Positions 1-47,712 of a stretch of DNA of 47,712 bases are shown here, in pieces. The position numbers were made by a program, and so were the translations under genes. The stretch covers positions 1-47,712 of the IMG/VR virus record IMGVR_UViG_3300005537_000010. One strand, written 5' to 3'. How positions within the stretch are numbered: position 1 is the first letter of the stretch; every line of letters begins with the position of its first letter. This DNA comes from a virus. The notes under the pieces are model-generated. The model was not told the DNA's origin. It did no database searches and worked only from the letters and a program-made list of their open reading frames with translations.

Positions 1-90
1 GCAATTGCCAATCTGCGTGTTCAAGGACAGGTACGTATGGCCGCGTATGTGACCGGTGGTTTGCGGGCTGCCTTGGAGGATTACCTCGAA
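1..90. repeat. 90-bp terminal direct repeat (left copy); circular join
   Basis: These 90 bases are identical to the last 90 bases of the window. The reading frame that starts at 47464 continues across the repeat without interruption into the left end. The simplest reading is a circular molecule cut open at an arbitrary point and written with a 90-base overlap, unit length about 47,622 bp. A real short terminal repeat is less likely because the repeat lies inside a gene. Confidence 0.9.
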
Positions 91-129
91 GAGGAGAGGC
101 GGAAAGCGAGCGAGCCATGGGGGGATTGA
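1..129 (+). CDS. C-terminal part of a small phage protein that begins at 47464
   Basis: This is the downstream part of a frame that starts at ATG 47464 and crosses the circular join. Joined, it encodes about 95 residues and ends at TGA 127-129. The C-terminal half is charged and looks helical. No family is recognised. It overlaps the next gene (start 117) by 13 bases, so the two are probably co-translated. In an uncircularised annotation this gene would be lost at both ends. Confidence 0.75.
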   Translation, partial: AIANLRVQGQVRMAAYVTGGLRAALEDYLEEERRKASEPWGD

Positions 130-464
130 GAACTTTGAGCGAGTTCCCTACCTGGCGAACGATGCGAGAGGTTCTCCGCGAACGGGTCAGGATGAAGCAG
201 GCATCGGGCGAAGAAGACTATCGCGACGGAACATCCGCGTGGCTCCTGACCGTTGCTCAACAGGCAAAGCTTGAAATGGAGATCGCCTTTGAAAGGCGTC
301 AGTGCACGTGGCAGCTCATTCTAGGCGCGCACTACGCAAAGGCCATGTCTGAAACAGACCCAGAACTGCTTCGTGAGGCGCTAGGGAAGGTGGCGGCTAC
401 TGCCATGGCATGGATGGAGGCCGTTGTGAAACGCACCAAGAAGCCCGAGCGGGTGCGACCATGA
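117..464 (+). CDS. Small hypothetical phage protein
   Basis: A 115-residue, mostly helical charged protein with no recognised domain. It starts at ATG 117 inside the end of the preceding gene and ends in an ATGA overlap with the next start at 461. This is the first of four tightly coupled small genes (117 to 1244) that read as one operon continuing from 47464. The coupling is the main support for its reality; no function can be assigned. Confidence 0.65.
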   Translation: MGGLRTLSEFPTWRTMREVLRERVRMKQASGEEDYRDGTSAWLLTVAQQAKLEMEIAFERRQCTWQLILGAHYAKAMSETDPELLREALGKVAATAMAWMEAVVKRTKKPERVRP

Positions 465-682
465 ACGAAGAAGAGGAGGCGAGAAAAGTGGCCTTGTCAT
501 TTGCGCGAGCCTATTTGCGACTCCATGGCGAAGGTCAGTCGGTAACCGTCATCGAGGTGGAACTCTATCAGGCGATTCGTTCCATCCTGCGAATAAAGGG
601 CGAGCTCTTGAGAGATCCGGACGAGGTCCGCAGAGAGTATCCGAATATGGGCGGCAAAATAGGGTGGGGGAGAGGCGAATGA
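461..682 (+). CDS. Small hypothetical phage protein
   Basis: Starts at ATG 461, which overlaps the TGA of the preceding gene (ATGA), giving 73 residues. An upstream in-frame ATG at 410 would lie deep in the preceding gene and is less likely. The N-terminus is rich in Glu and the body looks helical. It ends in another ATGA overlap at 679-682. No family recognised. Confidence 0.65.
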   Translation: MNEEEEARKVALSFARAYLRLHGEGQSVTVIEVELYQAIRSILRIKGELLRDPDEVRREYPNMGGKIGWGRGE

Positions 683-867
683 GCGGGCGACCTCCGAACG
701 AGCTTACCTTTCTCCCTAAAACGGACGAGGGAAAACCCTATTGCTGCGAGAGCTGCGGAGAAGTGAAGCCAATCGTCGATACGAGCATGCGCGAGCTCGG
801 CGATTGGCTTTGCAAAGACTGTTATCTCGAATGTTTCAAAGACCCAGAGGAAAAAGGAAACCTATGA
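679..867 (+). CDS. Small zinc-ribbon protein
   Basis: A 62-residue protein starting at the ATGA overlap with the preceding gene. It has two Cys pairs, CESC near residues 23-26 and CKDC near residues 50-53, the spacing of a zinc ribbon or treble-clef knuckle. Such proteins in phages often bind nucleic acid or host proteins, but nothing here points to a partner. It ends in an ATGA overlap with the next gene at 864. Confidence 0.65.
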   Translation: MSGRPPNELTFLPKTDEGKPYCCESCGEVKPIVDTSMRELGDWLCKDCYLECFKDPEEKGNL

Positions 868-1244
868 TCCGTGAAGCGATATTGGTCGAAGGAACGAGCA
901 CCGTCACGATGGCCGCATATTCGCTTGGAAGGGCAGGGCACGTGAATGAGGCCAAGGAGCTTTGCCGGCTTCTTTCTTTGCTCAAAGAGCCTCTGGCGCG
1001 TATCGGATTTGAGCTCGAGGGGGAATTTGGCATCTCTTTCACCTCAGCCCTGGATGACCGGGAGAAACGCCGCGAGGCATTCGACCAGGCTTTAAAGGCT
1101 TTGACGCATGCCATCCTGGACTTGCCTTTGGCTATTCGGGCGGCCGACGTTTTGGAAGGAAAGAAGGATGCCTACGAGCGATATTTCGCCGTCTGCAATG
1201 AGCTTTCGTCATTTCTGATTGAGATCCGACGGCTGGACGGTTAG
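864..1244 (+). CDS. Hypothetical helical protein
   Basis: 126 residues from ATG 864, preceded by the purine-rich GGAAAAAGGAAA that can serve as ribosome binding site. The protein looks all-helical with alternating acidic and hydrophobic residues. It is the last gene of the coupled set that begins at 47464. No family recognised. It is followed by a 79-base regulatory gap before parA. Confidence 0.65.
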   Translation: MIREAILVEGTSTVTMAAYSLGRAGHVNEAKELCRLLSLLKEPLARIGFELEGEFGISFTSALDDREKRREAFDQALKALTHAILDLPLAIRAADVLEGKKDAYERYFAVCNELSSFLIEIRRLDG

Positions 1245-1254
1245 CCCAAATTGC

Positions 1255-1270
1255 GCACACCGTCGTGTGA
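1255..1270. promoter_or_regulatory. Operator-like 16-bp palindrome upstream of parA
   Basis: The sequence GCACACCGTCGTGTGA has the form GCACA-N6-TGTGA. Matching 16-mers occur at 39676-39691, 39701-39716 and 47512-47527, and a variant at 44463-44478. Here it lies just upstream of the parA promoter. It is likely a site for a phage repressor, or alternatively a partition site for the ParA partner. Confidence 0.55.
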
Positions 1271-1288
1271 GTTAGGCTGCACAATTAT

Positions 1289-1316
1289 TTGCACATTTCT
1301 GTGTTGGGTCTAATGT
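1289..1316 (+). promoter_or_regulatory. Probable parA promoter (TTGCAC-N16-TAATGT)
   Basis: A TTGCAC box at 1289-1294 and a TAATGT box at 1311-1316 are separated by 16 bases. Transcription would begin near 1323-1324, exactly at the ATG of parA, so the message may be leaderless. There is no good Shine-Dalgarno site. The 16-bp palindrome at 1255-1270 lies immediately upstream. Confidence 0.45.
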
Positions 1317-1323
1317 GCGGATC

Positions 1324-2049
1324 ATGATCATTGTCGTGCTCAGCGAAAAGGGCGGGGTAGGGAAGACGATGGTGGCCATTCAGGTGGCCGTTGAACTCGC
1401 ACGCAGGAAACTGTCAGTCCTGGTTCTCGATACCGATCGCGGCCTAACCTTGTCTGACTGGTACGAGAAATCAGATGACCAAAGGCCCGCTGGCTTGAAG
1501 GTCTTGAAGATGGGCGGCACAGGACTGCGCTACCGGCTTGAGAATTTCATCAAGCGCTACGACGTCATCATCATCGATACCCCAAATCACGTTGGTCCAC
1601 TTCAGCAGCAGGCGATGGCCATTGCCGATCTTGCAATTGTGCCTTGCAGTCCCAGCGGCTCAGATGTCGACCGATTGAAGAGGACCTTGCCGCTCCTTGA
1701 GAAAGGGCAACGAATGAATCCGCGGCTCAAAATCGGGATCCTTGTCAATCTCAAGAAGGACCGCCGCTTCTCGGGACAGAACGCGAGACGCGTTCTTACC
1801 GATAGCGGCTTCTTTGTTTTCGAGACTGAATTGAGCGATTTGGCAGAATATGACTATTCGTACAATACCGGCAAAGGCGTGACGACCTATGCCTCTTGGA
1901 GCAATGCTGCACTTGAAATCAGAACGCTCGTGACCGAAATAGACAACTTTTTGAAGGAGACCTCCAGTGCCAGAAGCAGCCTTGACGAGACCCGCCCCAT
2001 CGCTCGTCGCCTCGCCAAAGAAAAAACCGCCCAAGCCAGCGCTCGCTAA
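1324..2049 (+). CDS. parA: ParA-type partition ATPase
   Basis: A 241-residue MinD/ParA-family P-loop ATPase. Near the N-terminus is the deviant Walker A KGGVGKT (about residues 9-15), with the extra Lys of the ParA group, and a Walker B strand IIIDTP lies about 80 residues later. Such ATPases move low-copy plasmids and plasmid prophages to daughter cells with a DNA-binding partner. I chose ATG 1324 over GTG 1315 because the hydrophobic beta-1 start matches the family and 1315 falls within the predicted -10 box. It is short, without the N-terminal HTH of type Ia ParA, so type Ib-like. It overlaps the next gene by 83 bases. Confidence 0.85.
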   Translation: MIIVVLSEKGGVGKTMVAIQVAVELARRKLSVLVLDTDRGLTLSDWYEKSDDQRPAGLKVLKMGGTGLRYRLENFIKRYDVIIIDTPNHVGPLQQQAMAIADLAIVPCSPSGSDVDRLKRTLPLLEKGQRMNPRLKIGILVNLKKDRRFSGQNARRVLTDSGFFVFETELSDLAEYDYSYNTGKGVTTYASWSNAALEIRTLVTEIDNFLKETSSARSSLDETRPIARRLAKEKTAQASAR

Positions 2050-2287
2050 GGCTTCGAAAGCTCATCGGGACATGCAGAAGTATGCTGCCGAAGAGCAGGC
2101 GCATACCGAGCAAGGGAACGAAACAGGTGTTTATCTGGGAAGAAATGGCGAAGTAAAACGACGCCACCACATGATGCTACCGCTTGAACTCTCGGCGCGT
2201 CTCATGGCCTACAGCAGTCAGATGAATTACACCGTTTCCAAAACCATTGAAAAGGCCATCGAGCTCTATCTCAAGGGAAAGGCGTGA
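1967..2287 (+). CDS. Ribbon-helix-helix protein, probable ParA partner (ParG-like)
   Basis: 106 residues from GTG 1967, with a clear AAGGAG ribosome binding site inside the end of parA. The N-terminal 60 residues are basic and probably disordered (Lys/Pro-rich). The C-terminal part (about 65-103) has the strand-helix-helix pattern of the MetJ/Arc ribbon-helix-helix fold. That is the layout of ParG-type centromere-binding proteins in type Ib partition systems, where the flexible tail stimulates the ATPase. The long overlap with parA supports co-expression. Assignment as partner is inference from fold and position. Confidence 0.7.
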   Translation: MPEAALTRPAPSLVASPKKKPPKPALAKASKAHRDMQKYAAEEQAHTEQGNETGVYLGRNGEVKRRHHMMLPLELSARLMAYSSQMNYTVSKTIEKAIELYLKGKA

Positions 2288-2503
2288 GGAACTCGGCGAT
2301 GATTAAAACGACGACGTCTTAGTGGCATGACCGACGTACTCGCCCAAAACCATAATATACAAGCGCACTTGTGAAGAACCGGCGAAGGCCTATTGACCAC
2401 TGCAGGTAGATAGAATAAGTACCACGTAACTGAGGCGGCATGGATGCCAGGTGCTTGTGGCTGCCTCGGATGTGGACTCTAATAGGACTTTGGAGGTGGT
2501 GTT
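2288..2503 (+). promoter_or_regulatory. Intergenic region with a weak promoter candidate
   Basis: No gene is seen here. A possible promoter is TTGACC (2393-2398), 17 bases, then TAAGTA (2416-2421), reading towards the lipoprotein gene at 2504. A short inverted repeat ACAAG-CGCA-CTTGT lies at 2359-2372. The ribosome binding site for the next gene, GGAGGTGG, is just upstream of 2504. No terminator with a T tract is seen after the partition operon. Confidence 0.3.
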
Positions 2504-2956
2504 ATGCGAGCACTTGTGCTTTGGGGAGCATTCCTCGTTGCTTGTGGTTCTGCCTCGACTCCAAATACTCAGGCTACGAATACGCAGCCGACTGGTCCAT
2601 CTACCCCCGAGAAACCCCGTCAACTTAACGAATCATGCGGCTCAGTGGCTTGTGATTCTGGGCTCGAGTGCGTGGCCAATTCGTTCGAACCCCACCTCGG
2701 GGGAACTTGTTTATCTGAAGTGAGCACACGTGTCCCCTGTGGGATCAACACCACCATCCCAATGGTATGCCCGGGAGGGCTCACTTGCGTGCTTCTTAAT
2801 GGGCAGCCAAGTCAGTCAGGTGGGTGTCATTTCGTTTCCCAGGCCGGAGAAGCGTGCGATGGCAATGCAGATTTCTACGCCGTCTGCGCACCCGGTCTAA
2901 CGTGCCGCGGGCCATCCGTTCCTGTCTCGGCCGATTACGGGGGCAACTGTCAGTAG
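2504..2956 (+). CDS. Cysteine-rich lipoprotein
   Basis: 150 residues with an N-terminal hydrophobic segment and a lipobox LVAC with Cys at about residue 14, so it should be lipid-anchored outside the cytoplasm. A Thr/Pro-rich linker (to about residue 38) is followed by three Cys-rich units built around C-x4-C-x3-GL-x-C style spacing (GLEC, GLTC, GLTC). Units of this kind are common in secreted proteins of Myxococcota. A strong GGAGG site precedes the ATG. It is likely cargo that changes the host surface (lysogenic conversion); exact role unknown. Confidence 0.75.
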   Translation: MRALVLWGAFLVACGSASTPNTQATNTQPTGPSTPEKPRQLNESCGSVACDSGLECVANSFEPHLGGTCLSEVSTRVPCGINTTIPMVCPGGLTCVLLNGQPSQSGGCHFVSQAGEACDGNADFYAVCAPGLTCRGPSVPVSADYGGNCQ

Positions 2957-2995
2957 GTAGTTTTCCAAACCCAATCCAACAAAAAGGGAAGTCCA

Positions 2996-4675
2996 ATGAC
3001 ATCAATTTCGATGTTTATTAGAATCGCTTTGCTCGCGGCCGATTTTCAGAGGCCAATTCCGCCACAACCAGCGCCTCCGCCTGGGAAGATCTTCTCTCCA
3101 GAGGAGCTCGCCAATATCAACGCAGAGCAGGCAGCGACTGGCGCGACTTGGATAACGAATAATCTGCAAACGCCTGAGGAATTCACAAATACCGCGGCCG
3201 TGAAAGCGTCGCAGCTTCCCAGCGTCTATGTCCACGAGCCCAGCTATCTGCGGCCCAAAGGTTATACGGATAGCGATTTCAAGGCATCTAGAGCGGTGAC
3301 TCCAGATGCGTTGATGAAACGTATGATGCCATCGATCTCCGCGATCATGCAGCCCGGTTACTTTGCTTACGAAGGCTACACCTACTCGAACATCGACTGG
3401 AACGGTGGCCGTGTCATGCATGGCACTGTATCCGTGTACGCCATCTATTATGGTCGCTGGGGACCCGACGCTGATGTAGATACCTTATCGAGGTTTTTCG
3501 AAGGCAACCTGGGGGATCACAATGACGAATCGACCGCGACTGAAAACCTTCATGCAACGCTGATCAACGAACTGGCATGGTCGAATCACTTTGCAATCAA
3601 TTCGACCTATTTCGATTCTCAGGGTCCCGTCGCCAATCACATTCGATTTGGCGGATCGGTATACATACGGACGGCAGTGGATGATCTAAATGTCAATATT
3701 GTCAGCCTCTTAAATATCGGCCAGATAGTGCAGCAAACCATTGGGGCAGGGCAATTGCCCTTTGACCCCAATGGCATTTACATCGTTTTCCCTTCGAACC
3801 TCGTGCAGGTGCCGGGTGCATGCTACGGATTTTGTGGACTACACACGTTTGCCGCTATCAACGGTCACAACATCGCGATTGCGCTGATCCCCAACCTCTC
3901 TAACTGCGGTGACGTGAACCTGACAGTATCGTACTGTGGGATCTATCCGCCGAATTCTAATTCGTACTCAGGATGGGGCACGCCCAACAATCTACTCAAT
4001 GGCGACTTACAGGTAAAAGTGATCACTCACGAAGTATCGGAGGCAGTGACCGATCCGGATCTGAATGCCTGGTATCAAGGGCCGGCAGTTTATGGCGGGG
4101 AAGAAGAAAATGAAGACATCTGCAATGTGAGGTCACTGATCACTGAAATCAAACCCGCTGGGATTCACACGTTTGGGCTGCAGCCTAACTGGCTCGATGA
4201 GCACGGCGGGTATTGCACGATGGGCGTGCCAGTCTCTGACTGGGGTGGCTGGCAAATGCAAACGGCCACATCGAACAGTGCGATCTGGGCGCCTGCCAGC
4301 GCCACCGATTTCAATTTTAATACCTCGTACAGCTCAGCCCAATTCCCAAGCGACAACCCTGGCTGGCTTTACTTGGCGGCCTATATGCGAAACGGTCCGC
4401 GCCCGGTCAACGCCATCTCTCTTCACGCGCGAATGGCCAACGGCGTTCCGCTGGGGTTCCCGCAGGTCTATTGGGTCTACGTGACTGATCCGACCAACAG
4501 CAGTTGGATTCCAATTGGGACCTATACGGCTCAGCCAGATCAGACTGGCACGGTGCTCATCCACTTGCCAAGCGAACGCCTAACGGTCGGCGTAATGGTG
4601 GTAGCCTATCGACTGGGAGTTGATGACCACAACAATCACTATTTTCAGATGGCTGAGGTAAAAATGTATCCCTGA
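2996..4675 (+). CDS. PHI-1/EXORDIUM-like secreted protein
   Basis: 559 residues. The N-terminus has only a short hydrophobic stretch, so export is likely but not certain. A Pro-rich linker follows. The central region (about 140-380) carries the marks of the phosphate-induced protein 1 (EXORDIUM) family: a Cys pair in CYGFCGLH (276-283), then HEVSEAVTDP (345-354), then an AWY segment and acidic EDIC (373-376), resembling a metalloprotease-like helix. The C-terminal 170 residues look like a separate beta-rich domain. The family is best known from plants and some soil bacteria, so it is unexpected on a phage. An AAAGGGAAG site precedes ATG 2996. Role unknown, probably host-surface or niche related. 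Confidence 0.6.
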   Translation: MTSISMFIRIALLAADFQRPIPPQPAPPPGKIFSPEELANINAEQAATGATWITNNLQTPEEFTNTAAVKASQLPSVYVHEPSYLRPKGYTDSDFKASRAVTPDALMKRMMPSISAIMQPGYFAYEGYTYSNIDWNGGRVMHGTVSVYAIYYGRWGPDADVDTLSRFFEGNLGDHNDESTATENLHATLINELAWSNHFAINSTYFDSQGPVANHIRFGGSVYIRTAVDDLNVNIVSLLNIGQIVQQTIGAGQLPFDPNGIYIVFPSNLVQVPGACYGFCGLHTFAAINGHNIAIALIPNLSNCGDVNLTVSYCGIYPPNSNSYSGWGTPNNLLNGDLQVKVITHEVSEAVTDPDLNAWYQGPAVYGGEEENEDICNVRSLITEIKPAGIHTFGLQPNWLDEHGGYCTMGVPVSDWGGWQMQTATSNSAIWAPASATDFNFNTSYSSAQFPSDNPGWLYLAAYMRNGPRPVNAISLHARMANGVPLGFPQVYWVYVTDPTNSSWIPIGTYTAQPDQTGTVLIHLPSERLTVGVMVVAYRLGVDDHNNHYFQMAEVKMYP

Positions 4676-4684
4676 GGTTAGCTA

Positions 4685-4993
4685 ATGGATAAAGAGAAAA
4701 CATTCCCGCACATCAAATCCCTGACGGATACGATCACGAATAGTGAAACGGACTGTCAGTTAAATCCATATGAAGTGGAAGGCTGGCTCGTTGCTCACGT
4801 TGGCGACACTTCTCCATTGACGGAATTCACCAGGCGAACCTTGAGGACTGCCATTTATCTCAGGGCGATGGTGGAAGTGCATCGTGATTGGAGGAACGGA
4901 GTTGTGAGTGTGGTCAGAGCTCTACAGGGGTATGTCGATGGTTCGATTGATGTTACCGTGGATTACCAAGCAAAGAAGATCGGAAATGCCTGA
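4685..4993 (+). CDS. Small hypothetical protein
   Basis: 102 residues, starting nine bases after the preceding gene with a GAGGT site upstream of ATG 4685. It looks largely helical. No motif is recognised. The next gene starts at 4986 inside its last codons, suggesting translational coupling within a plus-strand accessory operon. Confidence 0.6.
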   Translation: MDKEKTFPHIKSLTDTITNSETDCQLNPYEVEGWLVAHVGDTSPLTEFTRRTLRTAIYLRAMVEVHRDWRNGVVSVVRALQGYVDGSIDVTVDYQAKKIGNA

Positions 4994-5345
4994 GAAGAAA
5001 CCCGTCTACGAATTTCCGCCGTGCGCGCAATGCGGCCCTGTCGTCGATGTGCTGTTTAAAGCGGTAAAGCGGGCAACGGTTTGGTGTGGTTGCGGTGATC
5101 AAATAATCAACAACGGTCTTGCTCTCTGTGGCGAATGCGTCGAGCAAGCCGTGCTCAAGGCCAAGTATCAGGCACGTGAGGAAATGGACAAAGTGCGTTT
5201 CGCCAAGGAAGCGCAGCTTGCTTATGAAATCAGTGGCGATTCGGCCACGAGAGAACGCGAGCGCTGCCTAGACTGCGTGGCCGCTGAGGCCCAGGTCTGC
5301 GGCTGTTCTGACAGGATAGCCAAGCGCATTCGGGAGTTGAAGTGA
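4986..5345 (+). CDS. Cysteine-rich probable zinc-binding protein
   Basis: 119 residues from ATG 4986, overlapping the preceding gene by eight bases. It contains several Cys pairs: CAQC near the N-terminus, CGC and CGEC around residues 35-52, and CLDC with CGC near the C-terminus. These are enough for two or more zinc knuckles joined by a charged helix. No named family is recognised. It ends in a GTGA overlap with the next gene. Confidence 0.6.
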   Translation: MPEKKPVYEFPPCAQCGPVVDVLFKAVKRATVWCGCGDQIINNGLALCGECVEQAVLKAKYQAREEMDKVRFAKEAQLAYEISGDSATRERERCLDCVAAEAQVCGCSDRIAKRIRELK

Positions 5346-5617
5346 CATTTCTGGAATCCGCGCTGAAAATTATTGTCGCTGGCCGAAGCGACCAAAGCGT
5401 TCTGAACATGTACGTTGTCTATGAAAATCCGAGGGACTTCCCTGGCGAATATATTGTCAGGCGCCACATCGTCACCATGAACGGCGACTTACCAACGGAG
5501 CAAGGATGGCGTACCCAATCACTTGAGTCTGCACGACTTCCTCTGCAAAAGGCTGGATTGATGATGTTTACGCGCCACGAAAACGATGACCCGGTTATCA
5601 AGGAAGTTTGGTTATAA
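5342..5617 (+). CDS. Small hypothetical protein
   Basis: 91 residues starting at GTG 5342, whose bases overlap the stop of the preceding gene (GTGA). The sequence reads as a compact mixed alpha/beta protein. It contains a pattern (MYVVYENPRDFPGEYIVRRH) often seen in short phage proteins of unknown function. No catalytic motif is visible. Confidence 0.6.
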   Translation: MTFLESALKIIVAGRSDQSVLNMYVVYENPRDFPGEYIVRRHIVTMNGDLPTEQGWRTQSLESARLPLQKAGLMMFTRHENDDPVIKEVWL

Positions 5618-5646
5618 AATGAAGCTCAGCTGCTGAGGAAAATGAA

Positions 5647-5904
5647 ATGTCCAATCCTGAAACTGAAATGAGTGACGCCAGGCCACTAAGCGAAGGGGAC
5701 CTTTCAGCCGTGTGGTTAACCTATAGCGGGGCCGATAAGGAACTTCACTCATGGCCGTGGAACCATGAACAGTTGGTTTTGCGACTCATCGCCACCATCC
5801 GCGCCCGAGATGCCGAGATCGAACGGTGGAAATTGGAACTAAGCCGAGTGGCAAACGAATCATTCAAAATGGCATTGGAGAAAGAGAAAGCCCGAAAGGG
5901 ATAG
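5647..5904 (+). CDS. Small hypothetical protein with C-terminal coiled coil
   Basis: 85 residues from ATG 5647, preceded by GAGG at suitable spacing. The C-terminal half (about 48-82) is a charged helix with heptad-like spacing. No family recognised. Its last five bases overlap the start of the first tRNA-like RNA (5900), so RNA and protein are probably made from the same transcript. Confidence 0.55.
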   Translation: MSNPETEMSDARPLSEGDLSAVWLTYSGADKELHSWPWNHEQLVLRLIATIRARDAEIERWKLELSRVANESFKMALEKEKARKG

Positions 5905-6111
5905 TAGGAGCCGGCACGGTGACCGGCTACGTATGGTGATAGGGATACGGGCAGGGATGGCGACTAGGAGTAATCCGAGCCAGGCGCACGGCCATCCGGA
6001 AGAGGAAAAAGGGCCTCGTAGTTTCCGTCGAGAGCTCCGCACCAGGATGCAGCGCCCCGGTTGCAAGCTGCATTGGCATTCCCAAACCCGGTTCGACTCC
6101 GGGCTACTATC
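5900..6111 (+). ncRNA. Structured RNA with tRNA-like ends (copy 1, about 212 nt)
   Basis: The ends fold like a tRNA. An 8-bp acceptor stem pairs 5900-5907 (GATAGTAG) with 6104-6111. The D-arm is GCCGG-CACGGTGA-CCGGC (5910-5927), with the GG expected in a D-loop. The T-arm is CCCGG-TTCGACT-CCGGG (6087-6103), with a perfect TTCRANY loop. Instead of a normal anticodon arm there is an insert of about 160 nt, including a 7-bp hairpin ATGCAGC/GCTGCAT (6047-6073). No CCA is encoded and position 8 is G, not U. A related copy follows at 6138. It is not a standard tRNA and no tmRNA features are seen. Confidence 0.6.
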
Positions 6112-6137
6112 TAGTAGGAAAGGGAATAGTAACTTAC

Positions 6138-6273
6138 GTCAGTCGGAGCCGGCACGGTGACCAGTAGGGCCAAAGCCAGACCAGCAAAATCTACTCGCGC
6201 GAGTAGAAAGGCCCGGAAGCGGAAATACGAGGACGAAATACGCTCATACCGGGTTCGACTCCCGGTGACTGAC
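6138..6273 (+). ncRNA. Structured RNA with tRNA-like ends (copy 2, about 136 nt)
   Basis: This is a second copy of the same plan. An 8-bp acceptor stem pairs 6138-6145 (GTCAGTCG) with 6266-6273. The D-arm block GAGCCGGCACGGTGACC (6146-6162) is identical to copy 1. The T-arm is CCGGG-TTCGACT-CCCGG (6249-6265). The acceptor stems differ in sequence but keep pairing, which argues that structure is what is conserved. The 90-nt insert holds a perfect hairpin TCTACTC-GCGC-GAGTAGA inside a GGGCC/GGCCC stem. It ends six bases before the ATG at 6279. Confidence 0.6.
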
Positions 6274-6278
6274 CTGAA

Positions 6279-6986
6279 ATGAACGCAGCCCAAGAACAGA
6301 AGCAGAAGCATGTGTCCAAGGAGCGGCCGATTCTCTTCAGCGGTGAGATGGTTCGCGCTATCCTCGACGGTCGGAAGACGCAGACACGGAGGGTGCTAAA
6401 GCCGCAGCCGCACACTCCAACGCCCGGGACTTATGCGGATCGATATGACAAGACGGACTGCTGGGCATTCTGGCTTCCCGATTTGCGGATGACCGAACCG
6501 AAGACATGGGCTTGTCCCTATGGCCGGCCTGGTGATCAACTCTGGGTGAAAGAGACGTTCGCGTTGGAGACCGACTTCAATGTTGGCATGCTAGGCTACG
6601 AACCGCCCCACAAAGATGGGCGACCCGTGAATAGGATCGACGATTCAACCTTTGGTTTGTACTGGGAGCAGGCGCATTACAGGGCCACGGATCCAGAGCC
6701 AGAGCTTTGCTATGAGGACTGGGAAGACCCGGAGGTGAAATGGCGTCCTTCCATCTATATGCCGCGCTGGGCTTCGCGTATCATGCTGGAGCTCACCGAG
6801 GTGCGGGTGGAGCGACTGCGGGAGATCAGCGAGGATGATGCAACTGCGGAAGCTCCTCCACGACTCATTACTTATCGGACAGCGATAGATGCTTTCAGCA
6901 ACCTCTGGGACTCCATCAACGCCAAACGTGGTTGGGGATGGAACCAAAATCCTTGGGTCTGGGTAATCGAATTTCGGAGAGTTTAA
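6279..6986 (+). CDS. ASCH-domain-like phage protein
   Basis: 235 residues. The N-terminal part carries RPILFSGEMVRAILDGRKTQ, followed by a TRR and later GDQLWVKETF. The C-terminal part has PRWASRI and ends in NPWVWVIEFRRV. This pattern matches a widespread phage protein family with an ASCH (PUA-like, RNA-binding) fold. Its substrate is unknown. Notably it directly follows the two tRNA-like RNAs, and an RNA-binding fold there may be meaningful. I kept ATG 6279, which lies six bases after the second RNA. Confidence 0.65.
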   Translation: MNAAQEQKQKHVSKERPILFSGEMVRAILDGRKTQTRRVLKPQPHTPTPGTYADRYDKTDCWAFWLPDLRMTEPKTWACPYGRPGDQLWVKETFALETDFNVGMLGYEPPHKDGRPVNRIDDSTFGLYWEQAHYRATDPEPELCYEDWEDPEVKWRPSIYMPRWASRIMLELTEVRVERLREISEDDATAEAPPRLITYRTAIDAFSNLWDSINAKRGWGWNQNPWVWVIEFRRV

Positions 6987-7052
6987 AATTGGCCTTCCTG
7001 AAAGACTGGATGCGACTGTCTTAAGACCGGAAAAAAGGGGGTTCAAAAACTT

Positions 7053-7274
7053 ATGGGTCATCGCCGCGAACCAATAGGAGACAGACCCGAGCTAGAAGTC
7101 CCTAGCTGGCTCAAAGACGTTGTCCCACGCGCAAAAGACATCAGTCGCACACTCGTTTCTGGATGCGACCACGAGTACGTGATGCTCGAGGGCGCTGAGT
7201 CTTCCTCAAAGCAGTGTCGAAAGTGCCGCCACCTTATTCGGGTCGGTGATAATTTGATGATGTCGTACAAATAA
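7053..7274 (+). CDS. Small zinc-ribbon-like protein
   Basis: 73 residues from ATG 7053. The C-terminal half contains a CDHEYVML segment and CRKC about 15-20 residues later, a pattern of short phage zinc-ribbon proteins. The ribosome binding site is the G run at about 7036-7041. It ends shortly before a strong promoter at 7304. Confidence 0.5.
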   Translation: MGHRREPIGDRPELEVPSWLKDVVPRAKDISRTLVSGCDHEYVMLEGAESSSKQCRKCRHLIRVGDNLMMSYK

Positions 7275-7303
7275 TACCCAATAAACACGGCATATTATGG
7301 CCG

Positions 7304-7331
7304 TTGACACGTGTTTCTTATATGGTAATAT
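7304..7331 (+). promoter_or_regulatory. Strong sigma70-like promoter (TTGACA-N16-TAATAT)
   Basis: TTGACA is at 7304-7309, then 16 bases, then TAATAT at 7326-7331. The predicted start is about 7338, where an in-frame GTG lies. The promoter and downstream leader are closely related to those of the minus-strand gene at 12291. Both contain TTGACAC, then GGTTGGTCCC about 45 bases later, then a GAAAGAGAGA ribosome-binding region. Confidence 0.7.
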
Positions 7332-7385
7332 GGAGTTGTGGTTGTTCGGTTGGTCCCGGGCACCACAAACGAAAGAGAGATGACA

Positions 7386-7532
7386 ATGAAAACCTCAGCC
7401 GAAATCGCAGCCATCATAGAAAAGAACAGAATCGTTCGTAAGCAAGCCCTCGAAAATATCAAGAAGACCTTTGAAAACCTGGTCGCTACGGACGCCATCC
7501 TCGCAGGGATGAAAAAGGCGGTGCGATCATGA
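7386..7532 (+). CDS. Small hypothetical protein
   Basis: 48 residues from ATG 7386, placed behind GAAAGAGAGA as ribosome binding site. A longer leaderless form could start at GTG 7338, exactly at the predicted transcription start, adding a segment with the pattern M-V-x-x-L-V-P that is also found ahead of the 12291 gene. The protein is short, helical and basic. It is coupled by ATGA to the next gene. Confidence 0.55.
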   Translation: MKTSAEIAAIIEKNRIVRKQALENIKKTFENLVATDAILAGMKKAVRS

Positions 7533-7768
7533 GCCCCAAGTATGAGAGAACGGTTTTAGAAGCATTCAAGGCCAGCGCGCAGTTTGAGGCCTCCATCATG
7601 GAAGCGGAGCAACGACAGGGGGCATTGAGAGAGGATTCTCATTTGAACCCGGGAGAATTGGTCATCAGTGAATTCAAGGGTAAGGGCCTGCTCTTGTCGG
7701 TTGTTGTATCGTTTGGGGTCTCAATCGGATTGGTGTTGAGCGTCTTTTTCTTTATGGGTGGAAAATGA
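7529..7768 (+). CDS. Small membrane protein
   Basis: 79 residues from ATG 7529 (ATGA overlap). The first 50 residues are charged and cytoplasmic-looking. Residues about 53-76 form one hydrophobic transmembrane segment, so this is a C-tail-anchored inner-membrane protein. No family recognised. It is coupled to the next gene by another ATGA overlap at 7765. Confidence 0.6.
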   Translation: MSPKYERTVLEAFKASAQFEASIMEAEQRQGALREDSHLNPGELVISEFKGKGLLLSVVVSFGVSIGLVLSVFFFMGGK

Positions 7769-8013
7769 GCGATTTCAAACCAACTCACAAGATCATCTGG
7801 AACGGCCAAACTGAGAAGGTCATGTATTCCGAGGGTGACCACGACGACTGTGACGCGCACGGCAGCGACGCGCTGTGTGGCTCTTTCTTTACAAAGGCCG
7901 AATGGGAAAGCGAGACGGGTGCCGATTGGACTATCACGCCCGAGACAGGCCTAGTTTTTCAGGGGCAAGTTCCGATCGGCGAATTCTCATTCCATAAATT
8001 AAAGGGTGGTTAA
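7765..8013 (+). CDS. Small hypothetical protein
   Basis: 82 residues from ATG 7765 (ATGA overlap with the preceding gene). It is acidic, with a patch of Asp/His (DHDDCDAH, about 25-32) and a second Cys nearby that could bind a metal. It ends TAA immediately before the ATG of the next gene at 8014. Confidence 0.55.
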   Translation: MSDFKPTHKIIWNGQTEKVMYSEGDHDDCDAHGSDALCGSFFTKAEWESETGADWTITPETGLVFQGQVPIGEFSFHKLKGG

Positions 8014-8793
8014 ATGAATTTTCCGCAGTCCAACACGGCTAGGTCATCTCGCCCTCTGTTGGTCGACCACCTTTGCCGGCCGGGGGCGGTAGAACGCTAC
8101 CCAGATAATGGGCAGTTTAGACCGGCATCTTTTATTCTTTTGCTGGTTCTCGGCTGCTCATCTCCCTCCACTCGTGGTGAGCAAGGTCCTGCAGGTCCGA
8201 CTGGGCCCCAAGGTCCACAAGGCATTCAGGGGCCTGCTGGAACGGCCAACACTGGGATATCGTGCACTGCCAATGCGAATTTCTGCGATGGTTCAACCCT
8301 TTATCGATGCACCAAAAGCGGCGCGGATGCGACGCTCATTCAGGATTGCACCGGCGGTTCGGCAAACAACCCGATGAGTTGCACAGTGGCAGGTTGCGTG
8401 TTGGCAAAACCCACTTGCAGCTATGCCTTGAGTGCTCCAAGCCTGAGCGGGTCAGGCCCCGAGTGCTTTCCGCCTCTCGATTGCACTGACTCGGATTTGA
8501 TCGCTGAACTTGTCCTGAATTCCACTGTCTGCCCTGGGGTTAATTCACAGGTAACTATTACCTTGCACCGTGCGTCCATATCACCGGGCCAAACCGTTAC
8601 GCTTCCCAGCGCTGGCGCCTCCCTCCAGTTCTATCAATCGAGCAACGGTACGACGACCACCTGTTTCAGTTGGACGGGTTCCGTAACCTGGGATCGCGAT
8701 GTACCGAGTTGGAAAACGACAATCAATGCCACCTGCTCAGAACCCGGGAAGGGGAGCGTGAAAGTGATCGGATATTTTCAAGGGGATATGTAA
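8014..8793 (+). CDS. Lipoprotein with collagen-like triplets and Cys-rich domain
   Basis: 259 residues. A hydrophobic segment ends in a lipobox LVLGC (Cys about 48), then seven Gly-x-y collagen-like triplets (55-75), a Cys-rich block, and a beta-rich C-terminal half. Collagen-like plus Cys-rich lipoproteins are typical of myxobacterial surfaces. An odd point is the 37 residues before the signal segment: ATG 8014 has a strong AAAGGGTGG site, yet no ATG lies close to the signal in this frame. That may mean a frameshift near the start or an unusual N-terminus. It is likely surface-exposed cargo. Confidence 0.65.
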   Translation: MNFPQSNTARSSRPLLVDHLCRPGAVERYPDNGQFRPASFILLLVLGCSSPSTRGEQGPAGPTGPQGPQGIQGPAGTANTGISCTANANFCDGSTLYRCTKSGADATLIQDCTGGSANNPMSCTVAGCVLAKPTCSYALSAPSLSGSGPECFPPLDCTDSDLIAELVLNSTVCPGVNSQVTITLHRASISPGQTVTLPSAGASLQFYQSSNGTTTTCFSWTGSVTWDRDVPSWKTTINATCSEPGKGSVKVIGYFQGDM

Positions 8794-8809
8794 AGAGTGC
8801 GTCCTGCGT

Positions 8810-9049
8810 TTAAGACTTCTTCCCATATTTCTTTTCCCAAGCGATCCGCCATTGTACATCCTCGTTTTTGAGGACCTCCTGGTCGAAGGCAGCCAAAGCC
8901 AAACGTAGAGCGCTTTCTACGCCTGTTTGTTCCGTGGCATCGATAGCGTAGAGAAGCAGCATTCTAATCTCAGCGATTATCTTCTCTGTAAAGAGGTCCA
9001 TTAAACCATTTGTCCAGGCATCTCTGGCATCCGCCATGTCGGAACTCAT
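8810..9049 (-). CDS. Small hypothetical protein downstream of the recombinase
   Basis: 79 residues on the minus strand, starting in an ATGA overlap with the end of the recombinase gene. It looks entirely helical with an acidic N-terminus. It is the last gene of the operon that contains the HerA-like ATPase and recombinase, so it may assist them, but no motif is recognised. It converges with the lipoprotein gene ending at 8793. Confidence 0.6.
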   Translation of the reverse strand: MSSDMADARDAWTNGLMDLFTEKIIAEIRMLLLYAIDATEQTGVESALRLALAAFDQEVLKNEDVQWRIAWEKKYGKKS

Positions 9050-9984
9050 AGTCCTATCCCGTCTGAAGCGTTGTCCTCAAATATCTGCCCGTCATCAATA
9101 TAGCCTTCGAGCACAGAGGAGCCTTCCTTCCATCCTCCCTGCTTTCGTATAGACCGCCGGCTTTTTCCTTTGCGCGCCGCTTCAGTAGCAAAACCACGAC
9201 GCAGCGAGTGACCTCCATAGGAATGCGGATCTAGGCCAATTCGCAACGCATGGCGCTTCACTATTCGAGCTACCGAACGATCAGAGAGTTCAAAGAGGCG
9301 TCCCGAGCGAATACCTGATACGTCCATCCATGCTTTGAGTGCGCGAACAGGGCATGTCTCTGAACGGCCACCGTACTTGATGCCCTTCAATAGACCCGCC
9401 CTTTCCTGATCTGTTTTAGAGCTCCTCAAAAGTACAGTCATGCCATCCGTGTTGAACTCAACATCTTCGGCCATGAGCGAAACGATTTCCGAGCGTCTAA
9501 AGCAGCCAGCGAATCCGAGAAGCAGGAGCGCTCGATCGCGGAGCCCGCTGCGCGTCCTTGGTATGCCTTTTACCATCAGCCACAGTATATCCACGGTCAT
9601 TGCCGTTTTCTTATTGGGCCGTACCCCAAGTTGATTCCGTATTCCCTTGAGCACTTCTTTGACAGCATGCGACTTGGTTGGAGGTTCCTGAATCCCTTGA
9701 GCCTTATGGCCCTGAGATATGCTGACGACATAGCGGCGCAGCGTGGAGACCTTGCGGCCTTTTTTGGCCATGTCGGTCAGGAACAGTGCGACGGTTTCGG
9801 GCGATGCTGGATAACAGGAGAGCTTCTTTGATTCGCACCAGACTTCGAAGATGGCCCAATCGGTGCGATAGGCGGTTCGAGTTCGATCGCTTTTGGAGTC
9901 GCGCGCGAAACTTTGAGCCGACTTAATTAATTCGGGATCGAGATGAGCTAGCGGATGCTCAGTGCGGCGGGTGAGGCCCGTCAT
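9046..9984 (-). CDS. Tyrosine recombinase / phage integrase family
   Basis: 312 residues. The N-terminal half (about 15-110) is a SAM-like core-binding domain. The catalytic half carries the family residues: Arg163 in FRRSE, Lys190, His259 and Arg262 in HSLRR, Trp285 in the second His/Trp position, and nucleophile Tyr295 in EGYID. It cuts and rejoins DNA at short inverted-repeat core sites, either for integration or for resolving dimers. It is coupled by ATGA to the upstream HerA-like ATPase, and a dif/attP-like site lies at 11900. No separate excisionase is seen. Confidence 0.9.
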   Translation of the reverse strand: MTGLTRRTEHPLAHLDPELIKSAQSFARDSKSDRTRTAYRTDWAIFEVWCESKKLSCYPASPETVALFLTDMAKKGRKVSTLRRYVVSISQGHKAQGIQEPPTKSHAVKEVLKGIRNQLGVRPNKKTAMTVDILWLMVKGIPRTRSGLRDRALLLLGFAGCFRRSEIVSLMAEDVEFNTDGMTVLLRSSKTDQERAGLLKGIKYGGRSETCPVRALKAWMDVSGIRSGRLFELSDRSVARIVKRHALRIGLDPHSYGGHSLRRGFATEAARKGKSRRSIRKQGGWKEGSSVLEGYIDDGQIFEDNASDGIGL

Positions 9985-11651
9985 TGGGCTCTCGAAAGAA
10001 ACAGAGCCTCCGCTGCCCTCAACTGTCCGTTATCGTCATCGACTAGACCGAGGCGCTTTAACCTAGGCAGGTATGTTCGAAACGTGCCGCCCGCGGCCTC
10101 ATATCCCGATTTCTGCCCGAGTTCCTCTTTGGAGAGTCCATTTGGATAGGACTCCAAGAGAACATCCAGGAGGCGTCGCTCTCCAGCCCCCAGTGCCTGG
10201 CGCCACTGATCCTGTGTTTCCCTTATGCTGACTGTAGGTCGTACATCCCCGGCCTCTTTCCTTCCTTCTTGGGTGAGAGTGATTCGACCGTCTCGGGTTT
10301 CTTCTACCCAGCCCAATCGTTTTAGACGTGGCAAGTAGGTACGAAAGGTACCGCCGGAAGCGGCATAACCCGCCAAAACGCCCAATTGTGGTTTCGTAAG
10401 AGGCTCGGGCCGCGAAGCCAAGGCGGCCAGCATCTTGCGCTCACCCGCGCCGGCCCGCTCGTCACTAATTGTGCGAGCACCGTTCTGGGGGGCTCTCCAC
10501 ACCGGATCAGTCGACTCGGAAGCCGCAGAGATGCCGTTGCGAACATGAATAATAGTGGGCTTCGGCGTCAGCCTCTCGGTCAGATCCTGAATAGCCTTCG
10601 AGAGACGGGGGAGTTGCGATTCGAGATAGGCCTTCTGTGAAGCGGTCAACGCGGGAACTTCTTTGACGACTTCCTTTACTTCGTGAATAGGCGGGGCCTT
10701 ATTTCGGATCTCCATCTCGAGTTCAGCGATTCGCCGTCGCAACGCCTTCGGGTCATCGGCCTGTGCTTTCTTAACTACCTCGCTCATCTGTTCGCGGATG
10801 GCCTCGAGTTCGTGAGGTTCGAGCGGTTTCGGCGCTGCATCCCGTTCAGCCGAACCTGTCGGAGTAGCGCTCGCGTTAAAGGTGACCCGCTTACTCACCT
10901 TGATTTTCTCGAGCTTACCGAGCCACTGGGGTGACCAGAGCCACGCGGTACCGACTGGCAACGACGGCAAGTCGCGGACTAGGTCCTTCGAGTCGAGGCC
11001 CTGGTCGACGATCCATTGCTCGATGGCTTTGCGTTCCTGAGAGCCATTCGTCTGGAGCACCACCAGGCATTCGGTTTGGTTGAGGGCGTCTTTGTTGACC
11101 GCCTGCGGTCGCTGGCTGATGAGGGTAATGCCAATGCCGAAGTTCCTTCCCAGCTTTACCAGGTCTTCAAACGCCCCTAGCATTCTGGCTTCATCGCCCA
11201 TGACGCGCTGGGGAACGAAGACCTGTGCCTCTTCGAGGAAGATGTGGATTGGGGAGCGCTTCGACTTCTTCAGGTGGAAGAGGGTCTCAGCGAAGGCGGT
11301 GACGAAGGTCTTGCGGTCGCCCTTGCGAAACATGGAGACATCGAGGACTGCACTGGTGCCGCGCTCCACCACCACGTGTGCCATGAGCTCGCCGGCGCCG
11401 GGTTCAAGCGGGAGGTCCCCGTGGAGTCCACCGAAGACTGGAATGGCGAATCCCGAATCTTTCGCGTTGGGGGCTAGGCGTAGTCCCCACCAGACGCCCA
11501 CCGGATCGATAGCGACGATTTGGTCTCCGCGCTCGAGCATGGTCTCGGCCAGTCGAGAGGCCGCGTAAGTTTTGCCGGCGCCGCGACGAGCGACGAAGGC
11601 GAAAGTTTGGGTAACTGCATTCCTTGGGAGGTCCGAGAGGTCGAGGCTCAT
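9981..11651 (-). CDS. HerA/FtsK-type ATPase with two C-terminal winged-helix repeats
   Basis: 556 residues. A P-loop ATPase core has Walker A ARRGAGKT (21-28) and Walker B IFLEE (137-141), with an Arg/Gln region SQRPQA (179-184) as in HerA-type DNA pumps. A coiled segment (about 280-365) leads to two near-identical repeats, about 403-450 and 490-539. Both contain GER, and both share the 13-residue block GGTFRTYLPRLKR, read as winged-helix DNA-binding domains. FtsK also ends in a winged helix that recognises polar DNA sequences and activates XerD. The gene is ATGA-coupled to a tyrosine recombinase, so a self-contained FtsK/Xer-like module is possible. Packaging or transfer roles remain alternatives. 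Confidence 0.75.
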   Translation of the reverse strand: MSLDLSDLPRNAVTQTFAFVARRGAGKTYAASRLAETMLERGDQIVAIDPVGVWWGLRLAPNAKDSGFAIPVFGGLHGDLPLEPGAGELMAHVVVERGTSAVLDVSMFRKGDRKTFVTAFAETLFHLKKSKRSPIHIFLEEAQVFVPQRVMGDEARMLGAFEDLVKLGRNFGIGITLISQRPQAVNKDALNQTECLVVLQTNGSQERKAIEQWIVDQGLDSKDLVRDLPSLPVGTAWLWSPQWLGKLEKIKVSKRVTFNASATPTGSAERDAAPKPLEPHELEAIREQMSEVVKKAQADDPKALRRRIAELEMEIRNKAPPIHEVKEVVKEVPALTASQKAYLESQLPRLSKAIQDLTERLTPKPTIIHVRNGISAASESTDPVWRAPQNGARTISDERAGAGERKMLAALASRPEPLTKPQLGVLAGYAASGGTFRTYLPRLKRLGWVEETRDGRITLTQEGRKEAGDVRPTVSIRETQDQWRQALGAGERRLLDVLLESYPNGLSKEELGQKSGYEAAGGTFRTYLPRLKRLGLVDDDNGQLRAAEALFLSRAQ

Positions 11652-11881
11652 GGCTTCACCTCGTCGACCAATTCGCGAGTGCCAGAGAAACGATATAGGC
11701 GAAGGGACTTGCCGTGCTGCTTGGCAAGCCGGGCGGCAATCTCCCGCAGGGACCTGAGCCGATCTTCATCGGCACCAATTAAAGGGAGCATTACCCCTTG
11801 GACGGAGACTGCCGGGATACCCTCATCGTCAGGAGAGGCGTCCTCTGCAACCCAACACCACAGCTCGGTGATCTTTGGCAT
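11648..11881 (-). CDS. Conserved small phage-type protein upstream of HerA-like gene
   Basis: 77 residues from ATG 11881 (a GTG at 11899 would add six residues). It overlaps the ATPase start by ATGA. It has a pattern I associate with a small phage family: a short beta region, then PLIGADEDRLRSL, a helix, and GKSLRLYRFS. Function is unknown. It lies first in the ATPase-recombinase operon, beside the inverted-repeat site at 11900. Confidence 0.55.
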   Translation of the reverse strand: MPKITELWCWVAEDASPDDEGIPAVSVQGVMLPLIGADEDRLRSLREIAARLAKQHGKSLRLYRFSGTRELVDEVKP

Positions 11882-11899
11882 CCGAGGTCTATACCACAC

Positions 11900-11928
11900 G
11901 TGTCCGATAACTGTCGATTATCGGACAT
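11900..11928. other. dif/attP-like recombination site candidate
   Basis: A perfect inverted repeat TGTCCGATAA (11901-11910) and TTATCGGACA (11918-11927) is separated by seven bases. Read as 11-7-11 it has the architecture of a tyrosine-recombinase core site, and the inner ends ATAA/TTAT match those of bacterial dif. It lies between genes, just upstream of the ATPase-recombinase operon. No T tract follows on either strand, so it is not a simple terminator. A repressor operator is the main alternative. Confidence 0.5.
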
Positions 11929-11949
11929 AGATATCGGAGCGCACGGCTC

Positions 11950-12291
11950 CTACATGTTTGAGTTTTGGAATTCGGAAACCAATCGTTCCAATGCAGCCCT
12001 AGTGCCCTTCGGATCCCGAGAATATTCGTCGGTGTGCAACTCAAGCCGAACGCCAATGTCGCGGCCATCTAGAAGCGGTTGGCACCCGTGATAATCGACA
12101 ACTTCCACATCAACGGTGAGCATGTCACCGAAGGTTCGATAGAGATAGGCGGCAAGCGAGTGGCCTAAGACCATCATGTTGCGAACGCTAGACGTCCCAA
12201 TGACCACCTCGAGATCCTTGATCGTCACACCGTGCTGGTTTGTTTTTTGCCACTCTTGAACTCCAAGTATTTTAGCGGAAGGGTTTTTCAT
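11950..12291 (-). CDS. Hypothetical protein behind a duplicated promoter
   Basis: 113 residues from ATG 12291, which sits behind the purine-rich AGAAAGAGAGAAGACAAA leader. A leaderless start at ATG 12339 would add 16 residues. The protein looks mixed alpha/beta with no recognised motif. Its promoter and leader are related to those at 7304-7386, so the two genes may share regulation. Confidence 0.6.
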   Translation of the reverse strand: MKNPSAKILGVQEWQKTNQHGVTIKDLEVVIGTSSVRNMMVLGHSLAAYLYRTFGDMLTVDVEVVDYHGCQPLLDGRDIGVRLELHTDEYSRDPKGTRAALERLVSEFQNSNM

Positions 12292-12346
12292 TTTGTCTTC
12301 TCTCTTTCTTCGGTTCTCGGGGACCAACCCAATCACCATAATTTAG

Positions 12347-12376
12347 ATTGTACCAACCTAATAGGACATGTGTCAA
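12347..12376 (-). promoter_or_regulatory. Promoter for the 11950-12291 gene (TTGACA-N18-TACAAT)
   Basis: On the minus strand TTGACA (12376-12371) is followed after 18 bases by TACAAT (12352-12347). The start would be near 12340, at the in-frame ATG 12339. The -35 box lies inside the 17-bp palindrome at 12371-12387, so a protein bound there would block this promoter. Confidence 0.6.
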
Positions 12377-12387
12377 CTCGGTTGACA
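12371..12387. promoter_or_regulatory. Operator-like palindrome between divergent promoters
   Basis: TGTCAACTCGGTTGACA is a perfect inverted repeat, TGTCAAC-TCG-GTTGACA. It covers the -35 box of the minus-strand promoter, and further half-sites (GTTGACA at 12396-12402) follow towards hicA. HicB proteins with a C-terminal DNA-binding domain usually bind such sites to control their own operon. Confidence 0.5.
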
Positions 12388-12396
12388 ACATCCCGG

Positions 12397-12426
12397 TTGA
12401 CAGGTGACAAGCAAAACGGCAATAGT
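12397..12426 (+). promoter_or_regulatory. Probable hicA promoter, leaderless
   Basis: TTGACA at 12397-12402 is followed after 18 bases by AATAGT at 12421-12426. Transcription would begin at about 12432, which is the ATG of hicA. There is no Shine-Dalgarno site in front of hicA, in agreement with a leaderless message. Confidence 0.4.
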
Positions 12427-12431
12427 AAGAA

Positions 12432-12644
12432 ATGAGAGCGCGCGAGCTAATCCGAATCTTGCGAACCCTTGGTTGCGGAGAGATCCGTAAGGGCGCGGGT
12501 TCTCACGTGATTTGGCAATGTAAAACGTGCCAAACGACCATTCCTGTGCACAAGGGACAGGATGTGGGCAAAGGACTACTTCGGTCCATAGAAAGACAAC
12601 TGGAGCCATGTCTGGGTCCTGGCTGGTTAAAAGAAAAGAGGTAG
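12432..12644 (+). CDS. hicA: HicA toxin (mRNA interferase)
   Basis: 70 residues, the normal size for HicA. It has the double-stranded RNA-binding-like fold pattern, with the catalytic His25 in GSHVIW, followed by a strand and IPVHKGQDVGKGLLRSI, the typical second half of the family. An added Cys pair (CKTC) lies between them. HicA cleaves mRNA when its antitoxin is lost, which stabilises plasmids and can also block phage infection. The antitoxin gene follows six bases after its stop. Confidence 0.85.
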   Translation: MRARELIRILRTLGCGEIRKGAGSHVIWQCKTCQTTIPVHKGQDVGKGLLRSIERQLEPCLGPGWLKEKR

Positions 12645-12649
12645 GAAAC

Positions 12650-13066
12650 ATGGAATACACGGTTAAATTCGAACAAGACGAGGATGGCTGGTGGGTAGCT
12701 CAGGTAAAGGAATATCCAGCAGCGCTAACCCAGGGCCGTACACTCGGAGAGGCTCGGCAACGTATAAGAGAAGCTTTGGCTTTGGTGTTGAATGTGGCGG
12801 TCTCGTCAATACCGGTCAGTGCTTTGCGGGACGAGGTGGTATTCCCAAAGCCAATTCAAGGCCTCATTAATCGAACAGTGGAGGCTCGCCGAGCCAAAGA
12901 AAAAGCCGAACGGGAAACCAAGGAGTCGATGGAAGCGCTTTACCCAAAACTCAGAAAGTACCGATTGAGCAACCGGGATATTGGCAGTCTCCTAGGGACA
13001 TCTGGACAAAATGTTCACAAGCAATTCCGACCGCATGCAGTGTCTGCCCGAAAACGGCGTTCATAA
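12650..13066 (+). CDS. hicB: HicB antitoxin
   Basis: 138 residues from ATG 12650, behind a TAGGAA site. The N-terminal half is the HicB degraded RNase-H-like fold (YTVKFEQDEDGWWVAQV, then a Gln-Gly-Arg-Thr turn). The C-terminal part (about 105-132) contains a helix-turn-helix of the kind that binds the operon operator. It neutralises HicA and probably represses from the palindrome at 12371. The pair is in the usual toxin-first order for the hicAB type. Confidence 0.85.
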   Translation: MEYTVKFEQDEDGWWVAQVKEYPAALTQGRTLGEARQRIREALALVLNVAVSSIPVSALRDEVVFPKPIQGLINRTVEARRAKEKAERETKESMEALYPKLRKYRLSNRDIGSLLGTSGQNVHKQFRPHAVSARKRRS

Positions 13067-13086
13067 ATCAACGAGGCCGCATGGCA

Positions 13087-13287
13087 TTATCCTGGTACCG
13101 TCCCACGTTCTATTTCGACGCAAATCTTTTGCGCTGCGCTGGTAAATTCCGGCCGATCGCCAAACTTCCGACCGAATATTGTGCAGAGCGTTTTACAGCG
13201 TTTGCGTTCTCTAGCTTCCGAGACGCGAGCACCTAAGTGGTAAGTGGAAATTGCCGCCGCAATCCATGCGATGTGTAACCAGATCAT
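13087..13287 (-). CDS. Small membrane-anchored protein
   Basis: 66 residues on the minus strand from ATG 13287, with AGAGG upstream. A short hydrophobic segment at residues 2-18 is followed by a basic Cys-containing tail. It is the last gene of the long late transcription unit, 12 bases after the preceding gene. It could be a minor lysis or membrane protein; no family recognised. Confidence 0.5.
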   Translation of the reverse strand: MIWLHIAWIAAAISTYHLGARVSEARERKRCKTLCTIFGRKFGDRPEFTSAAQKICVEIERGTVPG

Positions 13288-13299
13288 TCTCTCTAACCT

Positions 13300-13548
13300 C
13301 TAGGAACGAGTTACCGTCCAGCTACGAATTGGGAAGTCCGGCCATTCTCGCTGCTGTTCCCATTCATCAAGACAGCGCTGGCACGTAAGCCTTACCGCGC
13401 CTGATTTTACATCCTCATCGCGTGCCCATTTATGCCCGCCGGGCCAATTGCCTGGTAGCCCAGGCATGAAAAGGCAGAGCGGAACGCCATTTCATAGAAG
13501 ATGAATGGTCTCCCCGTCGGAAGAGCCGAGTCCTTGGCGTGTAGTCAT
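13300..13548 (-). pseudogene. Small zinc-knuckle gene interrupted by an in-frame TGA
   Basis: From ATG 13548, with a strong AAGGAG site at proper spacing, the frame runs 18 codons to a TGA (13494-13492). It then continues open to TAG at 13300-13302, for 82 codons in all including the TGA. The downstream part reads as real protein, with GNWPGGHKWARDEDV and later CQRC. The gene fits exactly between its neighbours (15 bases after one stop, 12 before the next start). TGA is used as a normal stop elsewhere here, so this is a nonsense mutation, a sequencing error or stop-codon readthrough. Confidence 0.55.
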
Positions 13549-13563
13549 TGCCCATCTCCTTCT

Positions 13564-13785
13564 CTAACCTCGCTCATCGCTGTCGATTCCGCTTTCCGGG
13601 CGTTTGTCCTTGTCCTCGTCCTCATCGTCGTACGGCAAAAATAGAGCCCCTTCTTCAGGGTATTCTTCTTCGTGGTCGTACCAACCAGAGCCAGAATGTG
13701 CGGCCCCGAAGCTGAAGGTGGCCCGAGCGTACAAGTCCGCCAGCATCCTCAGCTGCCGGCTGGTCAGTACGAGGTGTGTAGTCAT
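13564..13785 (-). CDS. Small acidic hypothetical protein
   Basis: 73 residues from ATG 13785, in an ATGA overlap with the preceding gene and with AAGGAG upstream. The N-terminus is a short helix (about 8-25), while the C-terminus is highly acidic (runs of Asp and Glu). Its first bases GGGCAATGACTACAC are shared with the next gene downstream (start 13548), pointing to a local duplication of the translation start. Confidence 0.55.
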   Translation of the reverse strand: MTTHLVLTSRQLRMLADLYARATFSFGAAHSGSGWYDHEEEYPEEGALFLPYDDEDEDKDKRPESGIDSDERG

Positions 13786-14207
13786 TGCCCGACGATCTCC
13801 TTATAGGCAGCGAACCAATCGGTGCGGATCTTAGCCTGAGCTTCCTCGAGCGTCAGCTCTCCCTTGCAGACCCGCCGATGGAGCGTCGTCTCTACCACGT
13901 CCTTTTGCCGCGCACCCGGCTTTGGTTCCCAAGGCTCAGGCCAAAGGTTTTCAACCACGTTGTCGCCCCCCAGCTCGAGCGAGATCAGGTGGTCCACTTC
14001 ATAGAGCTTCCGATTCTCCTTGGTCCACTCGATTCCGTAACGCTGAAACACCAAGCGTTTGGTCGCAGTCGTCACATGACGAGCGTCTTGGGTATAGCCC
14101 ACCTTGCAAACGATCTCTTTGGTGACCCCGGCTTTAACGACGCCCGGTGTCAGCTTAGGATCGGGCATTGCAACGGCAAGCAAGATGGCTAGGACAAGGT
14201 CGAGCAT
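13782..14207 (-). CDS. HNH-like nuclease with signal peptide
   Basis: 141 residues. Residues 1-15 are hydrophobic and resemble a signal peptide. The core has YEVDHLISLELGGDN (about 69-83) followed by NLWPEP, a pattern of HNH-fold proteins in which Asp-His and a later Asn form the metal site. Such secreted HNH-like proteins occur near phage lysis genes. It may degrade DNA outside the cytoplasm or during lysis, but the third metal ligand is not clear to me, so activity is not certain. Confidence 0.65.
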   Translation of the reverse strand: MLDLVLAILLAVAMPDPKLTPGVVKAGVTKEIVCKVGYTQDARHVTTATKRLVFQRYGIEWTKENRKLYEVDHLISLELGGDNVVENLWPEPWEPKPGARQKDVVETTLHRRVCKGELTLEEAQAKIRTDWFAAYKEIVGQ

Positions 14208-14392
14208 TCGTCGTCAGAAGACTCTGCTTCCTTGGATTCATTGTGCCCGTTCGAGCGCTTCAATTCATCCCAATCTGTAGGGTGAATGACTCCACGGCAT
14301 GTTGGGCAAAATCGGAAATCAGAAATACCGATCCAGATGCTTCTACAACTGTCGCAGCGCATTGGCATTGAATACTTTGAACTTTCATTCAT
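14189..14392 (-). CDS. Small zinc-ribbon protein
   Basis: 67 residues with CDSC (about 13-16) and CPTC (about 29-32), the spacing of a zinc ribbon, then an acidic tail. It starts inside the end of the preceding gene (overlap of eight bases) and overlaps the next by 19 bases, as is normal for this tightly packed region. Function unknown. Confidence 0.55.
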   Translation of the reverse strand: MNESSKYSMPMRCDSCRSIWIGISDFRFCPTCRGVIHPTDWDELKRSNGHNESKEAESSDDECSTLS

Positions 14393-14651
14393 CCGGGCTG
14401 GGGTGAGTGGGAGTTACTTCCATATCAGTTACTTCGGGCTCGGGTTCTGGCTGGAGAAATAGGACATAGCGGTAAATCTTCCGTTCGAGTCGGACAGGTT
14501 TGAGAGTGAAGCTCTTCCCGCCGAAATAGATCTGCCTGAAAATGTCATGCCCCGGCTTACCGACATCACGCAGGTCAAAGAGCCCAGTCTCCCTGGAAAT
14601 GTCAGCTCTCTTAGGGGCCACACCTACATGCAGTTCAGAACAAAGCGGCAA
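14385..14651 (-). CDS. Hypothetical late protein
   Basis: Up to 88 residues. The only upstream starts are TTG 14651 and GTG 14621, so the start is uncertain. The body reads as real protein (DLRDVGKPGHDIFRQIYFGG, then basic beta strands), ending in a Pro/Glu-rich tail. It lies three bases after the preceding gene and overlaps the next. No family recognised. Confidence 0.45.
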   Translation of the reverse strand: MPLCSELHVGVAPKRADISRETGLFDLRDVGKPGHDIFRQIYFGGKSFTLKPVRLERKIYRYVLFLQPEPEPEVTDMEVTPTHPSPDE

Positions 14652-14654
14652 AAG

Positions 14655-15194
14655 CTACTTCGGCTTGGATCCCGGAGGGGGGTCGAGCGGATCTCGGATT
14701 AGAGTAGGCGGCTCAATGTCATCCTTCATTCTCGTCTTTGGATCGGGAAGTTTCCATTCATCGCTTCCAAGCTTCTTTGTCTCGTCGAGCACTCGTTCTG
14801 CTGTGGCCTCGAGCTTTTTTGTTCGCTTTTGCAGCACCACATCGGCCTGAGCCGAAGCCTTCGCCTGAGCTCTGCTCTCTTCTTCATAGAGCTTGCGGAG
14901 TTGGTTTTTGTCCGGCTTCTCACCGCGGTGTTCAAGCATCTTGATTCGTGTGTGCGTTGTTTGGAAGGCATCCATCCATTCGTAGGGTTTCGAAAGGGCC
15001 AAGTCGCTGTCACGCTTGCCTGTCCGCTCCGATGCGTCTCGAAGGATCTCCGCTTTTTCATCGTCTAAGTATCCTAGGTCCTTAGCGGTCTCCAGAAAGG
15101 ACCAATCCTTTTTGCGTCGAGTACCTGCCCACCACCAAATCATTGCAGCGATTACCATCAATATGAACAACACCAGCTCAGTGGACAGGATCAC
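14655..15194 (-). CDS. Membrane-anchored coiled-coil protein (possible spanin)
   Basis: 179 residues from GTG 15194, in a GTGA overlap with the preceding gene. Upstream codons belong to an out-of-frame shadow of that gene. One transmembrane segment (about 5-24, Trp-rich) is followed by a long charged helical region and a Pro-rich C-terminus. This is the plan of an inner-membrane spanin subunit or another lysis-associated protein. No lipoprotein partner overlapping it was found, so the role is tentative. Confidence 0.55.
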   Translation of the reverse strand: MILSTELVLFILMVIAAMIWWWAGTRRKKDWSFLETAKDLGYLDDEKAEILRDASERTGKRDSDLALSKPYEWMDAFQTTHTRIKMLEHRGEKPDKNQLRKLYEEESRAQAKASAQADVVLQKRTKKLEATAERVLDETKKLGSDEWKLPDPKTRMKDDIEPPTLIRDPLDPPPGSKPK

Positions 15195-15556
15195 TGGCCC
15201 GTTCCCCGACGGCGCGAGCTGATGGAGGTCTCCAGGCGTTCCAGTCTCGACACGATAGCCTGAAGCAGTGTCGTCATTCCCTCTCGTTGCCGGACCATCT
15301 CGTCCACCGATGCCTGGAGTTTGTCGATAGTCCTCGTGATGGCTGTGATCTGTTCCACTTTCTCGCGGACGTCGCCACGGAGGAGGTTGGCCTGATCCTC
15401 GAGCAATTTGTTTAGTTTGGTTTCCTTGCCATTGCCCCACATCCATAAAAGCCCCAGTCCGGTCATCATCACCCCGAGCGCGCCCACCAATGCTCCGATG
15501 AACCACTTGAGTGCTGAGATGAGGTCATTGATCTGGGAGGCATCTGGAATTGGCAT
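15191..15556 (-). CDS. Holin-like or membrane-anchored coiled-coil protein
   Basis: 121 residues. An N-terminal amphipathic part is followed by one hydrophobic segment (about 17-40, Gly-rich with Met and Trp), then a long charged coiled coil to the C-terminus. The size, position next to the endolysin and single membrane segment fit a phage lysis protein such as a holin or holin-associated factor. Its ATG follows directly after the stop of an upstream frame (TGAATG). Confidence 0.55.
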   Translation of the reverse strand: MPIPDASQINDLISALKWFIGALVGALGVMMTGLGLLWMWGNGKETKLNKLLEDQANLLRGDVREKVEQITAITRTIDKLQASVDEMVRQREGMTTLLQAIVSRLERLETSISSRRRGTGQ

Positions 15557-15795
15557 TCAAAACCTTCCGCTGATTCCACCAAGCACCCCCACGTTCCAAA
15601 GCCCAGATGTATGAGCCCCATAGCCTTCGACACCGAGCGCAATATTTTGGGTAAGACCGTACGAAGTCCGAGCGCGCAACTCCTCCCCAGTCGCAGAATT
15701 GAGACCTACCGCGGCATCCCACCTAAATGTGTGAGCGGGAGTGTGAGCACTAAAGTCGGAGAGATCATCCCAGCGAGATAGAGGGCCGGCAGCGG
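15557..15795 (-). other. Open frame lacking a standard start codon, C-terminus like an outer-membrane strand
   Basis: On the minus strand an open frame ends TGA at 15557-15559, directly before the ATG at 15556. It encodes a plausible protein C-terminus of glycine-rich beta strands ending in ...GISGRF. The frame has no ATG or GTG after the preceding stop; an internal TTG is the only usual start. It may be the remnant of a frameshifted gene, a gene with a rare start, or a product of frameshifting from the 15796 gene. The phenylalanine end resembles outer-membrane barrel proteins. Confidence 0.35.
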
Positions 15796-16290
15796 TTATT
15801 TCGGTCCCGTTGCCGGCACGATAGGGACCGCGGGCACCACCGTGGTAGCGGCAGCAGTAACCGCAGCCAGGGCAGCTGCCTCAGCTGCTTTGGCGATGTC
15901 GCCCGCGGTCTTCGGTGGATCGACGGTCGCACTCAATACCTTCAATCGAGAGTCGAGAAAGTTTTTGACTCCTTGCTCTGCCTGATTAACGAGCATTGGA
16001 GCGATGTGTTGGGCCTGGTCCTTTGCAGCTTGCCAAGCATCCTGGAGGACTTTTTTTCTGACATCTACGCCGAGCATTTTGCTCGTGGCCGTGTCTGCCA
16101 AAAACAAGGGCTTATAGATGGTCCACCATCCATCGATGTACTGGGCACCCAGGTTGCAACACGTTTGAAGGATTTGGAGACGCGTGCCCACCGCTTTGGA
16201 TTGTGCCACCCACCGCAGTGTCCAAACGGCAGCTCCCACTAAGATGATGAGACCAGCAAAGATAATCGACCAAATGATGTCAGGTGCCAT
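15796..16290 (-). CDS. Membrane protein, possible holin
   Basis: 164 residues from ATG 16290, chosen because GGGAG lies at correct spacing and a hydrophobic segment starts right after it (about 4-24). The rest is a soluble helical region, ending in an Ala/Thr/Val/Pro-rich tail. It overlaps the endolysin gene by 11 bases and sits directly after it, so it is a good candidate for a lysis membrane protein. No named family is recognised. Confidence 0.55.
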   Translation of the reverse strand: MAPDIIWSIIFAGLIILVGAAVWTLRWVAQSKAVGTRLQILQTCCNLGAQYIDGWWTIYKPLFLADTATSKMLGVDVRKKVLQDAWQAAKDQAQHIAPMLVNQAEQGVKNFLDSRLKVLSATVDPPKTAGDIAKAAEAAALAAVTAAATTVVPAVPIVPATGPK

Positions 16291-16828
16291 CGCTATTCTC
16301 CCTTGGTTTGGCTTTCCAAAAGTCCGCTCCCCAGGTCTCAATTCCGAAGGCGACAGCGCTTTCGGCATAAGCCTTGGCGGCTACGCCCCCGCCGTTGTAT
16401 CGACGAATGGCATCGACGAAATCTCCGCGAGCCTCGCGCCATTTGTGTAAAAAGATGTTCACGCCAAATGACAGACAGAGGTGCTCGTCATTAGCGAGTT
16501 TTAGGTACGCAGTGCGTTCATCCTCGTGTGATCCAATCGATAAATTAGGCCTCCAAACGCCATAGTCGATGGCGCTCTTTCGATAGACTTGCATTGGACC
16601 GATGCTCGGGCCACCCGGGAAACGAGTTGAGTCCATATCGCCTACGTAAGGCGCCGGATGATCTACGCCTGCGTTTTCCTTCCAGATGATCGCCATGCAG
16701 CATCTCAGGACCGGCATGATTTCAGCGATGCCGTGCGCGCTGATTGTCCAGCCAACAAACGAAATGTGGCGATCGAAACCGGCGTTTCCGGTCTTCCCAG
16801 GATTGAAGACATCAGGGATCTCAATCAT
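16280..16828 (-). CDS. Lysozyme-like endolysin (transglycosylase type)
   Basis: 182 residues. The sequence carries a lysozyme-fold pattern: a candidate catalytic Glu51 in IIWKEN, then GPSIGPMQV (73-81), and AIRRYNGGG further on, as in SLT-type murein transglycosylases. It would cut the glycan strands of peptidoglycan at the end of infection. No signal peptide is seen, so export would depend on a holin; candidate membrane proteins follow directly. The start overlaps the tail fibre gene end (ATGA). Confidence 0.75.
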   Translation of the reverse strand: MIEIPDVFNPGKTGNAGFDRHISFVGWTISAHGIAEIMPVLRCCMAIIWKENAGVDHPAPYVGDMDSTRFPGGPSIGPMQVYRKSAIDYGVWRPNLSIGSHEDERTAYLKLANDEHLCLSFGVNIFLHKWREARGDFVDAIRRYNGGGVAAKAYAESAVAFGIETWGADFWKAKPRENSDGT

Positions 16829-17976
16829 CGCGGTAACCCTGGGCCAGCCATTCTGTATCCAATCCGGGCCGCCTGAAAGTAGAGCGTGTTTCCTGAGGCA
16901 ACTGCGGGGAACTCGAACCTGAAAACGGTATAGCTGTCGGTGGGCATCACTAGAGAGTTAGCCAGGTGAGCCGTCATAACCCCTATGCTGTTATTGGGCG
17001 CGCCAGACGGCTGTTCCACTGTCCATTCGGTCGGTGTGTAAGTATTCGTTCCCGTCTTTTGATAATTGGTAACAAGACACGCTGGCGCATAGGGACCCGA
17101 ACCACTTGAGACTGCATTGATCAACACCGCGTAGTCACTATCTATCGACACGCCCACTGGGAACGGGAAGTTCCCCTCGACTGTCATGACTTGCGTATGG
17201 TCGATGTGAGTAAAACCGTGGCCTGGGAGGTAGCCCGCATTGAATGCGTTGACAAAGCCACATGCGGGAATCGTGATGATACTCAATAGTGGAACCGGCC
17301 ACAGAAACGAATCGGCAGTGACTGTGTCGTCCATGACCACAGTCCCGTGCATGGTAGTCACAGCGCCTGTATGACCAATGCCATGATCGCTAGCGAAGTC
17401 GAGACCGTCTGATTTCAGCAGATAGATGAGCATCCAGCTGGAATCATTCCAAGCTGAAGAGCTTGAGGCCTTTGAATACATCGCATTCAGGCTGCCGATG
17501 GATTGCCTGTAAGCCGGCTGACTTGCATCGAGTAGGCTCCAGAGTCCAGTGCCAGAGTTCCAAGTGCAGTTCGTGCACAGTTCAAACGTGAGAACACCAC
17601 TCGAGAGAAAAATGTAGAGCCGATTATCGCTATGCGCTGAGTTACCGTCATCGCCTTGCCAGATGAGGGTTCTGCCGCCGGTTGCGCCTAGGAAATTCCG
17701 AATCGATCGAATGATCGGATTCGTGGCAACTCCATCACCATTGAGCTGCACAAGGCCATTGAAGATCTGCTGAACGGTCCAGGAGAGCGCCTGGTTTGGA
17801 AGGTCATTCAGATACTGCATCCACTGATACACATTGTTTTGCAGCCAGTTCATGATCTGGGCTGGTGGTTTTTCATTGACCAGCCAGCCCACATCCTGTT
17901 TCCCGCTCATCGGTGTGGTAAGGGCACCGCCGGCGTCAGCCCAACGAGGAAGCGTAGAGGGTTTGGTTATTGGCAT
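16825..17976 (-). CDS. Tail fibre protein
   Basis: 383 residues. The N-terminal 55 residues have the pattern of phage fibre attachment domains (LPRWADAGG, then SGKQDVGW, EKPPAQIMNW, QWMQYLND). The rest is beta-rich and poor in charged residues, as expected for a host-recognition tip. It lies at the end of the baseplate genes and before the lysis genes, the usual place for receptor-binding proteins. No chaperone domain is evident. Confidence 0.75.
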   Translation of the reverse strand: MPITKPSTLPRWADAGGALTTPMSGKQDVGWLVNEKPPAQIMNWLQNNVYQWMQYLNDLPNQALSWTVQQIFNGLVQLNGDGVATNPIIRSIRNFLGATGGRTLIWQGDDGNSAHSDNRLYIFLSSGVLTFELCTNCTWNSGTGLWSLLDASQPAYRQSIGSLNAMYSKASSSSAWNDSSWMLIYLLKSDGLDFASDHGIGHTGAVTTMHGTVVMDDTVTADSFLWPVPLLSIITIPACGFVNAFNAGYLPGHGFTHIDHTQVMTVEGNFPFPVGVSIDSDYAVLINAVSSGSGPYAPACLVTNYQKTGTNTYTPTEWTVEQPSGAPNNSIGVMTAHLANSLVMPTDSYTVFRFEFPAVASGNTLYFQAARIGYRMAGPGLPR

Positions 17977-17977
17977 C

Positions 17978-18733
17978 CTAGAGAGCTCCCGAGAGTGCGC
18001 CGCCTACCGAAGCATCCGAAGAATCGCCCCAGCCAAGGCCATCCGGACAATCAGCGAATGAGAAAGTCAGTTCTGGAGTCGTGGGTGACCACTCAAATAT
18101 GGTGCGAACGCCTGCAGACTTGGCCTCGTTTAAGATGTCTGCCAAATCATCGACGATCGGGATAGCGACCCCTGTCACGAGGAGAATGAATCCGGCAGGT
18201 GGGTATTCGTTGAGTACTACCTGGGCGTCAGGAATGAGAAGCGAGTAGATGGATAGGAGGTCTTCTGTCCTGCCCGCGCTGGTATTGATTCGAACCCGTG
18301 CCTTGATGCGAACGCGATAGGCATCATCCGTGCGGCCCTGCCTAGCCTCTCCAACGATGTCGCCAATGCCATCGAGCTGAACCCCCGTTGCCGAGTCGAG
18401 TACCATGCTTGAGATGATGTCGAAGGAGACCTGCTCGACATCTTGAAACTGGGCAGCGCACTTACCAATGAACTGAGTAAATTTTTCCTTGTCCTTGTAC
18501 TGTTCAACCAGGCGCGCAATTGCCAGCGACTCATGATCAAACAGTGTCGTTGGAATATAACCGTCAGTAGATTGAGCGAACCCGGTAAGCGGAGAACGCG
18601 GGGGTAGAGCAGGCGGAGCCGGTGGCGTTATGGTGATGCTGACAACGCCAGCGGACATGTCAATTCCGCGGCTTCGTGTTCGGCCGTAACCATCTGGTTT
18701 GCCATCATCGAGGATCCAAGCGTTTGTCGACAT
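17978..18733 (-). CDS. Baseplate/tail protein, DUF2612-like
   Basis: 251 residues. The core (about 85-215) has the pattern LDGIGDIVGEARQGRTDDAY followed by RINTSAGRTEDLL, typical of DUF2612 baseplate proteins, which stand in the position of gpI/tail protein I between gpJ-like proteins and fibres. An N-terminal Pro-rich part is added. The gene follows the 18737 gene closely. Confidence 0.75.
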   Translation of the reverse strand: MSTNAWILDDGKPDGYGRTRSRGIDMSAGVVSITITPPAPPALPPRSPLTGFAQSTDGYIPTTLFDHESLAIARLVEQYKDKEKFTQFIGKCAAQFQDVEQVSFDIISSMVLDSATGVQLDGIGDIVGEARQGRTDDAYRVRIKARVRINTSAGRTEDLLSIYSLLIPDAQVVLNEYPPAGFILLVTGVAIPIVDDLADILNEAKSAGVRTIFEWSPTTPELTFSFADCPDGLGWGDSSDASVGGALSGAL

Positions 18734-18736
18734 CGT

Positions 18737-20101
18737 CTAATCCATCGGGTAGGCAAACCATTTCGGTTGAAAAAGAAGCGGAGACCCAGCTACCGGAGGG
18801 CCGGATGTGTTGTACCGGACAGTGAATGCGAATCCACCGGATGCCTGCCCTGGCGTGCCATAGCCGACAAAGCTGACGTCATCGTTGTCCTGGCCAGTAT
18901 TGGTCACAGGGCTCGGCGCCGTTGCGTAGAGAAGAATGTGGTTTACCGTGGTAATGCCATCGGCACTCAGCACAGCCAGCCGATCAAAATTCGAACCAGG
19001 CTGACTGAATAGCGTTTTTAGATTTCGCACTTTGCCGCGGCGCACTTCACCCGCTGACCCGTTCGAATTGCCGGGCTCTGAGCCGTGAATGAGCTCATGA
19101 TCGATGGTGACTACCCTACCCAGCGAATCCTGCTGGCCTCGGTCGGCATCCATGTAATAGGGCAGCCCCTTCGGAGCGACAATGTATTGCGTTGCCCAAA
19201 CCTGGCCGCTCTTTGAGCGTAGAAGTGCGGCACCTCCCAGGTTGAGCGGGAGACTCGATTGAGAAGACCCCGTCTTGACCAGCCTGCCTGAGCCAAACGT
19301 GCAGCTAGGCACGTGCAGCACGCAATCGGTGTCTGTATCGTCATCAGGGTCCAGCGTTTGGGCAAGGTAGAGGTCAGAATAATTAGGCCCCACTGCGCTA
19401 TAGGAACCCTGGCTTGGATCTCCACCCGTCCAGAGCATGAGAGCCTCATCTTTTAGGCTCAGGATGTATTGGCATTGGATCGTCATCGGATCCACGTTGA
19501 AAGCAGGGTTGGTGGCTTTGAAGTTGGTATTGAGCCGGCTTCTCATCCAGTCGACTGGTGATTGATTGGTGCCGGCGTGAGCAGTCGAGTCCCAGGTCTC
19601 AAAGATGGAGACTTGAAGTGGTACCTGACTATTTCCGTACTCCTCGAGGAGAACGTAAAAAGGTTTTATTGCAGAGGTGCACTTGAGGACAATGGCTCTA
19701 GCCTGGCGATACATGTGGCCGCCGCTGATGACTTCGCCTGGCCCGATTGTGTCAGCGATCGAGACATTGCCGCTTGAGCTGGATGGATTTCCTGAAACGG
19801 TATGCCAAGGCCCGCTTGCACTTGTGGCAACGAGTGTATTCGGTGCAACATCCCAGAAGAAGTTGGAGCTTCCGGCATCGGAGAAATGAACATCACCACT
19901 GCCGGCGTTCTGAGTGCCATAGGCGAACTTGATGGCTCTCTGATTTGTCGTCCTCAGGTCATCGTAGAGACTCCACTGTCCAACGCCAGAACCGACATCC
20001 GTTACGATCGCATCGAGGATCCCGATATGTGAACTGTTGTCTCCCGAGGCTTTGGCTGCGGCCAATTCACCGGAGAGCCCAGTATGCAGAAACATTGTCA
20101 T
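18737..20101 (-). CDS. Hypothetical baseplate-associated protein
   Basis: 454 residues, rich in Ser, Gly and Asp, reading as beta-rich virion protein. It is placed between the baseplate J-like gene (ATGA overlap at 20098) and the DUF2612-like gene, so a baseplate or fibre-connecting role is likely. No specific family recognised. An HELIHG segment resembles a metalloprotease helix, but without a third ligand that I can recognise I do not assign activity. Confidence 0.6.
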   Translation of the reverse strand: MTMFLHTGLSGELAAAKASGDNSSHIGILDAIVTDVGSGVGQWSLYDDLRTTNQRAIKFAYGTQNAGSGDVHFSDAGSSNFFWDVAPNTLVATSASGPWHTVSGNPSSSSGNVSIADTIGPGEVISGGHMYRQARAIVLKCTSAIKPFYVLLEEYGNSQVPLQVSIFETWDSTAHAGTNQSPVDWMRSRLNTNFKATNPAFNVDPMTIQCQYILSLKDEALMLWTGGDPSQGSYSAVGPNYSDLYLAQTLDPDDDTDTDCVLHVPSCTFGSGRLVKTGSSQSSLPLNLGGAALLRSKSGQVWATQYIVAPKGLPYYMDADRGQQDSLGRVVTIDHELIHGSEPGNSNGSAGEVRRGKVRNLKTLFSQPGSNFDRLAVLSADGITTVNHILLYATAPSPVTNTGQDNDDVSFVGYGTPGQASGGFAFTVRYNTSGPPVAGSPLLFQPKWFAYPMD

Positions 20102-21276
20102 GAGCTGACCACCACGATTCGCGACGTATCGAGTATGGGAATGTCCCGGATGTCCATGGGGAGATTTGCACTAAATGTTGGGCTGCTCGTGAGACCTACG
20201 TAAATGAGCGGGACGTCTATGACGCCTTGAACGCCAAGCACCGGGGCAAAAAGCGCATGTGTGATGACATCGTCAGCGATTCCATAATTTGCTTGGCCAT
20301 AGGCAACGAGTGCAGCCTTGACCTGGTCATCGCCATCGACTGGGTATTGCGGTTTGGCTGGATCCGTTTGCTTGGTAACGTCGACTATCACATACACATT
20401 CTTTTCAGTCGGGCGATTGAATCGAATGGTATGTGTCGTCAGTTGCGAGTCAGTGACAGTCCCCACCGTCGTGCCAACCGTGTCTATCCCAGCTGCCTTT
20501 GACCCGAAGATGGCGCTTCGAACAGCATCGTCATCCCCGCCGCGCACAACGGCTTCAATGGTGTGGGGTGGCCTTCCATAGCCATCGGTTGAATCGGTGT
20601 CATTTTCGTAGACGAAAGCCTCTAAGACGCCGTCGACCTCCAAAATATCAGTGCGTGTGGCTTCGAAAGTGGAGCTCCCAGCTGCTCCATTTTCATTCGA
20701 CTGCCGGATCCTGTAGGCAGGATCCGTTTCTATGAGTCTACCCAGCTGAGCATCGAGCGTGTTTGTGACCGACGTGAGTCCAGATACGGGCGTCTCGATG
20801 GTGGTCAAGGTCCCTGCTGGAGCTGGGATAGGGCCTTCATCTACTGACTGGCAAAGGATATTGGCCGAGCCAGAGCCGTCTAGGGTTGCATCGGCAATTG
20901 TGGTGAACTTGGCACCGGTACCAGTGACTGAAAAGATGCGCCCAGCGGACAACACGGTACCCGGGATGCCAATGGCAGTAACATAGACGATCGATGTAGC
21001 GGGCCCAATCCTTTTGACGCCCGTTAGGTCGCCGACATTGTCGAGCGATACGCCCGAAGCGCTCGAGCGAAATCGGGAATTATAAGAGGCCTGCGAAAGC
21101 TCCCAGATGTCGCTGACTCTTTCTGAGATAACCCCCACGAATTGACCGAAAACAGTCTCAGCACCGAGGTCTATCTGGTTACCGAAAACAGATTTCAAAT
21201 CGTTCTGCAGTTCATCGACGATGACCGTCATTGGCTTCAGAACAAAACCTTGCGGAGTCACCCCATAATCGGTCAT
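20098..21276 (-). CDS. Baseplate J-like protein
   Basis: 392 residues. The N-terminus (VTPQGFVLKPMTVIVDEL, then ASGVSLDNVGDLTGVKR) and the middle (ETDPAYRIR, GRPPHTIEAVVRGG) are characteristic of the Baseplate_J family (P2 gpJ, T4 gp6-like), which forms the wedge ring around the tail hub. It is ATGA-coupled to the gp25-like gene upstream, as usual. Confidence 0.85.
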   Translation of the reverse strand: MTDYGVTPQGFVLKPMTVIVDELQNDLKSVFGNQIDLGAETVFGQFVGVISERVSDIWELSQASYNSRFRSSASGVSLDNVGDLTGVKRIGPATSIVYVTAIGIPGTVLSAGRIFSVTGTGAKFTTIADATLDGSGSANILCQSVDEGPIPAPAGTLTTIETPVSGLTSVTNTLDAQLGRLIETDPAYRIRQSNENGAAGSSTFEATRTDILEVDGVLEAFVYENDTDSTDGYGRPPHTIEAVVRGGDDDAVRSAIFGSKAAGIDTVGTTVGTVTDSQLTTHTIRFNRPTEKNVYVIVDVTKQTDPAKPQYPVDGDDQVKAALVAYGQANYGIADDVITHALFAPVLGVQGVIDVPLIYVGLTSSPTFSANLPMDIRDIPILDTSRIVVVSS

Positions 21277-21644
21277 GTCCCACCGAGAGCAATGGTGTCA
21301 GCTAGGAGGCCGACATCCGTTTCAGCCTGATACGCAGCCGTTAGTTTTCTCGTTTGACCTACGTAAGAAAGGATCATCGAGACGACGTCTTTGACGCCGG
21401 CGACGCTCAGAATGCGATTGCGAATCACCGAACGAATGATGTCTGGATTGGGGTTTTTAACGAGAACGTCTTGAAACCAGGGGGTGCCCTGAGTCGTGTC
21501 CAAATACCATTCGCCTAAGAAGAGTTTGAGGGCCTGCGGGATCCTCTGAATGATGGCCTGAGCGTCTTCCACGAGGCCAAGATCACCCGTGGAAATGTCT
21601 AGGTCGCCGTTCTCATCGAGCCGGATATCGCGTGCGATTCCCAC
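21273..21644 (-). CDS. Baseplate gp25/DUF2634-like protein
   Basis: 123 residues. The pattern DIRLDENGDLDISTGDLGLV, followed by a helix and LFLGEWYLDTTQGTPW, is typical of small baseplate wedge proteins of the gp25/XkdS group. It is located between the spike gene and the J-like gene. A 37-base gap with a short hairpin separates it from the spike gene. Confidence 0.8.
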   Translation of the reverse strand: MGIARDIRLDENGDLDISTGDLGLVEDAQAIIQRIPQALKLFLGEWYLDTTQGTPWFQDVLVKNPNPDIIRSVIRNRILSVAGVKDVVSMILSYVGQTRKLTAAYQAETDVGLLADTIALGGT

Positions 21645-21681
21645 ATGCTCTAGTGGGATAACAAGATTAGTGAAATCGCAA

Positions 21682-22359
21682 CTAGGTCTTGACTTTGACG
21701 GTAGCGCTTTTCAGTGTGCCTGGGCTCGTCTGCGGTGCAACTGGAGTGCTCGTGGGACTTCCAGGGGCTGCCGACGCGTGCGTATGGGAATTGAAAACTG
21801 AAACGAAGCCACTCAAAAATGTCTGAATCGCCTGCCCCAAAGCAACGTATTCCCCGGGTGAATCACCGAGCTCGATCGAGCCATCCTTGACCGCGATCTG
21901 AGTGCCTCCGTCCTTGCCCAGAGTAATGCCTTCGGAAGACGCGCCCGTGGCTGCCTTACTCTTCGGATTAATCCCAAAGAAAGCGATGGCATCGGTTAGG
22001 TCATGCACGCGTGGATCGATTGGAGTCACAACCCCGCCATTCTCCAGCCATTCATCCAGCGAACGCTCACAGAACCAGAGAACGCAGGTGTCTCCTTTTA
22101 CGATCGGAAAGGTAATGCGAAAGCCGCCAGCAGACGGCCAAGCAACCGGCACATTGGGTATGACGGGAAAGCTCTCTTCAACTTCGTTCCCATCTGAATC
22201 GAATAAGGTCTGTCTGAGCTGCGGGGAGACATCGACCATCTGCTTGTCTGGATAGTAAGCCTCGACCGATCCGACAAGGCAGGTATGGACCTCTAACTGC
22301 CGCTTATCGATTGCGGCCTTGACCACGTCCATCATCGAGGGGGTTCTAGGAATATCCAT
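21682..22359 (-). CDS. Baseplate spike protein, Gp138-type OB domain
   Basis: 225 residues from ATG 22359 (upstream codons are shadow of the hub gene). The N-terminal part contains an OB-fold (DVSPQLRQTLFD, VPVAWPSAGG, ITFPIVKGDTCVLWF) of the Gp138 N-terminal type, which forms the top of the membrane-piercing spike. The C-terminal part is a Gly/Thr-rich beta region with SHTHA. It overlaps no gene and is ordered hub, spike, wedge. Confidence 0.8.
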   Translation of the reverse strand: MDIPRTPSMMDVVKAAIDKRQLEVHTCLVGSVEAYYPDKQMVDVSPQLRQTLFDSDGNEVEESFPVIPNVPVAWPSAGGFRITFPIVKGDTCVLWFCERSLDEWLENGGVVTPIDPRVHDLTDAIAFFGINPKSKAATGASSEGITLGKDGGTQIAVKDGSIELGDSPGEYVALGQAIQTFLSGFVSVFNSHTHASAAPGSPTSTPVAPQTSPGTLKSATVKVKT

Positions 22360-22370
22360 AAATATCAATC

Positions 22371-23228
22371 CTATACAGGCGAGCACTCCATCTCGGTGTA
22401 ATAGTCCTGACCGGCTGTATCTCCTTTGTGCTCGACGCGGGAGAGCCGGAAGTCGCCTTTGGTTCCTTCGCATTCGATGTGCACCTTACCGCCTGGGTAG
22501 AGCCTGGGTTCCACGAGGCACTTCACCTTGAGAACGCTCTTGCCTCCTTCAACGCCGGTGACCTTGTCCTTGTGAGGTGTCCCGTGTTCAGGAGAGCCAA
22601 TGAGGCCATGCTGAGGATCAAGTGAGACAATGTCGCTCGTGGCGACATCGTCATCCCCGAGGATTTGAAGTTTACCGCTTTGAATGGACCACTGAAGGCC
22701 TGCGGCATCGAGTGCCTTCTCGAGTTCTGCGATGGCGAGTCCGTGAGCCACATAGCCATTCACGAACTGGTCAGCGCCCTTGCGGAATCCGCCCTGAGAA
22801 ACCCGTTTCTCTAAATTGCCTAGGTCGAGCGAATCTGTCAGCCCTTTTGCAATGTCTCGGATAACCGCAGCAAGCTTCGTGCCTGCCTTATAGCTTTTTG
22901 AGATCCTGACATCCCGAAATGCTTTATCGCCATCGGCTGCTTGCACCTTGGTGATCCAATCGGGGCCATCACGAACATGGTCGACTGTCCTTACCGTCCC
23001 AGAGAAGATGATCCCCAGGCTGTGATCGACATAGCCGGCTTCAACTACCACCGGAACCCCTCGTTTTTGCATTCCGGATCGGGTTGTCTTCGAAAGGTTG
23101 TAGATATCGATTTTGAGCAAATTGGGTTCAGGCGTGAGCGTCTTTTTGACCTCGAATTTCATCCGGAGGTCTTCGACTTGGAGGGTGTTGACCGTTGCGC
23201 GAACCCGCCGCCCATAGAGCTGGCTCAT
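22371..23228 (-). CDS. Baseplate hub protein
   Basis: 285 residues. The order of domains and segments (KIDIYNLSK, GTVRTVDHVRDGPDW, later ECEGTKGDFRLSRVEHKGD) fits the small hub proteins of simple contractile tails that correspond to T4 gp27. It starts by ATGA overlap after the plug protein gene and precedes the spike gene. Confidence 0.75.
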   Translation of the reverse strand: MSQLYGRRVRATVNTLQVEDLRMKFEVKKTLTPEPNLLKIDIYNLSKTTRSGMQKRGVPVVVEAGYVDHSLGIIFSGTVRTVDHVRDGPDWITKVQAADGDKAFRDVRISKSYKAGTKLAAVIRDIAKGLTDSLDLGNLEKRVSQGGFRKGADQFVNGYVAHGLAIAELEKALDAAGLQWSIQSGKLQILGDDDVATSDIVSLDPQHGLIGSPEHGTPHKDKVTGVEGGKSVLKVKCLVEPRLYPGGKVHIECEGTKGDFRLSRVEHKGDTAGQDYYTEMECSPV

Positions 23229-23572
23229 TGGCCCCTCAGTACATCCCTGAGCTTGATGCCCTCATAGTAGTGGAGCTCAACCCTGGTACCAAAGTCTGTA
23301 AGTGTCGGCGGTTCGTCTGTTCCAGACGTATCGAATGCGAGAAAGTCACCAGCGGGTAGTGCCGGGTCGGAATATTGAGAAATGAGGGGGAATCCGAGAA
23401 CGATCTTTATGCCACCCAGCAAAAGGACGTCGCCAGAATCGTAGATGTTGAGAGCCCAGGCGCTGTCACGATCGTTCCATCGGAACTCAAGGCGAAAGGT
23501 CACGCCATCGAGGGAGATCTGATAGTCGAACCAGGCGACGCCGGTTTCGATTGGGAGTTCTTGGACTGCCAT
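23225..23572 (-). CDS. Baseplate plug protein (DUF6983-like)
   Basis: 115 residues of beta-rich sequence starting MAVQELPIETGVAWFDYQIS, with RWNDRDSAWALNIYD in the middle. This matches small plug proteins described for simple cyanophage-type contractile tails, which close the hub. Its position between the Dit-like and hub genes agrees. Confidence 0.75.
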   Translation of the reverse strand: MAVQELPIETGVAWFDYQISLDGVTFRLEFRWNDRDSAWALNIYDSGDVLLLGGIKIVLGFPLISQYSDPALPAGDFLAFDTSGTDEPPTLTDFGTRVELHYYEGIKLRDVLRGQ

Positions 23573-24262
23573 CTACTTCCCCGTAAATGCCGTGATGAGA
23601 TCACTGATGCCATTTGCCGCCGATTTGCTTGAGCCAACCAACGTTTTCAGAAGCGACTGCCTAACCTTGGGTGGATCTGCAGGCTTGTTCGGCTGAGTAT
23701 TGCCTTTCGAACTCTTCGGATTAGCCGCCGGCTTTTTAGACGTCTGCTGTGCCGCCTTCACGGTTTTGTTTTGCACTATCTTGATTTCCTTCAAGGTAAT
23801 AGAAAACCTCAAAAGGTCGCCATTTGCCGGCTCTCTAGGGAACGACAAACTCTTAATCACCATGTTGTTGTATTGCTGGAACCGCGAATTGACCGAGATC
23901 AGCTTGCCTGTGTCACGTATGTTTTTCAGCTGCTCGAAAGCAATTCGGACGATGCTTCCGGCATCCACTGTTGGATCTTGGGTGACAGCTGCGCCTCCAC
24001 TTCTTATTGCCTGAATTCCCTGTTGATTGGCTGCATCTCGGCCGACGGTGTCTTTCGTGACGATCGACGTATTGGAAATGATGCATTCGAGGGTGAGTAC
24101 GGTTGGCTGAGGACGAACATGGTCTGTGATGTTGAATCCCACTTCGACCGGATGGTCCGTCGTCTCGGACTCATATTGCGGTGTTTCCGAAAGGGTGGCA
24201 TCGACCGTTATACTGTCGAGGGTCGTGGGTGTCTTCTGATAGACGAGAACGATCGACGACAT
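23573..24262 (-). CDS. Distal tail (Dit-like) / baseplate protein
   Basis: 229 residues. The N-terminal 140 residues show a Dit-like fold pattern (HPVEVGFNITDHV, LTLECIISNT, FPREPANGDLLRFSITLKEI). The C-terminal 70 residues are Lys/Pro-rich and probably disordered. It follows the tape measure gene with no gap, where Dit-like proteins are normally encoded. Confidence 0.7.
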   Translation of the reverse strand: MSSIVLVYQKTPTTLDSITVDATLSETPQYESETTDHPVEVGFNITDHVRPQPTVLTLECIISNTSIVTKDTVGRDAANQQGIQAIRSGGAAVTQDPTVDAGSIVRIAFEQLKNIRDTGKLISVNSRFQQYNNMVIKSLSFPREPANGDLLRFSITLKEIKIVQNKTVKAAQQTSKKPAANPKSSKGNTQPNKPADPPKVRQSLLKTLVGSSKSAANGISDLITAFTGK

Positions 24263-25885
24263 TTAACGTCTTCCCCCGCCTTGGACGTTTTCGAATGCCT
24301 CTCTCATGAGCTCGTTATGGTGTTCCTGAACGGCATCCCGAGTCGCCTGACCTATTTCCTTTGGATCTGCTCCACTCTTCACATTGACGGTGATGTTGTT
24401 GGTTTGGGGCGCGTTGATTTGTGGGCCTACAGGTCCTGAGACGTTTGTGCCGTTTGCGGGGACAGCGGCAGCAGCCGTCGCGTTCGGAGAGCCACCAATG
24501 CCGAATGCCGACTCTGAAAGCTGCACCTGGTAAAACTTGGGGTTCTTTTTCATCTCCTCGATAGACACACGCATGGTGTGGTCGTTCAGCCATTTTCTAA
24601 TGGATGACTGCTCCCACCAATTGCCGATGTCGATGAACAGTTTTTGGATATCGAACAGGTATTTAAGAACCGTACCAAAGGACTCGGATACTCCCGAGAC
24701 CCATTTCACGATGTTATCGTACCAATGAAGGATCGATCCTGAGAAATCAGTGAGATAGCTGTCACCGTCCGTTGCAAACGTATACATCTCATCCAATAAC
24801 AGAACGATCGCTGCTACTGTCAGTGCAATCACGAGCGGGATGGCAATCATCTCGAGCCCAAAATATTTTATGACATTTACAAGTTGCTGAAACGAGGACA
24901 CTAGATCCCCCCCAACGGCCTTGGCGGTATCAAATAGGCGAGGTAACAAGAGCGCAAACATCCCAGCCAATACAAAACCGTTGGTCGCCAACCCCGTCAC
25001 GAGTGAAACAACAGCCGTCAGGATCTTCCAGAGACCAAGCAAAGCTCTGCTAAATCGAGTGATAAACTCATCTATTTTCTGAGTAATGACTTTACGATTG
25101 GCTAAAACCCAAGCTTCCATTGCTTTTATCGCGATGGTCACTGGTTTGATGAATGGCGCGGAAATGGCGCGGACCAGGCCCAGTAGAGAGAGTTTGAGCG
25201 TATTGAGGCTCTCCTGTAGTTCTAATCCTTCCTTCACCATTTCATCGCCCATGACAAATCCCGCTTCATGAGCGCGCTTCTTGAGTTCTTCAAGGCCTTC
25301 GGCTCCTTTGGCCAGGATAGGCAGCAGCTCTGTACCTCCTCGGCCCATGAGCTTCATCGCTACGGCCGTTCGCTGTGCTGGATTGGGAATCTTTTCAAGA
25401 GCCGTGGCCACTGTCGTCAACATCTCGTCTGGGCTCTCTGCAACTAACCTATGTGCGCTAAGCCCCGCCTGTTGAAATGCGATCGAGAGTTCGGCTGATC
25501 CGTGGGTTGCCTCATAGGCATTTCGCGCTAGAAAGCGCATGCCATGTTCCACTGCCTCTAGTGAAATGCCGCTCGCTCGAGCGGCATAATCGAGCTCCTG
25601 AACCTTTTCGGTGGTGATGCCCATCCGGACCGCGGCCTTGGATGTCTCCTCCGATGCCCTAGCGGTGCTACCGATCATGGCTGCAAGGCCGACCGCAGCC
25701 GCGCCAGCAGCCACACCAAGCCCAATGGCGCCGGCTTTCAGGAAGCCTAGGATGGATAGGCCGCCCTCTTCCTTGCCTAGTTCTGCCAGCTTTTCTTTGA
25801 CTCTGCCGACGACCTCAGACGCGCCATTCCAAGCGGATCGGTCGAACTCAATATCCAGTTTGCTGAGAAGTTCTTCGACTACCAT
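24263..25885 (-). CDS. Tape measure protein
   Basis: 540 residues, short for a tape measure, which predicts a short contractile tail. The N-terminal part is helical with Gly/Ala-rich hydrophobic segments (about 48-75 and 290-365) typical of proteins that reach the host membrane. A conserved region with GITTEKVQELDYAARASGIS is typical of the family. A C-terminal Pro/Asn-rich stretch follows. It is preceded by two tail chaperone genes, as expected. Confidence 0.85.
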   Translation of the reverse strand: MVVEELLSKLDIEFDRSAWNGASEVVGRVKEKLAELGKEEGGLSILGFLKAGAIGLGVAAGAAAVGLAAMIGSTARASEETSKAAVRMGITTEKVQELDYAARASGISLEAVEHGMRFLARNAYEATHGSAELSIAFQQAGLSAHRLVAESPDEMLTTVATALEKIPNPAQRTAVAMKLMGRGGTELLPILAKGAEGLEELKKRAHEAGFVMGDEMVKEGLELQESLNTLKLSLLGLVRAISAPFIKPVTIAIKAMEAWVLANRKVITQKIDEFITRFSRALLGLWKILTAVVSLVTGLATNGFVLAGMFALLLPRLFDTAKAVGGDLVSSFQQLVNVIKYFGLEMIAIPLVIALTVAAIVLLLDEMYTFATDGDSYLTDFSGSILHWYDNIVKWVSGVSESFGTVLKYLFDIQKLFIDIGNWWEQSSIRKWLNDHTMRVSIEEMKKNPKFYQVQLSESAFGIGGSPNATAAAAVPANGTNVSGPVGPQINAPQTNNITVNVKSGADPKEIGQATRDAVQEHHNELMREAFENVQGGGRR

Positions 25886-26064
25886 GGCTTGCCCGCCTTC
25901 GCCTTTCTCATTGCCTCCTGCTCAACCCGTTCCTTCATTTCGTGGATGACGTCTAAGGCCTCATTCGCTAGAGCGACATCATCGATTGACCAGCAGCGTT
26001 CGATTTCCTCCAGCGTTGCGCATTTTTCGATCAGAACGAGGCGCCAGATAGGCCACTCGATCAT
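25879..26064 (-). CDS. Tail assembly chaperone, small subunit
   Basis: 61 residues, acidic and helical, overlapping the tape measure start by seven bases. In related phages a pair of small genes before the tape measure gene acts as chaperone, sometimes joined by frameshift. Here it has its own AGGA site and lies 11 bases after the first chaperone, so separate translation is likely. Confidence 0.65.
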   Translation of the reverse strand: MIEWPIWRLVLIEKCATLEEIERCWSIDDVALANEALDVIHEMKERVEQEAMRKAKAGKPW

Positions 26065-26075
26065 CAGTTCCTGAC

Positions 26076-26534
26076 TTAACTTGTCGCCTGATTCAGATAC
26101 TGAGCGAACAGGCCTTGGCCTCCGGTTTTGATAAACTCTTTGATAAAATTTCCGAAATTCAGCTCCCCAGCTGCGAACAACAGCTTATAGATGTCGAGCA
26201 CGGTGCTATCGCCCATCACCTGGTCGAAGACACCAAGCAGTGGCGTCTTACCGGATGGCCCAATGACTTCGGCGTTCTCCAATAATCGATCGATGAGCTT
26301 CTGAAACTCTGTCTCAGGGAGCAGGGCAAATAGCTTTTCAGCCATTCGCCCTGCGTCAGCGAGCGTGATGTCAGCCTTGAGAAGGCGCCCGTCGAGCGGC
26401 ACTCCTAAATGGCCGAGAGCAGGGACAACGATTGACAGCAAATAGTGCCAAAGGCCAATGGCCTTACGCGGGGGAAGCTGGTGCAGGACGATCTTGTTGG
26501 CTCCTACCGTGATTTCCTTCGTTGCTCGTGGCAT
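26076..26534 (-). CDS. Tail assembly chaperone
   Basis: 152 residues with the start TKEITVGANKIVLHQLPPRKA, followed by mostly helical sequence. This is the pattern of tail chaperones that coat the tape measure protein during assembly (T4-like or Mu gp41-like group). It lies between the tube gene and the small chaperone gene. Confidence 0.7.
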   Translation of the reverse strand: MPRATKEITVGANKIVLHQLPPRKAIGLWHYLLSIVVPALGHLGVPLDGRLLKADITLADAGRMAEKLFALLPETEFQKLIDRLLENAEVIGPSGKTPLLGVFDQVMGDSTVLDIYKLLFAAGELNFGNFIKEFIKTGGQGLFAQYLNQATS

Positions 26535-26543
26535 CTATCCTCG

Positions 26544-26981
26544 CTAGGCCGCTGCTATTGCATTCGACCCGCCTATGAACACATCGGCGTCGTTGGTCAT
26601 GAGGTTCCACTCCATTGGAGTCGATTCCTTGCCGTATTTGATATCCGGAACACGGCTTATCCAGGTATTCGGAGCTGTCACGAGCGTTCGTCCGGTCAGA
26701 TCTTCAAGCGAGAATGGACCGATCCCGAGTCCAGTCCGCAAAAGCGCAAGAGCAGCGGAGAAGTCGTCATTGGATGGACTGCTCGCCAGAAGAGTCAGTT
26801 TGATGGTCATTCCCCTGTTAGGGGAAATGCTGATTACTGCATCCCCGCCGTTTCCAATCATCATCGTGGTTGTGTCTTCGATCGGAGCGATCTCAATCAT
26901 CGAACCATCGGCGAATTGGAGCACGGGGGATCCTAGGTAGGTCACGATAACCAGCTTGGGATCAAAGATTGCGAGTGCCAT
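26544..26981 (-). CDS. Tail tube protein (DUF3277-like)
   Basis: 145 residues. The beta-rich sequence with VIVTYLGSPVLQFADGSMIE, SISPNRGMTIKLTLLASSPSND style segments and a conserved C-terminus matches the DUF3277 tube family. Stacked rings of it form the rigid inner tail tube. The gene directly follows the sheath gene, the normal order in contractile tails. Confidence 0.85.
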   Translation of the reverse strand: MALAIFDPKLVIVTYLGSPVLQFADGSMIEIAPIEDTTTMMIGNGGDAVISISPNRGMTIKLTLLASSPSNDDFSAALALLRTGLGIGPFSLEDLTGRTLVTAPNTWISRVPDIKYGKESTPMEWNLMTNDADVFIGGSNAIAAA

Positions 26982-26993
26982 TTATGGTTCTCC

Positions 26994-28313
26994 TTAGATG
27001 ATGATTTGACCTTGGATCTGAACTTTGTGGATGGCGCCTGCATAGGTGCCAGTAAATGAAACGTTGGGAAGAATTCGATTGGCTTTGTCGTTTGAATCTA
27101 CGTCTGCCACCTTCGGCGCCGTAACAGTCGGCTTGGGATCAGGTGAAAGCCCACCGATGTCCACCGCGGCCTTCAGTTTGTTGCGGATGACCCCGGTCAC
27201 AATCGCCACTCCCGCATCTGTGTAGGGAATCTTTTTGGCCGGCTTGATGACACCAAAGATGCCTTCTTGAATGCGTGCCTTCAGCCAATCCCGGAAGCGA
27301 ACGATGTCGATGTATTCATCTGAACTGACGATTCCTTCCGTCGTCATGTTATTGCCGCCAATGGTCTCGTAGTAATCGACGTACTTAGCGATGAGAAAGT
27401 TCTCCTCAGTCGCGGTGAGGGTATAGACGGCAACGCCGGCGATCGTTTTGAACTTCCAGGTCTCAGAACCCGGGTCGAGCGGTAGGCAAGCTCCAAGCCA
27501 GCCTGCATCCAAAAAGGCACCGTTATTGGGATGAAAGACAACCGCTGTCCGATCGAAGGCCGATGCCTTGGTCAAGGATCCGATGTCCGAGGTGGAGCTT
27601 GTCACCATGTCGGTATCCTGTGACTCGGCTAAATAGATCTTCTCATTGGCTTCGACCCAAGCTGCTGCGGCCATGATTTCGGCTGAGGAATTGAAGAGGG
27701 TTACGAGGCCATACCAATCATTGTCATAGATGGCGACTGCTGCGAGGTCTGTAGCGATTCCACCATCTGCATGATCCTGGATAAGGCCGAGTAGAGCACG
27801 GTTTGCAATCGTGAGCGTATGGAAGTCGCCCGGGTTATTCGCCACGATTCTCAGAAAGGTATTGCTCCCTTGGCTAGAAGTGGTGACGGACAACGTCAGA
27901 GCATCGATGGCAGTTTTCAATCCGGTGATGATCTCCGTCAGAGTCGCGCTTGAATCACTGGTGTAGCTGACGAGATGGCCGTCGATGGTGAGCGAATATG
28001 TGGTGTTGTTTACGGCAACCGGAGTGACCGCCCAGCGCTGAGTCGGTAAATGCGTCCTTACGCCAACCTTCACTTGATCGGGGGAAGGATTCTGAGAAAA
28101 GATTGTTTGAACGGCCAAATATTCTGGGTCGGAGGTGGCAAATCCGTCCGAGACCATATCGTCCGCGGACGTGTAGCTTCTGACCAGTTCGCCTGCTCCG
28201 AAATGCGCGCCACCCTTGCACCCCAGCACAAGCGGCGTACCAAAGCCTTGCTGGGTGACACGCGCAGAGAGCGTGGTGATTTGGATGTTCACGATTTCTG
28301 AAAGATTCGCCAT
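26994..28313 (-). CDS. Tail sheath protein (DUF3383-like)
   Basis: 439 residues. The start MANLSEIVNIQITTLSARV, the insertion domains in the middle, and the C-terminal region with RFRDWLKARIQEGIFGVI and VQIQGQIII fit the DUF3383 sheath family. It contracts to drive the tube through the host envelope, and its presence defines the particle as a myophage. The preceding gene ends four bases upstream. Confidence 0.85.
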   Translation of the reverse strand: MANLSEIVNIQITTLSARVTQQGFGTPLVLGCKGGAHFGAGELVRSYTSADDMVSDGFATSDPEYLAVQTIFSQNPSPDQVKVGVRTHLPTQRWAVTPVAVNNTTYSLTIDGHLVSYTSDSSATLTEIITGLKTAIDALTLSVTTSSQGSNTFLRIVANNPGDFHTLTIANRALLGLIQDHADGGIATDLAAVAIYDNDWYGLVTLFNSSAEIMAAAAWVEANEKIYLAESQDTDMVTSSTSDIGSLTKASAFDRTAVVFHPNNGAFLDAGWLGACLPLDPGSETWKFKTIAGVAVYTLTATEENFLIAKYVDYYETIGGNNMTTEGIVSSDEYIDIVRFRDWLKARIQEGIFGVIKPAKKIPYTDAGVAIVTGVIRNKLKAAVDIGGLSPDPKPTVTAPKVADVDSNDKANRILPNVSFTGTYAGAIHKVQIQGQIII

Positions 28314-28316
28314 TGG

Positions 28317-28847
28317 TTACCCCTGGGTGATGGTGCCGGTCGTGTGAACTTCGTCGATGTATCCGCTGTATTCGGACACGGACTCCGCAACGTAAAAGTG
28401 AATGTCCAGCTGTGCTCGGCTCTCCCAAAGCGCATTGTCGATAGCTGACAGATCTCGGATTTGGCTGAAGTCAAAGATGCTCAGCCCAGCGTCACCTAGA
28501 TTTGCTATTTGAGACGGCAGCGCAGCACTCGTCTTGAGCTTCGACATGAGGGCAAATGCTGAGCCATTGCCAATGGCCTCTTGAGCCGTATAGGCATTGA
28601 CCGAGAGCATGAATTGGCGATTGCCCTGCACCCTTTGCTCCACTTCCTGACCCGCCGGCCTCGTGAGATCGGTAAAAGAGCTGACGAAATCGATTCCGTC
28701 GGTATCGAGGTTGGCTCGATACATTGAGACAAATGGCTGGCTCGGCTGTTCACCTTCCTGACGAGACCAGATGACTTTGGCGTCATCGAGACCGGTGCCG
28801 GCCTTGACCCACGCTTGAATCGCATCCTCTATCGTTGGCCAGTCCAT
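28317..28847 (-). CDS. Tail terminator / neck protein (LIC12616-like)
   Basis: 176 residues. The N-terminus (IEDAIQAWVKAGTGLDDAKVIW) followed by PFVSMYRANLDTDG, and the beta-rich C-terminus, fit the family of neck or tail-terminator proteins encoded before sheath genes in phages of this type. It caps the tail during head joining. Confidence 0.7.
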   Translation of the reverse strand: MDWPTIEDAIQAWVKAGTGLDDAKVIWSRQEGEQPSQPFVSMYRANLDTDGIDFVSSFTDLTRPAGQEVEQRVQGNRQFMLSVNAYTAQEAIGNGSAFALMSKLKTSAALPSQIANLGDAGLSIFDFSQIRDLSAIDNALWESRAQLDIHFYVAESVSEYSGYIDEVHTTGTITQG

Positions 28848-29209
28848 TAGAGCTGTATCCTTTGCGCAATGGACTTCCAGAAGTTCCCTGATTCCCAGTG
28901 CTCGACATTTTCAATCTGGTATTGTTGACCCTGATAGTTGAGTTGGTCGGCATCTTGAGCGGTATCGGAGCTGGCCGTTTTGAGTTCGACGGTCGTATAT
29001 ATGGCAATCGTCTGTTGACTCTGAAACCCTTCGGGCAAGCGCTGCAGATCCATACCAGAGAGAGGGACAACCACCGCGGGGATGCTGAATGTGCTCGTAC
29101 TGCCCGCTTGTCGCCTTCCCGCAACGTATGTGGAGGATCCCGCCGAGATCCTACTGACGGTATAGGTCCCTGTCGCGTAGGACGAAATGAGGTCCGAGAA
29201 GTCGCTCAT
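28847..29209 (-). CDS. Head-tail connector protein
   Basis: 120 residues, beta-rich, with a start in an ATGA overlap with the preceding gene and an end sharing one base with the next. A conserved region PLSGMDLQRLPEGFQSQQT is typical of small neck proteins in this gene order. No named function. Confidence 0.6.
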   Translation of the reverse strand: MSDFSDLISSYATGTYTVSRISAGSSTYVAGRRQAGSTSTFSIPAVVVPLSGMDLQRLPEGFQSQQTIAIYTTVELKTASSDTAQDADQLNYQGQQYQIENVEHWESGNFWKSIAQRIQL

Positions 29210-29709
29210 GGCGTACTCTTCCCTTGGATGGCATTTATGAGCTGACCCGTATCGATGAGCGGCCGGCTCGAGCCTTTGCGCTCAATGGTTTTCGCGGCAA
29301 GCGGAGTGAGCGTATTGCCGAGGATGATTCGCTTTTGATCTTCAGCCATCTCCAATGCGATGAGATCCATCGCCTGCTTTGGCTTCATGTCGCCACGTGC
29401 AACTCGCTTTGAGAAGAGAGCGGCCATGCGAATGTATTTCTTTTTGTTCTTCCGAAAAGCCGACCGCATAAACGATCGCTCCGGAATAGTGGCTGTCCCG
29501 AATTCGTGGATGGAAGCTAACTCAGCATTGGTGATGTCGCCCTTCGACCGTGGAGACGTATCGTGAAAGACGCCTGCCTTGGCTTCTGATTTAGGGCCGA
29601 ATTGGGAAAGACGCGCCGCAATTGCCGAGAAGCCCGGGCCCTTGCTCGAGGTCGTGAATTTGCCAAACACTAGAGCACGCTCACAGTCGGGCCAACGGCA
29701 CTGCGACAT
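29206..29709 (-). CDS. Head-tail completion / HK97 gp10-like morphogenesis protein
   Basis: 167 residues. Motifs LASIHEFGTATIPERSFMRS and, near the C-terminus, PLIDTGQLINAI are hallmarks of phage virion morphogenesis proteins of the gp10 group. The start at 29709 overlaps the DUF4054-like gene by 40 bases; a shorter start is possible since the first 30 residues do not look conserved. Confidence 0.7.
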   Translation of the reverse strand: MSQCRWPDCERALVFGKFTTSSKGPGFSAIAARLSQFGPKSEAKAGVFHDTSPRSKGDITNAELASIHEFGTATIPERSFMRSAFRKNKKKYIRMAALFSKRVARGDMKPKQAMDLIALEMAEDQKRIILGNTLTPLAAKTIERKGSSRPLIDTGQLINAIQGKSTP

Positions 29710-30029
29710 AGGCTTAAGAAAAGCCGGCCATAGGAAGACGAACCGTACCCTGCCTCTGTCGGATTCGAAGGTTTGGCGCCGTAAGCCTTGGACAACGGCC
29801 CTACGCGTTCTTCGGTCACGGTTCGATTGACGTACTGTGGGTATGTCATGCTCAGCCTGTGCGCGGTCACATAGAAGATGGCGAGGTCTTCTATCGAACC
29901 GTTCGAAAAGCTCGTTTGACCGGGAACAATGATGAGCTCAGTGTCATCGATGGCGGCTTGAACAGCTGCGTCAGAGACGGGAGCGAATTCGGGGGCCCTG
30001 AGCCGCACATAGGCAAGATCGACGCTCAC
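29670..30029 (-). CDS. Head-tail connector (DUF4054-like)
   Basis: 119 residues from GTG 30029, in a GTGA overlap with the end of the hydrolase gene; upstream in-frame codons are shadow. The pattern VDLAYVRLRAPEFAPVSD, then helix, then VGPLSKAYG, fits the DUF4054 connector family, which forms the ring under the portal. Confidence 0.75.
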   Translation of the reverse strand: MSVDLAYVRLRAPEFAPVSDAAVQAAIDDTELIIVPGQTSFSNGSIEDLAIFYVTAHRLSMTYPQYVNRTVTEERVGPLSKAYGAKPSNPTEAGYGSSSYGRLFLSLCRSAVGPTVSVL

Positions 30030-31291
30030 GGCACCACCTTCGTGAAATCGATGGCAGCCGAGCTCATCATGGCGGCATGGCCCGCAGTCGTGGGATGGGT
30101 TCCGTCCTGGGTGAACGCGTGAAACCAATAGCCGCCATCCATGGTCAAGACACCCGAGGAATTGGCTTCAACCGCCTTGGCGGTGTCCCAGACAAGGACA
30201 ACCGGACTGGGCTTCGTTCGAATCCAGTCGTTATAGGCAACGCGAATGGCCTCTATGCCACTATCTACCGGAGGGGAGCCGTCGGTCGCTGCAGCGGTCC
30301 TTGGCGTTAGCGTCATGGCTATAATTTTGAGGCCGCGCATCGTACAGCCGGACCAAAGGTCCTGAATGTCGCTCTTCAGCTGGCTCAGGGTTCGGCCATT
30401 CGCATAGAGATCGTTGGTTCCGTATTCGACGGCGCAATGAGTAAAGCCGCCCGCTACCTGCATTCGAAATTGCCGAGCCTTGAATCCAACAGCGCCTTGA
30501 GCCGTATCGCCTGAACGGCCCATGTTGATAGACGGGATATAGGCACCGTTGAGCCCTCGCGTACCGAAGCCCCAGTCCGGATACGCGGGTGCCTCGTAAT
30601 AGCCTTCGATTATTGAATCGCCGAGCAGCATGACAGACGGAATGGGCGATGCCGTATGGCCAAGGATGGCAAGTGGGGAATAGACCTGCATCGCCTGAAC
30701 GGTTACTGAGCCTGGATTAAGCGTTTTGTCGACTGGGCTCGTCGACTCATCGCCACCCTCCCCTATGTTGACGAATGCCGTGACGCCTAGCGGAAATTGT
30801 CCAGCGCTCGGGACAGTGACGTATGTGGCACTGTAAATAAAATCGCCCTTTTTGACCTCGAGCGGGACAGGGTCTGACACGACCAATGCGCCTGGATCGA
30901 TGGTCACAGAACGCTTGCCACCGAACATCACAGGGTAGACAGCTGGCGTTCCTCCGTTGGTCGGGTATTGAACGGAAGCCTTTACGGTTAGACTGCTCGG
31001 CCCCGCTGTCTCACCGCTGATTCCCCATGTCCAATTTCCATAGACCAGGCGAATATCTTGGGTGTCTGCAAGCGCCTGGTGCTGCACCTTGAATGTCCCA
31101 CCGGTGACAGTTCCATCCGATAGGGCGTAATAGCCAACGGCTCGACTGAAGGCAGGTGAGCCGGTCACGGCCGCCGTGGTCTTAGTGGTGGCCGTGCTGG
31201 TTGGCGTGGGAATTGGGTAGAGTATAGGGGCCCAAGTCAGCGCAAGCACTGACGACAACAAGGCCAGGGGAAGCATTCCGGCGTTTGCCAT
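30026..31291 (-). CDS. SGNH/GDSL-type hydrolase within the head gene block
   Basis: 421 residues from ATG 31291, chosen for the AAGGGAAC site and a following hydrophobic segment (about 5-27) that may be a signal or anchor. The C-terminal domain has all SGNH blocks: GDS (214-216), GTND (281-284) and DGTH (386-389), giving Ser216, Asn283, Asp386 and His389. Such enzymes remove acyl groups from carbohydrates or lipids. The N-terminal 190 residues are beta-rich. It lies between capsid and connector genes, an unusual place, and could be a virion-mounted deacetylase or a host-surface modifier. Confidence 0.75.
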   Translation of the reverse strand: MANAGMLPLALLSSVLALTWAPILYPIPTPTSTATTKTTAAVTGSPAFSRAVGYYALSDGTVTGGTFKVQHQALADTQDIRLVYGNWTWGISGETAGPSSLTVKASVQYPTNGGTPAVYPVMFGGKRSVTIDPGALVVSDPVPLEVKKGDFIYSATYVTVPSAGQFPLGVTAFVNIGEGGDESTSPVDKTLNPGSVTVQAMQVYSPLAILGHTASPIPSVMLLGDSIIEGYYEAPAYPDWGFGTRGLNGAYIPSINMGRSGDTAQGAVGFKARQFRMQVAGGFTHCAVEYGTNDLYANGRTLSQLKSDIQDLWSGCTMRGLKIIAMTLTPRTAAATDGSPPVDSGIEAIRVAYNDWIRTKPSPVVLVWDTAKAVEANSSGVLTMDGGYWFHAFTQDGTHPTTAGHAAMMSSAAIDFTKVVP

Positions 31292-31301
31292 TGCGTTCCC
31301 T

Positions 31302-31652
31302 TCACTTCTTGGACGCGTCCTTTGGCTCGACTTTGACCTTGTCGAGTTGCGCCTGGATGGCATTCGTAACCGTCGACCGCTTATCCGTCTTCAGCCACTG
31401 ATTGAGAACGTTGCGATCAAATGTCTCAGCGACGAGCTTCACCGCCTCACTAACCGAGAATGCAGACAAATCGTCGTTGTTCCCCGTTGCATCGACTACC
31501 TCGAGGTCTTTGGTTTGTAGGTAATGCTGAATGAGTGGGATTTTTTTGGCTTTCTCCCAATCACTGGTCTTCACCTCGATGTTGACGCCAGGCTGAAGCA
31601 AAAACAGGCCACCGATGTTGTGAATGTTGGGCTGGTTCCATTTCAAAATCAT
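31302..31652 (-). CDS. Small head-region protein
   Basis: 116 residues. The N-terminal half (LFLLQPGVNIEVKTSDWEKA) looks beta-rich and the C-terminal half helical and charged. It directly follows the major capsid gene, where related phages carry a small protein of unknown role, possibly a completion or decoration factor. Confidence 0.55.
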   Translation of the reverse strand: MILKWNQPNIHNIGGLFLLQPGVNIEVKTSDWEKAKKIPLIQHYLQTKDLEVVDATGNNDDLSAFSVSEAVKLVAETFDRNVLNQWLKTDKRSTVTNAIQAQLDKVKVEPKDASKK

Positions 31653-31661
31653 TTCTATCTC

Positions 31662-32579
31662 CTAGATCCCGTCCGCATAGATGATCGCCATCGGCCGGAA
31701 GACAATCACGCCTGCGCAGCGTCCATGGCAATCGGTGACGTATTCAAGGTTTCGCTTCTCTGCGGGCAGCTGCTCAAACTCCTGCGGAATGCGCAGGGTC
31801 AACACGTTTGGATCTCGGCGAAATCCGACCATGCGATCGGTGGCTGACGCGCCCGCCCCTTTGAGCTTCTGCCAAGGGGTGACAGTTACTCCTTCGTTGT
31901 TTTTGAGGAAGAACTCCAAAATGGTTGTGTCCGAATTAGGCGAGCGCGCGATCGTTGAAATGATCGTGTACTGCTCGCGTGGCATCGCAATCGCATTGAT
32001 GTCTTCAATGTCATTCGTGGTGTTAGGGACCTGGCCTCGGAAATTATTGAGGTCGAGTAAGATTTCATCAGGCGATTTATTTGACCAGAAAGTAGTTCCC
32101 GAAGTGACTCCGTTCGGCACCGTAAACGTTTGCGCATTGGGCTGGTTCAGCAAACCGAGCAAGCCATAATCCGCATTTCCGGTTGACCCGATGGTATCGA
32201 CCAAGACTTCGAATGCATCGCGTGCAATTGCGGCGCGTCTGCTTTCGAGGTCGACCCCCAGCTTCGAGGCCAAGCGAATTTCTTGGATGTTATATCCGTA
32301 GGCGACGCCTAGAGACTTCACCCTTGCCTGGGTCGGCGTAGCCTTTATGTCCACTCTGGGCAAATCATCCGCGTAGGACGAGATGATCTTGGCGGCGCCT
32401 ACCTTATCGTAGGTCATGTAGGTGATGACATCGCTCGGATCCGGCGTGGTATCGACTGGGATGAGCTGACGGGCCTTCAGCTGCGGGTAGAGGATGTCGT
32501 AGGTCTTGGCCTGAACATTTTGGATCTGAACAGCGGCGAACAGTTGTTCCACCGAGTCGAGAATCATTCGTGGTTGCAT
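31662..32579 (-). CDS. Major capsid protein (DUF2184-like)
   Basis: 305 residues. Segments QAKTYDILYPQLKARQLIPV, GVAYGYNIQEIRLASKLG and, at the end, YVTDCHGRCAGVIVFRPMAI are characteristic of the DUF2184 family, an HK97-fold capsid protein found in simple contractile-tailed phages. It forms the shell. The order cement, capsid, small protein is as expected. Confidence 0.85.
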   Translation of the reverse strand: MQPRMILDSVEQLFAAVQIQNVQAKTYDILYPQLKARQLIPVDTTPDPSDVITYMTYDKVGAAKIISSYADDLPRVDIKATPTQARVKSLGVAYGYNIQEIRLASKLGVDLESRRAAIARDAFEVLVDTIGSTGNADYGLLGLLNQPNAQTFTVPNGVTSGTTFWSNKSPDEILLDLNNFRGQVPNTTNDIEDINAIAMPREQYTIISTIARSPNSDTTILEFFLKNNEGVTVTPWQKLKGAGASATDRMVGFRRDPNVLTLRIPQEFEQLPAEKRNLEYVTDCHGRCAGVIVFRPMAIIYADGI

Positions 32580-32602
32580 TTTAGTGTCGCCTTTCAGTTC
32601 GG

Positions 32603-33094
32603 TTAGAAGGTGGTGAGGTGGGCCGATACATCCACCTCAAGGAGTGCGAAGCCGTTGGCACTCGCAGTAGTGAGGTAGACAAAGCCTTTGGCCTGGACGG
32701 CTGTGCTGGTATCGGCGCTCTTTCGAAAGGCGCCTTTTTGAGTGCCCGTGCCCGAGGCGTAGCGAATAAATGCGTTATCGCCCTTATTCACCGCCTCTTC
32801 GACCTGAACCCAGATACGGCCCTTGCGCATGACTGGCATCGCATCTGCGACGGCATATCCACCGTTCACGAGATCGGTCATTCCGGCCGCGCTGTAGACC
32901 GTTACACCTAGGAAGTGGTCGCCGGATGTACCCGGAAGCTTAGCCTTTGCATCCGAGGTTCCCTTGATGACGGCTACTCCGGGAGGGATGGTCACGGTAT
33001 CGCCATTGGCGAGTGAGTCGCACGTATCGTCAGAGGCATCGGCTTTCATGCCGGCCATCGCTACGTTTGGGGTTTGATTGTAAGTAAGCTGCAT
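32603..33094 (-). CDS. Capsid cement protein (DUF2190-like)
   Basis: 163 residues. The N-terminus (NVAMAGMKADASDDT) and the central PGVAVIKGT and RKGRIWVQVEEAVNKGDNAF segments fit the structural cement protein family that binds at capsid junctions and stabilises the shell. It is placed directly before the capsid gene in transcription order. Confidence 0.75.
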   Translation of the reverse strand: MQLTYNQTPNVAMAGMKADASDDTCDSLANGDTVTIPPGVAVIKGTSDAKAKLPGTSGDHFLGVTVYSAAGMTDLVNGGYAVADAMPVMRKGRIWVQVEEAVNKGDNAFIRYASGTGTQKGAFRKSADTSTAVQAKGFVYLTTASANGFALLEVDVSAHLTTF

Positions 33095-33118
33095 TGTCTT
33101 CTCCGTGGAGTTGGTGGA

Positions 33119-34267
33119 TTAGGGCTTGAGCGACTGCTTCCACGCTTCTTGGTGGCGCTGAATCATCTTTTCGCGTGCGCTATAAGCGTCGACATGAGTC
33201 GTTTGAGCGGCATGAGCAGCTTCTCTGAACACTCCCAGCGCTGATCGGCTCTCGTACTTGAGAGCTGTCTCAAACATTCCGTTTAGGTAGGCGTCATCGA
33301 TCCCGTCCTCCTTGAAAGTCGGGTCGAGCTTTTTCAGGACTTCGATCTTGATCCTGCGTTCGTCGTAAGCATCAAGTCGGACATCGCTGCCCAGGACCTG
33401 GCGCGCTTTGGTCTCAAGATCCACCCTGGACTTGACGAGGGCTGATAGCTGCTCGGGTGATAGGTCGGCCTTGGCCAGCTGCTTTTCAGTGGCATCCAGT
33501 TTGCCCTTGGTAGTGGCAAGCTCATCTTGCAGGGATTTGAGCGCGTCCTTCGCGTCCGTAACTAGTTTTTCTTGAGCGCTGATGTGTTTTTCAAACGCCT
33601 GAAGAAATGATTCGCTCCCGGGATCGTAGTCGACCCCGTCCAGTTTTACTTTGGGCATGGTGCTTCCTCCGGATGTGCTGCTGGTTGCAGATGTGGATGT
33701 GCCTGTGCGGAAACTCGATGAGGTCAGTTCAGCCTGAGCAGCGTCTCCTGAATCGAGGCGAACTCGGATGTCGGGGCCCGCTCTGCCGGTATCCACGATC
33801 GCGACATGATTGCCGCGGATCTTTCGCTGGACACAGTCGTATGGCTGACCGTTATAGGTCCCTGCTTTGTCCTCGTGATCGCAGGTGTAACCGCAAGAGA
33901 CCTGATACTTTTCTTTCCGTAGAAGCTTTCCGATGAGGTCCTCATCGGTGATGATCATCGGGCCTCGGACCTTCTCATCATCCTGACGGATTGACTCCCC
34001 CAGATGGCCCTTGGCCCTAACTCTCCAATTCTTAACGGTGACCTTCGACTCGGGCGGGTGCTCATCCGTGACCGGTACATGCTGAAAACTTTTGAGGCTC
34101 TCGGGAGCAAAGACTTCTTCCGGTAAGCGCAGTTCGCGACGCACAGAGCCATCTGGCTCCAAATAGGTGAATACGCCTGTGCGAGTGAGAAATGCGTCTA
34201 CCTGGAGAAAACCACTGTCCAGCCGCACTGGGGCGTTGAGTTCTGAGCTGTCGTACCTAAATGCCAA
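33119..34267 (-). CDS. Prohead protease and scaffold (DUF2213-like)
   Basis: 382 residues. The N-terminal 170 residues (GVFTYLEPDGSVRRELRLPE, PVTDEHPP, YQVSCGYTC, GNHVAIVDTGRAG) match DUF2213, a serine-protease-like domain. The C-terminal 200 residues form a Lys/Glu/Gln-rich coiled coil typical of a scaffold. Such fusions shape the prohead and then cut themselves out. Ser in VSCGY may be the nucleophile, by family analogy. Confidence 0.75.
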   Translation of the reverse strand: MAFRYDSSELNAPVRLDSGFLQVDAFLTRTGVFTYLEPDGSVRRELRLPEEVFAPESLKSFQHVPVTDEHPPESKVTVKNWRVRAKGHLGESIRQDDEKVRGPMIITDEDLIGKLLRKEKYQVSCGYTCDHEDKAGTYNGQPYDCVQRKIRGNHVAIVDTGRAGPDIRVRLDSGDAAQAELTSSSFRTGTSTSATSSTSGGSTMPKVKLDGVDYDPGSESFLQAFEKHISAQEKLVTDAKDALKSLQDELATTKGKLDATEKQLAKADLSPEQLSALVKSRVDLETKARQVLGSDVRLDAYDERRIKIEVLKKLDPTFKEDGIDDAYLNGMFETALKYESRSALGVFREAAHAAQTTHVDAYSAREKMIQRHQEAWKQSLKP

Positions 34268-34321
34268 TCAGGACTTCTCCCTGGAGTCCCGATCAATGGC
34301 GATGATCGAATCTTGGGAATG

Positions 34322-34522
34322 TCAAGAGGCCTTGCTAATTACGATCGTCGGCAGCACGCCGAGCGCGAGAACTTTTTCGCGACTACACCGCCAAGCGGCC
34401 TCTATGATCCAGCTCAGAGGACGATCTTGCCGCGCTCCGGCTGCTTTGAGATCTGCGAGCAACGATTCCCTAAGGCTTAGCGAAACGCGCGCGGTACGTT
34501 CCTTTTTGGAAAGCGGCCTCAT
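34322..34522 (-). CDS. Ribbon-helix-helix protein inside the head operon
   Basis: 66 residues from ATG 34522 (ATGA overlap with the MuF-like gene). Residues about 8-45 (ERTARVSLSLRESLL, then a helix and RPLSWIIEAAWR) have the strand-helix-helix pattern of CopG/Arc repressors. A DNA-binding protein between MuF and protease genes is uncommon and may adjust late expression. Confidence 0.6.
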   Translation of the reverse strand: MRPLSKKERTARVSLSLRESLLADLKAAGARQDRPLSWIIEAAWRCSREKVLALGVLPTIVISKAS

Positions 34523-35385
34523 TCTTCCTCAATCAAAGGCGATAAATCTGGCTCTGCGTGGCATCGGCACTGGATCGGTGCACCTGGATGACCATCCTCT
34601 GGTGGGTCGTTCCACGAGAAACTCTCCCCTTCCCTATCCCAATGACTCGGGTCTGCTTTGGGATAGAGCCCGGAAGGGTTTCCTCGAACACGTTCATCAA
34701 GCGATGTTCGCCAGACATAGCTCGTTATTCCTAGTCCCTCTTGCTTCAACTGATTCAGGTTCCCGTTTAACTTTCCTATCTGGTCCCTCGCAATCAACAT
34801 CGCTCGACTCGTAGCGACTTCATGACGCCGTTCAATGTCCTCCGCTAATTTGTCAGCCCTGACACCGCTCCTAAAGGAGCGATAGACTAGATGCTCCACT
34901 TGGCTTAACTCCTGGTCTGGTATCGACTCGATGAGAGCCACATTCTCCTTGATGAAGCCCTTTAAGATTCGCTGCTCCTTGGTCAACTTGGCATCGCGCT
35001 TAAACGCCTTCGGGTCGGGTAGAAATCCGAGTCCCGCAACGAGCTGCTTGTTGAGTTCGTGGATCTGGAATATTTCGACTCTTCGAGCATACTCGGTGAC
35101 CATTCGTTTTATATGAGCGCGAATCAGCTCATGCGATGTCTGACTTCGAATGCGTCGAATGGCTTCCGAGATAGTCGCCTCTGTGAGCGAGTCCAGTCTG
35201 GCAGTCACCTCATGGTAGATGAGGTTTTTAACTCGGAGTAGGAGTGCAGAGATCTCGGAAAAGTAGCCCAATTCGAGGGCTCTAGGTTCCAGCTGGCGAG
35301 GAAGTGGCGGCCTTTTTTTATAGAAATGATATCCACGGAGCGCAGCCGCTCTCGCTCTTATATGCTTGACCAACTTGGAAGCCAT
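34519..35385 (-). CDS. Minor head protein (Mu gpF / SPP1 gp7-like)
   Basis: 288 residues. The C-terminal third (RAMLIARDQIGKLNGNLNQ, TSYVWRTSLDERVRG, NDPPEDGHPGAPIQCRCHA) is the classic MuF domain, with conserved Cys and His. The protein is carried inside the prohead and may be ejected with DNA. It follows the portal gene directly, as usual. Confidence 0.85.
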   Translation of the reverse strand: MASKLVKHIRARAAALRGYHFYKKRPPLPRQLEPRALELGYFSEISALLLRVKNLIYHEVTARLDSLTEATISEAIRRIRSQTSHELIRAHIKRMVTEYARRVEIFQIHELNKQLVAGLGFLPDPKAFKRDAKLTKEQRILKGFIKENVALIESIPDQELSQVEHLVYRSFRSGVRADKLAEDIERRHEVATSRAMLIARDQIGKLNGNLNQLKQEGLGITSYVWRTSLDERVRGNPSGLYPKADPSHWDREGESFSWNDPPEDGHPGAPIQCRCHAEPDLSPLIEEE

Positions 35386-36816
35386 TTATGCGGCTTCCGG
35401 CGCAGCCGTTCCTGATTCAGGTTCATTCGTTTCAGGCTCGATCGGCTCGGGAGGAGCAGCAAGTATTTGCTTTCTGGTATCAACATCGATGTGAGTATCG
35501 GTGGAATACTCATCACCACCGAATCGGCTAATGGCGACTTCTTCTGGCCTGAGCACTTGTGTATTGACGTAGATCTGATCTGCTTGCGCTTGAGTAAACC
35601 GCAGCTGACCCTTTTCCAGTTCAGTCAATTGCCAAAGGGGATTGAATCGGATCGACCAGTTCTCTGGCTCTTTGCCACTCGTTGGCCCTGAACGGGAGAG
35701 GAATACGAGCTTCGCGATGCGATTCAGAATTGGCAACAGCTTGGTCCGTTGCCAGGCGGCCACTTTGTCGTAAAACCAGCGAATGTCTGAATCACCCGTG
35801 GCATTCAGGCCCGCCGGCGCTTGGCCCATGAGGAGGGTGACCGGAATGTTCACCGCAGCCGCGAGCCTCTCCATAAATTTATCCAGCATCTCAGGGAACC
35901 CAGCGAGTGAAGTCGTTTTGCGTTCGTATTCTTCGCCGTCTGCGTCCATCACTGTCGCTCGAATCATTGAACGAGCCTGTTCAATGAGAGAGAGGCGATC
36001 TAAAACGGCACTCGCATTGTTGGTGACGATGAGGTCAGCGAAGCCTTTGATCTTGTAAATCGCATACATGAAATCTTGCAGTAGGATCGCTGCAGAGTTG
36101 TAGCCCATTTGAAACTGCTCGATGACGCGCAGCACGCGATTGAGGATTGAGTCGCCCCAGCCGAAATTGCGTTGCTTGTCATAGTTCGACGTCCTAACAC
36201 CTTCGAACCGAATTACCCGAGATTCGTGGATGATAAGACTGCTTAGGTTTGCAGCCATGAGTGGCTGCCCGTTAACACCGAGCAGAGTCCCCTGTGGAAT
36301 GGTCGTTGCCTGGATTCGGTAGTATTCCACGTCACCATATTTGGCCTTGGTAGGATCCGCATAGTAGCTCTGCGCCACGAGTTCTCTTGGCGTGAGAGGA
36401 TTTACCCAGTCAAATGAGCGGATCGCTTTTTCGTTGAGCGGGATCGACAGATCTCGGGTTCCATCATCAACACCCAAGATCCAGCCCGCTCCTCCGAAGG
36501 AATTTGCATCGATAAGGCTGCCATTGGTCTTTTGCTGGAGATTCATATCGTCCAGTTTTGCCATGATCGCTTCTTCGGCTTCGCGATCACCCTGTATCCT
36601 CACGTTCATCCACTCGCGAGTCATTTCATCTGGGATGACTTCTACACAGCGAGCGGCCATGTCATCGCCACGAACAAGCTCTTCAAAGAACGGCTGCCTT
36701 TGGTTATGGCCTGCAGGAATGAATTGGTTGCGAGTGGTCTTGTCGTATCCAGTCCCGACATGGGTAATGAAGTTTTGCCAACCATCTAAGCGTGTCAGGG
36801 ATTTGGTCTCTGTCAT
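35386..36816 (-). CDS. Portal protein (DUF1073-like)
   Basis: 476 residues. The pattern DDMAARCVEVIPDEMTREW, FGGAGWILGVDDG, GWGDSILNRV and NIPVTLLMGQAPAGLNATGD is typical of DUF1073 portals. The dodecamer forms the DNA gate at one capsid vertex and docks terminase and neck. An acidic Pro/Glu-rich tail ends the protein. It overlaps the terminase gene by four bases. Confidence 0.85.
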   Translation of the reverse strand: MTETKSLTRLDGWQNFITHVGTGYDKTTRNQFIPAGHNQRQPFFEELVRGDDMAARCVEVIPDEMTREWMNVRIQGDREAEEAIMAKLDDMNLQQKTNGSLIDANSFGGAGWILGVDDGTRDLSIPLNEKAIRSFDWVNPLTPRELVAQSYYADPTKAKYGDVEYYRIQATTIPQGTLLGVNGQPLMAANLSSLIIHESRVIRFEGVRTSNYDKQRNFGWGDSILNRVLRVIEQFQMGYNSAAILLQDFMYAIYKIKGFADLIVTNNASAVLDRLSLIEQARSMIRATVMDADGEEYERKTTSLAGFPEMLDKFMERLAAAVNIPVTLLMGQAPAGLNATGDSDIRWFYDKVAAWQRTKLLPILNRIAKLVFLSRSGPTSGKEPENWSIRFNPLWQLTELEKGQLRFTQAQADQIYVNTQVLRPEEVAISRFGGDEYSTDTHIDVDTRKQILAAPPEPIEPETNEPESGTAAPEAA

Positions 36817-38192
36817 CGAGTTGCCATTTGGAGAAATCGTGCCACGTCCGAAGTAGGCGCAAGTGCATCATAGGCAGCTGCGGATGCGTCCACTTGATCG
36901 TCATGGTCATCATTGATGCCCGTGAAACTCAATACCTCCGAGAGATAGAGATCAAGCCAAGGGGCCGCTTCAGGGACATGGACATGAGCGCTATTCCAGG
37001 CCGCGGCGAATGGTTGAGCACGAATGAATTTGTCGGCGATTGCTGGGTAGGCCTCTATTTGAACTCCATTCGGCAACATCCCCATCAGATCTACGGTGCC
37101 TTTTTCTGTCCCGGCTATTTTGGTAACGAACTTTGCGCGCGGCTTCCGCAGCCTAATGGTTTGTAAGACGCCTTTCCATTCATCGGTGCGCACCTGCTGC
37201 CTAGTGACATTGGTGATGAAAATGTCCTGAATCTTCGGGTCTGCCAGGCTTGGAGCTGCAGTCATCTCAACTGCTACAGACCAGTCCGAGCTGGTCTTCT
37301 TTGTATAGGCCCAGTCGATCCCAACGGCTTCTCTCATGCCGGATAAGGGAAGTTCCCGATAGGTTCGTACGTCTTTGAATACCGCCCCGCCTCGAGTCCT
37401 TGGGCGTCCCTGATAAAGGCTTATCCAGGTGTATTCGCCATTGGCTTTGATCTTTCCCAGTTCTTCGACGGAGTGCCTCTCTGGCCAGAGGGCTTTACCG
37501 TCTTCGTCGATCGCAGGGAGGCAGATGTATGGCCATCCCCTTTCTTTGATGAGCCGACCTGCAAGATCGTCCGGGTGCCACCGCGCCATGATGATGAGCG
37601 TCGATGCCCCTCGCTCTCTGCGGGTATAAGCAACGTCAGTAAACCAGTTCCATCTCTGTTCACGAATGACCGCGCTTTCGGCTTCCACTCGGTCCTTGAA
37701 CGGGTCATCGATAATGAGAAGGCCATCAACTCCGAACCCGGTGAGTGTGCCACCAACACCAGTCGCTAGAAGGCCGCCTCCCTTGGTCGTCCTCCAGTAA
37801 CTCTTGGCTGTCGTGTCTTGTCTGAGCTCGACACCGGCATAGCGTGCATAGTCTCTGACGATCGCACTCTTACGATCTGCGATGTCGGCGTTGTATGAGC
37901 AGTAGATGTGTTTTTTTTCTGGGTCTTCAGTAAGCCAATGGGCAATCGCCATCAGGCAGGTTTCAGTTTTAGCGTGACGCGGTGGGGCGTGGATGACGGC
38001 TTCAACCGGTTCGTGCTTCGCGCGATCCAAGAGTTCAAGAAGCTTTACGAGATGGTGTGGTGTTTCGTAGCGAGGTTCAACCTTCGGAATCCACTGGCCC
38101 AATGGTAATCGTTCGGCCGGGTGCTGGGAGTGCAGCATACGCGCGTGGGCCATGGCCGGCGAACTCCAAGGCGACGCCAACGACCTTTTCAT
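36813..38192 (-). CDS. Terminase large subunit
   Basis: Up to 459 residues. The ATPase motor has Walker A HAPPRHAKTE (about 68-77) and Walker B LLIIDD (about 158-163). The nuclease domain has GIDWAY and a C-terminal DDHDDQVDA acidic cluster for metal binding. It packages phage DNA into the prohead. The start is uncertain: 38192 overlaps the small subunit by 116 bases, while ATG 38153 has GGAG upstream and would shorten the protein by 13 residues. Confidence 0.9.
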   Translation of the reverse strand: MKRSLASPWSSPAMAHARMLHSQHPAERLPLGQWIPKVEPRYETPHHLVKLLELLDRAKHEPVEAVIHAPPRHAKTETCLMAIAHWLTEDPEKKHIYCSYNADIADRKSAIVRDYARYAGVELRQDTTAKSYWRTTKGGGLLATGVGGTLTGFGVDGLLIIDDPFKDRVEAESAVIREQRWNWFTDVAYTRRERGASTLIIMARWHPDDLAGRLIKERGWPYICLPAIDEDGKALWPERHSVEELGKIKANGEYTWISLYQGRPRTRGGAVFKDVRTYRELPLSGMREAVGIDWAYTKKTSSDWSVAVEMTAAPSLADPKIQDIFITNVTRQQVRTDEWKGVLQTIRLRKPRAKFVTKIAGTEKGTVDLMGMLPNGVQIEAYPAIADKFIRAQPFAAAWNSAHVHVPEAAPWLDLYLSEVLSFTGINDDHDDQVDASAAAYDALAPTSDVARFLQMATR

Positions 38193-38577
38193 ATTCGTCC
38201 TGGGTTAATCGGGCTTTGCAAAGATGCAGAAACGAATCGATCTCAAGCTGGACGGTATGCTGAACCCGCTGAGCGAAAATCCTTGGATTGCGTCGCTCCA
38301 GTCTCCATGCAGCCGCTTGCCATTCAACGAATGCGCGAGACTGGATTTTGTCGAGGTCATCAATATCCGCTTCGGCCATCGCTTTTTCTACTGCGTTGCA
38401 AAATTCGCCGTATTTCGTCTCTGGTTTCTCATAGCCGATATTTAACCAGCGATAGAGGGTAACCTTGTTGACCCCGGCAGCGGCCGCCGCCGTTTCTATG
38501 TAGTGGCCGCGCCGAATGTGCTCAATGATCGTGCGGGCTCGCTCGTCATCGAACTTGGGTGGACGGCCCGCTGGCAT
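38077..38577 (-). CDS. Terminase small subunit
   Basis: 166 residues from ATG 38577, five bases after the preceding stop; upstream codons of the same frame overlap that gene and are rejected. The N-terminal half has a helix-turn-helix (AAAAAGVNKVTLYRWLNIG) after a PAGRPPKF start, as in DNA-recognising small terminase subunits. It selects phage DNA for packaging with the large subunit. Confidence 0.8.
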   Translation of the reverse strand: MPAGRPPKFDDERARTIIEHIRRGHYIETAAAAAGVNKVTLYRWLNIGYEKPETKYGEFCNAVEKAMAEADIDDLDKIQSRAFVEWQAAAWRLERRNPRIFAQRVQHTVQLEIDSFLHLCKARLTQDEYEKVVGVALEFAGHGPRAYAALPAPGRTITIGPVDSEG

Positions 38578-38581
38578 TTTA

Positions 38582-38791
38582 TTAGTCCGGGTTTTCAACG
38601 AAATAGAAGTTTTCTTCAGATTCTGGGCATTCCTCTCGCAGCAGAAAAAGGCAGCGCTTAACGCTCTTTTCGGTTTTGCCAAACGATTCAGATTTATGAT
38701 CGCAACGAGTGCAGGTCACGACGATACCGGGCAATTGCCTTCGGTGATCGTTTTCGAGGTAGGTCTCCTCGATTTCGCACTCGACCCTCAT
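38582..38791 (-). CDS. Small hypothetical protein with a zinc-binding pair
   Basis: 69 residues from ATG 38791, in an ATGA overlap with the methyltransferase gene and with GGAG upstream. It contains CTRC and further Cys residues, plus an acidic C-terminus. It resembles short proteins encoded beside terminases, but no function is known. Confidence 0.55.
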   Translation of the reverse strand: MRVECEIEETYLENDHRRQLPGIVVTCTRCDHKSESFGKTEKSVKRCLFLLREECPESEENFYFVENPD

Positions 38792-39333
38792 ACGAGATGA
38801 CTCCAACGGCTCCTGAGTCGCAACTCGATATGACCCATATACTGAAACGCCGCGGCGAACTTGTTCCCCTGCTCTCCCCAATAAGCCAGCGCGCTTGGGA
38901 ACTTGGCAGCTTGGTCGCTATTGCCATGCTTTACACGGCCTCGGATGTAGCAAATGCGGTCCGCCGATAGAACATAATCGTGCCACCAGTTCGCCGAAGT
39001 ATCCGACGTGATGAGCACGATGAGCTCTCTATATTCCCCTGTACTAAAGCGTTTCCAGTCGAACGCTTTTTCGAGCCACAACTTCTTCTGGCCACGGCTG
39101 TATGGTGGATTCATAAAAACGGTCTTTGCGGGAGACCAGTCGAGAACCAATCCGTTTTGCTTTGGCAGCATGAATATTTTGTCTGCCTTGACCTGCGAAT
39201 TCGGATTACCGCAAGGATCTAGATCCACTTTTCCACCAAAGAATTTATGGACCGGTTCCAAGATCCTGGGTGGTGTGCACCAATCATCCCGTCCCTGAGC
39301 AGGAACGGTTTTAAGCATCGTTAGCGACGCCAT
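38788..39333 (-). CDS. DNA N6-adenine methyltransferase (phage Dam-type)
   Basis: 181 residues, the normal size for the phage DNA N-6-adenine-methyltransferase family. It has DLDPCGN (37-43), for cofactor binding, and the catalytic NPPYS (75-79). It would methylate adenines in phage DNA, probably to escape host restriction or mark DNA for packaging. No cognate nuclease is nearby, so it is an orphan enzyme. Confidence 0.85.
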   Translation of the reverse strand: MASLTMLKTVPAQGRDDWCTPPRILEPVHKFFGGKVDLDPCGNPNSQVKADKIFMLPKQNGLVLDWSPAKTVFMNPPYSRGQKKLWLEKAFDWKRFSTGEYRELIVLITSDTSANWWHDYVLSADRICYIRGRVKHGNSDQAAKFPSALAYWGEQGNKFAAAFQYMGHIELRLRSRWSHLV

Positions 39334-39521
39334 TTGTCTCGCTCCTTTCGAAGTTCGTGTTTATTCCGCCAGGAGGCAACGAAATCGTAATAGCGCATGG
39401 CGCATCCAGCTATGAGATGCCCGAGTGAGCTTTTAAATCTGTCCCGTGCCGTGATCTCAGGTACCGGGGTTGGAAGAGGCAAGACACTGCCACGGAAATA
39501 GGGTTTTTCTTCGTCGATCAT
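39321..39521 (-). CDS. Small hypothetical protein
   Basis: 66 residues from ATG 39521, with an AAAAGGAG site. The N-terminus is acidic and Pro-rich, and the C-terminus very basic. It overlaps the methyltransferase gene by 13 bases and is coupled to the preceding gene by an ATGA overlap. No family recognised. Confidence 0.5.
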   Translation of the reverse strand: MIDEEKPYFRGSVLPLPTPVPEITARDRFKSSLGHLIAGCAMRYYDFVASWRNKHELRKERDKWRR

Positions 39522-39670
39522 GGCTTCTCCTTTTCGGATTTTGATTTTTCCCTGTCCCTAAACCCCTTTGTTAAAGTTGCCAACCGGTGTGCCACTCTGA
39601 TGATTTCTATCCACAGCGGCCCTAGGTCGGCCCTTATTGGATTATTCCTTTTGTTTCTCCCTGTGTTCAT
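39518..39670 (-). CDS. Small basic protein behind tandem operators
   Basis: 50 residues from ATG 39670, basic at both ends with a hydrophobic helix in the middle (LWIEIIRVAHRLATL). Start codons further upstream (39700, 39706) lie within the operator pair. Two 16-bp palindromes end just six bases before this ATG, so it may be the first gene of a repressor-controlled late unit. Confidence 0.45.
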   Translation of the reverse strand: MNTGRNKRNNPIRADLGPLWIEIIRVAHRLATLTKGFRDREKSKSEKEKP

Positions 39671-39675
39671 TTCTG

Positions 39676-39691
39676 CGCACACCTTCTTGTG
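39676..39691. promoter_or_regulatory. Operator-like palindrome, site 1 of a tandem pair
   Basis: GCACACCTTCTTGTGT has the GCACA-N6-TGTGT form shared with sites at 1255, 39701 and 47512. It lies directly in front of the ATG at 39670, where a bound protein would block transcription or translation of the downstream late genes. Its centre is 25 bp from that of the next site. Confidence 0.55.
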
Positions 39692-39692
39692 T

Positions 39693-40520
39693 TTAACCAT
39701 GCACAACGCGGTGTGATTCTCCCGCGCCCATCGATACCCTGAGGACTGCGAAACTGAATATTTCTTTGTAGGTCTCGTCCCTTTTTTGATCGTCGCAATG
39801 CGCTATTTTGGACATGGAGTCCCAGATGCGAATGAGTGTAGCGGTATCTTCAAGTTGGTCCGGTTTCACACCGTCCGGATAGAGCAGCCTCAGTGCTTGT
39901 GGAGCAGTCGTAAATGAGTCCGCAAAGTCAGACGCCTTATCGGCAATGTCGCGGCCTGCCTCAAAGATGAATCGATGGAGCGCTTGTTTTCGGCTCGAGG
40001 TTTCTGCGATCCGCTCCTGTCGTCTCGCATGCCTGGGACGGCGTTTGAGTCGAATTGAGTGATAGTGGCAATAATTGGGATCGCTCGAATCCACTCGAAG
40101 CTTACTTTTGCAACCCTTGGCTTTGCAGAACCTGCCCGACTTAGAACCCTCGGTAGGCATTTCAAGACTCACGAGATCTACCGCCTGGGTCTCGGTAGTG
40201 GTGCTGACTGTTTCGTCTGGAACTTTTTTCAATACGGTCATCGACGTTTGTCCCCTTCGTTTTTGGAGCCATAATTTTTTGGCCGCGCGTTGAATTGCTC
40301 TCTCTTTGGCCGTCTTGAATTCGCGGAATGGAAGCGGGACAAAATCCTTGTCAATCGTTTCCCGAATGACGGTTCCCTGTGCGCATTCCTCACGCGTATT
40401 ACACATTCCGTAGACCGGAGCTTTGGAGGCGGGGTACCGCGCAAGCTGACGCTCCACGCATCGAGATGCGAGCAATGTGCAGTGAAGCTTTTTGCAGTGG
40501 AAGACGTCATTGGGCTTCAC
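39693..40520 (-). CDS. Cysteine-rich probable zinc-binding protein
   Basis: 275 residues. The N-terminal 50 residues have C-x4-C and further Cys/His (FHCKKLHC, ASRCVERQ, GMCNTREEC), a likely zinc finger. A second Cys/His cluster (FCKAKGCKSK, then YCHYHSIRLKRR, about 131-158) looks like another zinc knuckle with a basic stretch. The C-terminal part is helical. DNA or RNA binding is likely; no family is recognised. It ends in the operator region at 39693-39716. Confidence 0.6.
   Translation of the reverse strand: MKPNDVFHCKKLHCTLLASRCVERQLARYPASKAPVYGMCNTREECAQGTVIRETIDKDFVPLPFREFKTAKERAIQRAAKKLWLQKRRGQTSMTVLKKVPDETVSTTTETQAVDLVSLEMPTEGSKSGRFCKAKGCKSKLRVDSSDPNYCHYHSIRLKRRPRHARRQERIAETSSRKQALHRFIFEAGRDIADKASDFADSFTTAPQALRLLYPDGVKPDQLEDTATLIRIWDSMSKIAHCDDQKRDETYKEIFSFAVLRVSMGAGESHRVVHG
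39701..39716. promoter_or_regulatory. Operator-like palindrome, site 2 of a tandem pair
   Basis: GCACAACGCGGTGTGA matches the GCACA-N6-TGTGA form. It lies 25 bp (centre to centre) from site 1, inside the last codons of the 39693 gene. Tandem operators at such spacing suggest cooperative binding of a dimeric repressor. Confidence 0.55.
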
Positions 40521-41028
40521 TTGGCCTCGTCCAGGGCATGACTTCCACCTCCAGTCGTGGATGGTCTGGATCTTTTTCTTTTTCGACTAAGAGAAGGCGC
40601 ACGCGGTTGTCGTTTTCGAACACGCGTGCAGCTTGAAGAGCATCAAGAGTAGGTTTGACCGGTCCATCGATGTCTGCTCCCAGTGTCTCGAAAAAGAAGC
40701 GGAGCATGACGACGACTTCGCCGTGAATGGTTCGGTTCCTGGTAGCGAGGATCGCGTACTGCAGAATGAGCGTTTGATAGGCCTTCAAATCCCCGGTCTT
40801 GATTCGTCCCCTTCCGGGTTGTCCACTGGGCCTGTTCCAGTAGGCTTGGTTTACAGACAGGGGTTTGACGGGTACTTCGAACAGAACCGGTCCAAGGAAA
40901 GGCCGCCTTGCTTCCAGGTTTCGTATACGGCGGGTTTTTTTGATCGCAACCACCTTCCGAGACCTGCCACACTTCTCGGATTGCTCAGGAGGCAAACTTG
41001 GCCCTTTTCCACTCTGAGCAAAATTCAT
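40507..41028 (-). CDS. RusA-type Holliday junction resolvase
   Basis: 173 residues. The core from about residue 50 has VPVKPLSVNQAYW, then a Lys-Tyr segment, and GADIDGPVKPTLDAL (117-131) with the Asp residues (119, 121, 129) that bind metal in RusA. It cuts four-way DNA junctions made during phage recombination or replication before packaging. The N-terminal 45 residues are basic and extra, so the real start may lie downstream. Confidence 0.85.
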   Translation of the reverse strand: MNFAQSGKGPSLPPEQSEKCGRSRKVVAIKKTRRIRNLEARRPFLGPVLFEVPVKPLSVNQAYWNRPSGQPGRGRIKTGDLKAYQTLILQYAILATRNRTIHGEVVVMLRFFFETLGADIDGPVKPTLDALQAARVFENDNRVRLLLVEKEKDPDHPRLEVEVMPWTRPSEAQ

Positions 41029-41177
41029 AAATCCTTCCGATTAATCCGAGCGAGCCAAAATGCAAGTCGAGCGGCTTTCCCGTGGAGGCGGCGTTCGAAT
41101 CGGCGATTCCTGATTACGAAATAGACCGAAGCCGCCAGCACGATTCCGCCAATGGCTATGGCCCACATGCGATTCAC
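41025..41177 (-). CDS. Small single-pass membrane protein
   Basis: 50 residues from GTG 41177, which shares one base with the stop of the DnaC-like gene (TAGTG). It ends in an ATGA overlap with the RusA gene. Residues about 4-20 form a transmembrane helix, and the rest is Arg-rich. The exact fit between neighbours supports a real gene. A long alternative frame at the same place is judged a shadow. Confidence 0.6.
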   Translation of the reverse strand: MNRMWAIAIGGIVLAASVYFVIRNRRFERRLHGKAARLAFWLARINRKDL

Positions 41178-41860
41178 TAAGCTGTCCCCCGCATGCTTTC
41201 GGTTTCGGTGGGAACAAAGATCGACCCGGTTTCGGAAAGGCGGTCGAGAAAGGCTTTGCCGTCACCGGAGGCGTAGACTTTAAGCAGCTGTTCGGGGATG
41301 TAATTCGTGGTCAGGATGGTTTTATGGCCGTGGTTTCTGCGTTCCTCGAGCAAATGCCAAATGAGCTTCCGGCTAAACTCTTTCCCGTCCTGATATTCCT
41401 TGCCGAGCTCGTCGATGCACAGCAGCGAAACCCCTTCTAGAAAACGGCGAAAGTTATTATCGCGGCCTGCCTCGAGAACGATTTTAGACGCTAGGACAAA
41501 ATAGCTATTATCCGTTTGGTCTAATGCAACGCCGGCCGAAAAAGTCTTTCCTATCCCGACGTTGCCTGCCAAAAGCAATTCTGTTTTTGCGTCGTCATCG
41601 AGGAATTCCCGGACGGTTTCAAGGGCCGAGCAAGGCTTAATTCCTCGCTCAAGCGCGCGGATGGTGGGGACCGGAATGTTTTTGGCGCGGCGTTTTTCTT
41701 CCTGGTTCCGTTTATCCCAAGTTCGCCGCATTTCCTCGAACTCGAGATCATGCGGTTTTCCCTCTTGGTTATTCGAAAATACCGGCTCGGGAGCCTCTTC
41801 ACCTTTGGCTGTTTTGAGTGCCGCTCCCAGCACTTCGGATATCGAGCGAATGCTATGCAT
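41177..41860 (-). CDS. DnaC-like helicase loader ATPase
   Basis: 227 residues. Walker A GNVGIGKT (99-106) and Walker B LLCIDE (146-151), then TTNYIPEQL as sensor region, mark the DnaC/IstB AAA+ group. It would load the host replicative helicase onto the phage-plasmid origin opened by the neighbouring replication protein, as lambda P or DnaC do. It overlaps the upstream initiator-like gene by eight bases. Confidence 0.85.
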   Translation of the reverse strand: MHSIRSISEVLGAALKTAKGEEAPEPVFSNNQEGKPHDLEFEEMRRTWDKRNQEEKRRAKNIPVPTIRALERGIKPCSALETVREFLDDDAKTELLLAGNVGIGKTFSAGVALDQTDNSYFVLASKIVLEAGRDNNFRRFLEGVSLLCIDELGKEYQDGKEFSRKLIWHLLEERRNHGHKTILTTNYIPEQLLKVYASGDGKAFLDRLSETGSIFVPTETESMRGTA

Positions 41861-42824
41861 GGAGCATCCCCATTCGTCGGCGGTACTCGTTCAAATCAAC
41901 GTTTTTCCCTCGGTGTTTTTCGAATCCGTCAGTGGCATCCGTGAGCTTCGAGGCGATTGTCGGGTCGAGGTCTATTCCTGCTAAATCGTTCCACTTATCG
42001 AGAAATTGGCCGATGTTCGAAATGCGAAGGTAGCCAGTCGAACTGATTCCGATACACCAGCGTTTTTCAATCTCCTCGTCCGTTCCGAGGGCCAAAAGAT
42101 CTTTGAGCGCCGGCCCGTCTCGAGGGCCTTTGAATCTGAATTTTCCGCCCCCTCGAAGCTTGGGCCACAGGGTTTCCGTAAGCCTGTAGCTCAAGACATC
42201 GCTTCGGCTTTGGCTTCTCGGACCTGGTGGCTTCTCGGGTTCTTTGGTTTCTGGTTCTGGAAGGATTGCCAGCTGGGTAGGTTCTGGTTGCACGGCCGGA
42301 GGCGCAGCCGAAGGCAATTTAAAATGATCCTGTGATCTACTGTGATCTTCTCTTGTGATCGTATGGGGCCGCCTTAAGGCCGCGTTATGGCCGTTTTGCT
42401 GGTCGACTTTTGGGCCACCAAGTGAATCCAATGACTGATAAGTATCGTAATTTAGAATAGTTATGAGCCTTGGTTTTGGGCCACGGACTGGTTCGACTTT
42501 TGGGCCACATTTTTCAAATTCTATGAAATGATTGAGTTGCAGCACTTTTAGAGTGGTTCGGACCTCGCGACGCGTGCAATTGGCCGCTTTTGCGATGGTG
42601 AGCTCACTTGCGAAAACTTGTCCTCGTTTGACCGGAACGGCCGATAGCCGGTAAGGGGCCATCCCGTCGCGCCAGCGTGCCATCCAGATGATTTCAGTCA
42701 CCACGTGTCGGTGCTGGGCCTTCATGGCCTTGTACCAGTGGAGGTCTTTGATTCGTCGGTGAAGGAGGATCGCGCCCTTGCTGCGTTCGCTCTCGAGGAG
42801 CTCGGTTTCAGCGAGCTGAGTCAT
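41853..42824 (-). CDS. Replication initiator-like protein with N-terminal winged helix
   Basis: 323 residues. The N-terminal 110 residues form a winged-helix pattern (ELTIAKAANCTRREVRTTLKVL, cited in part as residues about 73-95) seen in phage replication proteins. A Pro-rich linker (about 170-205) and a C-terminal helical domain follow. Like lambda O, the linker region of the gene contains repeated DNA (42325-42510), a likely origin. The helicase loader gene follows immediately. Initiator role is inferred from domain plan and context. Confidence 0.65.
   Translation of the reverse strand: MTQLAETELLESERSKGAILLHRRIKDLHWYKAMKAQHRHVVTEIIWMARWRDGMAPYRLSAVPVKRGQVFASELTIAKAANCTRREVRTTLKVLQLNHFIEFEKCGPKVEPVRGPKPRLITILNYDTYQSLDSLGGPKVDQQNGHNAALRRPHTITREDHSRSQDHFKLPSAAPPAVQPEPTQLAILPEPETKEPEKPPGPRSQSRSDVLSYRLTETLWPKLRGGGKFRFKGPRDGPALKDLLALGTDEEIEKRWCIGISSTGYLRISNIGQFLDKWNDLAGIDLDPTIASKLTDATDGFEKHRGKNVDLNEYRRRMGMLHA
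42325..42510. other. Iteron-like repeats inside the replication gene; candidate origin
   Basis: Two repeat sets are visible. TGTGATC occurs at 42331, 42341 and 42354, with a partial copy at 42325. TTTTGGGCCAC occurs at 42408, 42474 and 42498; two of these extend upstream to TCGACTTTTGGGCCAC. An AT-rich stretch lies between the second set (about 42421-42470). Repeats with an AT-rich segment inside an initiator gene are the plan of lambda-type origins. Confidence 0.5.
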
Positions 42825-43017
42825 AGCTCACCTCCCCGAAGTCGACTGACAGTGAAAGACGCTCCGAAGACGCGCAGCGTTTATTATTTTCGTTGCGTCT
42901 TCTGGAAGCCCTTAAGGGAGATGAGTAATTTTGGCTTTGAAGGACGGGGTTTAAAAAACATCCCCAAGATACTTGCTTGACTGCACTGATCGCGTTGCTA
43001 TACGTGATTCCAGACAT
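42808..43017 (-). CDS. Small hypothetical protein ahead of the initiator gene
   Basis: 69 residues from ATG 43017, with AGGAG five bases upstream, overlapping the next gene by 17 bases. It is polar and basic with no recognised motif. Its first codons are opposite a probable plus-strand RNA starting near 43011. It might be a small regulator or leader of the initiator gene. Confidence 0.45.
   Translation of the reverse strand: MSGITYSNAISAVKQVSWGCFLNPVLQSQNYSSPLRASRRRNENNKRCASSERLSLSVDFGEVSYDSAR
42977..43004 (+). promoter_or_regulatory. Plus-strand promoter (TTGACT-N16-TATACG)
   Basis: TTGACT at 42977-42982 and TATACG at 42999-43004 are 16 bases apart, facing away from the replication genes, which lie on the other strand. 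The predicted start is about 43011. The only downstream element on this strand is the strong terminator at 43115-43156, giving a short RNA. Confidence 0.5.
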
Positions 43018-43156
43018 GAGGACTCCTAGCAGGGTTCCTCCCCCGCAGTGAGAGCGCATCGAGTCTGCGAAACCCGATACGCGGTTTGTTCCAGGTCAAC
43101 TGCACCGTCGATTGAAGACCTCTCTTACTTCTAGGTGAGAGAGGTCTTTGTTTTTT
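43011..43156 (+). ncRNA. Probable antisense RNA opposite the replication operon leader
   Basis: A plus-strand transcript of about 146 nt is predicted from promoter 42977-43004 to terminator 43115-43156. No plus-strand gene is present. It has a GACTC/GAGTC long-range stem, a hairpin AAACC/GGTTT (43070-43086) and the terminator stem. It covers the start and upstream region of the 43017 gene on the opposite strand. It may control initiator expression and copy number, like plasmid counter-transcribed RNAs or lambda oop. Confidence 0.5.
43115..43156 (+). terminator. Strong intrinsic terminator, plus strand
   Basis: An 11-bp perfect stem AAGACCTCTCT / AGAGAGGTCTT (43115-43125 and 43138-43148), with a 12-base loop, is followed by TGTTTTTT. 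The T tract is present on the plus strand only, so it terminates rightward transcription, although all nearby genes read leftward. Confidence 0.8.
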
Positions 43157-43193
43157 AGATCCCGTTTTCTTCCACACCCTCCTATGTCGATCC

Positions 43194-43832
43194 CTATTTC
43201 AAACTGGAATCAACTGGTTCCAAGTACACCAGTCCCTCTTCATCGTCCCGTGGTCCAGCGAGTTTTTTCCAAGCCATGCGTTTATTTAGGTTTGACCGCT
43301 TTGACTCCAAATTGTTCTCAGGAGAAGCATTGGTGTTTCCGAGCGGTGAATCTGGGACTGATGGCTCGGGACAAAAGAAATCGAAGGCCTTGAGAAAGCC
43401 CTTATTGTTGCGTTTGGCCATGAGTCCACGTGCGTGTTCCCACGCTCCCCATTTCAATTGACAGTCAGGCAAGGTCGCCCACTCGGACGCCCATGGCCCA
43501 ATCCAGTCAGGCGTTCTTGGTGGATTGAAAGTCATGATCTCGGGTTGGAAGACGATGAGGTTATCCGGGTCGTGTTCCAAAAGACCGTTCTGCTCGAGCT
43601 CATCGAAATAAAGTCGGATGGATTCAATGGGCCACTTGAAGAGCTCAGAGAGACGGCCAACACCAGCACGATAGAGGCCAGGAATTGGACCGATGGCTTC
43701 TCCAGTGGCAAAACGGAGATATGCAATCGTGGCTTCCGCAGAGATACGCGACAACTTGGCCCAAAGCGTGCTCTCAATTCGCCACCCCCTCGTAGGCTCT
43801 GCGCGTGTCTTTCGACGGGGGGCGCTCAACAC
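43194..43832 (-). CDS. Winged-helix replication-type protein
   Basis: 212 residues from GTG 43832. The pattern IPGLYRAGVGRLSELF, then SIRLYFDELEQNGLLEHD, looks like a DnaD-type or replisome-organiser winged helix, with a conserved region DWIGPWASEW after it. The C-terminal part is polar. It is the first large gene of the replication block, separated from the initiator-like gene by the antisense RNA region. Confidence 0.6.
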   Translation of the reverse strand: MLSAPRRKTRAEPTRGWRIESTLWAKLSRISAEATIAYLRFATGEAIGPIPGLYRAGVGRLSELFKWPIESIRLYFDELEQNGLLEHDPDNLIVFQPEIMTFNPPRTPDWIGPWASEWATLPDCQLKWGAWEHARGLMAKRNNKGFLKAFDFFCPEPSVPDSPLGNTNASPENNLESKRSNLNKRMAWKKLAGPRDDEEGLVYLEPVDSSLK

Positions 43833-43957
43833 CGCCTCCCTTCCTTGACGCTTAACCGCCGCTTAAGCCATGTGTAAAGTGGAGCGACTCTCGGACTAGC
43901 CTGACTGAAAGTCAATGATGATTTGTGGGTACCGCATGCTCGCTGTGAGGCGTGCAT
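43826..43957 (-). CDS. Possible small basic protein
   Basis: 43 residues from ATG 43957, with GGAG eight bases upstream. Its stop overlaps the GTG start of the next gene, suggesting translational coupling. The C-terminus is strongly basic. Short length and lack of homology knowledge make it tentative. Confidence 0.35.
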   Translation of the reverse strand: MHASQRACGTHKSSLTFSQASPRVAPLYTWLKRRLSVKEGRRC

Positions 43958-44114
43958 GTTCTTCTCCAAAAGCCAGAGGCCGGGCCAGGATGTGTGGGCA
44001 CCCTGACGCGGCCTCCGAGGTGTTGCTGAGCCGTTAAGCTATTAGACCTGTAAACCGTCCCACAACAATTCGCAAGTCTAGGAAAACCAAAAAAGTCGTC
44101 TCTTGTCCTGTCCT
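43958..44114. other. Intergenic region without a clear gene
   Basis: No convincing gene is seen. The stretch lies between the repressor gene end (44115) and the start of the replication block, so it should hold the leftward promoter of the replication genes. I could not place clear -35 and -10 boxes. Confidence 0.3.
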
Positions 44115-44369
44115 CTACTCTTCTCCCCTCGATATCACAAGGGAGAAGTCATTGAGCTTTTTCCCGTAGGTCCTTGCCAGCCTGTCCATGATGAAAAAAT
44201 TGTAGCTCGTAGTATTTCCGGCTTCGTATTTCAGGATCGTTTTAGCGCTAATGCTCGCGTCTCTGGCTGCCTGTCGCGTGGAGAGATCGCAAGCTTCGCG
44301 CGCCATTCGCAGCTGGTTTCCAAGCCAGTGCATCATCTCTTTGGTTATGCCTTCCGGTGGACGTGCCAT
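44115..44369 (-). CDS. XRE-family repressor (helix-turn-helix)
   Basis: 84 residues from ATG 44369, behind AAAAGGA; longer forms from ATG 44438 or TTG 44468 are possible, adding a basic extension. Residues about 20-52 form an XRE helix-turn-helix (RMAREACDLSTRQAARDASI, then KTILKYEAG). There is no C-terminal peptidase domain, so it is a small Cro/CI-type regulator. It stands divergent from the 44695 genes with palindromic sites between them. It is the best candidate for the protein that binds the GCACA-N6-TGTGA sites. Confidence 0.7.
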   Translation of the reverse strand: MARPPEGITKEMMHWLGNQLRMAREACDLSTRQAARDASISAKTILKYEAGNTTSYNFFIMDRLARTYGKKLNDFSLVISRGEE

Positions 44370-44462
44370 ACGTATCCTTTTCTTAATACGTAACACCCTA
44401 CTCGGTCCAGCTTTCTTAGCCCTTCTGCGCATCTCCATGTGACCGCCTTTGCTTATGGTTTT

Positions 44463-44478
44463 GTGCAACGCCGTGTGA
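44463..44478. promoter_or_regulatory. Variant operator beside the repressor gene
   Basis: GTGCAACGCCGTGTGA matches GCACAACGCGGTGTGA (39701-39716) at 13 of 16 positions. It lies upstream of the repressor gene, or at its first codons if the longest form is used. This fits autoregulation. Confidence 0.45.
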
Positions 44479-44502
44479 CAAGCAGCGATTTATATTTACA
44501 AA

Positions 44503-44532
44503 GTCACGGTTACTTATTCTGTTAAACGTGAC
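44503..44532. promoter_or_regulatory. Imperfect inverted repeat in the divergent promoter region
   Basis: GTCACGGTTAC (44503-44513) is mirrored imperfectly by GTTAAACGTGAC (44521-44532), with outer arms GTCACG/CGTGAC perfect. Downstream is a perfect 12-bp palindrome TTTGTATACAAA (44656-44667). Both lie between the repressor and the plus-strand genes and look like regulator binding sites distinct from the 16-bp family. The remaining bases to 44694 hold no gene. Confidence 0.45.
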
Positions 44533-44694
44533 CAGTCAACCCTTCTCTTTTCTGAATACCAATGGAACGCGAATTCGACTGAATGTCAGAGGTTTAATGT
44601 AGATTAACGGTGTTGAAATGGCTGGCTTGTTGGAGAGCTTGAGTGTTGACGGAAATTTGTATACAAACGCACGAACTAAAACGGGAGAAACGAA

Positions 44695-44928
44695 ATGTCT
44701 GATCCGCTGAGCGATGGCCCCGATGAAGGCGTACCAACAGTAAACAGGTCGGACCCAGAAGGTCTAAGCAGCTTTAATTATCAACGGTCGGTAATGGCGG
44801 TTGATAGCTACCTGGTCTCGCAGCAAGAGGCCATTTCGGCCCTAAGGGATGCGCTTTCGATGACGCGGATCGTCGAAGCGTATCTCGTGTCAGCCCAATC
44901 TGAACCAATCGAAAGAAAGGAGTATTGA
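44695..44928 (+). CDS. Small hypothetical early protein
   Basis: 77 residues from ATG 44695, with GGGAG upstream. The N-terminus is acidic and Pro-rich, and the rest looks helical. It is the first plus-strand gene opposite the repressor and is followed after one base by the annealing-like gene, so it is an early-operon member. No family recognised. Confidence 0.6.
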   Translation: MSDPLSDGPDEGVPTVNRSDPEGLSSFNYQRSVMAVDSYLVSQQEAISALRDALSMTRIVEAYLVSAQSEPIERKEY

Positions 44929-44929
44929 A

Positions 44930-45895
44930 ATGGAAACGAACGAACAAGCAGCAACGCGAGGCAACACCGCGCTCGTCAAAACCAATGTGGCGCAGCTGGT
45001 GGCGAAACCGACTACCGCAAAAGCAATGGTCATGGCCGAGGCTTTGGCGGAGGCGAAGGAACAGCGCCAACTCTTAGGCCAGTTCGTTAATGATCAGATG
45101 ATCCCTGGCGTGGACTTTGGTGTCATACCGGGAACAGCCAAACCTACCCTGTTGAAGCCGGGTGCCGAAAAACTGACCGAGCTGTTCCGATGCACCCCCA
45201 GCTATGAGCTTTTGGAAAAGCGAGAGGATTGGGAGACTGGCGATTGTAGCTACATGTTCAGAGTGAAAATCATCTCACGTGAAGGCGACACATGCCTAGC
45301 CGAGGGTTATGGCTCCGCCAATTCGAAAGAAGGCAGATACCGCTGGCGCAATACAGGTCGGAAGTGTCCCAAGTGTAAAAAGGAAAAGATCGGTCCGGGG
45401 AAAAAGGAATATGGCGGCGGATTTGTTTGCTACACCAAAAATGGCGGCTGCGGGGCGAAGTTCTCTGGAAATGACCCCGCCATTCTTGAACAAGAGATCG
45501 GAAGGGTGCCAAACGATGACACCTATACCCTGTGGAACACCATCCTAAAGATGGCAAAAAAGCGCGCTTTGGTAGACGCCACCATTGGGCTTGCGCGGTG
45601 TAGTGACAAGTTCACGCAAGACATCGAAGACCTCGCTGAATCGGGCCATGGCGATCCTGAGGAAGTAGTTGTTCAACGCGAATCCAAAAAGAAAACAGCC
45701 GAGAACGTTGCCGCCATCGAATTGGGTCAGGCACGAATGGGGCTGGTTCAAAAATACAAAAACGCTGGGAAAGAACTCAAAGACATGAAGGCTTGGAGCA
45801 CCGGAATTTTGGGGAAAGAGAAAACCAAGGAAGAACTCACCTTGGAAGATATCAAGAGGCTCGAGCAGGAATTGGTCGAAGACATCGACTATTAA
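44930..45895 (+). CDS. Single-strand annealing/recombination-like phage protein
   Basis: 321 residues. The pattern PTLLKPGAEKLTELFRC, then CLAEGYGSANSKE, and LWNTILKMAKKRALVDATI with SDKFTQDIEDL belongs to a phage family I associate with single-strand DNA annealing or binding. A zinc ribbon is inserted in the middle (CPKC 146-149, then Cys 167 and 174). The C-terminal 80 residues are charged helices. It probably works with RusA in recombination-dependent replication. The precise activity is not shown by the sequence. Confidence 0.6.
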   Translation: METNEQAATRGNTALVKTNVAQLVAKPTTAKAMVMAEALAEAKEQRQLLGQFVNDQMIPGVDFGVIPGTAKPTLLKPGAEKLTELFRCTPSYELLEKREDWETGDCSYMFRVKIISREGDTCLAEGYGSANSKEGRYRWRNTGRKCPKCKKEKIGPGKKEYGGGFVCYTKNGGCGAKFSGNDPAILEQEIGRVPNDDTYTLWNTILKMAKKRALVDATIGLARCSDKFTQDIEDLAESGHGDPEEVVVQRESKKKTAENVAAIELGQARMGLVQKYKNAGKELKDMKAWSTGILGKEKTKEELTLEDIKRLEQELVEDIDY

Positions 45896-45922
45896 CACCG
45901 TGAGCAGCCGGGTCGGGAATCA

Positions 45923-46096
45923 ATGTGCCCCGATCCGGCAAGCCGGTTGCGCGAGGCCCTCGGGACAACAGGTTTTGGAACCCTACTCGTAACCGGGACG
46001 GTTAACGTCGGCTACTTTCAGGGTCGCGCCAAGAAATGTTACGTCATCCGTGCAAATTTTCCGCAACACCTCAAAGAGCTTTTATCTTTTCCATAG
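45923..46096 (+). CDS. Small protein after the annealing-like gene
   Basis: 57 residues from ATG 45923. The sequence reads as a compact domain (GTLLVTGTVNVGYFQGRAKK, then a basic segment and LKELLSFP). It overlaps the convergent gene ending at 46082 by 15 bases. The ribosome binding site is weak. No family recognised. Confidence 0.45.
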   Translation: MCPDPASRLREALGTTGFGTLLVTGTVNVGYFQGRAKKCYVIRANFPQHLKELLSFP

Positions 46097-46525
46097 GAAA
46101 GGCTTTAGTTTCTCTCTATCCAGGCATGTTTCTTCGATGATTCGATCCAGTAACCGATCGAGTGAACGATGAATCGATGGCATTCGCTCCATGCCAGGAC
46201 GACGAAGGACCGATTCCCCTAGCCTATTGAGTCCCCTCACCGCTCGCGCTAAGGCCACACAGGCATTCCACGCGGCCTGCTGCCTTGCGACTTCATCTGG
46301 ATTGTTGCCCCAAGGCCGCTCAGGCATCTGGCGCATGGCCTTGCCGTCTTCCGGTCGAATAACGCCGATGGTCTCAAGTGCACCGAAAATCCCACCCAAG
46401 TTGTAGTTGAGTAGACTGATGTAGGAATCGAACCCCCCTATATTGAACTGCTCAACGGCACCGATCATCGAGTCCAACACGTCGTTCATGATTGGCAGAA
46501 TCACTACGTCTATGTCACTTACCAT
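46082..46525 (-). CDS. Hypothetical protein
   Basis: 147 residues from ATG 46525, with GGAGG upstream; a TTG at 46588 is less likely. Mostly helical, with a charged C-terminal half (RSLDRLLDRIIEETCLDREK). No recognised motif. It follows the 46585 gene on the minus strand and may be its operon partner. Confidence 0.55.
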   Translation of the reverse strand: MVSDIDVVILPIMNDVLDSMIGAVEQFNIGGFDSYISLLNYNLGGIFGALETIGVIRPEDGKAMRQMPERPWGNNPDEVARQQAAWNACVALARAVRGLNRLGESVLRRPGMERMPSIHRSLDRLLDRIIEETCLDREKLKPFLWKR

Positions 46526-46584
46526 GGTGCCCTCCGCGGGACAGGGCCATGATGATGATTCGGAGAACGCCAAAGGCGAATCGT

Positions 46585-47118
46585 TCAATCAGCCGATACA
46601 TGATCCACCTCCTCGTTGACTGCCTTGGCGCGCAGATACGATTGAATCGCTAAGAGTTCGTCCCGAGCCTTGGCGCGAAGCTTCTTCAAGCGATCGAGGC
46701 CAGCCTGAAATAATTGGATCTCCACTGAATCGGTCGAGAACCCGCTCCGGATGAGAACGCTTGCCAAACACAGAAGCGCACCATCGAGTTCTTGAAGGCC
46801 TAGCCTTAAGCCTTCTTCTTTCGATTCGTCGTCAATGATTGGCGCGACGGCAGGTTTTTTTTCCATCTCGTCTGCCATCCACTCATACAGTTCCTGCTGG
46901 AGTTTGATTAAGCCGATGAGTGAATTCTGATCCACGAGGTGCATTTTGGCGCTCGCGCTTATCAGCGTCCCAATGCTTCTCACGATGGCTGCCTGGGCGG
47001 ACTGATGCGAGATGGTGTCGAACTCTTTGAGTGCCCGATCGAGATACCGCAAAGCATCAATGAGCTTGTCAACGAGTAGTTGAGTTTTAGAGAGCTTCCA
47101 ATCGTTATTTTTCTCCAC
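46585..47118 (-). CDS. Hypothetical helical protein
   Basis: 177 residues from GTG 47118, chosen because AAGGA lies at good spacing; GTG 47154 is an alternative. The protein seems all-helical, with acidic patches in the middle. Divergent from the 47464 gene. No family recognised, but the pair 46082/46585 forms an isolated leftward unit, possibly cargo. Confidence 0.55.
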   Translation of the reverse strand: MEKNNDWKLSKTQLLVDKLIDALRYLDRALKEFDTISHQSAQAAIVRSIGTLISASAKMHLVDQNSLIGLIKLQQELYEWMADEMEKKPAVAPIIDDESKEEGLRLGLQELDGALLCLASVLIRSGFSTDSVEIQLFQAGLDRLKKLRAKARDELLAIQSYLRAKAVNEEVDHVSAD

Positions 47119-47463
47119 GTTTCCGTCCTTGGTTAGGCTTCCCGGTTTCCACACCGAGTCGCACTGTATTTACTCTACACAGCTGGTTCCCATTCTGAAA
47201 GGCGGCGCTTATGCCCGAATGGCGTACAGCGGCAGAACCCCAATAAATATGGGCCGTTCGCAAAACTTGAAGAGGCTTGCCTCGGGTGTTAGGCTGATAC
47301 TTATAACGAATGCTGTGATTCTGACTCCCTTGTGGAAAAGGAAAGTCATGGACTACCCGGACGGGACAGATGGCAACAATAAGTCGCAGCACACCTAAAC
47401 CGCGCATCGAGCTCACTGGGTTCGAATGCGCCTCAAATCCAGAAACAGAATCGGGGGAAGTAA
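47119..47463 (+). other. Divergent intergenic region with possible tiny leader frames
   Basis: No large gene is seen. A GAGGC-TT-GCCTC palindrome lies at about 47270-47281, and a TATAAC box a few bases downstream may be a -10 for rightward transcription. Two tiny plus-strand frames occur. One runs from 47348 to 47398 (16 residues) with a strong AAAAGGA site. The other runs from 47370 to 47489 (39 residues) and overlaps the 47464 gene. Either may be a leader peptide that couples translation to 47464. Confidence 0.3.
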
Positions 47464-47712
47464 ATGCGTTCTCATGTGGCGAGAAATGATCAGCACCTTA
47501 CACAACGGCATGCACAAGTCGGTGTGACTAACGATGTGAGCGATCCGGATCGGGATCCATACGAAATCATGTTGCAGAGAAACCTTCTCTCCATCGGGAT
47601 ACCGGTGGACGAAGTCGGAACTGCAATTGCCAATCTGCGTGTTCAAGGACAGGTACGTATGGCCGCGTATGTGACCGGTGGTTTGCGGGCTGCCTTGGAG
47701 GATTACCTCGAA
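47464..47712 (+). CDS. N-terminal part of the junction-spanning phage protein
   Basis: Starts at ATG 47464 behind GGGGGAAG, a strong ribosome binding site, and runs open to the end of the window. It then continues in frame from position 1 to 129, for about 95 residues in total. The 16-bp operator-like palindrome lies within codons 17-22, so a later start could be the real one. Function unknown; it heads the plus-strand small-gene operon. Confidence 0.7.
   Translation, partial: MRSHVARNDQHLTQRHAQVGVTNDVSDPDRDPYEIMLQRNLLSIGIPVDEVGTAIANLRVQGQVRMAAYVTGGLRAALEDYLE
47512..47527. promoter_or_regulatory. Operator-like palindrome at the start of the rightward operon
   Basis: GCACAAGTCGGTGTGA has the GCACA-N6-TGTGA form seen at 1255, 39676 and 39701. 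It lies within the first codons of the 47464 gene, where a bound repressor could block elongation or a promoter further inside. Confidence 0.5.
47623..47712. repeat. 90-bp terminal direct repeat (right copy)
   Basis: Exact copy of positions 1-90. It lies in the middle of the gene that starts at 47464, in the same reading frame as the left copy. See the left copy for the interpretation as a circular join. Confidence 0.9.

Follow-up and report, generated by a model that had tools for sequence, protein, structure and literature searches.

Two neighbouring RNAs of a soil-type phage, each with tRNA-like ends and a long insert at the place of the anticodon arm and the variable region, almost certainly belong to a real RNA family. 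They lie in the window, by which the whole analysed stretch of 47,712 nucleotides is meant (IMG/VR virus record IMGVR_UViG_3300005537_000010), and the family has 16 members in 15 phage contigs, window copies included. It is undescribed as far as searches of Rfam, of an annotated phage collection and of papers show, the literature having yielded no description of such a plan. An earlier note, made from the letters of the window alone, had named a new RNA family as one possibility, and this has been borne out by homologues with compensatory changes.

Copy 1 (5900..6111, + strand, 212 nt) begins with the acceptor 5' strand GATAGTAG (5900..5907), which forms 8/8 pairs with the 3' strand CTACTATC (6104..6111), and between these strands are found the D arm GCCGG-CACGGTGA-CCGGC (5910..5927, 5/5 pairs), an insert (5928..6086) that replaces the anticodon arm and the variable region and has no anticodon arm at the canonical register, and the T arm CCCGG-TTCGACT-CCGGG (6087..6103, 5/5 pairs that covary among the members). 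Copy 2 (6138..6273, + strand, 136 nt) is built alike, with acceptor strands GTCAGTCG (6138..6145) and TGACTGAC (6266..6273, ending 5 nt before the next start codon) that form 8/8 pairs including one G-U, the D arm GCCGG-CACGGTGA-CCAGT (6148..6165, 4/5 pairs and one C-A mismatch), an insert (6166..6248) that by folding contains the 7-bp hairpin TCTACTC-GCGC-GAGTAGA, and the T arm CCGGG-TTCGACT-CCCGG (6249..6265, 5/5 pairs). Two linker bases separate the acceptor 5' strand from the D arm in both copies, the T arm joins the 3' acceptor strand without a gap, and CCA is not encoded, neither here nor in the family. All this agrees with the earlier note, which had placed two elements at these positions, with acceptor stems of 8 bp that are unlike in sequence but paired, a T arm with a TTCGACT loop, no CCA, and a D-arm block common to both; this block, the 17-nt GAGCCGGCACGGTGACC, is present twice in the window, with a chance expectation of 0.08 at up to three mismatches. 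Its insert lengths of about 160 and 90 nt were right in that they differ, and with the boundaries chosen in the present analysis, on which such values depend, they come to 159 and 83 nt.

Free folding regained the outer acceptor/T architecture in both copies. In whole-molecule folding energy, copy 1 does not stand out (z -1.07), and the value of copy 2 is moderately low (z -2.77); as folding energy is weak evidence alone, the case had to rest on comparison. ARAGORN at defaults reported no tRNA or tmRNA in the window or on the isolated RNAs, and Rfam gave no match at gathering in the window and none for 5600-6400 even at E<=10, so that this class escapes Rfam as well as tRNA-finding tools in their default settings. 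No promoter was seen at the window copies.

Comparative evidence for the family

IMG/VR was searched by D-arm and T-arm patterns and then by covariance model. The D-arm scans with 15-mers and 17-mers gave mostly chance matches: the 17-mer scan pointed to eight contigs, and while both the acceptor and the T arm are paired in L126, the remaining seven are due to chance. A long-insert pattern scan gave two matches, neither of which extended to the family motif. Gapped patterns of D loop and T loop added L170, L171, L181 and L182, and later also L249 and L320. A first covariance model (R1), made from eight members with copy 2 in and copy 1 out, recovered L278 (62 bits, E 1e-11) and window copy 1 (40.1 bits), and a scan with a relaxed D loop together with R1 added L360, L390, L386, L423 and L377, and more weakly L418, all of these being scored by R1 without belonging to it. 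A later model (R2) includes both window copies, copy 1 scoring 84 bits as a member. The covariance-model search that the earlier note had proposed has thus led to further members.

In the alignment of the 16 members, 97.9% of the 288 cells are paired, changes on both sides occur in 14 of the 18 pairs, and the covariation score is 0.785, vs 0.179 for shuffled alignments and no more than 0.13 when the structure is slid. The acceptor stem has a different sequence in each member, yet its pairing is kept. As a 7-bp acceptor pairing had served as an acceptance criterion and thereby helped to select some members, all candidates with a D motif and a T arm in fixed register were examined, and they fall into two groups, with one to five acceptor pairs in 32 candidates, six in none and seven in 15, the latter being 13 family members and two jumbo-phage tRNA-like RNAs (see below). 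This bimodality was one control for the pairing-based selection; the others were the free changes in the D stem, which covaries (GCCGG/CCGGC, GCGGG/CCCGC, GCTGG/CCAGC), and the outermost, eighth acceptor pair, which was not required for selection and is standard in 12 of the 16 members and C-A or A-C in the other four. The geometry of 8+5 acceptor/T pairs that had been read from the two copies is thereby upheld for the family, and the comparison shows an acceptor/T helix of 13 layers (8+5 bp) in which the acceptor sequence is free but paired.

Further features are those of a tRNA: the acceptor and T stems stack, the T loop fits TTCRANY (it is of the canonical type TTCGACT in 15/16 members), and there is a GG in the D loop. 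The latter was invariant in the first nine members aligned and is near-invariant in the whole family, with CACGG[T/C/A]GA in 15/16 members and a deviating AAGGTAGG in L418. An A directly 5' of the T stem is found in 16/16. The D loop alone is not diagnostic, since CACGGTGA occurs also in a tRNA-Pro of L253, with the D arm GGGG-CACGGTGA-CCCC, which means that the family D loop can be part of a real phage tRNA. L253 is a phage contig of 103 kb that has 33 tRNA genes at positions 1-3500.

The inserts range from 57 to 159 nt and are not conserved, and no common fold emerged among them. Only the inserts of L320 and L418 are clearly alike, both starting with CAGCAACAG-CCTGCCGC. In L278 (455-569, - strand), the 7 nt of an insert hairpin loop, GATGTGG, are the complement of CCACATC in the tail that leads to the T stem, and a pseudoknot may form there.

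Relation to known RNAs

Jumbo-phage contigs do hold tRNA-like genes with an anticodon arm and a conserved variable-region insert of about 55 nt, one of them being scored as tRNA by Rfam, and in that light the members could be taken for ordinary tRNA genes with an intron or a giant variable arm. This is scarcely conceivable for the family, in which an anticodon arm with a 5-bp stem and a 7-nt loop after the D arm occurs in 0/16 members, vs 7/11 of the jumbo-phage RNAs, in line with the absence of an anticodon arm that the earlier note had claimed for the two copies. Anticodon stems interrupted by an intron, with 5/5 pairs and a short variable loop, were likewise found in 0/16 members, vs 0.8 expected by chance, and in the intron mode of ARAGORN with a lowered threshold the anticodon and the intron differ for almost every member; with introns allowed, 2/16 members pass, and their anticodons are unrelated. 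An intron-bearing tRNA has therefore been rejected, as a canonical or intron-split anticodon arm is absent in the 16 members.

tmRNA (ssrA) comes closer, as its tRNA-like domain has the same overall plan, with acceptor and T arm and a long insert in place of the anticodon arm, and the members might accordingly be read as tmRNA-like RNAs, either minimal or divergent, whose inserts contain a short reading frame. Yet this is highly improbable. The members have a true D stem, their inserts are unconserved and go down to 57 nt, and the third pair of the 7-bp acceptor is AU in 7, UA in 4, GC in 3, GU in 1 and UG in 1, so that the G-U identity pair of the tmRNA type is present in at most 1/16. A shared reading frame or tag-like end was not seen by eye in the three-frame translation of nine members, and a translated insert has been set aside as a general feature. 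ARAGORN reports no tmRNA at default and a single one (L423) only at a relaxed score, and Rfam finds no tmRNA in the window or in L320. The tmRNA reading has been rejected on the D stem, the rarity of a G3-U70 identity pair, the short inserts and the lack of a tmRNA match at default (ARAGORN) or in the window and L320 (Rfam). As the earlier note had expected, neither the two copies nor the family are confidently fitted by a tRNA, tmRNA or intron model; the ARAGORN run that it had proposed is silent at defaults and not at relaxed settings, where the anticodons are inconsistent and the one tmRNA appears.

With bacterial tRNA-Sec (selC) the family shares the 8+5 acceptor/T geometry. In E. coli, the T loop of tRNA-Sec likewise reads TTCGACT, and its D arm includes CGGTGA. 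Unlike tRNA-Sec, the family has no anticodon arm and hence no UCA anticodon, its D arm has 5 bp with an 8-nt loop, and its acceptor sequence is unconstrained.

The tRNA-like genes of the jumbo phages are found in contigs of 192-437 kb (L359 3100-4010, + strand; L407 4751-6143, - strand; L409 5759-6100, - strand; L414 1568-1701; L424 13781-13904), partly in tandem, and are missed by ARAGORN at default. Like the family, they have tRNA-like ends and an insert that ends just 5' of the T stem, but most retain the anticodon arm, and all of them contain the conserved insert of about 55 nt, which runs from an ACCTC-hairpin to TACAAGC ahead of the T stem and is absent from the window family. Some of their anticodon loops are canonical (e.g. 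CTCTTAA), and in several position 33 is A and not U. The jumbo-phage tRNA region of L359 also contains a group I intron (1948-2178, + strand; Rfam, 76.6 bits).

The closest known RNA is rnaC of phage T4 (species 1 RNA), which was overlooked in the earlier note's statement that no described family has this plan. Its annotation is that of a small, stable RNA, 139 nt long (NC_000866 70908-71046; - strand in L446, 409-547), and it adjoins tRNAs as an independent non-coding phage RNA. A Northern blot has confirmed that it is a late RNA (PMC9697503), and the function of rnaC and rnaD is still unknown (PMC3014915). The comparison comprised four sequences, T4 (L446) and the relatives L447-L449. The 3' end of T4 rnaC is a tRNA-like T arm, CCGGG-TTCGAAT-CCCGG, with an A before the T stem, and the ends pair as a 7-bp acceptor; two U-U mismatches interrupt it in T4, and proper pairs take their place in phage phiR1-RT, where it is complete and compensated, the acceptor and T stems being compensated among the relatives. 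Like in the family, acceptor and T arm close a long insert, an A precedes the T stem, and an anticodon arm is not evident, as judged from sequence and fold. Unlike in the family, there is no family-type D arm, and the insert sequence is unrelated; R2 matches only the T arm of T4 rnaC (14.4 bits). The sequences thus suggest a resemblance of plan only, common descent being unsupported. The window family is accordingly grouped here with the tRNA-mimic phage RNAs of the T4 rnaC-like kind, which is known but orphan.

Genomic setting and possible role

Upstream of the two copies there is an ORF of 85 aa without a family (5647..5904, + strand), the end of which, including the stop codon, overlaps the acceptor strand of copy 1 by 5 nt, and downstream, 5 nt after copy 2, an ORF of 235 aa starts (6279..6986, + strand) that belongs to PHROG 874 (function unknown) and is distantly ASCH-like. 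The earlier note had placed the RNAs between a coding gene and an ASCH-type gene; they are indeed flanked by two genes, but the first nucleotides of copy 1 still belong to the upstream one, and the name of the other is weakly supported, as the protein itself has no Pfam hit and its relatives match ASCH only below the cut-off. These relatives, at 33 loci in viral contigs (32-49% identity), have no such RNA found beside them, and a functional link of RNA and ASCH protein has been rejected. The association is weak and not general also in the family, with different downstream genes in L126 (where it is RecA-like), L360, L320 and L249. As the inspected neighbours are different, the RNA is an independent unit. 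The members occupy intergenic gaps whose flanking genes share one strand; in L418 and L249 longer ORFs extend over the RNA, and the gene boundaries are uncertain there. A start codon can come soon after the RNA, at 0 nt in L278 (ATG directly after the acceptor), 3 nt in L171 and 5 nt in window copy 2. Directly 3' of the L181 copy there is a terminator-like hairpin with a T-run. Directly upstream of the RNA of L126, at about 3200-3312, a tRNA-Lys-like cloverleaf with the anticodon loop TACTTAA is found, on which ARAGORN is silent.

From these data it can be proposed, tentatively, that the window RNAs are excised and stable tRNA-mimicking non-coding RNAs with a replaceable insert. The RNA would be co-transcribed with the neighbouring genes, its D and T loops would fold together into a tRNA elbow, and, by analogy to the maturation of tRNAs, it would be cut by RNase P of the host at its 5' end, with 3' trimming by RNase Z or exonucleases. 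Like T4 rnaC, it would then persist as a stable RNA during infection. The tRNA-like end may serve as a module for maturation and stability, and the insert could be the phage-specific working part that acts in trans, as might be the case in T4 rnaC. That the elbow parts are conserved and that the acceptor and the insert are free points to the tRNA-like part as the site that processing enzymes recognise and that protects from decay, and to the insert as the working part. The unconserved inserts fit such a replaceable part, but equally well a purely structural or a cis role. The 8+5 geometry, the free acceptor sequence and the absence of an anticodon arm argue against an amino-acid carrier in elongation.

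Two other functions have to be weighed. The fold could be processing punctuation in cis, which according to the tRNA punctuation model would only signal RNase P and RNase Z to separate the flanking mRNAs, and the position in gaps between same-strand genes, a start codon that can follow within 0-50 nt and the lack of conservation of the inserts all fit with this. For punctuation a plain tRNA-like hairpin would be enough, however, which explains neither the presence of inserts of 57-159 nt nor the near-invariance of the D loop; also the two tandem copies of the window, with no gene between them, and neighbouring genes without a common theme speak against it, so that punctuation is unlikely to be the function. 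The elbow mimic could also be a decoy that occupies a tRNA-recognising host or defence protein and thereby protects phage or host tRNAs, candidate targets being tRNA-cleaving defence toxins and tRNA-modifying or tRNA-binding factors. In favour of a decoy, conservation is highest in the D and T loops, which are of the elbow type, and the acceptor sequence is free; phage tRNAs are also known to counter tRNA-targeting defences such as retrons (PMC11555353) and Septu (PMC13096335). But most of the tRNA-cleaving defences known so far recognise the anticodon arm or the variable loop, like Septu, which reads the variable loop of tRNA-Tyr (PMC13096335), and both are absent in the family; neither would a decoy need a long variable insert, and this function, too, is improbable.

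The excised, stable RNA with its replaceable insert would, with the same reserve as above, stand for an undescribed phage class of tRNA-mimic RNAs that share the plan of the T4 species 1 RNA, in which the elbow may be a handle for maturation and protection on a variable, trans-acting insert. If this is true, the tRNA elbow handle is a general phage strategy and not an oddity of T4. With 16 members and a covariance model available, and with the near-invariant elbow usable as bait, the role of phage tRNA-like non-coding RNAs becomes directly testable.

Distribution and the window phage

The family is known here only from phage and prophage contigs of IMG/VR. In 84,980 cellular genomes, a single scan with an exact pattern, which needed a GG...CC-closed T stem and inserts of up to about 120 nt and hence misses CG-closed members such as L320 and L278, gave 18 matches, none with a paired acceptor, and in 396 Acidobacteriota genomes there were two pattern matches, neither of which is backed by the covariance model. 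When all members were compared with 50,697 phage records by BLASTN, nothing was found at E<=0.1. In the case of L126, a TIGR02996 domain that is encoded on the contig suggests a Gemmata-type (planctomycete) host. L320 has an integrase-like gene, and as the name of this contig indicates an IMG isolate record, a cultured host may exist.

The window phage itself has genes for a ParA-like protein (1315-2049, + strand), an integrase (9046-9984, - strand), a tail sheath, a portal and a terminase, and judged by these genes it looks like a temperate phage with a contractile tail. The ParA-like partition protein and the integrase thus occur together in this phage. At 2996-4675 (+ strand), it also encodes a protein of 559 aa whose Phi_1 domain (phosphate-induced protein; E 2e-13) is odd for a phage.
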